Assembly (NCBI GenBank): GCA_013697725.1
Contig: JACCWI010000040.1
Coordinates: 124,001 to 188,000, forward strand
DNA from: Tatlockia sp.
GTDB taxonomy: Bacteria > Pseudomonadota > Gammaproteobacteria > Legionellales > Legionellaceae
Reading direction: 5' to 3'
Length of the DNA: 64,000 bases
Shown here: positions 1-64,000 of the stretch, in pieces
How positions within the stretch are numbered: the stretch's first letter is position 1
How the letters are laid out: the number at the start of each line of letters is the position of its first letter
Notes under the pieces: generated by a model
The model's database searches: none
Told to the model about the DNA's origin: nothing
What the model saw: only the letters and a program-made list of their open reading frames with translations
Program-made: the position numbers and the translations under genes

Positions 1-1
1 T

Positions 2-376
2 GTAGATGATTTTAAATTAATAAATGATAACTTTGGCCATCCCACCGGCGATATCTTTTTAAAAAATTTAGCCAGAACGATTAAAAATTCTGCAGAAAGA
101 GCTAATGATACTGCTTTTCGCATTGGCGGCGATGAATTTGCGGTTATTTTAACCAATACAACCCTTAATGAAGCCTTAACTTTATGCAATACCATCCAAA
201 AAGAGCTAAAAATCACTGAATTAGTTAGTGAAACAACGATTAGCATTGGCTTGGTATGTGTACCATCAATTTGTAGTTATGAAGTTGGTGATTTTATTAT
301 CGCTGCGGATAAAATTTTATATGAAGCCAAGAAGGCAGGAAAAAATCAAATTCGCTCTCAGCATTTTGATTGCTAA
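2..376 (+). CDS. GGDEF diguanylate cyclase, C-terminal part (5' end outside window)
   Basis: This is the end of a gene whose start lies before the window; the frame is open from base 2 to the TAA at 374-376. The translation contains a GGDEF domain, with Arg-Ile-Gly-Gly-Asp-Glu-Phe as the active loop. An Arg-Ala-Asn-Asp (RxxD) sits five residues before GGDEF, which is the classical inhibitory I-site for product feedback. The family makes cyclic di-GMP from two GTP. The end of the domain (Ala-Asp-x-x-Leu-Tyr-x-Ala-Lys-x-x-Gly-Lys-Asn) is intact, so the enzyme is probably active. Any sensor domain would lie upstream and cannot be seen. A strong hairpin terminator follows. Confidence 0.9.
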   Translation, partial: VDDFKLINDNFGHPTGDIFLKNLARTIKNSAERANDTAFRIGGDEFAVILTNTTLNEALTLCNTIQKELKITELVSETTISIGLVCVPSICSYEVGDFIIAADKILYEAKKAGKNQIRSQHFDC

Positions 377-420
377 TAGATTTTTTCAATAGCCAGACCA
401 TTAATTCTGTAAAGTATTAA

Positions 421-458
421 TCAACCTGGTGTTACAACCAGGTTGATGTTTATATTTT
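421..458 (+). terminator. Rho-independent terminator after the GGDEF gene
   Basis: A perfect 10-bp inverted repeat (421-430 with 437-446, 6-base loop) is followed by a T-rich run up to about 458. It lies between the end of the GGDEF gene and the end of the convergent dksA, so it may serve both strands. The T-tract is better on the plus strand. Confidence 0.75.
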
Positions 459-470
459 CCAGGCGTTTAC

Positions 471-944
471 TTACCCGCCCTGATTCTGGCGTTCTTTGAT
501 TTCAGACAAGGTTTTGCAATCGATGCAAAGCGTGGCAGTAGGACGTGCTTCCAAACGTCGAAGACCAATTTCTATACCACAGGCCTCGCAATAACCAAAA
601 TCATTGTCGCGTAAACGTTCCAGAGCATCTTCAATTTTTTTGATTAATTTGCGCTCACGATCGCGAGTTCTAAGTTCCAGGCTAAATTCTTCCTCTTGAC
701 TTGCTCGATCAGAAGGATCCGGGAAGTTAGCTGCTTCGTCTTTCATGTGAGTTACTGTTCTATCGACTTCTTCCATTAGCGATTGACGCCACGCAAGTAA
801 TATCTTTTCAATATGCAGCAACTGCTTTTCGTTCATATATTCTTCGCCTACAGTTTCCTGATAGGGGGCTATTCCCATGCTGCTAACGGCGTCATTTTTC
901 ACGATATGTATTCTCTCGCTAGTTGAATCAATTAATTCTGGCAT
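471..944 (-). CDS. dksA: RNA polymerase-binding transcription factor DksA
   Basis: DksA binds the secondary channel of RNA polymerase and, with ppGpp, mediates the stringent response. The protein has the long coiled-coil with the tip motif Asp-Pro-Ser-Asp-Arg, the two acidic residues needed for function. A C-terminal four-cysteine zinc finger follows (Cys-Glu-Ala-Cys, 17 residues, Cys-Ile-Asp-Cys). A longer frame reaches 1031, but the ATG at 944 has a perfect AGGAGG at 949-954 just upstream. It gives 157 residues, close to the 151 of E. coli DksA, so that start was chosen. It lies downstream of prmC on the same strand, about 90 bases away. In Legionella, DksA also influences the switch to the transmissive phase; that is known for the genus, not shown here. 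Confidence 0.95.
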
Positions 945-1034
945 AATGCCTCCTGCTTTTGCGACTCTCCAACAAGCCATAATGGCATGGCCAAAAGCGT
1001 TAGGTATATCAAAAAACGCTGCGGCCATCAAGTA

Positions 1035-1889
1035 TCAACTAAGCTTTATTAGTTTTCCACCACTGACTCGATCTCTTTTTTGCCAATCCTGCCAACATTG
1101 AACCTGACTGTACCCATAATTATTAAGCATAGACTTTATTACAGATTTTTGATCAAAGCCATGTTCCATCAATAATAACCCTCCTGGTTTCAACCAATCA
1201 AGACTATGTTGAATGAGGTGCTTTATTGCCGTTAAACCGTCCTCGCCACTAACTAGAGCAAGACTTGGTTCAAAGCGCAAATCACCAATAAAAAGATGAG
1301 GATCATTGGCTGCTATGTAAGGTGGATTAGTAACAATAGCATCAAACCTCTGATTTGGAGCTAAATTACTAAACCAATCAGAAAGACAAAAATTAATACC
1401 GTTGACAAGGTTCAAATTCTTCGCATTTTCTTTAGCAAGATTCAGTGCTGCAGAGCTACAATCTACAGCAGTTATCTGCCAATCTGGTCTCTCCGAAGCG
1501 CAGGCTAAAGCAATAGCTCCACTTCCTGTGCCCAATTCAAGAATTTGCGCCTGCGGCTTAGCGGCAAGTAAATCTAAAGTCAGTTCAACAAGAAGCTCAG
1601 TTTCAGGACGTGGGATAAGGACGGCTGCATTAATGTTTAGGGGAAGTGACCAAAATTCACGTGTACCTGTTAAATAGGCGATAGGTAATCCTTGTAGACG
1701 TTGCTCAATTAACTCTTTAAAAGCCTGCCATTGACTAGCCTTGAGAAATGTATCTGGATAAGCATATAGAAAGCTTCTTGTTTTCATTAAAACATGAGCG
1801 AGCAAAATTTCCGCATCCAGCCGCGCTGACTCACTTTGCGGGCTTAGTTCAGTGCTAGCTTGCGCTAGCGCTGTTTTAATCTCAATCAT
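1035..1889 (-). CDS. prmC: Peptide chain release factor N5-glutamine methyltransferase PrmC
   Basis: PrmC methylates the glutamine of the GGQ motif in release factors RF1 and RF2, using S-adenosylmethionine. The protein (284 residues) has the SAM-binding motif Glu-Leu-Gly-Thr-Gly-Ser-Gly in its middle, followed by the family hallmark Asn-Pro-Pro-Tyr that holds the substrate glutamine. The N-terminal helical domain is also present. Its ATG overlaps the end of prfA by 8 bases, so it is translationally coupled to its own substrate's gene. This is the classical hemA-prfA-prmC arrangement. Confidence 0.96.
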
Positions 1890-2970
1890 GACGTCCTAGC
1901 TCGGCAAGTAATTCGGCGTGATATTCTCTTTTCAGCGCATCAATTACTGGTGAAAGCCCGCCGGCTATTACTTCATTCAGTTGGTAAAGAGTTAAATTAA
2001 TACGATGATCCGTCAACCGACCTTGGGGAAAATTATAAGTGCGAATACGCTCAGAGCGATCACCAGAACCGACGAGTGATTTGCGGGTTTGCGCCTGCTG
2101 TTGACGTTGCTTGCTTTGCTCGGCGTCCAATAATCTTGTTTTTAATAGCGCCATTGCTTTAGCGCGGTTTTTATGCTGAGAACGTTCATCCTGACACTCA
2201 ACTACAAGACCTGTAGGCAAATGAGTAATACGTATCGCTGAATCGGTTTTATTAACATGCTGACCACCGGCACCTGAAGAACGGTAGGTATCTATACGTA
2301 AATCGTCTGAGTTCACTGCAATCTCATCGATCTCCTCAACTTCTGGCATAATTGCTACAGTGCAAGCAGAGGTATGAACGCGACCCTGCGATTCTGTTTC
2401 TGGAACGCGTTGTACACGATGCGCTCCGGATTCAAATTTTAGTTGGGAATAAACGTCATGACCACTAATTCGCGCAATGACTTCTTTAAAACCCCCATGT
2501 TCACCATGGCTGGCGCTAATAATTTCCAGTTGCCAGCCCATAGTTTCAGCGTAACGGCTGTACATTCGGAATAAGTCGCCAGCAAAGATAGCCGCCTCGT
2601 CACCGCCTGTTCCCGCCCTGACTTCCAGGTAAACATTACGTTCATCATCCGGATCTTTAGGGATTAAATGCCATTGCAGCTCTTCCTCAAGCTCACCCAC
2701 CTTTGATTTCGCCGCTTCAACTTCTTCAGCAGCCATAAGGCTAAGTTCTTTGTCATCGCTGTTAATGAGCTCTTCTAAGGAATCAACGTTAGTACAGGCT
2801 GCGATGAAACTGTTGTAGCAAGATGCTACAGGCTCTAGTTGAGCATATTCTTTCGATAGATTTTTAAATTTTTCATGATCAGCAATGATAGATGCATCCG
2901 ATAGAAGACGATTAACTTCTTCAAAACGTTCAAACATTTGCTGCAGCTTTTCTTCAAGCGATTTCTTCAT
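1882..2970 (-). CDS. prfA: Peptide chain release factor 1
   Basis: RF1 recognises UAA and UAG stop codons and triggers peptide release. The Gly-Gly-Gln catalytic motif ([10 protein letters not shown]) is present. So is a Pro-Glu-Thr tripeptide at the position of the RF1 stop-codon reading motif (PxT), which separates it from RF2 (SPF). The longer frame begins at a TTG at 2982. The ATG at 2970 gives 362 residues, close to the usual 360, and is preferred. It overlaps the 3' end of hemA, so the two are probably cotranscribed and coupled. Confidence 0.96.
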
Positions 2971-4228
2971 AAGGGGTTTCAATCAATGGAAAATTTAATA
3001 GATATTGAGCTAAATCAATCAATTCTTCTCGCCCATCCCAGGCGGCCTGGCGAAGGCCTACAGTAGGATGATGAGTTAATTTATTTACCAAGCGTTCGCA
3101 AAATTCACTAAGCACTTGATCTTGACCATAGCCTGCCGATAGTTTCTGTTGGGCACGAATAAGTTCCTGTTGCGCCAGATTTTGCATTTGATTGCGGTAA
3201 TCACAGATAAGGTCCTTAGCACGTAAAGAACGATGCCAGCGAATATAATTATCTAATTCACAGTCAATTAACTGCTCAGCTTGCAAGGCAGCAGAACGTC
3301 GCTCGTCCATTCCTTTTTCAATTTTATATTGAAGATCATCAATGTTGTAAAGATGAACATTCTTTAATTCGGCAACATCGGCTTCAATATCTCGAGGGAC
3401 AGCCAAATCGAGGAAAAACATCGGCGCCTCTTTACGCTGTAACAAAGCATGTTCAACCAAATTTTTGTTAATAAAAGGGAGTGGACAGGCTGTGGCAGAA
3501 ATTACAACATCTGCTTGGGGTAAATATTGTGGAATTTCGCTAATCGATAAGGCTTTACCGCCAAAAGCTGCAGCAAGTTGATTGGCATTCTCAGTGGTGC
3601 GGCTAGCAATTAGAAAAGATCTTACTCCTTGTTTATAAAGATATTTCGCCACCAAAGTTGCCGTTTCACCGGATCCAATTATAAAGACTTGCAAGGGTTT
3701 AAAATCAGAAAAAAGCTGGCCAATTAGTTGGATTGCCGCATAAGCTACAGAGACAGGATTTGTGCCGATACCACTTAAACTGCGAATTCGTTTAGAAGCG
3801 CTAAATATATATTGAAAAGTTTGGCGTAAATTAGTTTTTACTGTCCCTGCATGACATGCAGATTGATAGGCTTGCTTCATTTGTCCCAGAATTTGCGGTT
3901 CTCCAAGCATCATGGAATCAAGGCCGCTAGCAACACGGAGTGTATGACGTACACCGCTTGAACCAGGGTGTAGATAAAGATAGGGTGAAAGCGATTCGGG
4001 TGCTAATTGATGCTGTTTTGCTAGCCAAAATCCAATGCTTTCAGGCTCATCAGTATCACAATAAATTTCAGTACGATTACAAGTAGATAAGATTGCAGCT
4101 TCATTTACAGGGGTTGAAGCGATTAGATTGCGTAGCATAGATTCTTGCATAGCAGGAGGCAATGCGATTTTTTCACGCACATGTATCGGGGCAGTTTTAT
4201 AATTTAGACCACAGGCGACAAACACCAT
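2954..4228 (-). CDS. hemA: Glutamyl-tRNA reductase
   Basis: HemA makes glutamate-1-semialdehyde from glutamyl-tRNA with NADPH, the first committed step of C5-pathway haem synthesis. The catalytic cysteine lies in Ser-Thr-Cys-Asn-Arg-Thr-Glu, followed by the Leu-Gly-Glu-Pro-Gln-Ile-Leu-Gly-Gln block and an NADPH fold with Gly-Ser-Gly-Glu-Thr-Ala. A longer frame starts at a TTG at 4246. With the ATG at 4228 the catalytic cysteine becomes residue 50, as in E. coli, so this start was chosen, although no clear Shine-Dalgarno sequence precedes either. First gene of hemA-prfA-prmC. hemH lies about 13 kb away in the same window. Confidence 0.95.
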
Positions 4229-4333
4229 AGATTTTTTTTTGAGCAACAGAAGAATCTTGGGATTGTAAACTATTCACAGTCAAATTTGTAGATTAAATGT
4301 AAAAGACCTTTTAATGATATGAAATATGCTCGA

Positions 4334-5767
4334 TTATTTGGCCTCAACAAGCACCTTCGCTATTTTATCCTCTAGGCTTTTGTACTTGGCAACAGGCTCA
4401 GTAAACCCATTAATCATAATAGAGAAAATTAAAATATCTTTATTTTTGGTTTCAATGAAACCCGATAAGGTGCTAATTGCTGTTTCAGAGCCTGTTTTTG
4501 CAAAGACTTTACCGAGGGTTGCGGGGTCTTTTAAACGATATTTAAGGGTGCCATCCACCCCCCCAAGGGCTAGGGAGGAAATGAATTCAGCGGCTCCCGG
4601 TGATTGATAAATTTTTTGCAGTAAGGTCACTATTTGTTCTGGGGTAAGAAAATTATAACGCGAAGCTCCAGCTCCATCGATAAGGGTAGTTCTGGGAAAT
4701 TGAATTGGTAAAAACTGTGAAAGTACTTCAAGAATGGCATCATGACCATTGTTAAAACTACCAACTTCATGGGAATAGCGAGCGCCAATGGTCTTGAACA
4801 AGGCATTAGCGATGGTATTATCTGAATCTTTTAACATAGTACTCACCATCTCTTTTAACGGGGGTGAATCATGTCGAGCAAAGGGTTTAGTTGGGGATTG
4901 GAATTTTTTAAATTCAAAGCCTTCAGAAAGTTTGATTTGATTTTTTTTAAGTAAATATTTTAATAAAGATACAGTATTCGAATAAGGGTTATTAATAGCC
5001 ATCTCTATTAATTGAGGCTTCGAGCCTGCTTTAATACAGCCGGTTAAGGTATAGGTAAACTCATCAGTTCGTTTTGCTTTAATCTGGCAATTTTTTTCAG
5101 TTTCGTCTTTAGTTAGGACATTAGTCACAAAATCCATGGATTGAGGATAATCAGGTAATTCAAGTTGTGCAGGCTGACCTGCTAATGCCCCTGGCTTAAT
5201 TGTCGCGTTTACACAATTATGGTTAATTATTAAGCTGCTTAGCGGCGAGCCCCAACAATAATTTTGATCTTCCCAGGCAGTTCCTGGACTCATGCTCATC
5301 GCATCGAAGGCAGTATCATCAATAATGACTTTGCCTGTTAGCTCCTGGATTCCTGCCTCAGATAGGGATTTAATTAAGGAATTCATTTGTACCAAAGTCA
5401 GCGTGGGATCACCTGAGAATTGAATATAAAGATTATCGTTTAAGGTTTTGTTTTTGATCTTCTTATAGTCAAAATAAAGTTGAGTTTGATATCTGAAATC
5501 AGATCCTAAAGCTTGCAGGGCTGCAAAGGCTGTAAACAATTTTTGACTAGAGGCGGGCATAAAATAACGATCAGATTCCTTTTTGAAAAGCAGTTTTCCG
5601 GTTTTCGCATCTTTAACCAAAATACCGATATTAATATTTTCACCGAAATTAGCTAAAAGCGTAGATATTTTTTCTGAAAGAAGTTCAGTATTAATTGCTT
5701 GCTCTGCAAACGAACTCGCTATGAAGGTAAAAAAGAAAACAAGCGCTAAAAAATAGTTTTTTTTCAT
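4334..5767 (-). CDS. dacB: Penicillin-binding protein 4 type D-alanyl-D-alanine carboxypeptidase/endopeptidase
   Basis: A periplasmic S13-family peptidase that trims or cleaves peptidoglycan cross-links. A signal peptide covers about residues 1-21, ending Ser-Phe-Ala-Glu. The three penicillin-binding motifs appear in order: Ser-Ser-Gln-Lys (SxxK, nucleophile about Ser73), Ser-Asp-Asn (SxN) past the middle, and Lys-Thr-Gly near the C terminus. The large insert between the first two motifs is typical of PBP4. At 477 residues the length is normal. It stands alone on the minus strand between hemA and bioC. Inner- or outer-membrane association cannot be judged from sequence. Confidence 0.93.
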   Translation of the reverse strand: MKKNYFLALVFFFTFIASSFAEQAINTELLSEKISTLLANFGENINIGILVKDAKTGKLLFKKESDRYFMPASSQKLFTAFAALQALGSDFRYQTQLYFDYKKIKNKTLNDNLYIQFSGDPTLTLVQMNSLIKSLSEAGIQELTGKVIIDDTAFDAMSMSPGTAWEDQNYCWGSPLSSLIINHNCVNATIKPGALAGQPAQLELPDYPQSMDFVTNVLTKDETEKNCQIKAKRTDEFTYTLTGCIKAGSKPQLIEMAINNPYSNTVSLLKYLLKKNQIKLSEGFEFKKFQSPTKPFARHDSPPLKEMVSTMLKDSDNTIANALFKTIGARYSHEVGSFNNGHDAILEVLSQFLPIQFPRTTLIDGAGASRYNFLTPEQIVTLLQKIYQSPGAAEFISSLALGGVDGTLKYRLKDPATLGKVFAKTGSETAISTLSGFIETKNKDILIFSIMINGFTEPVAKYKSLEDKIAKVLVEAK

Positions 5768-5812
5768 GAAAAAGCCCCTTTCTTATTTAATGCTATCTTA
5801 GCGAAAAATAAC

Positions 5813-6673
5813 TTAATAGCGCCTTCGTCCAATTTCTGATATGGGTATAAATGTTTCTGTACCATCGCCTAATCGTCGTTGCTCACCCTTCCATGCATGT
5901 CCATAGACCACCTCATAACTTAAAGGGTATTTACCCTCTGGAGTTCTAAAAGTTTCATAGGCTATTTCAAATTTGTGCCAAGCTTGTCGACCAGTTAATC
6001 CTCTGTTACGTATTGGATTAATATTACGAACCCCCTGGGCTTTTAAATTGTCTAGTAATTGCCTTAGATTTGGATAGTGTACTGTTAATAGTTCCATATC
6101 GACAACTGGATCGAGAAAATGTTCTGCAAGCAAGTAATCGCCAATATCATGCATATCGATAAAACTGTTCGTATGAGCATGGCCATCTGCTTGTTGCCAG
6201 GATTGCTTTAACTCTTTAAAGGTATCCGGACCCAATGTAGAGAACATTAGGCAGCCGTTAACATTCATAATTCGATTTAACTCATGTATCACAGAATTAA
6301 TAGGCTCTGACCAATGAATAACTTGATTAGTAAAAACAAGATCAAAGCAGCCATCGGCAAAAGGCAGAGCGTTCATGTCTGCGCTAATTAATGGCCATTT
6401 CCGCCGCCAACTTTGTTTTTTGCGTGCTTGATTTAGCATAGATTCAGATAAATCCACGCCTATAACTTGCGCTTTAGGATAAAGTTTTCTGAGCAAAGGG
6501 GTAAAAAGACCAGTACCGCATCCTAAATCAAGGATATAGCGCGGTGCAATTTTTAAGAGGTAAAGACGTTCAAATAAACGCTTGCCGATTTCATTTTGCA
6601 CTTTGGCTGCTTGTTCATATTCATGGGCATGCTTACTAAAAGCATTGCAAATTTCAGTTTTCAGATTCATCAT
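5813..6673 (-). CDS. bioC: Malonyl-ACP O-methyltransferase BioC
   Basis: BioC methylates the free carboxyl of malonyl-ACP so that the fatty-acid machinery can build pimeloyl-ACP for biotin. The N-terminal pattern (Ala-Phe-Ser-Lys-His-Ala-x-x-Tyr-Glu-Gln) and the SAM-binding Asp-Leu-Gly-Cys-Gly-Thr-Gly fit BioC. So does the C-terminal Leu-Ser-Tyr-Glu-Val-Val-Tyr-Gly-His-Ala-Trp. A longer frame begins at a GTG at 6733, but homology starts at the double ATG at 6673/6670, giving 287 or 286 residues. No other biotin gene is in the window. Its 5' end abuts the divergent comF, leaving almost no room for separate promoters unless these lie inside the coding sequences. Confidence 0.88.
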   Translation of the reverse strand: MMNLKTEICNAFSKHAHEYEQAAKVQNEIGKRLFERLYLLKIAPRYILDLGCGTGLFTPLLRKLYPKAQVIGVDLSESMLNQARKKQSWRRKWPLISADMNALPFADGCFDLVFTNQVIHWSEPINSVIHELNRIMNVNGCLMFSTLGPDTFKELKQSWQQADGHAHTNSFIDMHDIGDYLLAEHFLDPVVDMELLTVHYPNLRQLLDNLKAQGVRNINPIRNRGLTGRQAWHKFEIAYETFRTPEGKYPLSYEVVYGHAWKGEQRRLGDGTETFIPISEIGRRRY

Positions 6674-6705
6674 TGGCAAGGAATAATTTAAGGAATCCAA
6701 CGCTC

Positions 6706-7407
6706 GTGCGCCAGAAAATCGCAAGTATAACACAGAAGCTGCGTTTGCCTTCTGTCTGTGTTCTTTGTCAACTCTATCATTCTCAGCCTGTTGCAGTCTG
6801 TGAGTCCTGTGTTAGCTTGTTTAAGCAAATAGGCCCTTGTTGTCAATACTGCGCGCTTCCCTTGCCTGAGGACAACTTTTTGATTTGTGGTTTTTGTTGC
6901 AAAAAAAAGCCCTATTTCGACAAAACAATTACTAACCTCGTTTTTGAAGAACCTCTCCGAACTTTATTGCATGATTTTAAATACAAGGAGGCACTTTATT
7001 TGCGCAGTTTTTTTGTTGAATTAATGGTAGACGCATTCTCAAAATCAGGTTTAATTGTGGAAAAACAATGCCTTGTTCCTGTGCCCCTGCATGTAAAAAA
7101 GCTAAAGCAGCGTGGTTTTAACCAGGCAGCTGAGCTTTGTAAATTATTAGCTAAAAAATTAGGGCTTTCTTATGAGCCTAAGCTATGCAAAAAAATAATT
7201 CATACAGAACCCCAAGTGAATTTGGAATTAAAGCAACGACGTAAAAATCTACGTCAAGCTTTTCAAAGCAAGCCTAGTCATTATGAACAGATCATTTTAG
7301 TGGACGACTTAATGACCACAGGCTCAACCGCAAATGAGTTAGCCAAGCTTTTTAAAGAACAGGGGGCTAAGCGCGTAGATCTATGGTGCTGTGCACGAAC
7401 GATTTAG
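6706..7407 (+). CDS. comF: ComF family phosphoribosyltransferase-like protein
   Basis: ComF proteins are needed for DNA uptake and transformation in competent bacteria, where they act in the cytoplasm on incoming single strands. The N terminus has paired CxxC zinc-finger motifs (Cys-Val-Leu-Cys, Cys-Glu-Ser-Cys, Cys-Gln-Tyr-Cys, Cys-Gly-Phe-Cys). The C-terminal half is a phosphoribosyltransferase fold with the PRPP loop Val-Asp-Asp-Leu-Met-Thr-Thr-Gly-Ser-Thr. The frame is open from a TTG at 6673. The GTG at 6706, with AAGGA upstream, places the first cysteine pair at the usual distance from the N terminus and is preferred, but the start is uncertain. It is divergent from bioC. Confidence 0.88.
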   Translation: MRQKIASITQKLRLPSVCVLCQLYHSQPVAVCESCVSLFKQIGPCCQYCALPLPEDNFLICGFCCKKKPYFDKTITNLVFEEPLRTLLHDFKYKEALYLRSFFVELMVDAFSKSGLIVEKQCLVPVPLHVKKLKQRGFNQAAELCKLLAKKLGLSYEPKLCKKIIHTEPQVNLELKQRRKNLRQAFQSKPSHYEQIILVDDLMTTGSTANELAKLFKEQGAKRVDLWCCARTI

Positions 7408-7408
7408 T

Positions 7409-8485
7409 TTATGAACTTAAATAACGCTGTATATCATTTAAAACCAATTGGAACAGCAAGATAAAAAAAAGAATAAAGGCTAAACGATGCAATAAAATTT
7501 CCAAAGCCAGGGAAATTGGTTTTCCACGAAATTTTTCGATTAGAGCATAAGCAATTGAACCGCCATCAAGCCCGGGGAATGGAAATAAATTAACCAAACC
7601 TACAGCAAGGCTAAAACTAGCAATGAAATATAAAAATACCGTAAGTCCCTGGGAAAAAGAGACTATGGTGGTTTCTATCATGCCAAAAGGGCCCAGTAAA
7701 ATTGCAAAAGGAAGGTGTTGATTAACTAATTGCTTGATCATAATAAAAAAAAATTTAAGTAGAAATAATAACTTGGCTAAGGCACTACTTAAGGCAAAAA
7801 AAAAGGATTGTCCAGGAACCGTTACTTTGGATGATTTTGCATCCGCGATGTTTAGACCAAGAGAAAGGAAAAGAGACCGTTCTTTATTTTGATAGTGCCA
7901 TTTACTTAGATCGAGGTTGATAGTTCTTACTCGACCCTCTTGATTGGAAACCTGGATTGGAACTTTGCTCTTACCCAAAGCCATGATTAAACTCATTCCA
8001 ACTTCTTGCCAGGAATTTGTGGGTTGATTATCAATTGCCAGAAAACGATCATTAGCTTGCAAGCCTGCTTCGGCGGCAATAGTTTGCGGCCTAAGGTCTT
8101 TAATTAGTGGAGTGTGTTGCTGATAGCCCAGTAGGTAGAGTAAAAAGAGTGCAAGAAAAGCCGTTATAAAATTGGCTAGAGAGCCTGAAATCAAAATGAT
8201 ACAACGTTGCCAAATTGGTTTTTTGTCAAAGCAATGCCTGAAGTCACTGGAAGGCAGGGTTTCGATGCGTGAGTTGAGCAGTTGCGCATATCCACCTAAG
8301 GGCCAAAGCCCCCAAACCCATTCACGCTTAGTTTGGTCTTTCCAGCTTAATAACGCTTTACCAAAGCCGATAGAAATACGACGAATATTAACCTTGAAAA
8401 ATCTGGCACTCAGTGCATGCCCAGCTTCATGAATCCCCACGACTAAAACCATGGTCAATATAAAAGCGATTAAAGAAAGGAACAT
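7409..8485 (-). CDS. M50 family membrane metalloprotease (RseP/SpoIVFB-like)
   Basis: An intramembrane zinc protease. The first membrane span carries His-Glu-Ala-Gly-His (HExxH) near residue 19. The third zinc ligand motif, Asn-Leu-Phe-Pro-Phe-Pro-Gly-Leu-Asp-Gly-Gly, lies near the C terminus. Between them is one PDZ-like segment, seen as Gly-Leu-Gln-Ala-Asn-Asp-Arg-Phe-Leu-Ala-Ile. At 358 residues with one PDZ it is shorter than E. coli RseP (about 450, two PDZ domains), and it is not next to dxr, cdsA or bamA. It may therefore be a paralogue with its own substrate rather than the sigma-E protease. The 12-base gap to the upstream small gene suggests an operon. Convergent with comF. Confidence 0.87.
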   Translation of the reverse strand: MFLSLIAFILTMVLVVGIHEAGHALSARFFKVNIRRISIGFGKALLSWKDQTKREWVWGLWPLGGYAQLLNSRIETLPSSDFRHCFDKKPIWQRCIILISGSLANFITAFLALFLLYLLGYQQHTPLIKDLRPQTIAAEAGLQANDRFLAIDNQPTNSWQEVGMSLIMALGKSKVPIQVSNQEGRVRTINLDLSKWHYQNKERSLFLSLGLNIADAKSSKVTVPGQSFFFALSSALAKLLFLLKFFFIMIKQLVNQHLPFAILLGPFGMIETTIVSFSQGLTVFLYFIASFSLAVGLVNLFPFPGLDGGSIAYALIEKFRGKPISLALEILLHRLAFILFFILLFQLVLNDIQRYLSS

Positions 8486-8497
8486 AAGAACTCGCCA

Positions 8498-8773
8498 CTA
8501 TCGTGTGTTATCAACTACCAATTGCAGCATGGCTTGGCCTTTGCGTCCATTTAATTCATAACCTTTTCGATACACCTCAAAAATTCTAAAGGCTTCGGCC
8601 GTTTCACTATCAATTAATTCTACATCTTCATTTTGAGCATTGACTAAGGTCACTGTAAGATGCATTTCTCGAAATTGGTCGATTTGATAACGTTCTTTAA
8701 ACAAACGCAGTACACTTAACAAGCTTTCTGCGGCTTCCTCACTGTTATGCTGGCCTTGAAATATAATGTCCAT
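8498..8773 (-). CDS. Small protein of unknown function, paired with the M50 protease
   Basis: A 91-residue soluble acidic protein with no signal peptide and no family recognised. It has alternating beta-like segments (Met-His-Leu-Thr-Val-Thr-Leu-Val and Met-Leu-Gln-Leu-Val-Val-Asp). An ATG start and only 12 bases to the M50 gene downstream suggest co-expression. It could be a partner or regulator of the protease, but nothing in the sequence shows this. Codon and base composition match the neighbouring genes. Confidence 0.7.
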   Translation of the reverse strand: MDIIFQGQHNSEEAAESLLSVLRLFKERYQIDQFREMHLTVTLVNAQNEDVELIDSETAEAFRIFEVYRKGYELNGRKGQAMLQLVVDNTR

Positions 8774-8854
8774 TGCTGCCCCTTGTCAGGATGGAAATTG
8801 TTTAAAACTCATATAATGGTTAGCGGCGTAAAAAAAAAGTACTTGAGGAATAAT

Positions 8855-8908
8855 CATGGGTTATCTCAGAAATGTCCCTGTAAGTTAATCTCCTACAGAA
8901 CTCCCATG
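8855..8908 (+). other. Nested inverted repeat with a Shine-Dalgarno-led mini-ORF
   Basis: CATGGG at 8855-8860 pairs with CCCATG at 8903-8908, and inside it CTGTA at 8878-8882 pairs with TACAG at 8894-8898. A 10-residue open frame (8856-8888) begins with ATG, seven bases after a GAGG. Nothing is encoded downstream on the plus strand, so this is either a remnant, a small RNA hairpin or chance. The rest of 8774-9004 shows nothing recognisable. Confidence 0.25.
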
Positions 8909-9004
8909 ACTATTTGGTTTCCATGATCAAATTGAAGCAGATCTAAGATATCAGTTAGATTTGAACAATGGTAACTCTCAGGTAAATTCTAAAATGCGCA
9001 ATTG

Positions 9005-10108
9005 TTAAAGCCACAACAGGCCAGAGCTGCTTACAAAATCTGTAAAATCTTCACTACTTTGCTCAGTTTCATCTTTCGCAAAAAAATTGTTGGTTCTAGC
9101 AGAATTTCTAAGTTTGTAATCATTTTGGATCTCTTCCTCAAGTTGCTTATTTGTTTGATTACAGAATAAGATGGGTAATTTATGCTCTGAAGGTGATTTT
9201 TTCTTTTTTATTTCATCGACGATTTCAAGGTATTGTTCTTTTATATTACTAATGTCAATCAGTTTGATTTCATTCTTTAAATGTTGGTTATATTCAGAAA
9301 ATTCATTGCAAATAAGTTCTATAGAATCTGGATTAGTTAAAATGAACTCTTGAAATTGAGGTAAATTGATTAGCAAGGTTTTCAATCCATCAAGACGGCC
9401 AATTTGTTTTTCAATATGAGGATTTTTTAAGGCATTTTTATCATAAAGGGAGGCAATTTTAAGCCACAAATCTTTAGTTGGAAGAATTGCTTTTAAAAAA
9501 TAACGCCATTTTTCACGCTCAAATTTTTGGTTTTCCTCACTATTTTTATCCCCCCAATTTATCCTCGGCCAATCACCAGCTTTAAAATCCTGCAATTCTA
9601 ATAAATTAAGCACGTCTCTTTCTGTGATAGGATGACTCATATAATCAAGAGATCGGTCAAAGTCAATTCGTACTACATTGCCTTTATTATCAAATCCCCA
9701 ATTGCTTTCAGTTAAATCTCCCTCAGCGAAAATCATTGATGAAACAAGAATCCTTGCTAAACCAAACTTCACCCAGTCGCTTTGATCTAACTTCCTATAG
9801 TTTTGTCGAACACTGGCTGCTGATTTAAATCCGTCGATTTCTTTTGAGATTGTTCCGAGACATTCTTGTTGAGAGTTATGGGCAAGGCTGATATTAGCTG
9901 CCCGATCACCAATTAATAAACGATAATAAGCAGCTGCTATAGCTTCTTTAGATGCTGCAGATGCTTGTGCTTCTTTAAAAAAATAATTTCTTTTATGCGC
10001 TTTTTTACCACGAAGCTGCTTATTTAATACAATTACATTATTATTTGAATTAATTTTGCTGCTGTGATTTTTTGTGTAATCTTCCAGTTTTCGATTTATC
10101 TTTGTCAT
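9005..10108 (-). CDS. Putative Dot/Icm effector with kinase-like motifs
   Basis: A 367-residue soluble protein of unknown family. Residues about 60-96 (Tyr-Tyr-Arg-Leu-Leu-Ile-Gly-Asp-Arg and then Ile-Ser-Lys-Glu-Ile-Asp-Gly-Phe) resemble a segment I recall from Legionella effector families with a phosphoinositide-kinase-like fold. Residues 130-151 contain Gly-Asp-Leu-Thr-Glu-Ser-Asn followed by Ile-Asp-Phe-Asp. This spacing is like the catalytic Asp-x4-Asn and the metal-binding Asp-Phe-Gly/Asp of atypical kinases such as HipA and PI kinases. The C terminus is glutamate- and serine-rich and ends in small and hydrophobic residues, as in E-block secretion signals. An AGAGG lies seven bases before the ATG. 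It stands as a single gene with AT-rich flanks. Effector status and kinase activity are inference. Confidence 0.6.
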   Translation of the reverse strand: MTKINRKLEDYTKNHSSKINSNNNVIVLNKQLRGKKAHKRNYFFKEAQASAASKEAIAAAYYRLLIGDRAANISLAHNSQQECLGTISKEIDGFKSAASVRQNYRKLDQSDWVKFGLARILVSSMIFAEGDLTESNWGFDNKGNVVRIDFDRSLDYMSHPITERDVLNLLELQDFKAGDWPRINWGDKNSEENQKFEREKWRYFLKAILPTKDLWLKIASLYDKNALKNPHIEKQIGRLDGLKTLLINLPQFQEFILTNPDSIELICNEFSEYNQHLKNEIKLIDISNIKEQYLEIVDEIKKKKSPSEHKLPILFCNQTNKQLEEEIQNDYKLRNSARTNNFFAKDETEQSSEDFTDFVSSSGLLWL

Positions 10109-10191
10109 TTTACAGCCTCTAAAAAATCAATTTAGAATATTGTACAAAAATAAATCAATTGGGTCAATAGCCAAGATTTTTAGATTCATTC

Positions 10192-10815
10192 CTAATCATC
10201 TTCATATGCTCCAAGAGCTGCAATCACTTGTGGGCGTCTGGCAATAGTTTTATACCATCGAATTAAATGGGGATATTGGTTTGTAGGAATTGGGGTTTCA
10301 TAAAAATTTTCATAGCAATAAAGCCAAGGCCAAATTGCCATATCCGCAATAGAATATTCGCTACCGCTTATATAAGGATGATGCTCAAGTTGTTTGTCCA
10401 TCACTCCCATTAAACGCAAAACCTCATCGGCATAGCGTTTTTTTGCATAAGGCAAATCTTCTGAGGCATAGCGGTGAAAATGACCGTATTGCCCAAACAT
10501 AGGTCCCACATGAGCCACTTGAAAATAGCACCATTTAAGGACTTCAAAGCGAGATTTTAAATCATTGGGCAAAAATTGTTGGTGTTTTTCAGCTAAATAT
10601 TGCAGTATGGCCACCGATTCAAAAAGATAAAACTCCAGCTCGTGATCATAGAGGACCGGAATTTTATTATTGGGAGAAATGCGAAGAAATTCCGGTTTGA
10701 ACTGTTCACTTTCCCGGATGTTAATTAATTTTAACTCATAGGGTGTTGCTAATTCTTCGAGTATAATAGTGGGCTTTAAACCATTTGGTGTGCCAAGTGA
10801 ATAAAGAATATACAT
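10192..10815 (-). CDS. Glutathione S-transferase family protein (YfcG/Ure2-like)
   Basis: A cytosolic glutathione-dependent transferase or disulfide reductase. The N-terminal thioredoxin-like domain has Thr-Pro-Asn-Gly near residue 8, as in YfcG and Ure2-like proteins. The cis-proline block Asn-Asn-Lys-Ile-Pro-Val-Leu is followed by Phe-Glu-Ser-Val-Ala-Ile-Leu. The all-helical C-terminal domain follows. A longer frame begins at 10854, but the ATG at 10815 has a GGGAG Shine-Dalgarno sequence upstream and gives 207 residues, normal for the family. The gene starts 14 bases after the DUF2909-like gene ends, so they are likely cotranscribed. The substrate cannot be told. Confidence 0.88.
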   Translation of the reverse strand: MYILYSLGTPNGLKPTIILEELATPYELKLINIRESEQFKPEFLRISPNNKIPVLYDHELEFYLFESVAILQYLAEKHQQFLPNDLKSRFEVLKWCYFQVAHVGPMFGQYGHFHRYASEDLPYAKKRYADEVLRLMGVMDKQLEHHPYISGSEYSIADMAIWPWLYCYENFYETPIPTNQYPHLIRWYKTIARRPQVIAALGAYEDD

Positions 10816-10829
10816 TTTCTGCTCCCTTG

Positions 10830-11033
10830 CTAAACCCCGTGTGGTTTGATCCAACCCATACTAAAAGCTAAAAATAAAAACAAAAATAATACTAGAGATA
10901 TACCAATTCGCCAAGTGAGTGCTTTGACGGTCCTTGTAGTTTTGCCTTCATCACGAACTAAGAAAATCAGGCTGCTGCCTAAGGCAAATAGAATAGCTAA
11001 CATGACGATAATAATGATTGCCTTAGTGATCAT
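10830..11033 (-). CDS. Twin-transmembrane protein, DUF2909-like
   Basis: A 67-residue protein with two membrane spans (about residues 4-26 and 44-62) joined by a short charged loop. Small twin-span proteins of this type occur beside the SURF1 gene in cytochrome c oxidase clusters of gammaproteobacteria. It is divergent from SURF1 with a 39-base gap. A role in oxidase assembly is inferred from the neighbourhood only. Confidence 0.75.
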   Translation of the reverse strand: MITKAIIIIVMLAILFALGSSLIFLVRDEGKTTRTVKALTWRIGISLVLFLFLFLAFSMGWIKPHGV

Positions 11034-11072
11034 TTGTTATACTCCCAAAACTGTAAAGCTGAGTAACGAAAG

Positions 11073-11807
11073 ATGATTAGTTTAACTTGTTTTAATCGCC
11101 GTTTCACGCCCAATTGGCGCATGACTTTTTTAAGCTTTGCAGCGCTGCTATTTTTTAGCTTTTTAGGCTTTTGGCAACTGGATCGTGCTCATGAAAAAAA
11201 ACAAATGCTTGCAGCTCAAGTTAAGTTGGCTCATGAACAACCGCTGGCCTGGAAACCCACTATGCCTTTGCCAAAGCAGTATCAGCGAGTTCAACTTAGT
11301 GGTCAGTATTTGCAGCAAACTTTCTTGCTAGACAATCAGCATCATAATCATCGCTTTGGTTATCATGTCTTGACCCCTTTAGCACTGGATTCTGGCAAGA
11401 TCTTGCTCGTCGATAAGGGTTGGGTCGCTGCAGATCCTGGAAGGCAGTTATTACCGCGAATCGATAACATTTCAGCGCCTAGGCCTTTGATAGGGAGTGT
11501 TTATTATCCGTCTAAAAAAACCTGGGTTTTGGGACAGGTTTTGGAAAAGCAAGGAGCAGACGTCGCTATTGTTGAGCGGATTGATAGTAAATTGATAGGA
11601 CAGTTTTTGCATAAATCAGTGTATCCGTTTATTATTCGCCTCGATGAGGATGGCAGTTCCGGTTTTATTCGTGATTGGCCAGTGGTTTCAATGCCGCCCG
11701 AGCGGCATTATGGCTATGCTTTACAATGGTTTTCCATGGCTGTGGTGATAATTATTCTTTTCCTGGCTCTCAATTTGAAGAAAAACAATGAAAATGAAAA
11801 AATCTAA
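11073..11807 (+). CDS. SURF1 family cytochrome oxidase assembly protein
   Basis: SURF1 proteins help insert haem a into subunit I of cytochrome c oxidase. The protein has an N-terminal membrane span (about residues 20-36, followed by Gly-Phe-Trp-Gln-Leu-Asp-Arg), a periplasmic domain, and a second span near the C terminus after His-Tyr-Gly-Tyr-Ala-Leu-Gln-Trp-Phe. All are typical SURF1 hallmarks. It is the first gene of a five-gene plus-strand cluster for oxidase assembly and haem O/A synthesis. Its end overlaps the next gene by 20 bases. The oxidase structural genes themselves are not in the window. Confidence 0.93.
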   Translation: MISLTCFNRRFTPNWRMTFLSFAALLFFSFLGFWQLDRAHEKKQMLAAQVKLAHEQPLAWKPTMPLPKQYQRVQLSGQYLQQTFLLDNQHHNHRFGYHVLTPLALDSGKILLVDKGWVAADPGRQLLPRIDNISAPRPLIGSVYYPSKKTWVLGQVLEKQGADVAIVERIDSKLIGQFLHKSVYPFIIRLDEDGSSGFIRDWPVVSMPPERHYGYALQWFSMAVVIIILFLALNLKKNNENEKI

Positions 11808-12327
11808 TTATTTGATCTTAATTTTATTAATCTTAATTTTTGTAGCACCTGGTCTTAGCGCATATTTATATTATCGCAATCCCCAACTGCTCTCCGCGGC
11901 AAAAACTAATAAAGGTGAACTTTTAAGCCCAGCGGTGTTATTTGCCGAGCTTGCTGATGGTAAGTCTAAATGGCGTCTCGTTTATTGGTCTGGGGAATAC
12001 TGTGAGATTGACTGCTTAAATGAGGTAGATAAGCTCGCTCGGATACGCTTAGCTTTAGGTCGACGTTTGTATGAAGTTGATGAATGGTTAGTCTTGGCTA
12101 AGGCTTCAAAACAGACTGAAACAGATTTAGGCAAGACTTTGCAGGATAAAGATATCCATTTGCTCAATTTACCTTCAGGCCCTGAGCAACATGTAGCTAT
12201 TTTAGGGGCTAAACCAAAAATATTCATTGCTGACCCTAAGGGGTTTTTAATACTGGCTTATGAAAATAATGCTAATCCAGACGCTATTTACCAAGATCTA
12301 AGACAATTATTAAAGAAGAGTGGCTAG
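11788..12327 (+). CDS. Membrane-anchored SCO-like protein of the oxidase cluster
   Basis: A 179-residue protein with one N-terminal membrane anchor (about residues 7-27) and a periplasmic domain. It contains Cys-Glu-Ile-Asp-Cys, a CxxxC pair resembling the copper-binding motif of SCO proteins. The second half has a thioredoxin-like feel (Lys-Ile-Phe-Ile-Ala-Asp-Pro-Lys-Gly). Genes of this kind commonly lie between SURF1 and COX15 in gammaproteobacteria and are usually annotated as hypothetical. It overlaps SURF1 and ends 2 bases before ctaA. A redox or copper role in oxidase assembly is inference. Confidence 0.8.
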   Translation: MKMKKSNYLILILLILIFVAPGLSAYLYYRNPQLLSAAKTNKGELLSPAVLFAELADGKSKWRLVYWSGEYCEIDCLNEVDKLARIRLALGRRLYEVDEWLVLAKASKQTETDLGKTLQDKDIHLLNLPSGPEQHVAILGAKPKIFIADPKGFLILAYENNANPDAIYQDLRQLLKKSG

Positions 12328-12329
12328 TA

Positions 12330-13334
12330 ATGCAAAATAAATTTCTCCGTCTAACAGTAATTGTCGCTGTAATTTTAGCTTTGTTTGTAGTGATGCTCGG
12401 TGCTTACACCCGTTTGACCGGAGCAGGTTTAGGTTGTCCGGATTGGCCAGGTTGCTATGGTCGCATGGTGCTTCCATCTGGCCAAAATGAATTAAATTCC
12501 GCCCAAAATCGCTATCCGCAAATACCCATCGAGGCAGGCAAAGCCTGGACGGAAATGGCTCATCGCTATGCTGCTGGAACACTGGGTCTTCTTATTTTAT
12601 TTATCGCTTTTTCAACATTTTTGCGCCGATTACAAGGTTTTCGTCTGCCTTGGCACTTGTCTTTAGCCCTGATAATTCTAGTGATATTTCAAGCTGCCCT
12701 CGGCATGTGGACCGTTACTTTAAAATTATTACCCGTAGTGGTTATGGGGCATTTACTGGGTGGAATTTTAATTTTTGCTTGTCTTTGCCGCCTGGCGCTG
12801 CAATTATGCTCTATCAAACCCTATGATTTGCAGCGTGGCAGGTTTTGGATTTTATTAGGGCTTATTATTGTTTTTTGTCAGATTGCCTTGGGAGGATGGG
12901 TCAGTTCCAATTATGCAGGTATTGCCTGTATTGGTTTTCCTCAATGTAATGGTCAGTGGCTGCCTGATTTACATTTTTCCAGGGGTTTTAATTTGTTTTC
13001 GCCAGTTGGCGCGAATTATCAAGGGGGTCTGCTTGATAATGAGGTGCGAGTGACTATTCAGTTTATTCATCGTTTGGGTGCAATAGTGACTGCAGTTTAT
13101 CTGTTAGTTTTATCTTCTTTCGTCTTGACAAGGGTGCGAAGCCCTGCACTACGTGTCCTTTCCTGGCTTGCAATAGTTCTTATAGTACTGCAATTTTTAT
13201 TAGGAGTTATAAACGTCCTTTATTTATTACCTTTATGGGCCGCAGTGGCTCACAATGGCGTTGCAGCGTTGTTAATGGCAACTCTGTTAATGATGCTTTA
13301 TTTGAGCAAAGGTAGGCCTTCTAGTGCAAATTAA
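12330..13334 (+). CDS. ctaA: Haem A synthase (COX15/CtaA)
   Basis: An integral membrane enzyme that oxidises a methyl of haem O to give haem A. The eight-span pattern is visible, with the signature block [12 protein letters not shown] early on. Conserved histidines lie in spans: Met-Ala-His-Arg-Tyr near residue 77, Gly-His-Leu-Leu-Gly, Phe-Ile-His-Arg-Leu-Gly and Ala-His-Asn-Gly-Val. At 334 residues it is the usual alphaproteobacterial/mitochondrial COX15 length. Its end overlaps cyoE by 11 bases, so haem O synthase and haem A synthase are coupled. Confidence 0.94.
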
Positions 13335-14208
13335 ATCAGAATTAGCAATTAAAATCGATTGGCGGGATTATTTAGAGCTTTGTAAGCCCAAAGTAGTGGC
13401 ACTTATGCTGCTCACGGTTCTTGTTGGCATGTATTTATCGACACCAGGCTGGATTCCCTTATTTACCGTCTTAGCCGCTTTAGTTGGCATAGGATTTTGT
13501 GCAGGTTCGGCGGCGGCTATCAATCATTTGGTTGACAAGCGGATTGATGCAATTATGGCGCGAACCCAAAAAAGGCCAATCGCAGGGGGACGTGTTTCTA
13601 TTAAACAAGCCTTGTATTTTGCTGCCACAATGGGAATTCTTGGCTTAATTATTCTTGTACTTTTTATTAATGTGTTAACCGCTGTGATGACTTTTATCAC
13701 TTTAATAGGCTATGCCGGAATTTATACGGGTTATTTAAAAAGGGCAACGCCTCAAAATATAGTTATCGGTGGCCTTGCCGGTGCAGCACCGCCTTTGCTA
13801 GGTTGGATTGCGATTACTAATCAGCTTGATCCCCAAGCTTTACTGTTGGTATTGATCATATTTACCTGGACTCCTCCGCATTTTTGGGCGCTTGCCATCT
13901 ATAGGCTAGAAGAGTATCGCAACGCTGCGATCCCGATGTTACCCGTTACCCATGGAGTTCCTTATACAAAATTGTACGTACTTTTGTATACTATTTTACT
14001 ATTGGTTGTCTCTGTATTACCCTTCGCCGTGGGGATGAGCGGTTGGTTGTATCTTAGCGGTGCGAGCTTATTAGGTGTTCGTTTTTTGTACTGGGCAATT
14101 TTATTGTATCGCTCAGAACTGCCTAGAATTGCGATGCAAACGTTTCGTTTCTCTATTATTTACTTAATGATGTTGTTTGTCTTTTTGTTGATTGATCACT
14201 ACAGTTAA
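13324..14208 (+). CDS. cyoE: Protohaem IX farnesyltransferase (haem O synthase)
   Basis: A membrane prenyltransferase of the UbiA superfamily that adds farnesyl to haem B to make haem O, the substrate of the preceding ctaA. The Asn-His-Leu-Val-Asp-Lys-Arg-Ile-Asp motif, where prenyl diphosphate and Mg bind, is followed by Thr-Gln-Lys-Arg-Pro-Ile. The second motif, Trp-Thr-Pro-Pro-His-Phe-Trp-Ala-Leu, is also present. The start is a GTG inside the end of ctaA. 294 residues, nine predicted spans. Also called ctaB. Confidence 0.95.
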
Positions 14209-14220
14209 GGGGTTATAAAA

Positions 14221-14865
14221 ATGTTGGCTCAAAAGAATGGTATAAGTAAAACTGTCCTTACTTTGCTTGTTATCATAGCCCTGGTTACGGGTATCTTTGT
14301 TTCCCAGCATTATCATAGTAAAAAGATGGTAGATCGAAGCCAATTTAATGGCACGTTATTAGATAAATCACGCAAAGTTAAGCCCTTTGCCTTAACTGGC
14401 ATTGATAATCAGCCCTTCACTAACACAAGCCTTAAAGGTCAGTGGACTCTAATCTTCTTTGGATTTACAAATTGTGGTTTTGTCTGCCCAACTGCTATGG
14501 CTGAATTAGGTAAAATGTATCGTATTCTTGAAGAAAAGAAAGTCAATCCTCTGCCAAAAGTAGTGATGATTTCTATTGACCCGCAACGAGATACTCAAAA
14601 CAAACTTAATTCTTATGTAAAAGCCTTTCATAATCATTTCTACGGTGCTCGTGGTGATGATGAGATGGTACGTCAAATGACTAAAGAAATGGGAATTGCT
14701 TACGCTAAAGTTGCTCTACCAAACTCAGAAGAAGGGGCAAATTATGATATGCAACACAGTGGAGCGCTAATGCTATTGAATCCCGAAGGTGAATTGACAG
14801 CCTTTTTTACAACACCGCATCAGGCAACATTATTGGCTAAAGATTATCTCTTGTTAGTGTCTTAA
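14221..14865 (+). CDS. SCO1/SenC family copper chaperone
   Basis: A membrane-anchored thioredoxin-fold protein that delivers copper to the CuA site of cytochrome c oxidase. The N-terminal anchor lies at about residues 10-27. The copper motif Asn-Cys-Gly-Phe-Val-Cys-Pro (CxxxC) follows Phe-Gly-Phe-Thr, and the conserved histidine lies in Met-Gln-His-Ser-Gly. 214 residues, normal length. Last gene of the SURF1-to-SCO cluster, 12 bases after cyoE. The 232 bases that follow, up to rimK, show nothing recognisable. Confidence 0.93.
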   Translation: MLAQKNGISKTVLTLLVIIALVTGIFVSQHYHSKKMVDRSQFNGTLLDKSRKVKPFALTGIDNQPFTNTSLKGQWTLIFFGFTNCGFVCPTAMAELGKMYRILEEKKVNPLPKVVMISIDPQRDTQNKLNSYVKAFHNHFYGARGDDEMVRQMTKEMGIAYAKVALPNSEEGANYDMQHSGALMLLNPEGELTAFFTTPHQATLLAKDYLLLVS

Positions 14866-15097
14866 ACGATTGCTTAAATCAAGACTTTTAATCTCCAATC
14901 GCATAACAATAGGTTTAGGCCACACAATCATTCATTATCCAAATTTCATAGCTTAGGATTAGCTAATTTTGGTGAACGATAAATTTCGACAAAATATAAG
15001 GTCAACGCAGTAGTTCAATAAAAGGCTTAGGACTAGAGAAAATGATTATTGAATTTAATGCTACGCTTACAATATAACAATAAAGGAACATCGATTC

Positions 15098-16006
15098 ATG
15101 AAAATTGCAATACTGGCAACTAATCCCAAACTATATTCGCATCAGCGTTTAAAAATTACAGGTGAAGAGGCTGGGCACGAAGTAAAAATTATAAATCCAC
15201 TATACTGCTATATGAATATTGCAGCTTCCAATCCTATAGTTCATTATCGCGGCGGCGAACCCTTGCCGAAATTTGATGCAGTGATTCCTCGAATCGGCGC
15301 TTCTATCACTTATTACGGTACAGCTTTATTAAGGCATATGGAAACGATGGGAATGTATACCTTGAACGAATCCATTGCAATTTCACGATCTCGAGATAAA
15401 TTTAGGTCTTTACAACTTTTAGCAAGAAAAGGTATCCCTATGCCTTCAACCAGCTTCGCTCAATCTCCTGATGATACTGAAGATTTGATTCGCATGGTTG
15501 GTGGCGCTCCTTTAGTTATTAAATTATTAGAGGGTACGCAGGGGAAAGGTGTTATTTTGGCGGATAGTCAGCAGTCTGCTGTTAGCATAATCAATGCTTT
15601 CAAAGAAATGTCAGCCAATATTTTAGTACAGGAATTTATTGAAGAATCTCGTGGCGTTGATATTCGCTGCTTTGTGATAGGGGATAAAGTGGTTGCAGCC
15701 ATCAAACGTCAGGCTAAAGATGGAGATTTTCGCGCCAATGTTCACCAGGGCGGCAAGGCTATGCGGGTTCAATTAACGCCTCAAGAGCGAGCGCTTGCTG
15801 TTTGTGCTGCTAAAACTATGGGTTTAAAGGTGGCTGGAGTAGATTTAATCCGCTCCAATAAGGGCCCTCTAGTATTAGAAATTAATTCCTCGCCTGGACT
15901 CGAAGGAATAGAAAAGGCCACGCATATCAATATTGCTGCTAAAATTATTGAATACATTGAAAAAAATGCTAAACCTAAAGGGGTTAACCAACGGTTCCAA
16001 GGATGA
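15098..16006 (+). CDS. rimK: ATP-grasp ligase RimK (glutamate ligase of ribosomal protein S6 type)
   Basis: RimK adds glutamates to the C terminus of ribosomal protein S6 and can also make poly-alpha-glutamate. The ATP-grasp fold is clear: [12 protein letters not shown] is the phosphate loop region. It is followed by Arg-Gly-Val-Asp-Ile-Arg-Cys-Phe and the metal-binding [12 protein letters not shown]. 302 residues as in E. coli. AAGGA precedes the ATG. It overlaps the next gene in an ATGA junction, tying it to an aspartoacylase-like enzyme. Confidence 0.93.
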
Positions 16007-17019
16007 ATAAAAGAGAGGCTATTGTCATTGCTGGTGAAACAATTGAGGCCGGTGATTCACGCTGTGTGAGACTGGCTATGACAATGCTTTACACTTCAAC
16101 TCTCTTGGAAATCCCGGTTTATGTTTTCCATGGTAAAAAAGAAGGCCCGATCCTATTCATCACTGCTGCAATTCATGGTGATGAAATTAATGGCGTAGAA
16201 ATTATACGCCGACTTCATAATACCTCTCATATCCATCGCTTGCGTGGAACCCTAATTACACTTCCAGTGGTGAATGTCTACGGGTTGATGTTGCACTCTC
16301 GTTATCTACCTGATCGACGCGATCTAAATCGCCAATTTCCTGGTTCGCTACGAGGGTCAATGGCTTCCCAATTAGCGAATTTAATAATGAGCGAAATCGT
16401 CGAACGTTCTACTCATGGTATTGATTTGCATACAGGTGCGATTCATCGCAGCAATTATCCGCAAGTGCGATTTAGCGAAGAAAATGTGGTCTCGGAACAA
16501 ATGGCTGAAGCTTTCGCAGCCCCTGTAGTAGTCCCTTCTAATATAAGAGATGGTTCTCTACGTTATGCTACCGACAACTTAAATATTCCTGTTATTGTTT
16601 ATGAAGGTGGAGAGGCTTTACGTTTCGATGAGTTTTCTATAAAAATGGGAGTTTCTGGCGTTTTACGGGTCATGGCTTTTCTAAAAATGCTAGCTCCTTC
16701 CCGCGTAAAAAAATTTACAAAAAGAAAATCGATGCCGTCTCAAGCAAAAGCGACTTTTTGGATACGAGCATTAGCAAGCGGAGTCATGATTCATACCAAA
16801 CCTTTAGGCTCTAAAATTGGTAAAAATGAACTGCTATGCTCTATTTCTGACCCTTTAGGGAATAAAGAGGTTAATATTCACTGTCCCTACGATGGACTTA
16901 TTATCGGCATAACCAATCTCCCCTTGGTTAATGAAGGAGATGCGCTGTTTCATGTGGCTTTATTTGAAGATTTGACTAATCTGCATTTACCTACTGATAT
17001 TCCAGAAGATTGGGATTGA
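16003..17019 (+). CDS. Succinylglutamate desuccinylase/aspartoacylase family protein
   Basis: A zinc-dependent M14-like deacylase. The zinc motif His58-Gly-Asp-Glu61 lies in [10 protein letters not shown]. It is followed by [10 protein letters not shown] (substrate binding) and Gly-Ile-Asp-Leu-His-Thr-Gly with the third zinc ligand. The C-terminal region after about residue 250 is a barrel-sandwich-like extension. It overlaps rimK by 4 bases. Pairs of RimK with such a deacylase are common in gammaproteobacteria and suggest addition and removal, or further processing, of an amino-acyl modification. The actual substrate is unknown. Confidence 0.87.
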
Positions 17020-17032
17020 TCTTAATTGGGCG

Positions 17033-17266
17033 CTAATCGTTTTTGCCAAGCAACCAGTCAATGCTGACCTCGAACTCTTGAGCAAGACGGTTCAAAGTTA
17101 GCTCATCAGGAAGTGAAATTCCTTCTAAAAAGGCAGCGGCCTTAAATTTTGGGATTTTAATTAACTTTGATAGGGCTTCAATGCGCTCATCGCTACGAGT
17201 AGGAAGGCCGATAGTATCCAATTCTTTATTAAGACGTTCAGCAAAGACTTTGTTTGGCATGTTCAT
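17033..17266 (-). CDS. Small helix-turn-helix DNA-binding protein
   Basis: A 77-residue protein that is almost wholly a helix-turn-helix domain of Cro/CI (Xre) type. The C-terminal Leu-Asn-Arg-Leu-Ala-Gln-Glu-Phe-Glu-Val-Ser-Ile-Asp-Trp-Leu-Leu-Gly is the typical end of such a domain. An ATG three codons further in (17260) is an alternative start. It lies 109 bases downstream of hemH on the same strand and convergent with the rimK pair. Targets are unknown; it could be autoregulatory. Confidence 0.72.
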   Translation of the reverse strand: MNMPNKVFAERLNKELDTIGLPTRSDERIEALSKLIKIPKFKAAAFLEGISLPDELTLNRLAQEFEVSIDWLLGKND

Positions 17267-17375
17267 CTCATAAAAAGTTTCATTAATGTTCTATAGCATA
17301 TCGATAGAGTTTTGCAAGAATCAAGTTTAAGCTCGATTTAAAGAATCTAGCTAACTTATTGAATATTATAATTTT

Positions 17376-18374
17376 TTAATTCTCTGGTAAATTAACTAAC
17401 TTAACTAAACCTTCAACCCACAAATCTGAATCATTCACACAGGAAATTAAAGTCAAGCGTTCACCCCCTAACTGCAGCCATTGTTCTTTGGCTCGTAAGC
17501 CAATTTCTTCAAGAGTCTCAAGGCAATCTGCAATAAATGAAGGGCAGGCAATAGCAAGACGTTTAATTCCCTTTCGGCTTAGTTCAGGCAAAAATTCATC
17601 GGTATAAGGTTTAATCCAGGGAGTTTTACCTAATCGAGATTGAAACGAAGTACCATATTGCTCGTCTGAAAGCCCCAGTTTTTTTGCCAGAGCTTGTGTC
17701 GTTGTATAACATTGCGCTCTGTAACAGGCTTGTGTTTTCTCAGAAATAGCAGGACAGGTTCCCGCGCAAATTGAAGGACAGCCGGCTTTTTTGAGATGAT
17801 TCTCAGGTAAACCATGATAGCTAAGTAATAAAAAATCATGTTCTGCTATATGAGGCTGAATAAGTGCTGCCTGGGCTGCAATAAACTCTGGAGCTTGATA
17901 AAAATCACGGATAACCCTTAGCGAAGGAGGGGCATTTTGTTTTGCGATTAGGCTTAAGACTTCTTCTAAAGCGGAGCCGGTTGCGGCTGAGGAATATTGA
18001 GGAAAAAGCGGAAGTATCGTCAAATGTCTACATCTGCTAAATTGTTTTAAAGTGCTAGCTATAGAAGGTTTACCATAACGCATACCCAACCCTACCTGCC
18101 ATTCTTCCCCCAAACGTGCTTGTAATTTTATTTGCAAATTAAGACTATTAACTAGCAATGGAGAGCCATCCTTTATCCATATAGCCTGATAAGCCTGAGA
18201 CGTATATTTCGGTCTAAAAGGTAGGATGGTCCCGTAAACAATGGGATATCTGATAAGGCTGGGAAGGTCAATCACTCGCTTATCGGTGAGAAACTCAGCA
18301 AGATAGCGTCTGACAGCGCTAATTTCGGGATTATCAGGCGTACCAAGATTGATAAGCATTAAGCCTTTTTTCAT
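17376..18374 (-). CDS. hemH: Ferrochelatase
   Basis: HemH inserts ferrous iron into protoporphyrin IX, the last step of haem B synthesis. The N-terminal Leu-Ile-Asn-Leu-Gly-Thr-Pro-Asp is typical. The catalytic histidine is in Leu-Leu-Ser-Tyr-His-Gly-Leu-Pro, and the conserved glutamate is in Asp-Cys-Leu-Glu-Thr-Leu-Glu-Glu-Ile. 332 residues, normal. It shares the window with hemA, cyoE and ctaA but is transcribed separately. Confidence 0.95.
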   Translation of the reverse strand: MKKGLMLINLGTPDNPEISAVRRYLAEFLTDKRVIDLPSLIRYPIVYGTILPFRPKYTSQAYQAIWIKDGSPLLVNSLNLQIKLQARLGEEWQVGLGMRYGKPSIASTLKQFSRCRHLTILPLFPQYSSAATGSALEEVLSLIAKQNAPPSLRVIRDFYQAPEFIAAQAALIQPHIAEHDFLLLSYHGLPENHLKKAGCPSICAGTCPAISEKTQACYRAQCYTTTQALAKKLGLSDEQYGTSFQSRLGKTPWIKPYTDEFLPELSRKGIKRLAIACPSFIADCLETLEEIGLRAKEQWLQLGGERLTLISCVNDSDLWVEGLVKLVNLPEN

Positions 18375-18506
18375 GTCTAGTCTTTATTGGAAAAGAAGAG
18401 GGTTATGATACAACATTGAGTTAAGAAAGAGTGACTATTTTGAACAGGCTTACTATCAATTCTCAGCTAGAAAATTAAGGTAGTGAATCGATAGTAAACA
18501 CAAATA

Positions 18507-18728
18507 CTAGGCTTCGGCTGTTTCCAACAGAGCTACAACATTAGAAGCATGAAGCCCTCGATCCCCTTTTTCAAGATCAAAACTGACTTGCTGCCCGGGC
18601 GCTAAAGTTTTATAACCTGTGCCTTGAATTGCAGAAAAGTGAACAAAAATATCTTCACCGCCACCCGCCGGCATGATAAAACCCCATCCCTTTGCATTGT
18701 TAAACCATTTCACTTCACCACTAGCCAT
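18507..18728 (-). CDS. Cold-shock domain protein (Csp)
   Basis: A 73-residue single-stranded nucleic-acid-binding OB-fold protein. RNP1 (Lys-Gly-Trp-Gly-Phe-Ile) and RNP2 (Ile-Phe-Val-His-Phe-Ser) are both present. Two ATGs are adjacent. The second, at 18728, has better spacing from the AAGGAGG than the first at 18731, so it was chosen. The 226 bases upstream, to uvrD, hold no recognised gene. A second cold-shock gene lies at 26026. Confidence 0.93.
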
Positions 18729-18957
18729 CATTCCTCCTTCTGATCAATCTCCAACCTACTTGTGAGCAAATTGGTCGATTGCATTCGTCCTTAAATGACA
18801 ATCATAAAACCCATATCATACGGGTAATTTCAAAATAACGTAAAATAGAGGTAGGGGACAATAGTTTTTTATAAAAAAAAGGTAAAAAAAAGCAATATTT
18901 GCCAAAAACCTTGTGTTATTGTCGCATCATTGAATTAGGGATGCCTATTTTAGGATA

Positions 18958-21177
18958 ATGTGTTTAAGGTTTGCTTTGGATAATTTAATGACAAAAATTG
19001 GATTGCTAGACGGATTAAATGACAAACAACGCGATGCTGTAACCGCAGCACTGGGTAATACTTTGGTTTTAGCTGGCGCAGGCTCGGGAAAGACGCGCGT
19101 ATTAGTAAGTCGAATTGCTTGGCTTATTGAACATCAACAAATGTCTCCGCATGCTATATTAGCGGTAACTTTTACTAATAAAGCTGCCGGTGAAATGAAG
19201 CAGCGCTTACATTCTATGCTAGCTCATCCTATTGCTGGCCTTTGGGTGGGAACCTTTCATGGTTTATGCCACCGTCTCTTACGCCGTCATTATCAAAGCG
19301 CTAATTTACCCGAACAATTTCATATACTCGACAGTGATGACCAGGCACGCATGATTAAGCGAGTGATCGCTGCATTAAATTTAGATGAAGAGCAATGGCC
19401 GGTTAAACAGGCGCAGAGTTTTATTAATAGTAAAAAAGACGAAGGATTACGCCCGCAACATATCAATGTGCAGAGTTATGGTCCAGGTCGCACCCTGGTT
19501 GAAATCTATAAAGCCTATGAGCAAGTGTGCCGCACTGCTGGCGTCGTTGATTTTGCTGAGTTGTTGCTTAGAACTCATGAATTACTTCGGGATAATCCTG
19601 AACTTTTAGCCTCCTATCGTCAACGGTTTCAAGCTATTTTAGTAGATGAGTTTCAAGATACAAATACCATTCAATATGCCTGGATTCGTTTACTTGCAGG
19701 AGAACATGCAGCCGTAATGGTAGTGGGCGATGATGATCAATCTATCTACGGCTGGCGTGGCGCAAAAGTAGAAAATATTCAAAAATTTGCTAATGATTTT
19801 CATAATACCCAGACTGTAAGACTAGAGCAAAATTACCGCTCAACCTCCACGATTCTTGATGCGGCCAATGCCTTAATTAATAATAATGACTCCAGAATGG
19901 GTAAATCTCTATGGACAGAAGGCGGAATTGGCGAAAAAATTCTAATTTATTCTGCCTTCAATGAATTGGAAGAAGCACGTTTTGTCTCTGAACGAATTGC
20001 TTTGGAGCTCAGTCAGGGGCGCAGCGCTGATGAAATTGCGGTTCTCTACCGTTCAAACGCCCAATCACGAGTACTGGAAGAGGCCTTGTTGCGTGCGCGG
20101 CTTGCCTATCGCATTCATGGCGGCTTGCGTTTCTTTGAACGGGCGGAAATCAAAGATACCTTAGCCTATCTACGGCTAATTGCAAACGTTGATGATGCGA
20201 CTGCTTTTGAGCGTGTGGTAAATTACCCTACTCGTGGTATTGGTGAAAAAACGCTGGAAGAAATTCGTCAAGTCGCAAAAACCAAGAATATTTCCTTGTG
20301 GCATGCGGCAAAATCTATTTTAGATGAGCTCTATTTACCTCAGCGTGCGTCTACTGCCTTAATAAAATTTATTAATCTCATTGAAAATTTACAGCAAAAA
20401 ACTGCGCTAATGGAATTGGATGAACAGATTGGTACTGTCATCGAAGCCAGTGGTCTCTATGCTCATTTTTCTAAAATTAAAGGCGAAAAATCCGAATCCA
20501 GATTAGATAATTTACAAGAATTAATTAACGCCGCGAAACAATTTCGCTACGAACAAGATGAAGATGAATTGCCTATGCTGGTTGCATTTTTAGCTCACGC
20601 TTCTTTAGAAGCGGGTGAAATGCAAGCTGCCGAGCATGAGCGCTATGTTCATTTAATGACTCTTCATGCCGCCAAAGGTTTAGAATTTCCGCTTGTGTTC
20701 TTAGTTGGAATGGAAGAGGGTGTATTTCCTGGAAAACAATCTATAGAAGAACCTGGACGACTGGAAGAAGAACGTCGTCTTTGCTATGTGGGCCTAACTC
20801 GAGCGAAAGAAAAACTAGTCCTCTCCTATGCGGAGATTCGCCGCCAGTATGGACGAGAAGAATACCATCGCCCTTCACGTTTTATTCGCGAATTACCGGC
20901 TCATCTTGTTGAAGAAGTCCGTGTTAATGCTCGTTTTCAAGCGCCGGCGATACAAAAAACAATTTCCCCTGCAGCTTCCTCAGCGGCAAAAAACGCGGGT
21001 CTACGTTTGGGGCAGACTGTAAGTCATGCAAAATTTGGCCAAGGTGTGGTTTTGGCAGTGGAAGGCTCTGGCGCGCATACGCGTGTTCAAATTAAGTTTG
21101 CCGAAGACGGCTGCAAATGGTTAGTGCTTGCTTACGCGAATTTAACTTTTGAGCAAAATAATTGCAGGACTTCTTAA
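18958..21177 (+). CDS. uvrD: DNA helicase II UvrD
   Basis: A superfamily 1A 3'-5' helicase acting in nucleotide excision and mismatch repair. Walker A is Ala-Gly-Ala-Gly-Ser-Gly-Lys-Thr (residues 39-46), motif II is Val-Asp-Glu-Phe-Gln-Asp-Thr, and motif III is Gly-Asp-Asp-Asp-Gln-Ser-Ile-Tyr-Gly-Trp-Arg-Gly. Motif VI is Val-Gly-Leu-Thr-Arg-Ala. The N-terminal Leu-Leu-Asp-Gly-Leu-Asn-Asp-Lys-Gln-Arg is UvrD-specific rather than Rep. The C-terminal Gly-x-x-Val-x-His-x-x-Phe-Gly-x-Gly Tudor-like domain, which binds RNA polymerase, is present. An ATG at 18988 is an alternative start that fits E. coli better. Confidence 0.95.
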   Translation: MCLRFALDNLMTKIGLLDGLNDKQRDAVTAALGNTLVLAGAGSGKTRVLVSRIAWLIEHQQMSPHAILAVTFTNKAAGEMKQRLHSMLAHPIAGLWVGTFHGLCHRLLRRHYQSANLPEQFHILDSDDQARMIKRVIAALNLDEEQWPVKQAQSFINSKKDEGLRPQHINVQSYGPGRTLVEIYKAYEQVCRTAGVVDFAELLLRTHELLRDNPELLASYRQRFQAILVDEFQDTNTIQYAWIRLLAGEHAAVMVVGDDDQSIYGWRGAKVENIQKFANDFHNTQTVRLEQNYRSTSTILDAANALINNNDSRMGKSLWTEGGIGEKILIYSAFNELEEARFVSERIALELSQGRSADEIAVLYRSNAQSRVLEEALLRARLAYRIHGGLRFFERAEIKDTLAYLRLIANVDDATAFERVVNYPTRGIGEKTLEEIRQVAKTKNISLWHAAKSILDELYLPQRASTALIKFINLIENLQQKTALMELDEQIGTVIEASGLYAHFSKIKGEKSESRLDNLQELINAAKQFRYEQDEDELPMLVAFLAHASLEAGEMQAAEHERYVHLMTLHAAKGLEFPLVFLVGMEEGVFPGKQSIEEPGRLEEERRLCYVGLTRAKEKLVLSYAEIRRQYGREEYHRPSRFIRELPAHLVEEVRVNARFQAPAIQKTISPAASSAAKNAGLRLGQTVSHAKFGQGVVLAVEGSGAHTRVQIKFAEDGCKWLVLAYANLTFEQNNCRTS

Positions 21178-21236
21178 GTTTAGCCTAAAAGCTCTTTAAA
21201 TGATACAATGTGCTAGTTAACTAATTAAGAAAAATA

Positions 21237-22334
21237 ATGAGATTCCTTAACAAGCTTTTAAGTTTTTTATTTATAAACTCAAAGATAAATTCTTTGCTAG
21301 AGCATCATGAACTTTATATGATTGCTGAATCAAAAACTGCTAAAATCATCTATAAAAAACTGATTCGCCAATATCTTGGTTTAGGGTTTCCTCTTTCGTT
21401 TCTACCCGGGACTGAGGCTTATGCAGCACGAATAAATTTGTTATCCGTTATAGCCCGGTTAGAAGAGTACCGGCAAAATTCAACGCTTGATAATATTTAT
21501 ATCCATCTTTTTAAACGCACCCTTGCATCGATAAAATATAGTTTGGATAGAGAACGTTTTCAGGGGGATAAGGTATGGGGGGCAAATCGTTTAAATCCTT
21601 TCTTTTACCTCACGCAAATGGGAGTAATTTTTGTTGGTTTGTTAGCTCGAATAAATTTTAAGCTTCCTCCTCAGTTAGAGTTTCTAGGAGATTATATTGT
21701 TTTACTGGATCACCTTTTAATCCCCCTTTATATAATTACTTTTGTTATGCTAGTACTGGTAATGTGTGTTCATTTCACTCTATATTTTGCCACAGAAATT
21801 CTATTGAACAGTTTAAACAGTTTAATTATGGAACCTTTTATTTTTGCCTATGAAGTGCTAAAGCAGTTTTTCGAAAAGGAACAATTCACCCAAATTCCCA
21901 GTATTGAATACTCTGAGCTAGACCCTCTTAGAAAAACTATAGACATGAATGGTGAAGTTATTGAAACGGATAAACAAGCTAGATTAGAAATTCCAAAATG
22001 TTATCCCACAACTGAAAAGACTTTGATTGAAGGCTCAAAAGAATTAATTAACTCCTTTAAATTTCACCAAAATACTTTATTTTTTAAAGCTTATAAAAAC
22101 ACCGGTTTTTTTCAGCAAGATAAGGAAATCATTCAAGACAGCCATGCCCAATTAAAAGCGATGCAAGCTTTTTATTGGTTTGCTCTGCAGTTATTCCCAA
22201 TAGAGCTTAGCGAAATTATCTTTGACTGTTGTGTAAAAACACCGACTTTAGGGTTATTAAGCCCTAGACTTAGAAATTTAACCCATAAAACAGCTGAAGA
22301 GGAATTAAATTATTCGAATTATGCAATTATTTGA
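21237..22334 (+). CDS. Membrane protein of unknown family, first of a tandem pair
   Basis: A 365-residue protein not recognised from any family. Two adjacent membrane spans are predicted around residues 128-148 and 158-185. A long soluble tail follows, ending in Pro-Arg-Leu-Arg-Asn-Leu-Thr-His-Lys. The next gene is a paralogue: both begin with Phe-Leu-Asn-x-Leu-Leu-Ser-Phe-Leu-Phe-Ile-Asn-Ser-Lys and share Leu-Ser-Phe-x-Pro-Gly-Thr-Glu-x-Tyr, Glu-Pro-Phe-Ile-Phe-Ala-Tyr-Glu-Val, Leu-Ile-Glu-Gly-Ser-Lys and the C-terminal block. Near the end, Phe-Pro-Ile-Glu-Leu-Ser-Glu-Ile-Ile looks like the start of an F-box-type helix, but this is weak. Probably Legionella-specific; a secreted effector that inserts into host membranes is one possibility. 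Confidence 0.7.
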   Translation: MRFLNKLLSFLFINSKINSLLEHHELYMIAESKTAKIIYKKLIRQYLGLGFPLSFLPGTEAYAARINLLSVIARLEEYRQNSTLDNIYIHLFKRTLASIKYSLDRERFQGDKVWGANRLNPFFYLTQMGVIFVGLLARINFKLPPQLEFLGDYIVLLDHLLIPLYIITFVMLVLVMCVHFTLYFATEILLNSLNSLIMEPFIFAYEVLKQFFEKEQFTQIPSIEYSELDPLRKTIDMNGEVIETDKQARLEIPKCYPTTEKTLIEGSKELINSFKFHQNTLFFKAYKNTGFFQQDKEIIQDSHAQLKAMQAFYWFALQLFPIELSEIIFDCCVKTPTLGLLSPRLRNLTHKTAEEELNYSNYAII

Positions 22335-22486
22335 ATTCGCAGAGTATCTTTATTCGTCGGCTTACTATTGTGTCATTAAGACGATTCTTTCTAATAATTG
22401 GAATTAGATCAAAGAATTTTAATGGCCTAAATCTTTACAGATTGATTTAAATATAATAAAATATGGTTTTTCATGGGTAAAGTTCT

Positions 22487-23728
22487 ATGGAATTTCTGAA
22501 TGAATTATTAAGTTTTTTATTTATAAACTCAAAGGCAAATTCTTTAATTAAAGGTAAAAATAAAAAGTTTGAATTAATTGCCGCTCAAGACATTTATACA
22601 AGAGAGATTAGAAGCCTGTTAGGGTTTGGATTTGTCCTATCTTTTATACCCGGTACTGAACCTTATTCAGCACGAATGAACTTGTTATCTCATATTATAC
22701 GTTTTGAATCTAATCATACAGCTATACATAATATCTTAAATTATTTATTTTTAAGCCAGGTTAAATCTATTTATAAAAGTTTATTTGAAACTGATAACCT
22801 CTTTAAATTAATACGAAAAAATAAAAAATGGAACCGTGTAAATCCTTTTTTATACCTTACCAAGCTATTTATATATTTTATTTTTATAATTATAGGCTTA
22901 GTTATTGGTCTAGCTAGTTTTGTATCGGTGCTATTGGAACTTCATAACAATAAGAAACTCGACCTTTTTTTAATGATTATATTTTTACCGATTTTCTATA
23001 TTTTTATGTTTGCATTGAGTTGGCCAGTATTAGCTTATATGGTGTTATATTATATTACAGAACTAAGCTTAAACTTCTTATATACCTTATTAGTTGAACC
23101 TTTCATTTTTGCTTACGAAGTAATAAAACAGCTTTATGATAATTGGTCAACACAATCCTTATTAATTCCAACTGAGGATTTTTTAAAATTAACTGATCTT
23201 AGTGTGGCAGTTGAACTGCAAACTATTGAGGCCAATGCAAAATATTTAGAAGTCGAAATTGACAATTTGCAAGAGCAAATTTCTAGTCTAAAAGAGATTT
23301 TACCTACATCAGAACTGACTTTGATTGAAGGTTCGAAAGATTTAATTACAAATTATAAGAAATATCAAAATTCCGTTTTTTTTAAGGTGGATAAGAAGTC
23401 CTTACCACAGAAAAGCATGGGTACAATTGCAAGATTTGTCAACCCGAAAACCAGGTCGGGCCAACTTGCTTTATCCCAGCGACGGCCGAAAAAGGAAAGG
23501 GATTCTATTGTTGATCACCATAATCAAGTCGAAAATATGCATGCTTTTCACTTATATGCTCGTTATGTTTTTCCAGCAGAATTAAATGAAATTATTTACA
23601 GTTTCTGTTTGAAATCGCCTACCTTAGGATTTTTAATTCCTCGTCTCAGAAACTTAACGCATAAAGCGATAAATGAAGAGGTTGCTCAGGACGATAGCTT
23701 GATTGCAAGCAACCAAGCTACTCTCTAG
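22487..23728 (+). CDS. Membrane protein of unknown family, second of a tandem pair
   Basis: A 413-residue paralogue of the preceding gene, with near-identical DNA over the first dozen codons (21256-21281 against 22506-22531). Two strong hydrophobic spans lie around residues 124-146 and 160-190. It differs by an inserted predicted coiled coil at about residues 244-272 (Leu-Gln-Thr-Ile-Glu-Ala-Asn and then Leu-Gln-Glu-Gln-Ile-Ser-Ser-Leu) and by a basic loop near residue 320. The conserved tail Phe-Pro-Ala-Glu-Leu-Asn-Glu-Ile-Ile and Pro-Arg-Leu-Arg-Asn-Leu-Thr-His-Lys matches its partner. The 152-base gap between the two holds nothing recognised. Function is unknown. Confidence 0.7.
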   Translation: MEFLNELLSFLFINSKANSLIKGKNKKFELIAAQDIYTREIRSLLGFGFVLSFIPGTEPYSARMNLLSHIIRFESNHTAIHNILNYLFLSQVKSIYKSLFETDNLFKLIRKNKKWNRVNPFLYLTKLFIYFIFIIIGLVIGLASFVSVLLELHNNKKLDLFLMIIFLPIFYIFMFALSWPVLAYMVLYYITELSLNFLYTLLVEPFIFAYEVIKQLYDNWSTQSLLIPTEDFLKLTDLSVAVELQTIEANAKYLEVEIDNLQEQISSLKEILPTSELTLIEGSKDLITNYKKYQNSVFFKVDKKSLPQKSMGTIARFVNPKTRSGQLALSQRRPKKERDSIVDHHNQVENMHAFHLYARYVFPAELNEIIYSFCLKSPTLGFLIPRLRNLTHKAINEEVAQDDSLIASNQATL

Positions 23729-23743
23729 TTTAGATAAAAGCCC

Positions 23744-23797
23744 GAGCCACGTAATGAGCTATGAGAAAGCGCAGAGCTAACTAATTATCGTGGGCTC
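23744..23797 (+). terminator. Imperfect hairpin after the tandem pair, possible terminator or structured RNA
   Basis: The segment 23744-23755 pairs imperfectly with 23784-23797 (two single-base bulges). It lies just after the second paralogue. A shorter ACCC/GGGT stem follows at about 23807-23821, ahead of a T-rich stretch at 23831-23843. It may be a terminator for the paralogue pair. Confidence 0.35.
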
Positions 23798-23873
23798 TAG
23801 CATTTAACCCAATTTTAGGGTAGATCTGAATAATTATTTTTTTCAGCAGACTATTAACTTGAGGAATTAAATT

Positions 23874-23993
23874 ATGAGCAAAAATCTTGATACCAAAAAA
23901 AACACCAAAAAAAAACCCTTAAAAACAGCGAGTGAGAAAAAAGCTGCTAAGCGAGCGAAAAAGAATGATTCAACTTATAAGTACGACCATTAA
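23874..23993 (+). CDS. 39-residue lysine-rich basic protein
   Basis: A very short frame with good signals: GAGGA upstream and an ATG start. The product is Met-Ser-Lys-Asn-Leu-Asp-Thr followed by many lysines and Lys-Lys-Ala-Ala-Lys-Arg-Ala-Lys-Lys near the end. Small lysine-rich proteins of this style, as I recall, are widespread in proteobacteria but of unknown role. The stop codon overlaps the convergent yacG stop by two bases. Nucleic-acid or ribosome binding is plausible from charge alone. No other function can be proposed. Confidence 0.6.
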
Positions 23994-24205
23994 GTATCCA
24001 GGTCTGGATTATCGAAATCTTCCTCAAGCGACTCCGAGGCCTCTTCGTTGAGCGTTTTGCCTGGGATTTTATGATTTTCACTAGCCCAATCGCCTAAATC
24101 GATTAATTTGCAGCGTTCAGAGCAAAAAGGCTTGAAAGGATTGTCGGTGGTCCAGGTTTTATTTTTACCACAGTTGGGGCAGTTTATTTTTTCGAAATTG
24201 GTCAT
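23990..24205 (-). CDS. yacG: DNA gyrase inhibitor YacG, zinc-binding
   Basis: A 71-residue protein with a four-cysteine zinc site, Cys-Pro-Asn-Cys and Cys-Ser-Glu-Arg-Cys, within the YacG signature (Pro-Phe-x-Pro-Phe-Cys-Ser-x-Arg-Cys-x-Leu-Ile-Asp-Leu-Gly-x-Trp). YacG binds GyrB and blocks DNA binding by gyrase in E. coli. It is not next to coaE or pilD here, its common neighbours. The acidic C-terminal tail is also typical. Confidence 0.93.
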
Positions 24206-24404
24206 TTTTATTTCTTAAAAGATTTAGTAAGTGAGCCTGATAGATTTCCAGATAATACCTCAATTTTATAGGCTAACTGTATTCCTAAAATAACATACTG
24301 TTATAACTATCTAAAGACTAAAGAATTCAAGACAGAGCAGAGACTCCCATATTAGTAGTTATAATATTGGCTAAGTGTCCTGGCTCGTCGAATCGGCAAG
24401 CAGG

Positions 24405-26012
24405 CTAAGCTGTTGCTAGGTAATCTTTGCCAAATTGGTCCAAATAATCATTATAATTACCCAAATAATTTTGCACGCCATATTGTTCAGTTAACACTAA
24501 AACTCGTGTGGAAATTAAGTCAATAAAATAACGATTATGGCTTACAAAAAGTACAGCACCTTCAAAGGCTTGGATAGCTTCAATCAGGGCATCGATTGAC
24601 TCAAGATCTAAATGGTTGGTAGGCTCGTCAAAAATCAAAACGTTATGCTTTTCTAAAATTAATTTAGCCATTATAAGTCTTGCGGATTCTCCACCGCTTA
24701 GCATTGCAATCTTTTTATCAACATCAGCACCACGAAATAATACCTGACCTAAAACCTTTCTGATTTCTTGAGAGGGTGCGGCGATATTATCTTCCATCCA
24801 TTGCAATAGAGTTTGTTCGGGGTTTAACTGAGTGCGATAATCTTGGGCAAAATAACCAATACTTACTGAGTCCGACCATTCAAAACCACCTTGATCCGAT
24901 TGCAGCTGCTTTAATAGAATTTTCAAAAGAGTTGACTTACCAATTCCATTGGGTCCAATAATTGCGCATTTATCCGCTCGTTGAATAGTAAACGAAACTT
25001 CTTTTAGTAAAATCCTGTCATCAAAGGTTTTATGAAGATTCTCTACTTTTATGACCGATTTACTGGATGGTTTTTTTTGATAAAAATTAAAATGAGGTTT
25101 AAAAATATTAGAATCTTTAATTTCCACTAGTTCAATTCTATCAATCATTTTTTGGCGTGAGGCAGCTTGACTAGCTTTTGAGGCTTTAGCACCAAAGCGG
25201 TCAACGAATCCTTGCAAGGCATCAATTCGTTTTTCCTGGTTTTTTAATTCACTTTGCTTCAAACGCAAACGCTCTTCTTTAGTGAAGCAAAATTTGTCAT
25301 AGTGTCCTGGATAATCAAGCACAGTATCATAATCGATATCAAGAATATTAGTCGAAACCTTATTTAAGAAGCTGCGATCATGGGAAATAAAAATCAATAA
25401 TCCTTTGAACGAGGTTTTTAGAAAGTCTTCAAGCCAAGCTATGGATAAAATATCCAAGTGGTTGGTTGGCTCATCAAGCAACATAATATCGGGCTGTTGG
25501 TAAAGAACCTGAGCAAGTAAAACACGTAATTTATAACCGCCTGATAAAGCGCTTAGAGGGCCAAAATGAAATTTTTCAGCAATGCCTAAACCAATCAATA
25601 AATTCTTAGCAATTGATTCGGCTTCATAGCCTCCCTGATGCATCACGATTTCTTCTAATTCACTTAAGCGATATCCGTCTGCTTCAGTGAACTCTTCTTT
25701 AGAATAGAGCCTATCCTTATCCTGTAGCGCATCCCATAAGATTGTATTGCCACGAATTACCACATCGATGAGATTATCATTTTCATAACGGAAATGATCC
25801 TGTTTTAAAATACCGACTTTAAGATTTTTTGCTTTTTCAACAGAACCGGTTGATGCTTGTTCCTCACCAGCAAGAATTTTTAAAAATGTCGATTTTCCAG
25901 TGCCATTGGCACCAACAACGCCGTAACGTTGAGTAGGTAAAAGAATTAAATCCACCGCCTGGAACAAGGATTTTGTACCAAAACGCATACCTAAATTTCT
26001 TAAATCTAACAT
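24405..26012 (-). CDS. ABC-F family ATPase (YbiT-like)
   Basis: A soluble tandem ABC ATPase without membrane domains, of the ABC-F class that acts on the ribosome. Two Walker A motifs (Gly-Ala-Asn-Gly-Thr-Gly-Lys-Ser and Gly-Pro-Asn-Gly-Ile-Gly-Lys-Ser) and two signature motifs (Leu-Ser-Gly-Gly-Tyr and Leu-Ser-Gly-Gly-Glu) are present. Two Walker B blocks end Asp-Glu-Pro-Thr-Asn-His-Leu-Asp. The linker between domains is rich in charged residues, as in YbiT. A frame extends to 26081, but homology begins at the ATG at 26012 (Met-Leu-Asp-Leu-Arg-Asn-Leu), giving 535 residues. It lies 13 bases after a cold-shock gene on the same strand, so both may be expressed in the cold. Confidence 0.92.
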   Translation of the reverse strand: MLDLRNLGMRFGTKSLFQAVDLILLPTQRYGVVGANGTGKSTFLKILAGEEQASTGSVEKAKNLKVGILKQDHFRYENDNLIDVVIRGNTILWDALQDKDRLYSKEEFTEADGYRLSELEEIVMHQGGYEAESIAKNLLIGLGIAEKFHFGPLSALSGGYKLRVLLAQVLYQQPDIMLLDEPTNHLDILSIAWLEDFLKTSFKGLLIFISHDRSFLNKVSTNILDIDYDTVLDYPGHYDKFCFTKEERLRLKQSELKNQEKRIDALQGFVDRFGAKASKASQAASRQKMIDRIELVEIKDSNIFKPHFNFYQKKPSSKSVIKVENLHKTFDDRILLKEVSFTIQRADKCAIIGPNGIGKSTLLKILLKQLQSDQGGFEWSDSVSIGYFAQDYRTQLNPEQTLLQWMEDNIAAPSQEIRKVLGQVLFRGADVDKKIAMLSGGESARLIMAKLILEKHNVLIFDEPTNHLDLESIDALIEAIQAFEGAVLFVSHNRYFIDLISTRVLVLTEQYGVQNYLGNYNDYLDQFGKDYLATA

Positions 26013-26025
26013 AACAGACCGATTC

Positions 26026-26229
26026 CTAAATAACTGTGACTTGAGATGCAAATTTGCCTTTTTCGCCACGCTCAAGAACATAATTAACGCGTTGCCCTTC
26101 TTTTAATTCTTTATAGCCTGAAGATTGAACAGCAGAAAAATGCACAAAGACCTCGGTTGCCCCTTCATCTGGTGTAATAAAACCGTAACCTTTAATTTTA
26201 TTGAAGCGGTTCACTGTTCCTGATTGCAT
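26026..26229 (-). CDS. Cold-shock domain protein (Csp), second copy
   Basis: A 67-residue OB-fold RNA chaperone with RNP1-like Lys-Gly-Tyr-Gly-Phe-Ile and RNP2-like Val-Phe-Val-His-Phe-Ser. The tyrosine replaces the usual tryptophan or phenylalanine in RNP1, a conservative change. It is upstream of the ABC-F gene with a 13-base gap and probably cotranscribed. It differs clearly from the copy at 18507, so the two are not recent duplicates. Confidence 0.92.
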   Translation of the reverse strand: MQSGTVNRFNKIKGYGFITPDEGATEVFVHFSAVQSSGYKELKEGQRVNYVLERGEKGKFASQVTVI

Positions 26230-26496
26230 ACGATATTCCTATTAAAAAACACAAGATTTAAGGGTTAAAAATTATTGAACAAGTTTAACACAATTTATTA
26301 ATGTTGTAACTATTAACAAACTGCCTTAAATTGCAATGGCCAGTTGAACAAAAACTATTTGAGAAAAATAATTAAACGCATAGTTTTTAAAATTTACAAT
26401 AATGCGGTTTTTCTGGACTAAAACATTGAATTTAATTCAGGCTGGTGCTACGGTTTGATGGCTAAAAAATTTAATTATCGATCTAAGGGGAAAGCT

Positions 26497-27291
26497 GTGA
26501 AATTTACAAGTATGTTAACTGCAAATGCATTGGCAATTGCCATGGTATCACCTGCGGCAATTGCTGCAGCTACTGATGCAGGTACAGGTTCTGTTTCTGA
26601 TGCACAAAAAATGCAAGTTGAAAAAATTGTGCATGATTATTTAGTTAATAATCCAGAAATTTTATTAGAAGCCTCACAAGCGCTACAACAAAAACAACAA
26701 AAAACAATGCAAGTTCAAGCTCAAGCTGCTATCCAGTCTAATGCGGAGCAAATATTTAATGATGCTTTGACTACAGTCGGCAATCCTAAAGGTAATGTTA
26801 CTCTCGTTGAATTTTTTGATTATCAATGCATTCACTGCAAAAAGATGTCACCTATTATTAGCGAATTAGTAAAACAAAATCCAAATCTGCGAGTTGTTTA
26901 CAAAGAATTTCCTATTTTTGGTAATACCTCGGAAGTCGCATCTAAAGCTGCTTTAGCTGCTGCAATGCAAGGTAAATATTTAGTGCTTCATACCGCTTTA
27001 TTGAAGCTGGATGGACGCTTGACTGATGAAATGATTATGGATGCCGCCAAATCAGCAGGCCTGGATGTTGCTAAACTAAAAACTGATATGGATAGCAAAG
27101 CCGTGACCGAGGCGCTGGAAGCTAACCGTCAGCTCGCTGAGAAATTACATTTGATGGGCACGCCGGCTTTCATTGTTGTAGCTACTCCTCAAGGTAAAAT
27201 GAAAGCGGGTAGTACTCCAGCCTTCATTCCCGGTGCAGCAAGCGAACAAACTTTACAAGATTTAGTTAAAAAAGAAAGCACAAATTCCTAA
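26497..27291 (+). CDS. DsbA2/Com1-like periplasmic thiol-disulfide oxidoreductase
   Basis: A thioredoxin-fold enzyme of the DsbA group that forms or isomerises disulfides in the periplasm. The active site is Cys-Ile-His-Cys in Asp-Tyr-Gln-Cys-Ile-His-Cys-Lys-Lys, and the cis-proline loop is Gly-Thr-Pro-Ala-Phe. Ahead of this is a glutamine-rich helical segment (Val-Asn-Asn-Pro-Glu-Ile-Leu-Leu-Glu-Ala). It resembles the dimerisation region of Legionella DsbA2 and Coxiella Com1, which serve Dot/Icm assembly in Legionella. The frame opens at 26455. The GTG at 26497 has AAGGGG seven bases upstream and yields a textbook signal peptide (Met-Lys-Phe-Thr to Ala-Ile-Ala-Ala), so I chose it. Confidence 0.88.
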   Translation: MKFTSMLTANALAIAMVSPAAIAAATDAGTGSVSDAQKMQVEKIVHDYLVNNPEILLEASQALQQKQQKTMQVQAQAAIQSNAEQIFNDALTTVGNPKGNVTLVEFFDYQCIHCKKMSPIISELVKQNPNLRVVYKEFPIFGNTSEVASKAALAAAMQGKYLVLHTALLKLDGRLTDEMIMDAAKSAGLDVAKLKTDMDSKAVTEALEANRQLAEKLHLMGTPAFIVVATPQGKMKAGSTPAFIPGAASEQTLQDLVKKESTNS

Positions 27292-27403
27292 TTAAAGGAA
27301 CTTTTAGTGGTGGCTGTCCTTGTTTATTTCTACTTTGCAACGGCGGTCACTCATCTGAATTAATTTTGCCCCATGCTGTTTTCGTAAAAATTTTGAGATC
27401 TAA

Positions 27404-28309
27404 ATGACAAAGCCAAGTAGTTTTCAAGACATTATTTTAACCTTGCAGCAATTTTGGGCTTCCCAAGGTTGTGTTATTTTACAACCCTTGGATATTGAGG
27501 TTGGCGCTGGAACCTTTCATCCCGCCACATTTCTGCGTGCAATTGGTCCAGAACCTTGGTCAGCCGCTTACGTTCAACCTTCACGTCGACCTACTGATGG
27601 CCGCTATGGTGAAAATCCTAACCGTCTGCAACATTATTATCAATTTCAGGTTGTCTTAAAACCTTCACCATTAAACATTCAGGAAATATACCTGGATTCA
27701 CTGCGTGTTTTAGGGGTTGATCCTTTAATTGATGATCTACGCTTCGTGGAAGACAATTGGGAATCGCCTACTTTAGGGGCTTGGGGTCTAGGCTGGGAAG
27801 TTTGGCAAAATGGTATGGAAATCTCACAATTTACTTATTTCCAACAAGTAGGTGGGTTGGTATGTAAGCCGATAACAGGTGAATTAACTTACGGTCTTGA
27901 ACGAGTAGCAATGTATGTCTTAGGTGTAGATAATATTCTTGATCTACCTTGGTGCAAAACTGCAGAAGGTTTAGTTAGCTACCGGGACGTCTTTCACCAA
28001 AATGAAGTTGAGATGTCAGCTTATAATTTTGAACATGCAAATGTTGCAGCATTAAATCAACAATTTGATTATTATGAAGTAGAAGCAATAAAACTCGTTG
28101 CGTTGAATCTTCCCTTACCGGCTTATGAAATGGTTATGAAAGCTTCTCATGCTTTCAATTTACTCGATGCAAGAAAAGCGATTTCGGTTACTGAACGGCA
28201 ACGCTATATCTTAAGAGTGAGGCATCTTTCCAGAGCAGTGGCGCAAGCTTATTATGAAGCGCGCGAAGTCTTAGGTTTCCCTATGCAGGCGGTGTGTCAT
28301 GGCGAATGA
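27404..28309 (+). CDS. glyQ: Glycyl-tRNA synthetase alpha chain
   Basis: The catalytic subunit of bacterial tetrameric glycyl-tRNA synthetase. The N terminus Phe-Gln-Asp-Ile-Ile-Leu-x-Leu-Gln-x-Phe-Trp and [12 protein letters not shown] are family hallmarks. 301 residues, normal. Its end overlaps glyS by 11 bases, ensuring balanced subunits. Confidence 0.97.
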
Positions 28310-30371
28310 TTTATTATTTGAGCTGGGTTGCGAGGAATTGCCCTCAGCAGCTGTTACAGTTTTATCTCAAGCCTTGGCTGATAATTTAAAAGCAGTTTTC
28401 GATAAAGCGCAAATTTCCTATGGAGCTGTGCATATTTTTGCTACTCCAAGACGCTTAGCCTTATATATTAACGATTTAAGTGAAGAGCAGCCTTCTCAAC
28501 ATTTAACGCGTCGAGGTCCTGCTTTGACTGCGGCTTACAACACAGATGGACATGCTACTGCAGCTCTTGTCGGTTTCGCTAAATCTTGCAACGTAGCTTT
28601 AGATGTTTTAAAAATTGTTAAAACTGAAAAAGGGAATTGGCTAGTTTATGAGTCAATAGTTGAGGGTGCTAAAACTCGAGATTTGCTACCTGCGATGATT
28701 AACCAAGTCCTAACTAATCTGCCAATTGCAAAACCGATGCGCTGGGGCTTAGGTAGCTATGAGTTTGCGCGTCCAGTACATTGGGCAGTTTTACTTTTAA
28801 ACGACGAACTGATTGACTGTGAGATTTTAGGAGTGACTACAGGCCGTAATAGTTATGGTCATCGCTTCCATCATCCTCAAGCAATAGCCATTGATAAGGC
28901 AGAAAATTATGAATCCTTATTAGAAAAGGGTTTTGTAATTGCAGATTTTGCTAAACGACGAGACTTAATAGTTAAACAAGTGAAAAGCCTGGCCACTGCG
29001 CATAGTGCCGAAGCTATCATGCCAAGCGCTTTAGTGGATGAGGTTTGCTCAATAGTTGAATGGCCTCAAGCGTTAATTGCCAATTTTGAAGCAGAATTTT
29101 TAAAAGTCCCTGCAGAAGCCTTAATTGCCTCTATGCAAGCTCACCAAAAATGTTTTGCCCTGCAAAATGCAGAGCAAAGATTGTTACCAAATTTCATTAC
29201 AGTCGCTAATATTGTAAGTAGCAATCCGCAGCAAGTTATCGCGGGTAATGAAAAAGTAATGCGAGCCCGTTTAAGTGATGCCGCTTTTTTCTATCGCCAG
29301 GATCAGAAACAGCCTCTAAGTGCTTATCTTCCAGCCACTGAACAGGCTATTTTCCAAATTAAATTAGGTAGCCTTAAAGACAAAGCAAAGCGTGTGCAAA
29401 CGCTAATGAATTTGCTTTCAGCCGAATTTAAACTCGACAAAGAGCAAGCAGAACGAGCAGCGATATTATCTAAATGTGATCTGATGACGGGAATGGTAGC
29501 TGAGTTTCCGGAACTTCAGGGGTTAATGGGATATTATTATGCCCTAAATGAAGGTGAACCTAAAGAGGTAGCACTTGCGTTGAATGAGCAGTATCTTCCC
29601 CGCTTTGCTGCCGATCAATTGCCTACTTCAAACCTAGGCCTTGCTTTATCGCTTGCGGATCGTTTGGATTCTCTCGTAGGCATTTTTGCAATTGGTCAAA
29701 AACCTTCCGGAGTTAAAGATCCTTTTAAATTAAGACGCCATGCTTTGGCGGCAGTACGAATCCTTATCGCTAGCTGTACAGCACTTAACCTCTCAACTCT
29801 AATTGCCCAAAGCTTGAAAACTTTTGGTAACAGCGTTCCTCAAGCAGAGGCTTTTATAAATGAATTAAAACCTTTCATTTTGGAGCGTATGCAATCTTAT
29901 TATTTGGCAGCAGGGTTTACTAACGACTTGGTTAGCGCAGTGCGTGCACGACAAGATGAGGCACTTTATGACTTTGATAAACGTATTCAAGCCTTAGCTT
30001 CTTTTATTAAATTACCTGAAGCTGCTGCTTTAGCTGCAGCTTGCAAGCGTGTCCATAATATTTTGCAACAATCTAAAGTAGATGACCTTGGGCTGTTTAA
30101 AGAAAGCTTATTGGATGAGGGCGCTGAAAGGGCGCTTTTTATGCAACTTCAAGCTATTGAAAAAATCATTGAACCACTTTATAGCAGAGAAGAATATAGC
30201 CAAATCTTAAGCGAACTTGCCAGCCTACGTGAACCTGTTGATGCCTTTTTCGAACAAGTAATGGTTATGGTTGAGGATCAAGCAGTAAAGAAAAATCGTC
30301 TGCTTCTACTCACTCGCTTGCAATCGCTATTACAAGGTGTTGCAGACATTTCCAAGGTAATAATTGCCTAG
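28299..30371 (+). CDS. glyS: Glycyl-tRNA synthetase beta chain
   Basis: The tRNA-binding subunit, 690 residues. It opens with [11 protein letters not shown] and contains Arg-Pro-Val-His-Trp and an HD-like region (Ala-Asp-Arg-Leu-Asp-Ser-Leu-Val-Gly). Length and order are typical. No truncation is seen. The next gene starts about 50 bases later and may be in the same transcript. Confidence 0.97.
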
Positions 30372-30421
30372 TTTAAGCCTGGGGTGCCTAGGTTTGATTA
30401 GAATACTCAATTGACTGAGCT

Positions 30422-30961
30422 ATGATGAATAAAATAATTCTTTTAGATCGAGATGGCGTTATCAATCAAGATTCTTTTAATTACATTAAATCGGTGGATG
30501 AATTTATTCCCATTGCTGGATCAATAGACGCTATTGCGCGATTAACACGAGCCGGTTATCAGATTGGAGTAGCAACAAATCAATCAGGGATTGCTCGAGG
30601 TTATTATTCTGAACAGGTACTCACAGCTATTCACGCAAAAATGCTGGGATTAGTAGAAGAGGCTGGTGGCGAAATTCAAGCTATCGAATATTGTAAACAC
30701 ATGCCTGATGCAGGCTGTTCTTGTCGAAAACCACAGCCCGGCATGCTCTTAACGCTGGCAGAACGCCTCAATTGCTCTTTGACTGGGGTATCTTTTGTTG
30801 GTGATAGAATTACTGATATTGATGCGGCCGTTGCAGTAGGTGCTAAGCCTGTGATTGTTCTCTCACAGATGACTGACCGTTTGAGTTTAGAGGCAAGACC
30901 CAAAGTTCCTGTATTTAATTCCTTAGCACTTTATATAGATGAACTGTTGGCGAGTAACTAA
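30422..30961 (+). CDS. gmhB: D-glycero-beta-D-manno-heptose-1,7-bisphosphate 7-phosphatase
   Basis: A HAD-superfamily phosphatase of the ADP-heptose pathway for lipopolysaccharide inner core. The nucleophile motif is Leu-Asp-Arg-Asp-Gly-Val-Ile-Asn, and the zinc loop contains Cys-Lys-His and Cys-Ser-Cys-Arg-Lys-Pro-Gln-Pro-Gly-Met. The final motif is Phe-Val-Gly-Asp-Arg-Ile-Thr-Asp-Ile. The zinc loop is shorter than in E. coli GmhB but keeps its ligands. The first two codons are both ATG, so the start may be 30422 or 30425. It lies 3 bases before rsmJ. Confidence 0.9.
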   Translation: MMNKIILLDRDGVINQDSFNYIKSVDEFIPIAGSIDAIARLTRAGYQIGVATNQSGIARGYYSEQVLTAIHAKMLGLVEEAGGEIQAIEYCKHMPDAGCSCRKPQPGMLLTLAERLNCSLTGVSFVGDRITDIDAAVAVGAKPVIVLSQMTDRLSLEARPKVPVFNSLALYIDELLASN

Positions 30962-30964
30962 GCG

Positions 30965-31681
30965 ATGAAAGAACTCTTAGCAATTGGCTATGAACATGAA
31001 GAGTTATTCGAACAAGCTCTTAAGCTCGCACAATCTTTGTCATTACCAATTAATAATGAAGCTAGCGAGAAACTTGAGTTAACCACCGATAAACTTGTAC
31101 TTAAACTAGCAAATTTTTCACCTTTATATTGCGATTTTAGCTCCAAAACTTGGCAAAAGAGGCGTGATGCGGGAAAAAAGCAAGGTTTAGTTCGCGCCTG
31201 CAAGCCCACTGCGGGGCTTCGCATTCTTGATGCAACCGCTGGCTGGGGACGTGATGCGGCAATACTTGCGAGTTTTGGCGCCGAGGTACTGATGCTTGAA
31301 CGTAGCCCAATTATAGCTGCCTTGCTTTATGATGGCCTCGAGCGCCAAGACGAACAGTCAAAAAAGAATTTGAAACTTAAATTGCTTCAAATCGATACAA
31401 TAAGCTATTTGAACTCGCTTAGATCTGACAATTTTCCTGATCTTATTTATCTTGATCCTATGCATCCAGTCAGGCAAAAATCTGCTTTAGTAAAAAAAGA
31501 AATGCAGGCCTTACAACGGCTATTGGGTAGTGATGAGGATGCTAAGAACTTACTCGAAACAGCAATGACGAAAACAAAAAAAGTGGTACTTAAATGGCCG
31601 CAAGGTTTACCCTCTTTATCAACACCTGATTTATCGATTGAGGGCAAAGTTATTCGCTTTGATATTTGGCATTGTTATTGA
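30965..31681 (+). CDS. rsmJ: 16S rRNA (guanine1516-N2)-methyltransferase RsmJ
   Basis: A SAM-dependent rRNA methyltransferase. The SAM motif Asp-Ala-Thr-Ala-Gly-Trp-Gly-Arg-Asp-Ala is followed by the RsmJ signature Tyr-Leu-Asp-Pro-Met-His-Pro-x-Arg-Gln-Lys-Ser-Ala-Leu-Val-Lys-Lys-Glu-Met. 238 residues, normal. It is tightly linked to gmhB, three bases apart. It is convergent with rpsT across a shared hairpin terminator. Confidence 0.94.
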   Translation: MKELLAIGYEHEELFEQALKLAQSLSLPINNEASEKLELTTDKLVLKLANFSPLYCDFSSKTWQKRRDAGKKQGLVRACKPTAGLRILDATAGWGRDAAILASFGAEVLMLERSPIIAALLYDGLERQDEQSKKNLKLKLLQIDTISYLNSLRSDNFPDLIYLDPMHPVRQKSALVKKEMQALQRLLGSDEDAKNLLETAMTKTKKVVLKWPQGLPSLSTPDLSIEGKVIRFDIWHCY

Positions 31682-31747
31682 GTTTCCCACAGATTTAGTG
31701 AAGATAGGTAACTTTAAATCTAAAGTTAAATAATTTGAAATGAAGAA

Positions 31748-31770
31748 CCGAATCGGATAAACCGATTCGG
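31748..31770 (-). terminator. Hairpin terminator between rsmJ and rpsT
   Basis: A perfect 9-bp inverted repeat (31748-31756 with 31762-31770, loop of 5). On the minus strand it is followed by a T-rich run, so it mainly ends rpsT, but it can also end rsmJ transcripts. Confidence 0.75.
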
Positions 31771-31803
31771 GTGTTTACGGATTAGAGCGACGGAAACGCA
31801 GGA

Positions 31804-32070
31804 TTAAGCTGCCATAGCTTTAACGCGGGCGCTGAGGCGACTTTTAAGGCGGGATGCTTTATTTTTGTGAATTAAACCTTTGGAAGCTGCTTTATCAATT
31901 ATGGGTTGAGCTTTCGCAAAAGCGGCTTTGGCAAGTTCTGGGTCACCGGCTTCAACGGCTTTAAGGACGTTTTTGACGTAAGTACGGAACATAGAGCGTG
32001 CGCTGGTATTATGTTCACGCAGTTTTACGTTTTGTCTGGCGCGTTTGATCGCTGATTTAATATTTGCCAC
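31804..32070 (-). CDS. rpsT: 30S ribosomal protein S20
   Basis: An 88-residue basic helical protein binding 16S rRNA. The start [11 protein letters not shown] and the later Lys-Gly-Leu-Ile-His-Lys-Asn-Lys-Ala are S20 hallmarks. It is divergent from murJ, the usual arrangement in gammaproteobacteria. A good sigma-70 promoter lies upstream. Confidence 0.97.
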
Positions 32071-32112
32071 TGGTAAATCTCCACTAAAATCTGAATGTCA
32101 CAAAAAATGTTG

Positions 32113-32141
32113 ATCATGCCCAATGCTTTAGTATTTGTCAA
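32113..32141 (-). promoter_or_regulatory. Sigma-70 promoter of rpsT
   Basis: Read on the minus strand, a perfect TTGACA (-35, 32136-32141) is followed after exactly 17 bases by CATGAT (-10, 32113-32118, four of six consensus bases). A 19-base palindrome with one central base (32153-32171) lies just upstream of the -35. It could be an operator shared with murJ or simply AT-rich promoter DNA. Confidence 0.6.
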
Positions 32142-32288
32142 TACGAATTTTGTAGCTTTATGATAAAGCTAGTTTTAAAAACTGATAAAAAGCAGTCAGA
32201 TCATCTAAGATAAAAATCTTTTAAGAAAAATCGTAAAATTAGTGTTTATCAGGTATATCATAGGGTTTTCTTTTTTGAATAACTCCCT

Positions 32289-33860
32289 ATGTCTGCGATT
32301 GAAATCATGGTTCCTAAACAACAAAGTCTTATGCGCTCCACTTCCCTTGTCTCAATAATGACTTTGATCTCTCGCATGGTTGGTTTTATACGCGACATGG
32401 TCATTGCCCAATTGTTTGGGGCTCAAGCGGGAATGGATGCTTTTTATATAGCGTTCAAAATACCGAACTTTATGCGCCGTCTTTTTGCAGAAGGGGCTTT
32501 TTCCCAAGCCTTTGTGCCCGTGCTCGCTGAATATCAGCAAACGCGTCATATCGATGATGTGCGTCTATTTATCGCCCGTATCGCCGGTCAATTAGGGGCT
32601 GTTCTTTCGTTCATAACCGTTATAGGGGTCTTTGCGGCTCCTGTGATTATTTTTATTTTTGCGCCTGGTTTTGGCGATCACTCTATGCGAGCGACCCTTG
32701 CCACAGAAATGTTGCGCCTGACTTTTCCTTTTTTAATGTTAGTCTCCATGACTGCGATGGCCGGAGCTATTTTAAACACTTATGGCTATTTCGGCGTTCC
32801 AGCTTTTACACCTGTAATTTTAAATATTTGTATGATTTTAGCAGCAATCTACTTAAGCCCCCACCTAAACCAGCCAGTAGTTGGCCTGGCTTGGGGTGTA
32901 TTAATTGCCGGTTTAGCGCAATTTTTATTTCAAATTCCCTTTCTTTATCGCCGCCGTCTATTAGTTAAACCACAAATGGGCTGGTCTGATCCCGGTGTTA
33001 GGCGAGTTTTGAAATTAATGCTGCCTGCATTATTTGGTGTTTCTATTGCCCAGCTTAATCTAATGGTCGATTCGATTTTTGCCTCTTTTTTAAAAGTTGG
33101 CAGCGTCACCTGGCTTTATTATACTGACCGCCTAACTGATTTTCCTTTAGGTGTTTTTGGTGTAGCCATAGCCACAGTTATCTTGCCACATCTCTCAAGG
33201 CGACATGCGGAGCAAAGTATTGAAAAATTTTCTCGTGCCTTGGATTGGGGAATTCGAAGCCTTTTACTAATCGGCTTACCCTCGGCTTTAGGCTTGGCTA
33301 TGTTTTCCATGCCGTTAATTGTAAGCTGTTTTACTTACGGTGAGTTTTCTGTCAATGATTTGTTACAAACGCAAAAAAGTCTAATTGCTCTTGCCTCGGG
33401 CGTGCCTGCATTTATGATTGTTAAAGTATTGGCATCGGGATTTTATGCGCGTCAAGACATTAAAACTCCGGTAAAAGTTGGAGCCTGGGCGATGCTCGTT
33501 AACTCTATTCTTTGTGCTCTTCTGGTGAGGCATTTTGCTCATGCCGGCCTGGCTTTAGCTTCAGCACTTGCTGGCTATGTGAATTGCGGTGTATTACTGC
33601 TTCTTCTTAAACGAAGAGGTATTTATCAACCCGCGAAGGGCTGGCTTAAATTTATCTTTCAATTGATTTTTGCAAATGCAGCAATAGCTATTTATCTTTA
33701 TTACATGGCTGGCAACCTTGATTATTGGTTGGATCATTCAGCGCCAATGCGCTTATTATTGCTAATCGCTCATGTTGCAGTTGCTGTCTTTATCTATTTT
33801 GTTTGCTTGGCTTTAACAGGCATTCGGGTTGCGCAATTCCGTGGCCAAATGAAGGAATAA
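32289..33860 (+). CDS. murJ: Lipid II flippase MurJ
   Basis: A multi-span inner-membrane flippase that moves lipid II to the periplasmic side for peptidoglycan synthesis. The N-terminal hallmark Ser-Arg-Met-Val-Gly-Phe-Ile-Arg-Asp-Met-Val-Ile-Ala is followed by Asp-Ala-Phe-Tyr-Ile-Ala-Phe-Lys-Ile-Pro-Asn. Then comes Phe-Ala-Glu-Gly-Ala-Phe-Ser-Gln-Ala-Phe-Val-Pro. About 14 spans in 523 residues. The first 14 residues are extra compared with E. coli, and ATGs at codons 7 and 15 are alternative starts. It lies 4 bases before an M17 aminopeptidase gene, an unusual partner that may be cotranscribed. Confidence 0.95.
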   Translation: MSAIEIMVPKQQSLMRSTSLVSIMTLISRMVGFIRDMVIAQLFGAQAGMDAFYIAFKIPNFMRRLFAEGAFSQAFVPVLAEYQQTRHIDDVRLFIARIAGQLGAVLSFITVIGVFAAPVIIFIFAPGFGDHSMRATLATEMLRLTFPFLMLVSMTAMAGAILNTYGYFGVPAFTPVILNICMILAAIYLSPHLNQPVVGLAWGVLIAGLAQFLFQIPFLYRRRLLVKPQMGWSDPGVRRVLKLMLPALFGVSIAQLNLMVDSIFASFLKVGSVTWLYYTDRLTDFPLGVFGVAIATVILPHLSRRHAEQSIEKFSRALDWGIRSLLLIGLPSALGLAMFSMPLIVSCFTYGEFSVNDLLQTQKSLIALASGVPAFMIVKVLASGFYARQDIKTPVKVGAWAMLVNSILCALLVRHFAHAGLALASALAGYVNCGVLLLLLKRRGIYQPAKGWLKFIFQLIFANAAIAIYLYYMAGNLDYWLDHSAPMRLLLLIAHVAVAVFIYFVCLALTGIRVAQFRGQMKE

Positions 33861-33864
33861 TATA

Positions 33865-35229
33865 ATGAATCCAAACATCTTTTACCAATCACAATCTGAA
33901 AAGGCCACACCCCTTTTTTTGATATCGAAACTGGAGTGGCAACAAGGTTTAGAGGCTTTGCCTGAGAAAGAACGCAATTGTTGCGCGGCTCAGCAATTTA
34001 CAGGGAATTTAGGTGAGGTCTGTTTTATTAATGGAGAAGATGGAATAATTGTTAGAGCTTATGCCGGAACGGGCGAGGGCAATGAAATTCTAGCGCTGGC
34101 AAATGCCGCAACTCGTTTACCCCCCGGTTGTTATATCCCTCAGCAAACTGTGTCGCATACAGCCTTAGTCGCCTGGTCGCTTGCACAATATCGTTTTGAA
34201 AATTACAAAAAACAAAATCAATTAGCGCGTATATTGGTGGTGGATGAGACGAGTTTAGCTGCCATTCTTATGGAAGCTCGGTCGGTTTTTCTGGTGCGTG
34301 ATCTTATTAATACACCAACTAATGATTTAGGTCCTAAGGATTTATCTAACGTTTTATGCGAACTAGCACAGGAGTTTGGCGCCGACTTTAAAGAGTGGGT
34401 TGGCGAAGAGTTAACTGCTGCCCATTTCAATGCAATCCATACCGTTGGACGAGCCTCTGCTCAAGCACCGCGATTGCTTTGCTTAACCTGGGGAAATCCT
34501 GCCCATCCGCTCATTAGTTTAATTGGAAAAGGTGTATGTTTTGATAGTGGCGGTCTTGATCTTAAGCCTTGTGAAGGCATGCGTTGGATGAAGAAAGATA
34601 TGGGCGGAGCCGCCCATGTTATCGGCTTGGCACAATGGATTATGGCTAATAAATTACCCATTAATCTTCAAGTTTATATTCCGGCTGTAGAAAATGCAGT
34701 CGGCCCTGATGCATTTAGGCCGGGCGATGTGATAACTATGTATAACGGTCTAACCGTTGAGGTAGCTAACACTGATGCAGAAGGGCGATTGGTGCTTGCG
34801 GATGCAATGGCTAAAGCTTGTGAAGACAAGCCTGAGTTACTAATAGATTTTGCAACTTTAACGGGTGCTGCTCGAGTTGCTGTCGGAACTGAAATCGCAG
34901 CTTTGTTTAGCAATAATGATGAATTAGCCGCAGCGATTTGCGATTCAGCTTTGGCCGTAAATGATGCAGTCTGGCGTTTACCTTTATTTGCAGGCTATGA
35001 ATCGCATATTAATTCCACTATTGCCGACCTTTCTAATCTCGGTGCATCACCCTATGCAGGTGCAATCACAGCGGCTCTTTTTCTACAATATTTTGTCCCT
35101 AAAAACTTACCTTGGCTTCACTTTGATATTATGGCCTGGAACACCAGTTCCAAACCTGGAAAACCCGAAGGCGGCGAGGCGATGGCTTTGCGGGCTTTGA
35201 TGCATTATTTAGCTAAGACTTATAGTTGA
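33865..35229 (+). CDS. M17 family leucyl aminopeptidase (PepB-like)
   Basis: A cytosolic di-metal aminopeptidase. The metal-binding block Gly-Lys-Gly-Val-Cys-Phe-Asp-Ser-Gly-Gly-Leu-Asp-Leu-Lys-Pro is present, and the signature [12 protein letters not shown] is intact. It differs from the pepA copy at 39344 in its short N-terminal domain and in Gly-Met-Arg-Trp-Met-Lys-Lys-Asp-Met-Gly-Gly-Ala. 454 residues. It directly follows murJ and ends before a strong hairpin. Confidence 0.92.
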   Translation: MNPNIFYQSQSEKATPLFLISKLEWQQGLEALPEKERNCCAAQQFTGNLGEVCFINGEDGIIVRAYAGTGEGNEILALANAATRLPPGCYIPQQTVSHTALVAWSLAQYRFENYKKQNQLARILVVDETSLAAILMEARSVFLVRDLINTPTNDLGPKDLSNVLCELAQEFGADFKEWVGEELTAAHFNAIHTVGRASAQAPRLLCLTWGNPAHPLISLIGKGVCFDSGGLDLKPCEGMRWMKKDMGGAAHVIGLAQWIMANKLPINLQVYIPAVENAVGPDAFRPGDVITMYNGLTVEVANTDAEGRLVLADAMAKACEDKPELLIDFATLTGAARVAVGTEIAALFSNNDELAAAICDSALAVNDAVWRLPLFAGYESHINSTIADLSNLGASPYAGAITAALFLQYFVPKNLPWLHFDIMAWNTSSKPGKPEGGEAMALRALMHYLAKTYS

Positions 35230-35261
35230 ATTAAGAATATCTTATTATTAGATTAGGGTAG

Positions 35262-35285
35262 AAGGGGGGATCGATCCCCCCCCTT
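35262..35285. terminator. Bidirectional GC-rich hairpin between convergent genes
   Basis: A run of six G's and a run of eight C's flank ATCGAT, forming a long perfect stem centred at 35272-35273. AA and TT extend the stem. It sits between the M17 gene and the convergent unknown gene at 35335 and can terminate both. Confidence 0.7.
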
Positions 35286-35334
35286 ATTTCCTTCTTTGGG
35301 CGCTCTCCGAAAAATCTAAGGGAGCCACGTTAAA

Positions 35335-36786
35335 TTAAGGGGTTTGTAGACCGTAGCCTGCTCTATCTTCATCTTCATTATCTATTTTTCCAACCTCTTT
35401 AATTTTTGTATAAAAACTATAGTCTCTATTTAGTATTTCACTGTCGAGTAGAACGCCTGTTTGAATAGAAGGATGATCTGTTGCGGTCTTGTAATTTCTT
35501 TCATCAGGTTTGAGCATTACCTGATTTAATGTGCTGGGCTGAGCAATTAAAAATGATTCATCCTCGACACCCTTACCAAAGGTAACTGCTTGCATGAAAT
35601 AACTATGTTTTTGGGCACCAGAAGAGGTGGCTGATACATAAATCTCACCTTGATTGCCCCCTGTGGATGGACTGGAAAAATCTTGCCTCATTTCTTTATA
35701 GTTAGTATCTCCAATATACCCTACCACAGTTCTGTCTAATTCTTTTTCCAGAGCATAGCTCTCTAATTTCGAATGGGTGTTATTAGCGCGAGAGATGGTG
35801 CTTACAAGTGCATTGGGAATATGAGGAACCAAAATACTATATTTCCTGTTTTTAGTTTCAAAATGAATCTCTCCCACTGAAAATTGACTACTATGACCTG
35901 CACCAATAATCGCCTCTTTAGGTATTATTGCCTTGGTCATGTCTTCTCTTATATAAAAATGCATATTTTGCCTATCATCAGAACCTTTTATCTCCAGGTC
36001 ATCTAATTTATAGTTAACAGAGCCATCCATTTCATGTAGGGTAAACTCTTTTTCCAGGAGCTGTCTATTTCCTTCTATAATAACTACGACATGGGGGGTT
36101 TCTTTTTTGGTAAAGAGCTTGGCTAAAGCTTCTTGATAATTTTTTACTGATGAATGATAGCTGAGTTTGGCTTTTAATTTCTCTAAATATTGTTGTTTCA
36201 TTTGGCTTATGGCGCGGCGATAATAGGGGTTATAAAATTGTTTGCCTTCATGCTTCACTATCTCTTCAACGGTCTCCACTGATCTGTTTTTTGAATTATC
36301 AGGCTCATCCCCGGACCACTCTGATTCCTCACCTGAAAAGGACTCCTCATCGGAAGATTCATCGGATTTTCTGGCACTAGCGTGTGCTCTCTCTGCCTTA
36401 GCATGGTACTTCTTGTAATGCTGCGCAGAAGCTTCTAAAGATACTATTGCAATTTTAAATTCATCCTGCCACTCCGAAATATCTGCTGAGTAGCTCTTTA
36501 TGTAATTGCGAGTACTAGGTCTGAGTTGCTCTGTTTTACCCTTACTATTAAAATGTATGCTATTGCTTCTAGTTGGACAATCCGCTCGAATTGCTATCGG
36601 TGTTGGAAGGCGTCTTAGTATTTGACTCGTTGAGCAACCGTCTTTAAAATTAAAACCCGAGGTAAATTCCTCAGTATCAGTTAATTCCTCAGTTGAGTCT
36701 TCGTTGGCTACCAATGTTGTCTCTTCATTTAATTTTTGTTTTTTAGAATTTTCTTTATCCACTCCTGAGAATTTTCGTTTTTTCAT
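35335..36786 (-). CDS. Putative effector with bipartite basic N terminus and EEP-like motifs
   Basis: A 483-residue protein with no recognised relative. The N terminus has two basic clusters, Lys-Lys-Arg-Lys (2-5) and Lys-Lys-Gln-Lys (15-18), nine residues apart, the pattern of a bipartite eukaryotic nuclear-localisation signal. A serine/glutamate-rich acidic stretch (141-165) follows. The C-terminal half holds, in order, Ile-Ile-Glu238-Gly, His322-Ile-Pro-Asn, Gly-Asp360-Thr-Asn362 and Asp437-His438-Pro. This order and spacing recall the endonuclease/exonuclease/phosphatase (DNase I-like) superfamily. AGGAGG precedes the ATG. Single gene, terminated by a strong hairpin. A secreted effector acting in the host nucleus on nucleic acid or phospholipid is inference. 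Confidence 0.6.
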   Translation of the reverse strand: MKKRKFSGVDKENSKKQKLNEETTLVANEDSTEELTDTEEFTSGFNFKDGCSTSQILRRLPTPIAIRADCPTRSNSIHFNSKGKTEQLRPSTRNYIKSYSADISEWQDEFKIAIVSLEASAQHYKKYHAKAERAHASARKSDESSDEESFSGEESEWSGDEPDNSKNRSVETVEEIVKHEGKQFYNPYYRRAISQMKQQYLEKLKAKLSYHSSVKNYQEALAKLFTKKETPHVVVIIEGNRQLLEKEFTLHEMDGSVNYKLDDLEIKGSDDRQNMHFYIREDMTKAIIPKEAIIGAGHSSQFSVGEIHFETKNRKYSILVPHIPNALVSTISRANNTHSKLESYALEKELDRTVVGYIGDTNYKEMRQDFSSPSTGGNQGEIYVSATSSGAQKHSYFMQAVTFGKGVEDESFLIAQPSTLNQVMLKPDERNYKTATDHPSIQTGVLLDSEILNRDYSFYTKIKEVGKIDNEDEDRAGYGLQTP

Positions 36787-36808
36787 TACATCCTCCTAAA
36801 CTATTAAA

Positions 36809-36845
36809 GGTACAAACTTTGTATTTTTAAAGCACAAATTGTACC
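36809..36845. promoter_or_regulatory. Inverted repeat in the leader of the EEP-like gene
   Basis: A 37-base imperfect inverted repeat with GGTACAA and GTACC arms lies just upstream of the AGGAGG of the gene at 35335. It could be an operator or a leader hairpin. No known box was recognised. Confidence 0.35.
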
Positions 36846-36961
36846 AATAAATTAATGGAGAACCTGAATCCAATTAGTTGGGCGATAGTCAATGCATTTT
36901 TTTGATTAGACTCTTATTTTTAAAATGAGTACCTTCCCTTAAGATCAATAGCTTTTGTTAA

Positions 36962-38230
36962 TTAAATTTCATAATTATACCCATATTCGCTTTCATCCCC
37001 AAGTAACTGAGCTTCTTCCTCTTCAGATGAAAAGGATACAATACATCGTTCATCAGTCAGTTCCTCACTCACAGCTGACATGTAATATTCCTCATCACTA
37101 CTTTCAGCCTTAAAAAAGCCAAAAAGCTGGCGGGCAGCATTGCGAGCTGTATGATGACTGTTTTCAACATACTTGTTACGTAACAGAAGTATAATAAGAA
37201 GAGATATTAATCCTGAAAGCATAGTAACCCCGATGTAAAAACTATCCCCAGCGTAGGACAAAAGATTTTGTTCCTGTTTAGTAAAATTATGGGTGCTATT
37301 GATATACTTTAAGGTTTTTCCTTCTACAATTATTACGGGTGTCATAAAAGCAATTGAAAAAAGGAACCACAAAATGGTCATACCTACTGGCTCTCTTATC
37401 ACCCAAGGGAGTTTTGCTCTTGTACTTTCTTGAACCTGATTTGCAAAAGAAAGTGCTAAGTTATTTTCTGCATTTAAAAAACTCTTTAAAATATCAAGCT
37501 TTCTTAATTCTTTATAAGTCCAGGAAGATTTTGTTTTCTTTTGGGTGTGATTATTCTCGGCAGTGATAGTTAAAATCTTTTCTTTTAAAGTCTGTAGTGA
37601 TTCTGATGAAAAAATTTCCGGTACATTCAAAAATGTGGGTATGTTTTGCACTAATTTCGATTTGTTAAAAGGGATAACGCTGTATTCAAGTTTCCCCTGG
37701 TTCTCATTTAAGTAAATTGTTCTTGGCTTGAGGCTATCCAATCCCTCATGCAGGATTGCTAAATCATAGTCCTGATTTAACTGATCAATAGAAATTATAA
37801 AAATGTTTTTAATAAAAACATACCTGTCATAAATGGGCATTTCGTTGATAATTTTATAGACCCGTTTTGAAATTGGCATTAGACCAAGTCGTTCGTTAAA
37901 AATAAATTCCTCTATAATTTTGTAAATTAATTCTGTAGGTAGCTCATCAAAAAAATTAACGATGCGATCCTCTTTCGATTTAATTGCTTGCTCACTGGAT
38001 ACAGAATTTATTTGAGTTTTTTTATTCCATACAGATAAAATTTTAGCTAGATAGTTATTAACTATGGTTAGATTTTCTTTATAATTTTCATCATTATCCT
38101 CTATGGAGTTCATAAGTACCTTGAACCGATCCTGGATAGGTATAAGATCTGCGGTATAAAGAATTGGTTGTAAAAAATAATCTTGCAATTGTTGACTGCT
38201 CGCATTTTGAATTTCTTGATGGCTGTACAT
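36962..38230 (-). CDS. Putative F-box-like effector with two membrane spans
   Basis: A 422-residue protein of unknown family (numbering from the ATG at 38230; an upstream TTG at 38284 is less likely). Residues about 92-130 resemble an F-box: Phe-Asp-Glu-Leu-Pro-Thr-Glu-Leu-Ile-Tyr-Lys-Ile-Ile and then Pro-Ile-Ser-Lys-Arg-Val. In eukaryotes and in Legionella effectors such as AnkB and LegU1 this binds Skp1 of the host ubiquitin ligase. Two membrane spans lie at about 283-302 and 330-350. The C-terminal tail is strongly acidic (runs of Glu and Ser), as in E-block translocation signals. The 175-base gap to the EEP-like gene holds AT-rich DNA only. Host targeting is inference. Confidence 0.6.
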   Translation of the reverse strand: MYSHQEIQNASSQQLQDYFLQPILYTADLIPIQDRFKVLMNSIEDNDENYKENLTIVNNYLAKILSVWNKKTQINSVSSEQAIKSKEDRIVNFFDELPTELIYKIIEEFIFNERLGLMPISKRVYKIINEMPIYDRYVFIKNIFIISIDQLNQDYDLAILHEGLDSLKPRTIYLNENQGKLEYSVIPFNKSKLVQNIPTFLNVPEIFSSESLQTLKEKILTITAENNHTQKKTKSSWTYKELRKLDILKSFLNAENNLALSFANQVQESTRAKLPWVIREPVGMTILWFLFSIAFMTPVIIVEGKTLKYINSTHNFTKQEQNLLSYAGDSFYIGVTMLSGLISLLIILLLRNKYVENSHHTARNAARQLFGFFKAESSDEEYYMSAVSEELTDERCIVSFSSEEEEAQLLGDESEYGYNYEI

Positions 38231-38581
38231 AAAATTTTCTCTAGTTAATGCCGCGAATGTTATATTATTGGCCAACTGTAGCAAAGTATTTACAGCTTAT
38301 AAAGCGATTATTCATATTTTTAATTTTTCCTCTGGCCTGGTTGCTTGCAATTAGTAGAGGAGTTTTAAGTTCCTGAGTACTTAAAACAAAATTTTGTAAA
38401 TTTACATGTTGATGTCTAATGGTTACTTCTCTGAGTATAAAATTCATGCTCAATAGTTAAAATGAAGTCACAACAACAAATGGACCCAAACTATTGGAAA
38501 TTATGGGAATGAAAGACCACAAAAATAGCTGTACTCTTATCTAGGTTGGATGAATGAAAATACAACGGAACACGAGGATTC

Positions 38582-38734
38582 TTACGCTTTAGCCCTTGAT
38601 TTCATGGTGATAGTGGTGTTCAACGGGCTTGTGAATAAAAGAACTTCTTTAAGCAATAGAATAGTTTTTTCTTCGACAGCTTTTTGTGCGGTAAAGCTCA
38701 TTTTGTTCTTTAAGGTTGAAAAGGAGTTATTCAT
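38582..38734 (-). CDS. Possible 50-residue small protein
   Basis: A short frame on the minus strand beginning ATG with AGAGG nine bases upstream. The product is basic, with a possible amphipathic helix (Ala-Val-Glu-Glu-Lys-Thr-Ile-Leu-Leu-Leu-Lys-Glu-Val). No relative is recognised. It lies in the 700-base stretch 38231-38931 between the F-box-like gene and holC, where no other convincing gene was seen. Two longer plus-strand frames there look accidental. Confidence 0.3.
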   Translation of the reverse strand: MNNSFSTLKNKMSFTAQKAVEEKTILLLKEVLLFTSPLNTTITMKSRAKA

Positions 38735-38931
38735 TGCTCTTTGCCTCTGTCTTTAAAATTAAGAGATGTTTTTTATATAAGCTTTCAGCAACTGGAATTT
38801 TTTTTCATACCAAGGGTCATCCCCAGTTTTGTTACCGCCCAAAAGCAAAATCGCGCAACGTCTTAGATCAAAAGCATACAAACTCGATAGGGTTCGCCCG
38901 CATGCTGGATACGTAATTCACGTAGAAAAAC

Positions 38932-39354
38932 CTAAGCTATATTATGTGTCTGTAAGTCACATTTTTTCGCCCGATATTCGCGGTAGCGGCTGCGGCTTGA
39001 TTCCTTAGCCGTTTCCTCATTGGCTACAATTTCTATAACTCGTCGAAAGCGCGAATAAAAAGGCGGAATTTCGGGGCGAAGATTGACCAAAATATCATCA
39101 AATCCACGCGGTTCTTCGCCATAGCCAATTTGGATTGGGGGCGGTGGTTCAGGGCCTTCACCTTGTAAATTGTGGGGAATAAAAGAATTATCTTTGAAAG
39201 TCCACAGCAATTCATCGAGATTTTCCGCTTCTTGCTTTGACGCAGAATAGACAAAGACTTTATGACCGCGTAAATAGGCTTTTTCAAGTAAACGGCAGAC
39301 TATTAACAAAGGATCTTGGGTTTCGCCAGTTAATAAATAAAAATCAACGCGCAT
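38932..39354 (-). CDS. holC: DNA polymerase III chi subunit
   Basis: HolC links the clamp loader to single-stranded-DNA-binding protein. The N terminus (Arg-Val-Asp-Phe-Tyr-Leu-Leu) fits the family. So do Leu-Leu-Glu-Lys-Ala-Tyr-x-Arg-Gly-His-Lys-Val-Phe-Val and [16 protein letters not shown]. 140 residues. Its start overlaps the end of pepA by 11 bases, the common pepA-holC pairing. Confidence 0.93.
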
Positions 39355-40798
39355 TGCTAAAATCGCTCAGTAATTGAACTAATAAAGAAACAGGTCTGCC
39401 TGTGGCTATGCGTTTTTTTCCAGAAACCCAGGCTGTTCCTGCAACATCCAAATGAGCCCAGCGGTATTTGGTGGTAAAGCGGGAGAGGAAACAGGCTGCC
39501 GTAATCGCGCCAGCATTGCGGTCAAAAGAAGCATTGATCATATCAGCAATGGGACTCTCTAGTGCCGATTGATAGTCTTCATCCAAAGGCATACGCCAGA
39601 TTTTTTCATCGCTTTCCTTTGCCGCCTTATGAAGTTGCTCTGCCAACTGTTCATCCTCAGTCATGAAGCCCGTATGAATCGAGCCTAGTGCTACAACCAT
39701 AGCACCAGTCAAAGTAGCTAAATCAATAACCAGTTCAGGTTTATAACGCTCAGCATAGGTTAGCGCATCAGCTAGAACTAAACGTCCTTCTGCATCGGTA
39801 TTTAAAATTTCAACCGTTTGGCCGGACATGGAAATGACAATATCACCGGGTTTAACGGCCGTACCACTGGGCATATTTTCTGCACAGGCTACAAGACCAA
39901 TAAGATTGATAGCTAATTTCATTTCAGCACAAGCTTTAACAGCGCCCATTACGCTGGCCGCGCCTGCCATGTCATATTTCATTTCATCCATGCAATTGGG
40001 TGGTTTCAATGATAAACCGCCTGAATCAAAGGTTATTCCTTTACCTACCAAAACCAGAGGAGGGCTATCATCACCTGCGCCCTGGTATCGCATTTCAATC
40101 AAACGAGGCTCCTCTGAACTACCTTGAGCCACAGCAAGTAGCGCGCGCATACCTAATATTTCCATCTCTTTTGGCCCGATAACCTTAACCTGCAAACTAT
40201 CATAGGCTCGACTTAAGGCTTCGGCCTCGTCGCCTAGAAAAGAGGGCGTACAAATATTAGCTGGTAAATCAGCGAGACGGCGGGTTAGTTGAATGCCTCT
40301 AGCTAATGCTTCTGCATCTTTAAGCGCCTTGGATGTAGCACCAGGAAGATGAAATTGCACGCACTCAAGTTTTGGGACTTTATTGGACTTGGTTTTAAAT
40401 TGAGACAGGTGGTAAAGACCGGCATCAATCTGTAACAGCATTTGTTGAACTTGCCAACTAGCGTTCTGTTCTTTGAGTTGAGGCATGCAAAAACAGGCTG
40501 AGGGCATGTTTTGCTTTATTAAAGCAGGAACAAGCTCTTTGAGGTATTTTTTCAATTTGTTAGCGTTAAAGTCTTTCTTATTGCCGCAGTTAATCAGCAA
40601 AAGACTGTGGCCTTCAACCTCAGCCTGCCATAAAAAATCACCGGCTTCCTCCAGTTTGGCGAATAACCGACTGATTAATTGATTATGTTGTTGATTTAGA
40701 TTTTGAGCTAGTGCAGGTAGATCATCATCTTTAAGAATACCAAGAACCAGGCATTGGCTAGTATTTAGGGTTGCACTCTCTAGGAGGCCATAATTCAT
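39344..40798 (-). CDS. pepA: Leucyl aminopeptidase PepA
   Basis: A hexameric di-metal M17 aminopeptidase, which in E. coli also acts as a DNA-binding protein in recombination and in carAB regulation. The metal-binding block [15 protein letters not shown] and the signature [12 protein letters not shown] are present. 484 residues, normal. It is divergent from lptF, with the usual pepA/lptFG arrangement of gammaproteobacteria. Confidence 0.96.
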
Positions 40799-40904
40799 AG
40801 GAAATCCTTTAGTAAAAATTGCTAGTTTACCTAGGGTCTACTGACATTTCTACTAGGCGTAGCTTGAGCTTTAAAATTACGCACTTTAATCACCTGCTTT
40901 TATG

Positions 40905-40910
40905 TATAAT
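40905..40910 (+). promoter_or_regulatory. Perfect -10 hexamer for lptF
   Basis: TATAAT at 40905-40910. It overlaps the first in-frame ATG of lptF (40902), which argues that translation begins further downstream. No good -35 hexamer was found at 16-18 bases. Confidence 0.4.
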
Positions 40911-40937
40911 GTCTCTTTTCATCCAGAGAACTATGGC

Positions 40938-42020
40938 GTGTTGATTTTTCGATATTTAGCAAAAGAAGTTTTTCTTACCCTTGTGGCTCTGACTGTCATC
41001 TTAATGCTAATTTTTATGTCTAATCAATTTGTAAGTTACCTAAATCGCGCGGCACTGGGTCAAATTCCGTTTATGGTCATAATGAAACTTATGGGGCTTG
41101 AATTACCTAATCTGATAAGTTTACTTCTGCCTCTAGGATTTTATATTGCTCTTTTAGTTGCCTATGGTCGACTTTATGCTGATAGTGAGATGACCGTTTT
41201 ACACGCCTGTGGTTATGGGCCGACGCAATTACTTAAAGCGAGTTTAATTTTAGCGAGTATTGTTTTCATTGTAGTGACTATCATTATGGTTTGGGTTAGT
41301 CCCCTGATTAATACCGAACGCACTAAACTGCTGAAAACAACCGGTGTGCAAACCATGATTCAATTAATTATGCCAGGTCGTTTCCAGGCTGATAATCAGG
41401 GACGAAAAGTGTTTTATGTGGAAGCCATGAGTCGTGATCACTCCAAGGCAAAAAATATATTTTTGGCGCGCATTAATTTTGAAAAAACCAGTTTTAACTG
41501 GGATATTTTATGGGCTGAAAAAGCATTTGCTGAAACGGATACAAAAACCGGTGAAGAATACCTGGTTTTGCAAAAAGGTCAGGCTTATAAAGGAACACCT
41601 GGGCTTGCCAATTATGAAGTGGCGGAATTTGAGCAGTACAAAGCACGCCTACCGCATCAAAAGATAGCCGAAGTAAGGGATGATTTGCGCACTGCAACTA
41701 TCGCTAGTTTATTGCCTTTTAATAATCCTAACAAAGCAAAGGCTGCTGAATTGCAATGGCGCTTATCAGTGCCCATTATGGTTTTTGTTCTAACTTTGGT
41801 TGCCGTGCCGCTGAGCCGGGTGAATCCGCGGGTGGGAAAATATGCGAAATTATTGCCGGCGATCATGATTTATATTATCTATGCTAATTTTATTTTTGTT
41901 TCGCGAGATTGGATAACCTCAGGGAAAATACCCTGGTGGATTGGTGTGTGGTGGTTACATTTGGCCATCGCTCTGTTTGGTTTAATTTTAATTTGGCGTA
42001 ATCGGGTAAAGCTGTCATGA
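40938..42020 (+). CDS. lptF: Lipopolysaccharide export permease LptF
   Basis: One of the two membrane subunits of the LptB2FG transporter that extracts lipopolysaccharide from the inner membrane. It has an N-terminal membrane bundle, a large periplasmic jellyroll-like domain in the middle and three C-terminal spans. The frame is open from an ATG at 40902, but a perfect -10 box overlaps that ATG. Homology to E. coli LptF (Met-Ile-Ile-Ile-Arg-Tyr-Leu) starts at the GTG at 40938 (Leu-Ile-Phe-Arg-Tyr-Leu), giving 360 residues, so this start is preferred. No clear Shine-Dalgarno supports it. It overlaps lptG in an ATGA junction. Confidence 0.9.
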   Translation: MLIFRYLAKEVFLTLVALTVILMLIFMSNQFVSYLNRAALGQIPFMVIMKLMGLELPNLISLLLPLGFYIALLVAYGRLYADSEMTVLHACGYGPTQLLKASLILASIVFIVVTIIMVWVSPLINTERTKLLKTTGVQTMIQLIMPGRFQADNQGRKVFYVEAMSRDHSKAKNIFLARINFEKTSFNWDILWAEKAFAETDTKTGEEYLVLQKGQAYKGTPGLANYEVAEFEQYKARLPHQKIAEVRDDLRTATIASLLPFNNPNKAKAAELQWRLSVPIMVFVLTLVAVPLSRVNPRVGKYAKLLPAIMIYIIYANFIFVSRDWITSGKIPWWIGVWWLHLAIALFGLILIWRNRVKLS

Positions 42021-43081
42021 AACTTCTCGATGCCTATATCGCCAGGACGATACTTTCTTCAATTGCTCTAGTAACCTTGGTTCTAGTAGGTTTACAGATA
42101 TTTATTCTTTTTGTGAGTCAAATTAATGATTTAGGTAAAGCTGATTTTAACTTCATGCAAGTCGCTTTTTTTGTCATGCTACAAATGCCCTATCAAGTCT
42201 ATTTATTTATTCCGCTGGCAAGTTTATTAGGCTGCTTGATTGGCTTAGGCGTTTTAGCCAATAACCGTGAGTTAATTATCATGCGAGCTGCTGGCATGTC
42301 GATTGGCCAAGTGTCTTTAGCAGTTCTGAAAGCAGCGATGATTGTTGTTTTTTTAGTAACCCTGCTCGGTGAAACTCTCGTGCCTCGTCTGACTCATTAT
42401 GCCAACGACCGCAAGACACAAGCCCTAAGCAGTGGCCAAGCATTGCGAACGCCTAGAGGATTATGGCTGCGTGAGGGGAATGATTTTATTGTGACCTATA
42501 TTATCCTACCGGGGGGCGGTTTACGTTCGGTAGCTCATTTTCGTTTTGATGCTTTACATAAGTTGCGTATTGCACGACAAATTATCCAAGTTGATTATGT
42601 CTCAAATCAATGGATAGCTCGGGGAGTGCGGGAGACTATTATTAACGATGATCATACTGAAACTAGAGACATCCCCGAAATGATCTGGGATGTAAAAGTA
42701 AAACCGAAAATTCTGCGTGTTAGTTCCAGTGAACCTGACGAAATGAATCTACATCAATTGCATCAATTTTTACGAGCACAAAAACTCAGTCACCGCAATG
42801 CTTTTCAATATCAATTGTCGTTTTGGCAACGAATAATCCAGCCGTTAACCACCATCGTCATGATGCTTTTGGCCATCCCTTTTATTTTTGGGCCGCTACG
42901 TTCTTCTACAATGGGTTCAAAATTGCTGGCTGGCGCAACCGTAGGTTTTGGATTTTATATTATGAATAAATTTTTTGGACCGGTTAGTTTAATCCTACAG
43001 CTCCCACCAGAAATTGCAGCGATTGGACCTACTTTACTATTTGGGCTTTTGGCTATATTTTTGATGACGAAGACGAGGTAA
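42017..43081 (+). CDS. lptG: Lipopolysaccharide export permease LptG
   Basis: The partner of LptF in the LPS transporter. The N-terminal Leu-Asp-x-Tyr-Ile-Ala-Arg-Thr-Ile-Leu and the Pro-Leu-Ala-Ser-Leu-Leu-Gly-Cys-Leu-Ile-Gly-Leu-Gly coupling region are typical. Three C-terminal spans follow the periplasmic domain. 354 residues. Translationally coupled to lptF and followed within 5 bases by a membrane DUF218 gene. Confidence 0.93.
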   Translation: MKLLDAYIARTILSSIALVTLVLVGLQIFILFVSQINDLGKADFNFMQVAFFVMLQMPYQVYLFIPLASLLGCLIGLGVLANNRELIIMRAAGMSIGQVSLAVLKAAMIVVFLVTLLGETLVPRLTHYANDRKTQALSSGQALRTPRGLWLREGNDFIVTYIILPGGGLRSVAHFRFDALHKLRIARQIIQVDYVSNQWIARGVRETIINDDHTETRDIPEMIWDVKVKPKILRVSSSEPDEMNLHQLHQFLRAQKLSHRNAFQYQLSFWQRIIQPLTTIVMMLLAIPFIFGPLRSSTMGSKLLAGATVGFGFYIMNKFFGPVSLILQLPPEIAAIGPTLLFGLLAIFLMTKTR

Positions 43082-43085
43082 AGCG

Positions 43086-43844
43086 ATGTCTTTAATTTTG
43101 CGGCATTTGTTTGAGGCCATACTCAATCCGTTTTTTTGTATTTTATTTATCTTTGCCATTCTACTGGCGCTTTTATGGCGCTATGGTACAAATTTAACCA
43201 TCCGCATTGGTTTTACGCTAGTTTTTATATTGCTAGTTTTCTGCAGTTCAGGCGTAGTGGTTTCAAAGGTTACTCGGCAATTGGAAAGCAATTATCCTGT
43301 TATAAGCCAGGTAGATCCCAGTGTTCATTGGGTAGTGGTTTTGAGCGGTGGGCAGGCTAATCTGACCCATTTACCCGCTAATAATTTACTAAATGGCGTG
43401 AGTATCAAACGCTTGGTTGAGGGTCTTCGTTTATTTCGCCAGCTTCCTGACGCAAAACTGCTCTTAACAGGCGGTGGTTTTGATGAAGTTCCCGAAGCAA
43501 TTCATTTGTCTGAATTGACTGCCTGGTTTGCTATCTCGCCAAGCAAAATTGTTCTTGAGACCCAATCAATAAATACCTTGGATCAGGCCAAAGCCCTAAA
43601 AAAACTCGTGCATAATCAACCTTTTTATTTAGTCACCTCAGCAATTCACATGCCGCGATCAGTTTGCCTTTGCCAAGCTTATGGATTGAAACCCATCCCC
43701 GCACCGACTGATTTCACTCTTTATTGGAATGCTAAAGATTGGCCAATTCGCTATCTACCCAATGCCCATAATCTGTTCTATCTAAGTCTAGCCATGCACG
43801 AAATCTTAGGCAGAGCCTGGACAAAAATTCAGGGCGAATGCTAA
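43086..43844 (+). CDS. DUF218 membrane protein (ElyC/YdcF-like)
   Basis: A 252-residue protein with two N-terminal membrane spans (about 12-33 and 35-58) and a DUF218 domain. The domain opens Val-Val-Leu-Ser-Gly-Gly and contains Leu-Leu-Leu-Thr-Gly-Gly-Gly and a Thr-Ser-Ala-Ile-His-Met-Pro-Arg segment. E. coli ElyC has the same layout and affects peptidoglycan assembly and envelope integrity. Five bases after lptG, so probably in the same operon, fitting an envelope role. Confidence 0.88.
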   Translation: MSLILRHLFEAILNPFFCILFIFAILLALLWRYGTNLTIRIGFTLVFILLVFCSSGVVVSKVTRQLESNYPVISQVDPSVHWVVVLSGGQANLTHLPANNLLNGVSIKRLVEGLRLFRQLPDAKLLLTGGGFDEVPEAIHLSELTAWFAISPSKIVLETQSINTLDQAKALKKLVHNQPFYLVTSAIHMPRSVCLCQAYGLKPIPAPTDFTLYWNAKDWPIRYLPNAHNLFYLSLAMHEILGRAWTKIQGEC

Positions 43845-43927
43845 TTCCTGGTAAAAAGGAAAGAATGGCTATAATACTCGGTTAAAACTGGGTAAAATAA
43901 GTCACTTTGTTTTTTAGATAAGTACTC

Positions 43928-46900
43928 ATGCCAAAACGTAGTGATATTAAATCGATTCTAATTCTTGGTGCAGGTCCAATTGTTATAGGTCAAGCAGGTG
44001 AGTTTGATTACTCCGGTACTCAAGCTTTACGAGCTTTGAAAGAAGAAGGCTACCGCGTTATTCTGGTCAACTCCAACCCCGCAACTATTATGACCGATCC
44101 GGAGTTTGCTGATGCCACCTATATTGAGCCCGTTCACTGGCAAGAAGTTGCTTGTATCATTGAAAAAGAGCGACCTGATGCGTTACTGCCTACAATGGGC
44201 GGACAAACAGCACTCAACTGCGCACTGGATTTAGTACGTGAAGGTATTTTGGAAAAATTCTCAGTAGAAATGATTGGGGCTAGCCGTGATGCGATTGACA
44301 AGGCTGAAGACCGTGAAAAATTTCGTCAATTAATGAAAAAAATCGGCTTGGAAATGCCACGCTCAGCTATTGCTCATAGCCTTGAAGAAGCGTTTCAAGT
44401 ACAAGCGCAGCTTGGTTATCCGGCAATAATCCGTCCCTCGTTTACAATGGGAGGCTCCGGCGGTGGTATTGCTTATAACCGTGAAGAATTTGAAGAGATT
44501 TGTACTCGCGGGCTTGAACTTTCACCGACCCATGAATTATTAATTGATGAATCAGTTTTGGGTTGGAAAGAATATGAAATGGAAGTGGTGCGTGATAAAA
44601 ATGATAATTGCATCATTGTTTGCACCATTGAAAATTTTGATCCGATGGGTGTTCATACCGGTGACTCCATCACTGTAGCCCCTGCTCAAACCCTAACTGA
44701 TAAAGAATACCAACGTATGCGTGATGCGGCTATTAAAGTCTTGCGCGCAGTGGGTGTGGATACGGGTGGGTCAAATGTACAATTTGCAATTAATCCTGCG
44801 GATGGACGCATGTTAGTCGTTGAAATGAACCCCCGTGTATCGCGTAGCTCAGCTCTTGCCTCTAAGGCCACTGGCTTTCCGATCGCTAAAATAGCGGCGA
44901 AATTAGCGGTGGGTTATACACTGGATGAATTGGAAAATGAAATTACGGGTGGCAAAACTCCGGCTTCCTTTGAACCTACTATTGATTATGTAGTGACAAA
45001 AATACCCCGCTTTAATTTTGATAAATTTCCTCAAACGTCGACTACTTTAACGACACAAATGAAGTCAGTTGGTGAGGTTATGGCGATTGGTGCTAATTTC
45101 CAGGAGTCGTTGCAAAAAGCAATTCGAAGCCTGGAAATTGGTCGTTGCGGCTTAAATTCTTTATTTAAAAAAGATGGAGATCTGGCACGCTTACGGGGCC
45201 ATTTACTTGAACCCACTCCTGACAGGCTTTGGTATATTGCCGATGCTTTCCGTCTGGGCATTTCACTGGATGAGATTCATCAGGAATCAAAGGTGGATCC
45301 CTGGTTTTTAGCGCAAATTGAAGAATTAGTGAATCTTGAACAGAGCGTTTCAGGAAAACTTATCAGCGAAATTGATGAGTCTACGATGCGGCTATTAAAA
45401 CGTCGTGGTTTTGCTGACGCCTATCTTGCCACTCTTTTTAACTGCAGTGAAGAAAAAGTGAGAACGCAACGATTGGAACAAGGTTTGTCACCTGTCTATA
45501 AACGCATCGATTCCTGTGCAGGTGAATTTCCAAGCGATACGGCCTACCTCTACTCTTGTTATGATAGGGTCTGTGAGGCACGTCCAGATAGCTCTAAGAA
45601 AAAAATTATTATTCTTGGCGGTGGTCCAAATCGTATTGGTCAGGGGATTGAATTTGATTATTGCTGCGTCCATGCAGCCATGGCGTTAAGAGAAGCCGGT
45701 TATCAAACTATTATGATTAATTGCAACCCTGAAACTGTTTCAACTGACTTCGATACCTCTGATCGTCTTTATTTTGAACCGGTAACGTTGGAAGATGTTC
45801 TGGCCATCGTTGCTTTAGAGCAACCAGAAGGAGTGATTGTCCATTATGGCGGACAAACCCCCCTTAAATTAGCACGTGCTTTAGAGGCAAATGGTGTAAA
45901 AATTATTGGTACTTCGCCGGACTCAATCGACATGGCCGAAGATCGCGAACGTTTTCAAAAGTTAGTAGCTGAATTAGGGCTAAATCAACCAGCCAATGGT
46001 ACAGTGCGAAGTGAGTCTGAGGCTATTGAGCTCGCAAATGTTATTGGTTATCCGCTAGTAGTCAGGCCTTCTTATGTATTAGGCGGACGTGCCATGGAAA
46101 TTGTCTATCAAGAAGAGGATCTACGCCATTATTTAGCCCATGCGGTGGAAGTTTCCAATGATTCGCCGGTGCTTTTGGATAAATTTCTCAATGAAGCGAT
46201 AGAAGTCGATATTGATGCCGTTTGTGATGGCGAAGAAGTATTAATTGGCGCCATCATGGAGCATATTGAAGAAGCTGGAATTCATTCTGGTGATTCAGCC
46301 TGTAGCCTACCTCCTTTTAGCCTTAGCTTAGTGAAGCAGCAAGATTTGATCGAACAACTTCGTCAAATGACTTTAAAACTAGGTGTGGTTGGTTTAGTGA
46401 ATGCTCAGTTTGCTATACAAGCCGACGACATTTATGTGTTGGAAGTCAACCCTAGAGCTTCACGAACTGTCCCCTTTGTGTCAAAGGCAACGGGGCTTCC
46501 CTTAGCTAAAATAGCAGCTCGTTGTAAAATAGGTCAAACTTTAAAACAACAGGGTTTGAGCAAGCATTATCCAATGCCTACTTTTTATTCAATAAAATTA
46601 CCAGTCTTTCCTTTTATTAAATTTGCTGGAGTCGATTCAATTCTAGGTCCGGAGATGAAATCAACGGGTGAAGTAATGGGTATCGCAAGACGCTTTGGCC
46701 AGGCCTATGCTAAAGCGCAAATTGGCGCGGGTTGCAATATCGTCAAGCGCAGACGTGCCTTTGTTTCAGTGCGTGACGCCGATAAGGCCAGAGTCGGAGA
46801 AATAGCTAAACGACTCATCCAGTTAGGGTTTGAAATTTTAGCAACACGAGGAACAGCCCTGGTTTTACAAGCTGCAGGAATTGAATGTCGTCGAGTGTTT

Positions 46901-47134
46901 AAGGTTGCAGAAGGACGACCACATGTAGTAGATTTCATTAAGAATAATGAAATCGATTTTATTGTAAACACAACGGAAGGAAAACAGGCAACTGCAGACT
47001 CTTTTGCAATAAGACGAAATGCGTTGCAACATAAGGTTAGTTATACTACCACCTTATCAGGCGCTGAGGCAGCTTGCCTGGCTATGAAATATGAAGACCG
47101 TAAAACGGTTATACGATTACAGGATTTACATTAG
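43928..47134 (+). CDS. carB: Carbamoyl-phosphate synthase large chain
   Basis: CarB makes carbamoyl phosphate from ammonia, bicarbonate and two ATP, for pyrimidines and arginine. Two homologous ATP-grasp halves are visible, each opening with Leu-Gly-(Ala/Gly)-Gly-Pro, with Phe-Asp-Tyr shortly after. The C-terminal MGS-like allosteric domain begins near residue 940. 1068 residues, close to the 1073 of E. coli. The small subunit gene carA is not upstream. greA follows 8 bases later, as a likely operon partner. Confidence 0.97.
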
Positions 47135-47142
47135 AGGTTGAT

Positions 47143-47619
47143 ATGCATAAACATCCAATGACAGTGAAAGGTGCTGAAGCGCTTAAAAACGAATTGCATC
47201 GTTTAAAAACAATTGAACGTCCTAAAATTGTAGAAGCAGTCGCTACAGCAAGAGCTCACGGTGATTTAAAAGAAAACGCAGAATATCATGCAGCTCGTGA
47301 ACAACATGGTTTTAATGAGGGTCGAATAATCGAGTTGGAATCAAAACTTTCTCATTGCCAAATCGTTGATATCACCAAGCTTCCTAATAACGGAAAAGTT
47401 GTTTTTGGTGCTAGAGTTGATTTGTGTCATCTCCAAACCGCTACCGAAATTAGCTATCAAATTGTCGGTGAAGATGAGGCAAATATCAAAGCCAACAAAA
47501 TATCTTACAGCTCACCTATTGGCCGAGCTTTAATTGGTAAAATGGTTGATGACACAGTCTCTGTTCAAACACCAGGTGGAATCGTCGAGTATGAAATTAT
47601 TGAAGTTCATTATAATTAA
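47143..47619 (+). CDS. greA: Transcription elongation factor GreA
   Basis: GreA rescues backtracked RNA polymerase by stimulating transcript cleavage. The coiled-coil N-terminal domain has the acidic tip region [10 protein letters not shown]. The C-terminal FKBP-like domain ends with Gly-Gly-Ile-Val-Glu-Tyr-Glu-Ile. 158 residues, normal. Directly after carB, as in many gammaproteobacteria. A weak hairpin follows at 47624-47647. Confidence 0.96.
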
Positions 47620-47623
47620 TGGT

Positions 47624-47647
47624 CTGGAATTCCTCTGACAATTCCGG
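47624..47647 (+). terminator. Weak hairpin after greA
   Basis: 47624-47631 pairs with 47640-47647 (8 bp including a G-T pair, 8-base loop). No T-run follows, so termination here is uncertain. Confidence 0.35.
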
Positions 47648-47722
47648 AAAATAGGTAGGTTTAAGTTGCTTGTTATTACAGGACTGGGGCAAATGCGAAC
47701 TGGAAACGTGATTTTTGTTTAA

Positions 47723-47875
47723 TTTAGTACTAATTTGTTTGAAGTTATTACGTTAGCTAATAAATATCCAGAGTTATCGTTACATAAATTCGGCGAACCT
47801 GAACACTCATTTCGATTATTTTCACATGCGAAGGGGATAGGGTATACAGAGTTAAATGAATATGTCACTGGATGA
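47723..47875 (+). pseudogene. Possible gene remnant between greA and the lipoxygenase-like gene
   Basis: A 50-codon open frame without a start codon, bounded by stops at 47720-47722 and 47873-47875. Its translation looks protein-like (Ile-Thr-Leu-Ala-Asn-Lys-Tyr-Pro-Glu-Leu-Ser, then Phe-Gly-Glu-Pro-Glu-His-Ser-Phe-Arg, then Gly-Ile-Gly-Tyr-Thr-Glu-Leu-Asn). No family was identified. It is AT-rich like the host DNA, so it may be what is left of a native gene disrupted by the insertion next to it. The rest of the 569-base gap 47620-48188 shows nothing recognisable. Confidence 0.35.
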
Positions 47876-48188
47876 TGAATGCTACCTATTTCGAAATCTC
47901 TGATGACTTTGAGCATCGTACAGCTTGACCTTATTAAAGGCTCTTAAAGTTCTACCGGTGGAGGTGTACGAAAGTACCTTTGATTTGTTGATAATCCTTG
48001 AAAATGAACTCGATGTAAAGGCAATGGAACGAAGCCTTACCTAACCCTCGAAAGTTTTTCCTTTGGTTGCTTTCCCATTCGCATGCTGATAAAAGAGGCG
48101 CTCCGCCGGCAGTTTTCTGGCATTGGCCCTAGTAACAGGGTTTTTTCGACTAAACGTTAATGATCTTAAATGGTAGGTAGGCAGAATA

Positions 48189-51100
48189 ATGAAAGGATTT
48201 TTTTTAAGGAGTGCGTCCTCCTCTGCAGCTGGTCTCTATGGTGAGACCCCCTATTCTCGTTTAGATCTGTTGATCGATCATCGCTCTCCAGCTCCTCCCT
48301 CCTCGTTTCGTGACAAGGTGCAGAAACGATTGCTCCTTGCCTTGGCTGGCATGATCGGCCTCTTCCTGCTCTTCACGACTGTGGTCCCATTGTTCGTGTC
48401 GATGCTTCTTCTGAATCTCCTCGTGGGAGTGTTGCTGTATCGTTGGCAGCCTTCGATTCTCGGCTCCATGTTTTCCCGCATCCACTGGACTCCCCAAGAC
48501 ACGGCTGGTGTCGCCAACGATTTCAGACGCTTTGTTGGCGAGCGGAACACTCTCCATTATGTCCCAGTGATTGCCTATGCAAAGATTGAGCTGAATGCGG
48601 ACCTGCCAGAGGAACTGACGCGGAACTGGTTGCAGCCGGGTGCGACCTATGAAGCTTACTACTCCATTGCTCACGCGGCGGACGCGACGGATGGGAAAGG
48701 GATCAAAGCAACCGTGCCACTCCTCCTGTTAAAATTTCAATACCGTGATCCAAATACGGGGAAGATCAGCGAAGTCACACAGACAGGAGGCTATCCTGTG
48801 CACCGCTTCTTCTCCTCGCCTCGGACCATTTGGTACGGGAATACACTGCGCAGCGGACCGTGGTATCGCAAGCTCGGAGTGCTGATGTCTCCCAGCTTCT
48901 GGTTGCACACGATTCCACAAGTGATTGAGCTGAAGAATCGCGGTAATTTTCGCCAGGGCAAATTCAGTGTGGAATCGCTGCCTTGGAGCACCTTGCTCTG
49001 GTATGCGTGGGGGGAAGAAGAGTCCTGTCGATTCACCTGGGTGCCCCAACATCCAACTGCTCGTACTCCGGCGGACATGAAAGACAAGGGGTACGAAACT
49101 CGACTGGCTCAGGATGCACTGCCGATCATTTATGACCTCTGCATACAGAAGAAGAAGCGAGAAGCGAACGATCGGGACGCATGGCACATCGTGGACGAGC
49201 GCCTGTGTCCCTTACAAAAGATCGGTACGATGACACTACCCAAACAGGATCTCACACGCCCCGTCTTGCAGACCATCCATCGCAAGGCTCGCATCAACAT
49301 TGCGGATAATCCGGCTGATATGCAAGTGCTCGGCCCACATGTGGCTCGGATCCATCTGTACGATGTCATGCAAGCCATACGTCAGAGGGAGCCCTACCTG
49401 TCGACTGCAGAACTGGTCCAGGCAGTCGCGGGCAATCTGGCGCGACAAGCACACATGAGGGGGATTCTAGCCGATCGTTTCTGTACCGTCGAGAAAATCA
49501 AACAGATGCTTCAACAATATTTCGACGAGAACAAAGAGGCGGAGGATCGAGACCACTTGGATCTCAAAGAGAGAGAGCAGATTCTGAACGATGCATATAC
49601 TACGGTGGAAGCGGAGATGATGAACGCGCATCCTAGTGATGTCCCTCGCGATCATCGGGCGGACACTCTCGCGGTCTGGCATCTTTGTCTCGATCCTCAT
49701 CACACAGGCCAGACCTTCCTCGCCCAACTGATCGGTTTGATTCGTTCGATTCAACACATGGAGATCTGGAGGAAAGACATGGCATTGAATCATTTCGGTC
49801 CGATGGAAGCGCCCTCATGGATGTTGGATCGGTTTGGCAGAACGGTGCTCAGAGCGGCGCTGAAGCGAAATGCGGTTCCAATCACTGCTGCCCGGGCTGG
49901 GCCTCCCGCCGCCCAACGCACATTGCAGATGAACAGTTTGTTTGGCATCCACTTTCCCCGGCATGATCCCAATGTTGCTTGTTTCAGCTCACTCGAACAA
50001 GTTGGCATCTTCCTCGCCTCCTCTATCTTACCTCATCCCACCGATGGCGCGTGGGCGAGTCGTCGCCAAGCGGTGGGAATGATCCAACAATATTTCGGCA
50101 GAGTGTTATCGCCCGATCTCACGCCATGGAACTTGGATCAGACAAGCGACGAGGCAACCGCCAGATTTGCGTTCCTGGGTACAGGTTCACCGCTGATCAA
50201 ACCGACGGACGGGAAGGATCAACAACGACTGACCGGACTCGGGCTGGCCAGTGCAATGGCTTGTCGAATCAGGTGGAAGATCCAACTGGATTATTTCACC
50301 AAGTATCCGATGCATCCTGGAGTGGAACCGATGGGAGCGGATGCGTTCTTTGCACCGGGCGAAGACTATCCTCGACTGGTTGCGATCATTCGATGTGGCA
50401 AATTGTTTCTGCCACCCATGGTGGATGATCCTGATAGTTCACCACTGAAGGATCCCGAGTGGGAATGGGCCAAGTTCGCCTTTCGTTCCACCGTGTTCAC
50501 CATGGTCACTGTGGTTCATCACTTCCTGTACCAGCATGCCATCAGCTCGAACATCCTCAATATTGCTGCACACGAACAACTGCCTGCGACTCATCCTCTG
50601 CGATCGCTGCTGGAGCCCTTCATCTTCGGGTCGACCACAGTGAATCAGAATGCGCTCATGCTCTTATTCTCGAAGAATGGTACGATCCATCGGCGCTGCT
50701 GGACCTACGAGGGAATCAAACAGATTGCGGCGGAGCACTACGAACGATTCAGTAATTTCTATTGCACATTCGAGGAGTCGATCCGCGCCAACGGGGTCGA
50801 GGAATTGAAACTGCCCTATGAAACAGATGGCACACTCGTGTGGAATTGTATCCGTGTGTTTGTGCGTGAGTTCTTGACATGCCTCTATGATCTTGATCAA
50901 CCCATCGTGGATGAACATGTGATTCGTTTCTACCAAGCCGCTCGTCAGTTGATGCCGAGTTCGGTCCGCTCCTCTCCTCGCATGCCCGAACAAGTCGATT
51001 GGAAGGCCCTTGAGTTTTACCTCGTCCACTCTCTGTTTGAGGTGACTGCGGGTCACACTCATCTCGGTCAGATGGTTGAGTACTGTCGTGATCCTTACAT

Positions 51101-51392
51101 GTTCTCTTGGCGCTTGCTGGCTGGTGTGCCCTACGCCTCTCCTCAAATAGCCACTCAATTCATCGTCGGAGTGATCGGGACAGGTTTACCCATGCCCATG
51201 CTTCTAGACCCCGACTGGCCCAATCACTTCCCAGGAGACACAAAGCAACAGAAACAGGCCAGACGAGTCTTTGTCACATTTCAGCAGCGGATGGAGGACA
51301 TTGCACACACGATAGAGACAGCCAACAAGACGCGCAGATGGCCGTTCGCAAATTTCTCGCCAAAGAATATGCAGATCAGTGCCTCCATCTAA
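48189..51392 (+). CDS. Lipoxygenase-like protein, membrane-anchored, horizontally acquired
   Basis: A 1067-residue protein. The C-terminal half carries lipoxygenase hallmarks: His778-x4-His783 (Phe-Leu-Tyr-Gln between them), then Glu-Gln-Leu-Pro-Ala-Thr-His802-Pro-Leu-Arg-Ser-Leu-Leu-Glu-Pro. Next come Asp-Gly-Thr-Leu-Val-Trp-Asn and His956 in Thr-Ala-Gly-His-Thr-His-Leu-Gly. A C-terminal isoleucine ends Ile-Ser-Ala-Ser-Ile, the carboxylate that binds iron in lipoxygenases. The usual asparagine four residues after the third histidine is a glycine. Lipoxygenases add oxygen to polyunsaturated fatty acids. Residues 48-84 form a hydrophobic hairpin, an unusual membrane anchor, and no PLAT domain was seen. 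Two hand-counted 60-base lines inside are 52% and 60% GC, against 37% in greA. Native-like AT-rich codons cover only the first nine. Activity is untested. Confidence 0.82.
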   Translation: MKGFFLRSASSSAAGLYGETPYSRLDLLIDHRSPAPPSSFRDKVQKRLLLALAGMIGLFLLFTTVVPLFVSMLLLNLLVGVLLYRWQPSILGSMFSRIHWTPQDTAGVANDFRRFVGERNTLHYVPVIAYAKIELNADLPEELTRNWLQPGATYEAYYSIAHAADATDGKGIKATVPLLLLKFQYRDPNTGKISEVTQTGGYPVHRFFSSPRTIWYGNTLRSGPWYRKLGVLMSPSFWLHTIPQVIELKNRGNFRQGKFSVESLPWSTLLWYAWGEEESCRFTWVPQHPTARTPADMKDKGYETRLAQDALPIIYDLCIQKKKREANDRDAWHIVDERLCPLQKIGTMTLPKQDLTRPVLQTIHRKARINIADNPADMQVLGPHVARIHLYDVMQAIRQREPYLSTAELVQAVAGNLARQAHMRGILADRFCTVEKIKQMLQQYFDENKEAEDRDHLDLKEREQILNDAYTTVEAEMMNAHPSDVPRDHRADTLAVWHLCLDPHHTGQTFLAQLIGLIRSIQHMEIWRKDMALNHFGPMEAPSWMLDRFGRTVLRAALKRNAVPITAARAGPPAAQRTLQMNSLFGIHFPRHDPNVACFSSLEQVGIFLASSILPHPTDGAWASRRQAVGMIQQYFGRVLSPDLTPWNLDQTSDEATARFAFLGTGSPLIKPTDGKDQQRLTGLGLASAMACRIRWKIQLDYFTKYPMHPGVEPMGADAFFAPGEDYPRLVAIIRCGKLFLPPMVDDPDSSPLKDPEWEWAKFAFRSTVFTMVTVVHHFLYQHAISSNILNIAAHEQLPATHPLRSLLEPFIFGSTTVNQNALMLLFSKNGTIHRRCWTYEGIKQIAAEHYERFSNFYCTFEESIRANGVEELKLPYETDGTLVWNCIRVFVREFLTCLYDLDQPIVDEHVIRFYQAARQLMPSSVRSSPRMPEQVDWKALEFYLVHSLFEVTAGHTHLGQMVEYCRDPYMFSWRLLAGVPYASPQIATQFIVGVIGTGLPMPMLLDPDWPNHFPGDTKQQKQARRVFVTFQQRMEDIAHTIETANKTRRWPFANFSPKNMQISASI

Positions 51393-51575
51393 GCAAGGAT
51401 GGCACGCAGAGGCCATGGTGCACTCGCTGAGCGCTCCGACCGCGCGCAGCAAGATTCCTCGGCTCGATGAAAAGAACGGAGCAGCAGGAACGGCTGCTTG
51501 AGCAGGGGTCGGCGGATTCTAAATGGCCTGGACCACTCGTCGACCACGACGCGTTCTCATTTGCCCCATTCCTGT
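48212..51575. other. GC-rich foreign island
   Basis: Base composition jumps to GC-rich near codon 9 of the lipoxygenase-like gene. It falls back to AT-rich about 180 bases after its stop, near 51575. Many long antisense frames inside are a by-product of this composition. The tail 51393-51575 holds no gene and may be donor flank. No terminal repeats, integrase or transposase were seen. Confidence 0.7.
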
Positions 51576-51790
51576 AATAACTACCTAAGTGCATTATCTC
51601 TCTTATCTCAGGTCTACATCTCCTTACCTCAATTTGTTCGAGGTATCTAGCTGAGCTATATTTTAAGCTTAAAATTGCATTCAAATATCTATGAAAATTT
51701 TTTTTGTTATAAATGTGTAAAATATTTTCAGAGATAATTATTAATAGACATCTTGTGTTACCTTGAATGAAAATATTTTGAGAGATACTT

Positions 51791-52447
51791 ATGTCAGATT
51801 CACCGGAACAAACTAAGAAAAAGATAGAACAAGAAAAGCGCAACTTAGCTCTAGCCCAAGCTAATCAGGATGAGCAATTGAAAAAAACGATTAGCGCTAA
51901 CCCAATCATTAAACCCGTATTAGAGGAAAACGATGCTAAAATCGAAGTTCAAGATGCCTGTCATTTCAAAATAAAATCATCCGATAAAGACAAAACTGAT
52001 ATCGAAAAAATTATTGAAGACTATAAAAAAGAAAACTATGCTCAATTTTATAAAGAAGACATTTTAGCATTTCCTAGTCAAGAAGAGGCTCTAAATTTTT
52101 TCACCAAGCAAGCAACAGCTGAGCCAGCCAGAAAATTTTTGTTTTCACAAGTCGATCTGGATCTTAAACTTACTGGCTTTAATTTATATTCCTGTGGCAC
52201 CAAAAAACTTTATCAAGGTACTTATCCGGCGATTAAAAGCGAAATAGCAGCTGATTTAAAATTAAATCCTGATAATCAAAATTTGATAGAAGGTTTGAAG
52301 GAAATTTCTGCTTTGGCAAATCCTACTGCAGGATTTCGAACTAGCATGAAAGAAGTAAAAGAGAGAACAAAATCTGAGGAACAAGCAGGTGATGAGATTG
52401 AGTTGGGTAGTATAAATCCTTTCAGTACAAAACCTAAGCCCTATTGA
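51791..52447 (+). CDS. Unknown charged protein, effector candidate
   Basis: A 218-residue soluble protein, rich in lysine and glutamate, with no recognised family. The N-terminal 45 residues are predicted to be helical (Lys-Lys-Lys-Ile-Glu-Gln-Glu-Lys-Arg-Asn-Leu-Ala). The C-terminal tail is glutamate-rich (Lys-Glu-Arg-Thr-Lys-Ser-Glu-Glu-Gln, Asp-Glu-Ile-Glu-Leu). It ends in small polar residues and prolines, compatible with a Dot/Icm signal. AT-rich, so native to this genome rather than part of the adjacent GC-rich island. The 215 bases before it, from the island edge, are AT-rich and may hold its promoter. Confidence 0.6.
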   Translation: MSDSPEQTKKKIEQEKRNLALAQANQDEQLKKTISANPIIKPVLEENDAKIEVQDACHFKIKSSDKDKTDIEKIIEDYKKENYAQFYKEDILAFPSQEEALNFFTKQATAEPARKFLFSQVDLDLKLTGFNLYSCGTKKLYQGTYPAIKSEIAADLKLNPDNQNLIEGLKEISALANPTAGFRTSMKEVKERTKSEEQAGDEIELGSINPFSTKPKPY

Positions 52448-52459
52448 AACTACGCTGAT

Positions 52460-52514
52460 TAATTAACTAATAGCTGTATTGATAGGTTATTAGTTAATTA
52501 CCTTAAATTTAAGG
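52460..52514. terminator. AT-rich inverted repeats between convergent genes
   Basis: A perfect 13-bp inverted repeat (52460-52472 with 52488-52500) is followed at once by a perfect 14-base palindrome (52501-52514). It lies between the unknown gene and the acid phosphatase, whose last codons overlap the palindrome. Probably a bidirectional terminator. Confidence 0.5.
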
Positions 52515-53177
52515 AAGGTAATAATAAGGGTTAGGTAGTTTAAATCCCTTTTGCAAATATCCACCCTTGATATCACTGTCTTGATCCCCGATGGAAGCTA
52601 TGATCGTATAGCCTTGCTCTGCAATTGATTTTCTTGCCTGTGCTTTAAAAGGGACAATTGAAGGTTGATTATAGTTATCCGGACGTAAATAAAGACCGGC
52701 CCAATCTTTATAACCTGCACGCAACAAGTTGGTCATAGTGGCATCCAGTTCGGTCTGCGGCCTTCCCGTCACAAAAAATATCTTAACACCACGCTTTAAG
52801 GCTTTATTATATAGAGCTAACATTGAGTTTATTGCGGCAGAATCTGCAGCTAGAATTTCATTATGAAGTTGTTCGCGATTTGCAAGAAAATTACGTTTAA
52901 CCATTTTGTCATAATTTGAAAGGCTTGTTTCATCAATATCCAGCACAACTGCCAGTTTTTTATCCTTAAACTTTTTATTAAGATCTGCTTGCTTCAGAAT
53001 ATAATTTTGGGCTTGCAAGATAACCTTGGTTATTTCTTTCTCATATAATCCGGAATCATGATAGGCTTTAACTTCATTGGTTAAGACCGATAAATTGGCT
53101 GGTTCTGCAAAGGAAACTGAAGAAAAACTGAGAACTATCGTAGTTCTAATAATGAATTGAAGGGCAAGGTTTCTCAT
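52509..53177 (-). CDS. Secreted HAD-superfamily (class B/IIIB-type) acid phosphatase
   Basis: A periplasmic or exported phosphatase. A signal peptide ends around residue 24 (Ser-Phe-Ala-Glu). The HAD nucleophile motif is Val-Val-Leu-Asp-Ile-Asp-Glu-Thr-Ser-Leu-Ser-Asn. The second motif lies in Phe-Phe-Val-Thr-Gly-Arg, and the last acidic motif is Ile-Gly-Asp-Gln-Asp-Ser-Asp. This fits the IIIB acid phosphatases related to plant vegetative storage proteins. 222 residues. It could scavenge phosphate or strip host phosphomonoesters. Substrate is not deducible. Confidence 0.88.
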   Translation of the reverse strand: MRNLALQFIIRTTIVLSFSSVSFAEPANLSVLTNEVKAYHDSGLYEKEITKVILQAQNYILKQADLNKKFKDKKLAVVLDIDETSLSNYDKMVKRNFLANREQLHNEILAADSAAINSMLALYNKALKRGVKIFFVTGRPQTELDATMTNLLRAGYKDWAGLYLRPDNYNQPSIVPFKAQARKSIAEQGYTIIASIGDQDSDIKGGYLQKGFKLPNPYYYLP

Positions 53178-53395
53178 TTTCGTCCTGACATGATCATCAA
53201 TGCGCGTTATTATAACCTTTAAAATCTGTCTGTCAATTGTTCACTATTCCCTCTATTTCAACAGAAATGCTACTAATTAAGCCTTAAACACAGAAGAAGA
53301 CAGCTTTTTATCATCAGTTTGCTCTGGAGAAATTAATGCAAATCTTGCACTAAACCAGGAATCTAAGGTATTATTTGCCCTTTGTTTTAAATAGA

Positions 53396-53470
53396 ACCAA
53401 AATGGTACTATATTTTAAATAAGACCTTGATATCGCTTGTAACCGCGAATCAAGACCCAATTGGTACTAG
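53396..53470 (+). promoter_or_regulatory. Repeated operator-like motif upstream of the suf operon
   Basis: Two near-identical 14-base motifs sharing TGGTACTA, at 53397-53410 and 53456-53469, are 60 bases apart, about six helical turns. A TATATT-like -10 lies in between (53409-53414). They are good candidates for binding by the Rrf2-family regulator encoded just downstream, but no known consensus was matched. Confidence 0.45.
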
Positions 53471-53491
53471 ATAAATAAAGGTGGGAGTGCT

Positions 53492-53953
53492 ATGCTGCGC
53501 ATCAGCAAATTGGCAGATTATGGAACAGTTGTGATGGTGTACCTCGCAAAGCAAGCCCAAAGGCTTTGCAATGCGCGCGATATAGCTCTGCACACCCACC
53601 TTAGTGTCCCGACAGTCAGTAAATTATTAAAACGTTTGACATCAGCAGGATTACTGAATTCAGTGCGCGGTGTTAGTGGGGGTTATCGGTTGCAGCGTCC
53701 TGCTAATGAGATTTCTGTGGCACAAATTATTGCCGCACTGGAAGAGCAGCTTGGATTGACAGAATGTAGTTTACACCGCAATGAATGTTCTTTGCAGGGT
53801 GTCTGTCATATTCAGGATAATTGGCGGTTAATTAGTCAAGCTATTGAAACTGCACTCAACTCGGTGAGTTTAGAAGTGCTTGCAAAACCCGCTCTTCAAG
53901 CAGTCGACCTCGAACGTATCAAGCAGTTAGCAAGTGGAGTAAATCATGGCTAA
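53492..53953 (+). CDS. Rrf2-family regulator of the SUF operon
   Basis: A winged-helix repressor of the IscR/NsrR family specific to SUF clusters. The N-terminal HTH is intact (Leu-Ala-Asp-Tyr-Gly and Val-Ser-Gly-Gly-Tyr-Arg-Leu). Three or four cysteines near residues 92-105 (Glu-Cys-Ser-Leu, Glu-Cys-Ser, Val-Cys-His) can hold an iron-sulfur cluster. 153 residues. GGTGGGAG lies before the ATG. Its end overlaps sufB by 8 bases, so it probably controls its own operon in response to cluster supply. Confidence 0.92.
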
Positions 53954-55394
53954 AAGCAGCGAGCAATTAAATACCTTACTTGAAAGAGAGTATCAACATG
54001 GATTTATCACCGACATTGAAGTCGATACTTTTGAGCCTGGTTTAAATGAAGAGGTAATCCGTAAGCTTTCAGCGATTAAAGGCGAACCCGATTTTTTACT
54101 TGAATGGCGTCTGCAAGCCTTCAGGCACTGGCTAACCATGGCAAAGCCAGAATGGTCCTCCTTGCACTATCCTCCTATTGATTATCAAGCGATCTCTTAT
54201 TATTCTGCCCCCAAAAATAAAAACGATGCCCCTAAAAGTCTTGACGAAATTGATCCAGAGCTTCTGCGCACCTACGAAAAATTAGGAATTCCTTTAAGAG
54301 AGCAAGAGATGCTTGCCGGTATAGCCGTTGATGCGGTTTTTGATAGTGTTTCGGTGGCCACAACATTTAAAGCCAAATTAGCAGAAGTGGGCGTTATTTT
54401 CTGTCCATTTTCGGAGGCCGTGCATAAATATCCTGATTTAATGCGTCAATATTTAGGTTCAGTTGTTTCCTACCGTGACAATTTTTATGCTGCACTGAAT
54501 GCTGCTGTCTTTAGCGATGGTTCGTTTGTTTACATACCTAAAGGCGTTCGTTGCCCCATGGAATTATCTACCTATTTCCGTATTAACGCAGCTTCGACCG
54601 GCCAATTTGAGCGTACTTTAATAATCGCTGATAGTGGTAGCTATGTCTCTTATTTAGAGGGTTGTACTGCCCCCATGCGTGATGAAAATCAATTGCATGC
54701 AGCCGTGGTCGAGTTAGTGGCTTTAGAAAATGCTCAGATAAAATACTCGACTGTGCAGAATTGGTACCCTGGCGATAAAGATGGTAAAGGCGGCATCTAT
54801 AATTTTGTTACTAAACGAGGTATTTGTCGCGGTAAGCGTTCAAAAATATCCTGGACACAAATTGAAACGGGTTCTGCAATTACCTGGAAATATCCTAGCG
54901 TTATTTTGCAAGGTGATGATTCAGTGGGTGAGTTTTATTCAGTTGCGCTGACAAATAATTATCAGCAAGCCGATACGGGTACGAAAATGATCCATCTCGG
55001 TAAAAATACTCGCTCAACCATTATTTCCAAAGGCATTAGTGCCGGGCGTGCTCATAATGCCTACCGCGGCTTAGTTCGCATTGCGCCTACCGCTACTAAT
55101 GCACGTAATTATACGCAGTGTGATTCCATGCTAATGGGCTCCGAATGCTCAGCACATACCTTTCCTTATATAGAGGTTAAAAATCCAACTGCGCAGTTGG
55201 AACACGAGGCAACTACCTCAAAAATTAGTGAAGAGCAATTATTTTATTGTCAACAACGTGGCATCGAAGTGGAAGATGCGGTTTCCATGATTGTTAACGG
55301 TTTTTGTAAACAAGTTTTGAAAGAATTACCTATGGAATTTGCAGTTGAAGCAACTAAATTACTAGGTATAAGTCTGGAAGGGGCAGTGGGTTAA
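53946..55394 (+). CDS. sufB: Fe-S cluster assembly scaffold SufB
   Basis: The scaffold subunit of the SufBC2D complex, where new clusters form under iron limitation or oxidative stress. The long beta-helix region is present. It contains Tyr-Leu-Glu-Gly-Cys-Thr-Ala-Pro and the C-terminal [11 protein letters not shown]. 482 residues, the long SufB form. Start inside the regulator gene. Confidence 0.96.
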
Positions 55395-55395
55395 T

Positions 55396-56148
55396 ATGTT
55401 AAAAATTAATGAGTTAAATGTTGCTGTTAATACGCAACCAATCTTGAAAGGCATTAGTCTTGAGGTGAATCCTGGAGAAGTACATGCCATTATGGGACCT
55501 AATGGTTCTGGTAAAAGTACTTTAGCTAAAGTACTGGCCGGTCACCCTGCCTATCAGGTTACTAGCGGTGAAATAAGTTATCTAGGCCAAGATTTAGAGC
55601 CACTGTCACCTGAAGAACGTGCTCGTGCTGGAATTTTTATGTCTTTTCAATATCCACTTGAAATTCCTGGCGTTACTAATATTAATTTTCTTAAAGCCTC
55701 TGTAAATGCTGTACGCAAAGGCCAAGGTAAAAAATCCATGGATGCCATCGATTTTTTAAGTTTTATTCGTGAGAAATGCAAACTTTTAGATATGGATGAA
55801 AGCTTTTTATACCGCAGTATTAATGAAGGTTTTTCCGGCGGTGAAAAGAAACGCAATGAAATTTTGCAAATGATTGCTCTTGAACCCAAGCTTGCTATTT
55901 TAGATGAAACCGATTCTGGCCTGGATATTGATGCTTTGCGAGAAATATCCCATGGCGTCAATGCAATGCGAAGTCCTGAGCGTTCTATTATTTTAGTTAC
56001 CCATTATCAGCGTTTACTAGATTACATTGAGCCGGATTTTATTCATGTCTTAGCCAATGGTCGTATTGTTAAATCTGGCGATAAGTCGCTGGCACTGGAA
56101 TTAGAGAAAAAAGGATATAGTTGGCTTGAAGAAGCGGAGCAAGTATGA
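55396..56148 (+). CDS. sufC: Fe-S cluster assembly ATPase SufC
   Basis: The ABC-type ATPase that drives conformational change of SufBD. Walker A Gly-Pro-Asn-Gly-Ser-Gly-Lys-Ser, signature Phe-Ser-Gly-Gly-Glu-Lys-Lys-Arg and Walker B Leu-Ala-Ile-Leu-Asp-Glu-Thr-Asp-Ser-Gly are all present. 250 residues. It lies one base after sufB and overlaps sufD by 4. Confidence 0.96.
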   Translation: MLKINELNVAVNTQPILKGISLEVNPGEVHAIMGPNGSGKSTLAKVLAGHPAYQVTSGEISYLGQDLEPLSPEERARAGIFMSFQYPLEIPGVTNINFLKASVNAVRKGQGKKSMDAIDFLSFIREKCKLLDMDESFLYRSINEGFSGGEKKRNEILQMIALEPKLAILDETDSGLDIDALREISHGVNAMRSPERSIILVTHYQRLLDYIEPDFIHVLANGRIVKSGDKSLALELEKKGYSWLEEAEQV

Positions 56149-57407
56149 GTGAGTTGCTTGAATTTTATCAACAAAAAGCGAAAGAGAATAGTTCGCCGAT
56201 TCCTTGGATAGCTGCATTGCAGCAGCAAGGTTCGCGTGATTTTGCTGACTATGGTTTCCCAACTCGTCACAATGAAGAATGGAAATATACTTTAGTTGAT
56301 TCTTTTTTAAAGCAGCGTTTTGAGCCGAAAACAAGTCAAGCTCCGATGGCTAACTTATCTAATTTGCCCTATGAGTTTACTTTGGCGGTTGAAAATGGCC
56401 AATTAAGAACTAACTATAAATTAATAAGCCAATTACCTTCTGGTGTTATAGTGCAATCTTTGGCCTCCGGCTTAATTGAACATGAGGATCTTATAAAATC
56501 CTTTTTAGGCAAAGCCTTACCCCAACAGCATGGCTTTCAAGCATTAAATACAGCAATGTTAGGTACAGGAATTTTTATTTATTTACCTGCAGGCCTTAAA
56601 GTTGAAGACCCCATAATTTTGGCTTATTGGCAGGATCAAGCTGATCAGGCAGTCTACAACCGATGTATAATAATTGCCGAAGAAGGTAGCCAGGCAACGA
56701 TTATTGAAGATTATAGCGGTGCACAGGATTGTAATTATTTTACTAATACGGCTACAGAAGTTTTTGCGGCTAGCCAAACCAAAATTATCCATTACAAAAT
56801 TCAGCGTGAAGGCAAATCGGCCTTTCATATCGGACATCTCTCAGCTTTGCAAGCGCGAGACAGTCAATTTGACAGCCATTCTTTAAGCTTGGGTGGCAAA
56901 TTGGTACGTAGCGATCTGACCTTAAGACTCGAAGAAGAAAATGCTGCTTGTTTAATGAATGGTATTTATGCACCGGCCGAAGGTCAGCATATTGATCATC
57001 ACACAACGGTTTATCACCTTGTGCCTAATTGTCAATCAAAGCAGGATTATAAGGGGATTTTAAACGGTCGTTCACGTGCTGTTTTTAATGGCAAGGTAAT
57101 TGTTGCTAAAGATGCACAGCACACTCAAGCCAGTCAGCAAAATAAAAATTTATTGTTAGCTGCTAACGCTGAGATAGACACCAAACCGCAGCTTGAAATT
57201 TTTGCTGATGATGTCATTTGTAGTCATGGCGCAACCGTTGGCCAGCTGGATGAGGATGCTTTATTTTATTTGGCGACGCGGGGAATTGACAGACGCGAGG
57301 CCTCAAGTTATCTGGTGCAAGCTTTTGCCGCTGAGAATTTGCGTTTAATTCCAGACCCGGCAATTGCTGACTGGATGGCAAAACTGCTAAATGAGCAATT
57401 GGGGTAA
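56145..57407 (+). CDS. sufD: Fe-S cluster assembly protein SufD
   Basis: The SufB paralogue that completes the scaffold and aids iron entry. The N-terminal Phe-Pro-Thr-Arg-His-Asn-Glu-Glu-Trp-Lys-Tyr-Thr is characteristic, as is the C-terminal Cys-Ser-His-Gly-Ala-Thr-Val-Gly block. The beta-helix lies between. 420 residues. Followed by sufS after 5 bases. Confidence 0.95.
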   Translation: MSELLEFYQQKAKENSSPIPWIAALQQQGSRDFADYGFPTRHNEEWKYTLVDSFLKQRFEPKTSQAPMANLSNLPYEFTLAVENGQLRTNYKLISQLPSGVIVQSLASGLIEHEDLIKSFLGKALPQQHGFQALNTAMLGTGIFIYLPAGLKVEDPIILAYWQDQADQAVYNRCIIIAEEGSQATIIEDYSGAQDCNYFTNTATEVFAASQTKIIHYKIQREGKSAFHIGHLSALQARDSQFDSHSLSLGGKLVRSDLTLRLEEENAACLMNGIYAPAEGQHIDHHTTVYHLVPNCQSKQDYKGILNGRSRAVFNGKVIVAKDAQHTQASQQNKNLLLAANAEIDTKPQLEIFADDVICSHGATVGQLDEDALFYLATRGIDRREASSYLVQAFAAENLRLIPDPAIADWMAKLLNEQLG

Positions 57408-57412
57408 ATACA

Positions 57413-58660
57413 ATGAACCAAAAAACTGCAGCCTTAATTGAAACCCTAAATATTGAAGAAATACGCGGTCAATTCCCAGTATTGCATCAGCGGGTTAATG
57501 GCTATCCCTTAACGTATTTAGATAATGCTGCAACCACCCAAAAACCACAGTCAGTGATTGATGCAATTACTCATTATTACAGTTTTGATAATGCTAACGT
57601 ACATCGCGGTGTGCATGCCTTATCTGTTCGTGCTACCAAGAGCTATGAAGAAGCCCGGGATAAATTGCGACGTTTTATTCATGCCAAATCAGCCCATGAA
57701 TGCATCTTCGTCCGTGGAACTACTGAGGCAATTAATTTGGTTGCCCAAAGTTTTGTTGCCCCACGCATTATGCCTGGCGAAGAAATTCTCATCAGTTACA
57801 TGGAACATCATTCTAATATAGTGCCGTGGCAAATGGTTTGTAAAAAAACAGGTGCTATTTTAAAAGTTGCCCCTATTTCACTTGAGGGTGAAATTCTTCT
57901 AGATGACTATGAAAAATTACTGACGGAAAACACTAAATTTGTGGCACTTAGTTATGCGTCAAATTCACTAGGTACAATAAATCCTGTTAAAAAAATGATT
58001 GAAATGGCCCATGCCAAAGGCGCTCTGGTGCTTTTAGATGGTGCACAATCGACAGCGCATTTACCTATAAATGTGCAAGATTTAGGCTGTGATTTTTATG
58101 CGTTTTCCGGTCATAAAATGTATGGACCAACGGGTATTGGTATGCTTTGGGGTAGAGAAAGTTTACTTGACGATATGATGCCTTACCAAGGCGGGGGGGA
58201 AATGATTAGTTCGGTTAGTTTCGAAGCAACCGAATATGCGGTCTTACCCCATAAATTTGAAGCAGGAACACCCAATATTGCCGGGGCCATAGGGTTTGGT
58301 GCTGCGGTTGATTACCTTTGGTCTTTGGATATGGAAGCTATTTCCGCTTATGAGGCACATTTACTCGAGTACGGCACTGCGGCTTTGCAATCAATTAAAG
58401 GTTTTAACCTGATTGGAACTGCAACCAATAAAGTGCCTATTATTGCCTTTGTTCATGGGAAGATTCATGCCCATGATGTAGGTACTATTTTAGATAGTGC
58501 AGGCATTGCAATTCGCAGTGGTCATCATTGTACTATGCCTTTAATGAATTTTTATGATGTAGCGGCAACCACGCGAATTTCTTTGTCTTTTTATAATACA
58601 ACAGAAGAAATCGATCGCTGTGTTGAAGCCTTACATAAAGTAATAGAGGTGTTTTCATGA
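57413..58660 (+). CDS. sufS: Cysteine desulfurase SufS
   Basis: A PLP enzyme that takes sulfur from cysteine. The PLP lysine lies in Phe-Ser-Gly-His-Lys-Met-Tyr-Gly-Pro-Thr-Gly, and the catalytic cysteine is in Arg-Ser-Gly-His-His-Cys. 415 residues. It overlaps the next gene by 4 bases. No sufE is present, so sulfur probably goes through the SufU-type protein downstream. Confidence 0.96.
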   Translation: MNQKTAALIETLNIEEIRGQFPVLHQRVNGYPLTYLDNAATTQKPQSVIDAITHYYSFDNANVHRGVHALSVRATKSYEEARDKLRRFIHAKSAHECIFVRGTTEAINLVAQSFVAPRIMPGEEILISYMEHHSNIVPWQMVCKKTGAILKVAPISLEGEILLDDYEKLLTENTKFVALSYASNSLGTINPVKKMIEMAHAKGALVLLDGAQSTAHLPINVQDLGCDFYAFSGHKMYGPTGIGMLWGRESLLDDMMPYQGGGEMISSVSFEATEYAVLPHKFEAGTPNIAGAIGFGAAVDYLWSLDMEAISAYEAHLLEYGTAALQSIKGFNLIGTATNKVPIIAFVHGKIHAHDVGTILDSAGIAIRSGHHCTMPLMNFYDVAATTRISLSFYNTTEEIDRCVEALHKVIEVFS

Positions 58661-59106
58661 CCTTTGAGTTACGTGAACTTTATCAAGAAATGATCATTGA
58701 CCATAACCGCAATCCGCGAAACCACCAGGCAATGCCTGATGCAAGCGTGCAAGCAAATGGTTTTAATCCACTTTGTGGTGATAAATTAACTGTTTATGTC
58801 AAACTCAAAGACAGCAAAATATCGGAGGCGAGTTTTCTTGGCCAGGGTTGTGCAATTTCCCAGGCCTCTGCCTCGTTAATGACAGAAGCGTTAAGCGGTA
58901 AAACTGTGCAGGAGGCGCATCAATTGTTTCAGCGCTTTCATGCCATGTTAACTAGGGATGATGACTCAAATCTCGCAGCCTTGGATAAATTGACCGTACT
59001 GGCAGGGGTAAGAGCCTATCCAGCCCGTGTTAAATGCGCCACTCTGGCTTGGCATACTCTGGAAGCCGCCCTAAATAAAGAAGCAATCACTGTGTCGACG
59101 GAGTGA
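58657..59106 (+). CDS. sufU: SufU-type iron-sulfur cluster assembly protein
   Basis: A NifU-N/IscU-like protein of the SufU group. Three conserved cysteines are seen, in Leu-Cys-Gly-Asp-Lys, Gly-Cys-Ala-Ile-Ser-Gln-Ala-Ser-Ala and Lys-Cys-Ala-Thr-Leu-Ala-Trp. The insertion ahead of the last cysteine (with Tyr-Pro-Ala-Arg-Val-Lys-Cys) is typical of SufU. It accepts sulfur from SufS. 149 residues. Confidence 0.92.
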   Translation: MTFELRELYQEMIIDHNRNPRNHQAMPDASVQANGFNPLCGDKLTVYVKLKDSKISEASFLGQGCAISQASASLMTEALSGKTVQEAHQLFQRFHAMLTRDDDSNLAALDKLTVLAGVRAYPARVKCATLAWHTLEAALNKEAITVSTE

Positions 59107-59112
59107 TTTAAG

Positions 59113-59448
59113 ATGCTTGGATTTAAGAAAAAACTAGATAATGATGCTTTAAAAACAGCGGTAATTGCCGGGTTAAAAACAGTTTTTGATCCTGAAATTC
59201 CCGTTAATATTTATGATTTGGGCTTAATTTATGACATTGCTATCGATGAAAATCAGCATGCCCATGTTCAAATGACCCTCACAACACCAGGATGCCCGGT
59301 CGCCCAAACCTTTCCTGGCACAGTAGAACGAGCAGTCAATGAGGTTGAGGGAATTAGTGATTGCACAGTGGAGTTAGTTTGGGAACCACCTTGGACACAG
59401 GATCGCATGACTGAGGCTGCACGGCTTGAGCTTGGTATTTTTTATTGA
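59113..59448 (+). CDS. sufT: SufT family Fe-S maturation protein (MIP18/DUF59)
   Basis: A 111-residue DUF59/MIP18 domain protein. The hallmark Tyr-Asp-Leu-Gly-Leu-Ile-Tyr is followed by Thr-Thr-Pro-Gly-Cys-Pro-Val-Ala. Such proteins help target clusters to clients. Last gene of the suf operon, 6 bases after sufU. epmA starts 44 bases later. Confidence 0.93.
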   Translation: MLGFKKKLDNDALKTAVIAGLKTVFDPEIPVNIYDLGLIYDIAIDENQHAHVQMTLTTPGCPVAQTFPGTVERAVNEVEGISDCTVELVWEPPWTQDRMTEAARLELGIFY

Positions 59449-59492
59449 GCAACCCTCTTTAATAACTTTAAATACTTATAAAGAGCATTAGA

Positions 59493-60455
59493 ATGACTAC
59501 CTCTCTCTCTCTTCCTTGGCAACCATCCGCTTCAATAGAAATTCTGCGAAAACGAGCAACTATAATCGGCCAAATTCGTGATTTTTTTAAATTACGCGGT
59601 TATTTAGAAGTCGAAACGCCCGCTTTGTCGCGCTTTGCTATAACCGATGTTTACCTTGCTAATATCAAAGCTATTTTTAGAGATAAACCTTACTACCTAC
59701 AAACCTCCCCTGAATACCACATGAAACGTCTATTGGCTGCTGGATCAGGACCTATTTTTCAGCTAGCACGCGTATTTCGAGATGATGAATTAGGGCGTTG
59801 GCATAATCCTGAGTTTACGATGTTGGAATGGTATCAGTTAGATATTGATCATCATCAATTGATGGATGAAATGGATTCGTTATTGCAGGAAATTTTGCAA
59901 TGTCCACCGATGCTGCGCAAAACCTATAGACAGGTTTTTCTTGAGAGCTGTCAGCTTGACCCATTTACTGCAACAATTTCAGACTTAAATGCCTGCTTAA
60001 AAGCTTATAATTTAGACAATGTTTTAACCCCTGATGAAGAAGATAGAGATCAGTATTTATTTTTAATCATGTCGCATCTTGTTGAACCCGAACTAGGCAA
60101 GCAAGCATTACCGGTTGCTGTTTATAATTTTCCTCCTTCTCAAGCAGCTCTTGCACAGATCAATCAAGGCGTTGCTGAACGTTTTGAAATTTATATGCAA
60201 GGAGTAGAGCTTGCTAATGGCTTTCACGAACTTAGCGATGCTTCTCTTCAAGCGGCACGGTTTCAGCAAGATTTAGTGGGCCGCCGAAGTCAAGGCTTGG
60301 CAGAGCCTGAACCAGATGCCTATCTCCTCCAAGCCTTAGCTCATGGTTTACCTCATTGTTCAGGTGTCGCTCTTGGTATTGATAGACTAGTTACTTTGGC
60401 TCTAAAGCGTAGTTCAATTGCTGAATCTCTAGCCTTTGATTTTGCAAGGGCTTAA
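59493..60455 (+). CDS. epmA: Elongation factor P--(R)-beta-lysine ligase EpmA
   Basis: A paralogue of lysyl-tRNA synthetase lacking the anticodon-binding domain. It attaches (R)-beta-lysine to elongation factor P. The class II motifs include Gln-Thr-Ser-Pro-Glu-Tyr-His-Met-Lys-Arg-Leu and Phe-Arg-Asp-Asp-Glu-Leu-Gly-Arg-Trp-His-Asn-Pro-Glu-Phe-Thr-Met-Leu-Glu-Trp. Motif 3 is Gly-Val-Ala-Leu-Gly-Ile-Asp-Arg-Leu. 320 residues. Also known as genX/poxA. efp and epmB are not in the window. Confidence 0.94.
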   Translation: MTTSLSLPWQPSASIEILRKRATIIGQIRDFFKLRGYLEVETPALSRFAITDVYLANIKAIFRDKPYYLQTSPEYHMKRLLAAGSGPIFQLARVFRDDELGRWHNPEFTMLEWYQLDIDHHQLMDEMDSLLQEILQCPPMLRKTYRQVFLESCQLDPFTATISDLNACLKAYNLDNVLTPDEEDRDQYLFLIMSHLVEPELGKQALPVAVYNFPPSQAALAQINQGVAERFEIYMQGVELANGFHELSDASLQAARFQQDLVGRRSQGLAEPEPDAYLLQALAHGLPHCSGVALGIDRLVTLALKRSSIAESLAFDFARA

Positions 60456-60540
60456 ATAAGCGCCTAAAGATCTAACCTATTTGATTTAATTTTTGCAACA
60501 TGATAATTTTGCCCACATAAAATTCAACAATGAGGGAATT

Positions 60541-61254
60541 ATGAGTTGGTTATTTCAAACAGAATTGGAAAAAAACTTTCAGGCCGCGTTAGATAAAAAA
60601 GCAAACCAGGCTTTTATCTCTAATGGGCAACTTTCTACAGAAGCTAAAACTAAGCTAAATCAAACCGTAGTTAAGGGTAGAGATTTTTTGGTTAGTATTA
60701 AACAACTAATAAGTCTGAGCCTTAGTCCAAATAAAAAATTCTATGATGGTTTTTTAATTGCTGCTACCAATTGTTTAGAAAAACCTTCTGAAAATAACTT
60801 TTCACAACTTAATGCTTATCTTAAACGTTTGAAACTAGATTTTCCGGATGCATCTTTTAAAAATAGAGCAGTACTGGCAAGCAACCTTGTCATACACTCT
60901 ATTACTGCGGCTGCCGGAATTGGTGGAATTGTAATGTCAACTATGGCTATTCAAGGTCTTATAGCCGGATCTTTTGTTGTCGCGATGGGGCCTTGGGGCA
61001 TGGCTGCCTTGGCTGTTGGTTTTGCTTTAGCAAGTTTGTTTGTGGCTGCTTTTGCCTGTAATGAACTTTATAAAAATGTTAGAGCTTGTCGTGATAGTCA
61101 ACTGAATGAAATTTCTGGGTTTGTCGAATATATTGCGCCTAATTCTTCATCTTTAAGAGAAAACGTGGAGCCAGTAAATGAGCGTTTATCAAATCTAATA
61201 GAGGTTTCATACGAAGGGGTTTCATATCCTAATACTTATGGATTTAACGGATAG
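60541..61254 (+). CDS. Membrane protein of unknown family, effector candidate
   Basis: A 237-residue protein. A longer frame begins at 60493, but the ATG at 60541 has GAGGG five bases upstream and was chosen. An N-terminal helical part is followed by two glycine- and alanine-rich membrane spans at about residues 118-142 and 144-168, then a soluble tail. The hairpin of small residues is like those seen in host-membrane-inserting effectors, but no family is recognised. A hairpin terminator follows. Confidence 0.6.
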   Translation: MSWLFQTELEKNFQAALDKKANQAFISNGQLSTEAKTKLNQTVVKGRDFLVSIKQLISLSLSPNKKFYDGFLIAATNCLEKPSENNFSQLNAYLKRLKLDFPDASFKNRAVLASNLVIHSITAAAGIGGIVMSTMAIQGLIAGSFVVAMGPWGMAALAVGFALASLFVAAFACNELYKNVRACRDSQLNEISGFVEYIAPNSSSLRENVEPVNERLSNLIEVSYEGVSYPNTYGFNG

Positions 61255-61261
61255 TTGTAAT

Positions 61262-61289
61262 ACTCTCCGCAGTTTAAACAGCGGAGAGT
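61262..61289. terminator. Hairpin between convergent genes
   Basis: A perfect 9-bp inverted repeat (61262-61270 with 61281-61289, 10-base loop) lies between the unknown membrane protein and the epimerase. No T-run follows on the plus strand. Confidence 0.55.
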
Positions 61290-61295
61290 GAAACC

Positions 61296-62219
61296 TCAGC
61301 TTGACTCAAACTCATGATTTAGAGCTAGAGCTACTTTGGGATATTGAAAAACAAAGCCTTCAGCAAGAAGCCGTTTTGGTAAGACCCGTTGCCCACGCAG
61401 TAGTAAGCATTCACCCATTTCGCCAAATAGTTTGCGGATTAGAATTGCAGGAATTTTAAGAAATAAGGGTCGATGCATCGCTTTGGCGAGAGTTTGAGCA
61501 AATTTAGCTTGGCTAAGTGGGAAGGGGGCGGTTAGATTAAAATTTCCAATCAATTTAGGTTGGGCTAATAAAAAAGAATAAGCCGCGACTAGATCATCAA
61601 TGTGTATCCAGGAGAGTACTTGTTTACCATCACCAATAATTGCGCCCATTCCTAAATAAAAACTCGGGCTCAATTTTTTTAACATTCCTTCCTCTTTTTT
61701 TAGTACGACACCAAAGCGAGTAATAGTAACCGGCATACCTTGATCGATAGCTGGTTGCATCGCTTTTTGCCAAAGCGCTCCAATTTCCGCTAAAAAATCA
61801 GGTGGATTATCCAGGTCAATAGGGGAATTTTCATCGAAGCCTTGGGTAACACCATTTTTTTGTAGCCCGTAAATTCCAATCGCGTTGGCGGTATAAAAAT
61901 GAGGTTTTGCATTTTGGTCAATTGCCCATTTGATTAGAGCACTACAAGTTTTTACGCGTGAATCAATTAGTAATTGCTTTACCTTGGGATTCCAGCGTGA
62001 AGCACCTATATTGTGCCCACAAAGATTAATAACCGCATTGTAACTTTGTGCATTAAGTTTGTCTAAAGCATCCCAATTACATAGTTTTATGGGTTGGTGA
62101 AACGTATTTTTAAGGCGTTTTATATCACGCCCCAGTACAGTTATTGAATGTTGCTTTTCTAATTCTTTAACTAAATGCTGGCCAATAAAACCAGAAGCAC
62201 CGGCGATTAGGATATTCAT
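61296..62219 (-). CDS. TIGR01777-type NAD-dependent epimerase (YfcH-like)
   Basis: A short-chain-dehydrogenase-like protein. The Rossmann motif Gly-Ala-Ser-Gly-Phe-Ile-Gly is at the N terminus. The family blocks Asn-Leu-Cys-Gly-His-Asn-Ile-Gly-Ala-Ser-Arg-Trp and Trp-Ile-His-Ile-Asp-Asp-Leu follow, then Asn-Leu-Thr-Ala-Pro. 307 residues. Function in the cell is unknown for the family. Confidence 0.88.
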   Translation of the reverse strand: MNILIAGASGFIGQHLVKELEKQHSITVLGRDIKRLKNTFHQPIKLCNWDALDKLNAQSYNAVINLCGHNIGASRWNPKVKQLLIDSRVKTCSALIKWAIDQNAKPHFYTANAIGIYGLQKNGVTQGFDENSPIDLDNPPDFLAEIGALWQKAMQPAIDQGMPVTITRFGVVLKKEEGMLKKLSPSFYLGMGAIIGDGKQVLSWIHIDDLVAAYSFLLAQPKLIGNFNLTAPFPLSQAKFAQTLAKAMHRPLFLKIPAILIRKLFGEMGECLLLRGQRVLPKRLLAEGFVFQYPKVALALNHEFESS

Positions 62220-62273
62220 TTATAGTCCTTGTAAAATCAACATGAAAGTAGTTTAAGCTGCGACAGCAAAAAA

Positions 62274-62337
62274 TGTCATCTCGAGCCGCAGTGAGAGATA
62301 TCCCTAATTAGCACCTGTCACCGCTCTAAAGATGACA
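62274..62337. repeat. REP-like interspersed palindromic repeat
   Basis: TGTCATC at 62274-62280 pairs with GATGACA at 62331-62337. Inside, ATCTC followed by a GAGAGAT arm gives an inner stem around CGAGCCGCAGTGAG. This resembles, as I recall, short extragenic repeats common in Legionella and other gammaproteobacteria. It lies between two minus-strand genes. Confidence 0.5.
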
Positions 62338-62355
62338 GACTGTTTTACCCTTAAA

Positions 62356-64000
62356 TCACCACTCAAAACGACATAGATTATGTAGATCACAGAGTTGGCA
62401 GACAGCTGAATTTAAAGGTTTTGGAGCACAATGGCCTTGGCTAAATTCTTCTGCCAGCTCAGTTAATTGTTGCTGCCAAGCTTGGCGATAATCAAGCCAA
62501 CTTTCGTCTTTTTTTAAAGTGCTCAGCCCTGGCATTGAGTGGTTTTCTGCGGTTAAACCTTTGCATTGGAGCTGGCCGGCTTTCAACTGAGCAAATAAAA
62601 GGCCATTAATAGACTCATCCAAAAGGGCATAGAGCAAAAGTTGTGGCTCTTTAGGCCGTTCCTCTTTCCAGGGTAGACTACTTGGTAATGAGCTTTTGTA
62701 ATCTATAACCCATTTCGAACCATCTTCAAGTTTATCGAGTCTGTCTACCCGTAAACTAAAACTTGTTCCGCTTAAATTAATGTGAAACGCTTCTTCGAGT
62801 GCTTCAACCTCAAAAGCAGGTCTTTGTCGTTCCCAATCCAGGCAAGCATGAACAAGTTTTTTTAGTTTTGCAAATTCAACTTCTTGAATCAATGATGAAA
62901 AAGAATAGCCTCGTTGTTTAATGAGTGGTTCCAAGGCTTGATGAATTGCTTGTTCTATCTCTTTGTTTAGTTGTGCTTCATCAAGATGGAGCAAAGTTTT
63001 TTGATTTTTCAGTGCTTTCCAAAGTAATTCCATTACTTTATGGATTATTTTACCACGCTCTATAGCATCAGGCCCATCTGAAACTTTTAATGCAGCCTTG
63101 GCATGCAAGCGATGGGTGGCAAAGGCACGAAAGGGGCATTTGGCTTGATTGGCGAGAATAGCAGTTCCACCTGAGGCTAATTCGTCTTTGCTAAAGGGAA
63201 TAGCATAGGTATCAATAAAATTAATCAAAGGTAATTGAGTAGTTTTTTTAATCATAGAGTAAGGCGAGAAGCAAGCTAAACCCCTGATTAAAGGGCTCGG
63301 TAGATTAGGTTTATCCTCAGTCAACTGAGGATAGGAAAAAATAACCTGGTTAGCACTGGCAGTTAAACGCTTTAAAGCCTTCTCTGCTAACTGCAGTTCG
63401 CGGCTAGGACAGGCATAGGGCATTTGCTTTTCACGTTGTAAGGAAATGGGTATGAAGGCTGAAAAACGTGTTTTTTGCGGCAAGCAGAGATCGGTTAATC
63501 CTGTTACCCAAAGACTATCGAAGGTTGAGCCTGCCACTTCTAATAATCCAAGTATCTGAACCGATGCAGGATCATTTTTAGGCTGAAAAATAGTTGCTTT
63601 AGCTAAATTTTTAAGAAGACTAAGGGCTTCATCGCTAGTCATTTCAGAGGTGAGGACTGCGAACTGTCTGAACTCATCAAATAAAACTAAAAAGCGCTGA
63701 TAACATTGATAAGAAGCCGAATTGAGCGGGTATTCTCCTGGGAAGCCCAACCTTTTCAAACGCTTTCTAAAATGATTTAGCCAGGCTTGAGGCGAGGCGC
63801 TTTGAGGGTACTCACTAAGCTCATGGAGTAGCTCCGCGAGTTTAGGGACGGTATTTTTAAGTTCTTTGCTTAGTGATGATTTTGCAAAATAAAGTTCTTG
63901 CAAGATTTTCGAATCTTCTCTGAACTGAGCCCGAGCGAGCATTTCAGCTTGTGAACCAGCAAGGTAGGGGGAGTTTAATAACAGTTGTGCTTGAGCAAGA
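62356..64000 (-). CDS. AddB-like PD-(D/E)XK nuclease, 5' end outside window
   Basis: The frame stays open to the window edge, so the gene is incomplete at its 5' end; an internal ATG at 63942 is not the real start. The C-terminal nuclease domain has Val-Ile-Asp-Tyr-Lys-Ser (motif Asp-x-Lys). It also has four cysteines arranged for an iron-sulfur cluster: one in Lys-Cys-Pro-Phe-Arg-Ala-Phe, and Cys-x2-Cys-x5-Cys at the end. This is the layout of AddB-type proteins annotated as probable DNA repair exonucleases in gammaproteobacteria. An AddA-like partner would be expected nearby but is not visible. Confidence 0.85.
   Translation of the reverse strand, partial: LAQAQLLLNSPYLAGSQAEMLARAQFREDSKILQELYFAKSSLSKELKNTVPKLAELLHELSEYPQSASPQAWLNHFRKRLKRLGFPGEYPLNSASYQCYQRFLVLFDEFRQFAVLTSEMTSDEALSLLKNLAKATIFQPKNDPASVQILGLLEVAGSTFDSLWVTGLTDLCLPQKTRFSAFIPISLQREKQMPYACPSRELQLAEKALKRLTASANQVIFSYPQLTEDKPNLPSPLIRGLACFSPYSMIKKTTQLPLINFIDTYAIPFSKDELASGGTAILANQAKCPFRAFATHRLHAKAALKVSDGPDAIERGKIIHKVMELLWKALKNQKTLLHLDEAQLNKEIEQAIHQALEPLIKQRGYSFSSLIQEVEFAKLKKLVHACLDWERQRPAFEVEALEEAFHINLSGTSFSLRVDRLDKLEDGSKWVIDYKSSLPSSLPWKEERPKEPQLLLYALLDESINGLLFAQLKAGQLQCKGLTAENHSMPGLSTLKKDESWLDYRQAWQQQLTELAEEFSQGHCAPKPLNSAVCQLCDLHNLCRFEW

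What the first reader, a model, noticed from the sequence alone, without database searches (positions are those of the whole stretch)
48189..51392. Lipoxygenase-like gene in a Legionella-like genome
Seen: metal-type His778-x4-His783, the Leu-Pro-x-x-His-Pro block at His802, a third histidine at 956, and isoleucine as the last residue, all in lipoxygenase order. Known: lipoxygenases are rare in bacteria, and P. aeruginosa LoxA acts on host-type polyunsaturated fatty acids. Inference: the bacterium could oxidise amoebal or macrophage lipids to make signalling oxylipins or alter host membranes.
Basis: partly seen in the sequence, partly recalled or inferred. Interest (0 to 1): 0.9.

Follow-up and report, generated by a model that had tools for sequence, protein, structure and literature searches.

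The report
Coral-style catalase–lipoxygenase fusion in bacterium
A likely Legionella-related bacterium carries one gene that fuses a catalase-family domain to a lipoxygenase domain, in the same order as a known coral enzyme, and the protein is predicted to oxidise unsaturated fatty acids and then reshape the product, perhaps into signalling lipids.

The parts
48189..51392 (+). whole gene: catalase-family/lipoxygenase fusion, 1067 aa (P0001)
48318..48446 (+). residues 44-86: hydrophobic stretch, likely membrane anchor (one long helix in the model; a hairpin is not excluded)
   Evidence: Kyte-Doolittle 19-residue windows, maximum 2.62; P0002 has the same at 61-100; helix 38-84, pLDDT 65-74 in the blocks 41-70
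48477..49478 (+). residues 97-430: catalase-family (predicted haem) domain
49347..49382 (+). R387-x3-Y391-x6-R398: predicted proximal haem Tyr ligand and two Arg
   Evidence: R387 and R398 invariant in 13 of 13 rows of A6 and in its reduced version A8, 11 of 11; Y391 in the Tyr column in 3 of 3 alignment modes, Tyr in 17 of 19 family members; matched to Y353 and R360 of the coral enzyme by spacing (residues from PMC5617202)
49488..49754 (+). residues 434-522: EF-hand-pair-like linker; the first loop has a 4-residue insertion here, canonical in P0002
   Evidence: no match over a cut-off
49842..51389 (+). residues 552-1067: lipoxygenase domain
50520..50537 (+). His778 and His783, predicted iron ligands
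   Evidence: invariant in 24 of 24 rows
50592..50594 (+). His802 of the Leu-Pro-x-x-His-Pro block
   Evidence: invariant in 24 of 24 rows
51054..51056 (+). His956, predicted iron ligand
   Evidence: invariant in 24 of 24 rows
51387..51389 (+). Ile1067, C-terminal carboxylate predicted iron ligand
   Evidence: sequence; end of the alignment with solved lipoxygenases in 49 of 50 rows
51393..51590 (.). GC-rich stretch downstream of the stop, apparently the rest of the imported segment
   Evidence: 100-base GC 0.64 and 0.52, then 0.31
47143..47619 (+). greA, conserved left flank of the insertion
51791..52447 (+). 218-aa ORF of a family widespread in the bacterial family, right flank; next to greA in the near relative G002

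Best explanation
The gene encodes a fusion of a catalase-family domain and a lipoxygenase domain joined by an EF-hand-like linker, likely held at a membrane by a hydrophobic N-terminal stretch, and it would likely work in two steps: the lipoxygenase domain would add oxygen to a polyunsaturated fatty acid and the haem domain would rearrange the resulting hydroperoxide. Shown here: the open frame, the two domain assignments, their order, the kept iron-site histidines, the kept proximal Tyr/Arg set, the foreign base composition and the insertion into a conserved gene block. Inferred: that iron and haem are bound, that the hydroperoxide passes between the sites as in coral allene oxide synthase-lipoxygenase, which product forms (allene oxide, aldehyde or epoxide), and that the hydrophobic stretch is an anchor. 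The EF-hand-like linker sits where the coral protein has its calcium-activated PLAT (C2-like) domain, so calcium control is plausible for the family, but the loop is broken by an insertion in this copy. The substrate would likely come from the eukaryotic host or prey, since bacteria of this kind are not known to make such fatty acids (recalled, not tested).
Against: The distal haem side is not recognisable: the family His, seen in 17 of 19 members, falls on V116, L122 and V116 in three alignment modes (His123 is next to L122 and aligns only by hand), and the Arg, Lys and Asn of that side are not clearly kept. P0001 itself has no Pfam Catalase match. The lipoxygenase lacks the usual Asn/His/Ser at the fourth ligand place; of 79 columns in residues 552-1067 that are conserved in at least 85% of 22 other lipoxygenases, 41 are kept and 38 are changed or gapped (my count without 6 columns in or before the linker). 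Both models are weak (mean pLDDT 55.5 and 47.7), the blocks around Y391 have pLDDT 50-59, and the alignments given to the predictor held members of the families then matched. Allene oxide synthase and catalases tie within 1 Z. No EF-hand hit passes its cut-off. No activity was measured.
Confidence: 0.6

Rival explanations
1. A one-step lipoxygenase: the catalase-family domain has lost its chemistry and is only structural or membrane-facing, so the product is the plain fatty-acid hydroperoxide.
For: Distal haem residues cannot be placed, while the lipoxygenase metal ligands are invariant.
Against: The proximal Tyr and both Arg are kept in this protein and in its relative P0002, and the N-terminal part is the better conserved one (70% identity for residues 100-437, against 61% for residues 550-1067), which would be odd for an inert part.
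Confidence: 0.22
2. A decaying import without function in this genome.
For: Found in 1 of 143 genomes; unadapted base composition; first EF-hand loop disrupted; foreign GC-rich DNA remains after the stop.
Against: The frame is open over 1067 codons, the three His ligands and the C-terminal Ile are kept, and the match to P0002 runs the full length.
Confidence: 0.13
3. A secreted effector: the protein is moved into the host cell and acts on host lipids there.
For: The genome has Dot/Icm-type genes; the gene looks foreign.
Against: No secretion signal was tested; the C terminus, where such signals usually lie (recalled), is the predicted buried metal ligand, and the hydrophobic N-terminus fits a membrane protein.
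Confidence: 0.12
4. An assembly error that placed a eukaryotic gene in a bacterial contig.
For: Coral-like architecture and a GC above that of all 51 other ORFs kept for the comparison.
Against: It lies inside a 191,750-base contig between conserved bacterial genes in one open frame; assembly completeness 100, contamination 1.13; the protein database counts the protein on 2 contigs.
Confidence: 0.04

Closest known systems
Coral allene oxide synthase-8R-lipoxygenase (Plexaura homomalla, PDB 3dy5; its first domain 1u5u)
   Same: Catalase-fold domain first, lipoxygenase domain last, similar length; P0001 97-405 aligns to chain 35-367 and 552-1067 to 553-1066; proximal Tyr and following Arg matched by spacing.
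   Different: No PLAT domain detected, an EF-hand-like linker instead; hydrophobic N-terminus; distal haem residues not recognisable; 14-16% identity in the structural alignments. That the coral PLAT lies between the halves is recalled; its calcium role is in the title of 2fnq.
Cyanobacterial catalase-lipoxygenase fusions (Acaryochloris marina, Anabaena; passages of PMC11719350)
   Same: Same pairing of domains in a bacterium.
   Different: No such fusion turned up in the loci fetched here, so it was not compared residue by residue; the cyanobacterial lipoxygenases sampled are far from this one.
Pseudomonas aeruginosa lipoxygenase LoxA (PDB 4g32, 5ir5)
   Different: A P. aeruginosa lipoxygenase of 685 aa shows PF00305 only; LoxA is described as periplasmic (passage of PMC11011848) or secreted (abstract start of PMC6702342).
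Bacterial catalase-family domain fused to an animal-type haem peroxidase (Rhizobium jaguaris L013, L099, L148; cyanobacterial catalase-haem dioxygenase in PMC11719350)
   Same: Catalase-family domain N-terminal to a candidate fatty-acid dioxygenase.
   Different: The partner is PF03098 An_peroxidase, not a lipoxygenase.

Membership tests
Lipoxygenase (PF00305) | Profile match over the curated cut-off | tested here: met
   45.1 bits against 23.6; P0002 45.6
Lipoxygenase (PF00305) | Three iron-binding histidines | tested here: met
   H778, H783, H956 invariant in 24 of 24 rows
Lipoxygenase (PF00305) | C-terminal Ile (or Val) carboxylate as ligand | tested here: met
   Ile1067, Val in P0002; end of the structural alignment in 49 of 50 rows; distance to metal not measured. 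Some lipoxygenases in the set end in Gly, Thr or Asn
Lipoxygenase (PF00305) | Asn/His/Ser at the fourth ligand place | tested here: inconclusive
   HTHLGQ here, HNQVGQ in P0002; gapped against HxAVN of most others; L002 and L006 lack it too
Lipoxygenase (PF00305) | Oxygenation of polyunsaturated fatty acids | not testable with these tools
   no assay
Catalase-related haem domain (allene oxide synthase type) | Catalase fold | tested here: met
Catalase-related haem domain (allene oxide synthase type) | Proximal Tyr with RxxxY and following Arg | tested here: met
   R387, Y391, R398
Catalase-related haem domain (allene oxide synthase type) | Distal His, Thr, Asn and two further haem Arg (H67, T66, N137, R64, R102 of the coral enzyme) | tested here: inconclusive
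   three alignment modes disagree on the His; none keeps the whole set
Coral allene oxide synthase-lipoxygenase | Domain order catalase-like, then lipoxygenase, colinear | tested here: met
Coral allene oxide synthase-lipoxygenase | PLAT domain between the two | tested here: not met
   No PF01477 match with E up to 1 in P0001 or up to 10 in P0002; absence at profile level only. So it works like this family but is not filed in it
EF-hand protein | Two EF-hand loops over a curated cut-off | tested here: inconclusive
   P0002 linker 17.9 bits against 25.4; 15 of 16 PDB rows with E up to 10 are proteins I recall as EF-hand proteins, the best at E 0.35; P0001 first loop disrupted

The most novel reading that the evidence does not exclude
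A Legionella-related intracellular bacterium captured, most likely from a protist, a complete membrane-tethered two-step oxylipin synthase of a lineage not described before, whose calcium-sensing PLAT domain is replaced by an EF-hand pair, and uses it to turn host polyunsaturated fatty acids into signalling oxylipins inside its host.
Probability: 0.14. Interest if true: 0.87.

Novelty: new variant of a known kind. Interest (0 to 1): 0.6.

Why it matters
Fused enzymes that make and then rearrange fatty-acid hydroperoxides are known from corals and a few cyanobacteria. Finding one in a genome with Dot/Icm-type genes, on a lipoxygenase branch far from the 26 others sampled and with a different module between the halves, would add a further architecture and raises the testable question whether an intracellular bacterium makes host-type lipid signals. 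It also shows that a catalase-family gene beside a lipoxygenase gene recurs in bacteria (Lentzea, a Myxococcales MAG), which gives other systems in which to test the two-step idea.

Tried and rejected
Searches that led nowhere: viral contigs with P0001 and with A1: no relative; genome contigs with A1: 265 pattern matches, no relative; phages by DNA: no match; PADLOC on P0001 and the 218-aa ORF: none; NCBIfam: no family over its cut-off for the lipoxygenases or the catalase-family protein. Two of three protein searches returned only P0001 and P0002, scoring about 8000 candidates each, the capped set that shares most words; the third added a Mytilus 'allene oxide synthase-lipoxygenase protein-like' at E 1.3, not significant. 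Relatives that share few exact words would be missed.

Considered and dropped: (a) closeness to animal lipoxygenases because human 15-LOX-2 tops the PDB list (54 bits): a cyanobacterial and a Pseudomonas protein score about as high with the domain alone (56.4 and 53.7 bits), so this says nothing of origin. (b) The 218-aa ORF as part of the import: it has matches in 41 of 140 genomes and lies beside greA in G002. (c) Lentzea as a true fusion (my first reading): searches show two adjacent genes; the longer frame overlaps the lipoxygenase gene in another frame. (d) A fusion in 25 genomes behind my lipoxygenase loci: 20 of 25 have catalase-family matches; in the 25 loci returned, the only lipoxygenase frame is the Lentzea neighbour gene. 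(e) Exact insertion borders: the greA-ORF intergenic DNA of G002 does not align. (f) The mixed alignment A5 put the two families on top of each other and was not used for claims except the last residues of the lipoxygenases. (g) EF-hand and PLAT: absence of hits is at profile level only.

Weak points: the tree warns of long branches, so only 'outside the other 26 rows' is used. Both structure models have low mean confidence.

Full report
Observation. The ORF at 48189-51392 (+) codes for 1067 aa. PF00305 matches residues 752-917 at 45.1 bits, over its cut-off of 23.6, and is the only such match reported in the genome, with 0 of 14 control genomes ringing. Of 48 PDB sequences with E up to 1, the best are human ALOX15B and ALOX5 at 52-54 bits, and all 48 are named as lipoxygenases or the allene oxide synthase-lipoxygenase protein. 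His778, His783, His802 and His956 are invariant in 24 of 24 rows of A9.

The half before the lipoxygenase domain gave no Pfam hit. A tblastn search of plasmid records (9 records matched) returned, besides lipoxygenases, four 'catalase family protein' genes of Paracoccus yeei matching residues 261 to 358 or 368 and a Rhizobium jaguaris frame matching 94-423, all at weak E-values from 0.03 to 0.2. Direct comparisons strengthened this: Paracoccus E 3e-9 for a single comparison chosen after the search, and P0001 against the Rhizobium protein over about 330 residues E 3e-6 in a small set. The Rhizobium protein passes Pfam's Catalase cut-off (28.1 against 25 bits), the Paracoccus one does not (17.3). 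Profile against profile, the N-terminal parts of P0001 and P0002 match 19 catalase-family proteins with 96.7% probability over 259 columns, against 0.1% for a lipoxygenase alignment as control. Conversely, the Paracoccus protein, searched in 229 genomes, hits 9, and in the window's own genome it hits this gene alone.

Active sites. In the coral enzyme the haem residues are R64, R102, R360, distal H67, T66, N137 and proximal Y353 (passages of PMC5617202). R387 and R398 here are invariant in 13 of 13 rows and in 11 of 11 rows of the reduced set, and Y391 stands in the Tyr column in three of three alignment modes; Y391 and R398 have the 7-residue spacing of Y353 and R360. The distal side could not be aligned reliably: the His column falls on V116, L122 and V116; by hand, without gaps, His123, which P0002 shares, lines up with the Rhizobium His. 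In the lipoxygenase, 79 columns within residues 552-1067 are conserved in at least 85% of 22 other lipoxygenases; 41 are kept and 38 are not (its totals of 42 and 43 include 6 columns in or before the linker, which I left out).

Linker and N-terminus. Residues 434-522 form two helix-loop-helix units in the models, the second at low confidence. P0002 has a canonical EF-hand loop at 453; 15 of 16 PDB sequences matched by its linker with E up to 10 are proteins I recall as EF-hand proteins (calcium-dependent kinases, mitochondrial calcium uptake protein 1, calbindin, Cdc31), the best at E 0.35; Pfam EF-hand models score below their cut-offs. In P0001 the first loop carries a 4-residue insertion, so calcium binding is doubtful here. 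Residues 44-86, and 61-100 in P0002, are strongly hydrophobic. Whether this is one helix or a hairpin, and on which side the enzyme lies, is not known.

Origin. GC is 0.534 and third-position GC 0.602, against a mean of 0.323 (sd 0.042, maximum 0.427) for 51 other ORFs; of the 60 ORFs, I dropped 8 that overlap larger ones. P0001 has a match in 1 of 143 genomes of its family; the order search also covered 143 genomes with the same result. In 14 of 14 greA-to-sufB stretches fetched from relatives, greA, the acid phosphatase gene, the regulator gene and sufB are in place and no piece of the lipoxygenase is found at E 1e-3. Seven of the 21 relatives in the genus were not fetched this way: in six greA and sufB lie on different contigs or over 30 kb apart, and G015 (1.6 kb apart) was left out by oversight; all 21 are without a match. 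In G002 the 218-aa ORF follows greA after 277 bases, so the insertion lies between greA and that ORF. GC-rich DNA continues about 200 bases past the stop. The donor is unknown: P0001 and P0002 form a pair on a branch of 4.56 changes per site outside 25 bacterial lipoxygenases and one from Mytilus (which warns of long branches).

Context in other bacteria. PF00305 has a match over the cut-off in 6 of 369 genomes drawn from the class, this genome included. In 2 of the 80 lipoxygenase loci kept (of 118 found; flanks of at most 4 kb) a catalase-family gene lies next to the lipoxygenase gene: Lentzea aerocolonigenes L095 and a Myxococcales MAG L074. In Rhizobium jaguaris L013, L099 and L148 the domain is fused to an animal-type haem peroxidase (PF03098), in Paracoccus L014 it is beside one, and in L104 it is fused to a lysine-oxidase-type part. 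PMC11719350 (passages only) describes the lipoxygenase domain of an Acaryochloris catalase-lipoxygenase fusion, an Anabaena fusion that converts 9R-hydroperoxide to an allylic epoxide, and a cyanobacterial catalase-haem dioxygenase fusion.

Literature. Three searches that combined Legionella with lipoxygenase found nothing on topic: 0 papers, 0, and 8 seen as a listing with abstract starts, none opened. A search for lipoxygenase with EF-hand, catalase, fusion and allene oxide found 0. The library holds open-licence papers only.

Mechanism. The most economical reading is a two-step oxylipin enzyme, as for the coral and Anabaena fusions. Which product forms cannot be told, since in corals substitutions near the haem shift a lyase towards allene oxide synthase (title and passages of PMC5617202). 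That host lipids are the substrate and that products act on the host are inferences from the Dot/Icm-type genes, not results.

Noticed in passing
L095 3644-6357 (Lentzea aerocolonigenes); L074 3950-6864 (Myxococcales MAG): A lipoxygenase gene directly followed by a catalase-family gene: candidate unfused two-step pairs in bacteria.
   Followed up: partly
   Followed up: no
L015, L070, L074: Lipoxygenases whose last residue is Gly, Gly and Thr rather than Ile.
   Followed up: no
L157 1400-1676 (genome G002, greA-ORF intergenic): By eye, a long inverted repeat fills much of the 277-base intergenic stretch at the site where the window carries the fusion gene.
   Followed up: no
window 21237-23728 and 36962-38284: Three ORFs (365, 413, 440 aa) in AT-rich stretches without a Pfam match at E 0.001.
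   Followed up: no
window 51791-52447: 218-aa protein family with matches in 41 of 140 family genomes, function unknown.
   Followed up: partly
window 47620-48188: Stretch left of the gene with, by eye, what looks like the tail end of a broken reading frame.
   Followed up: no
   Followed up: partly
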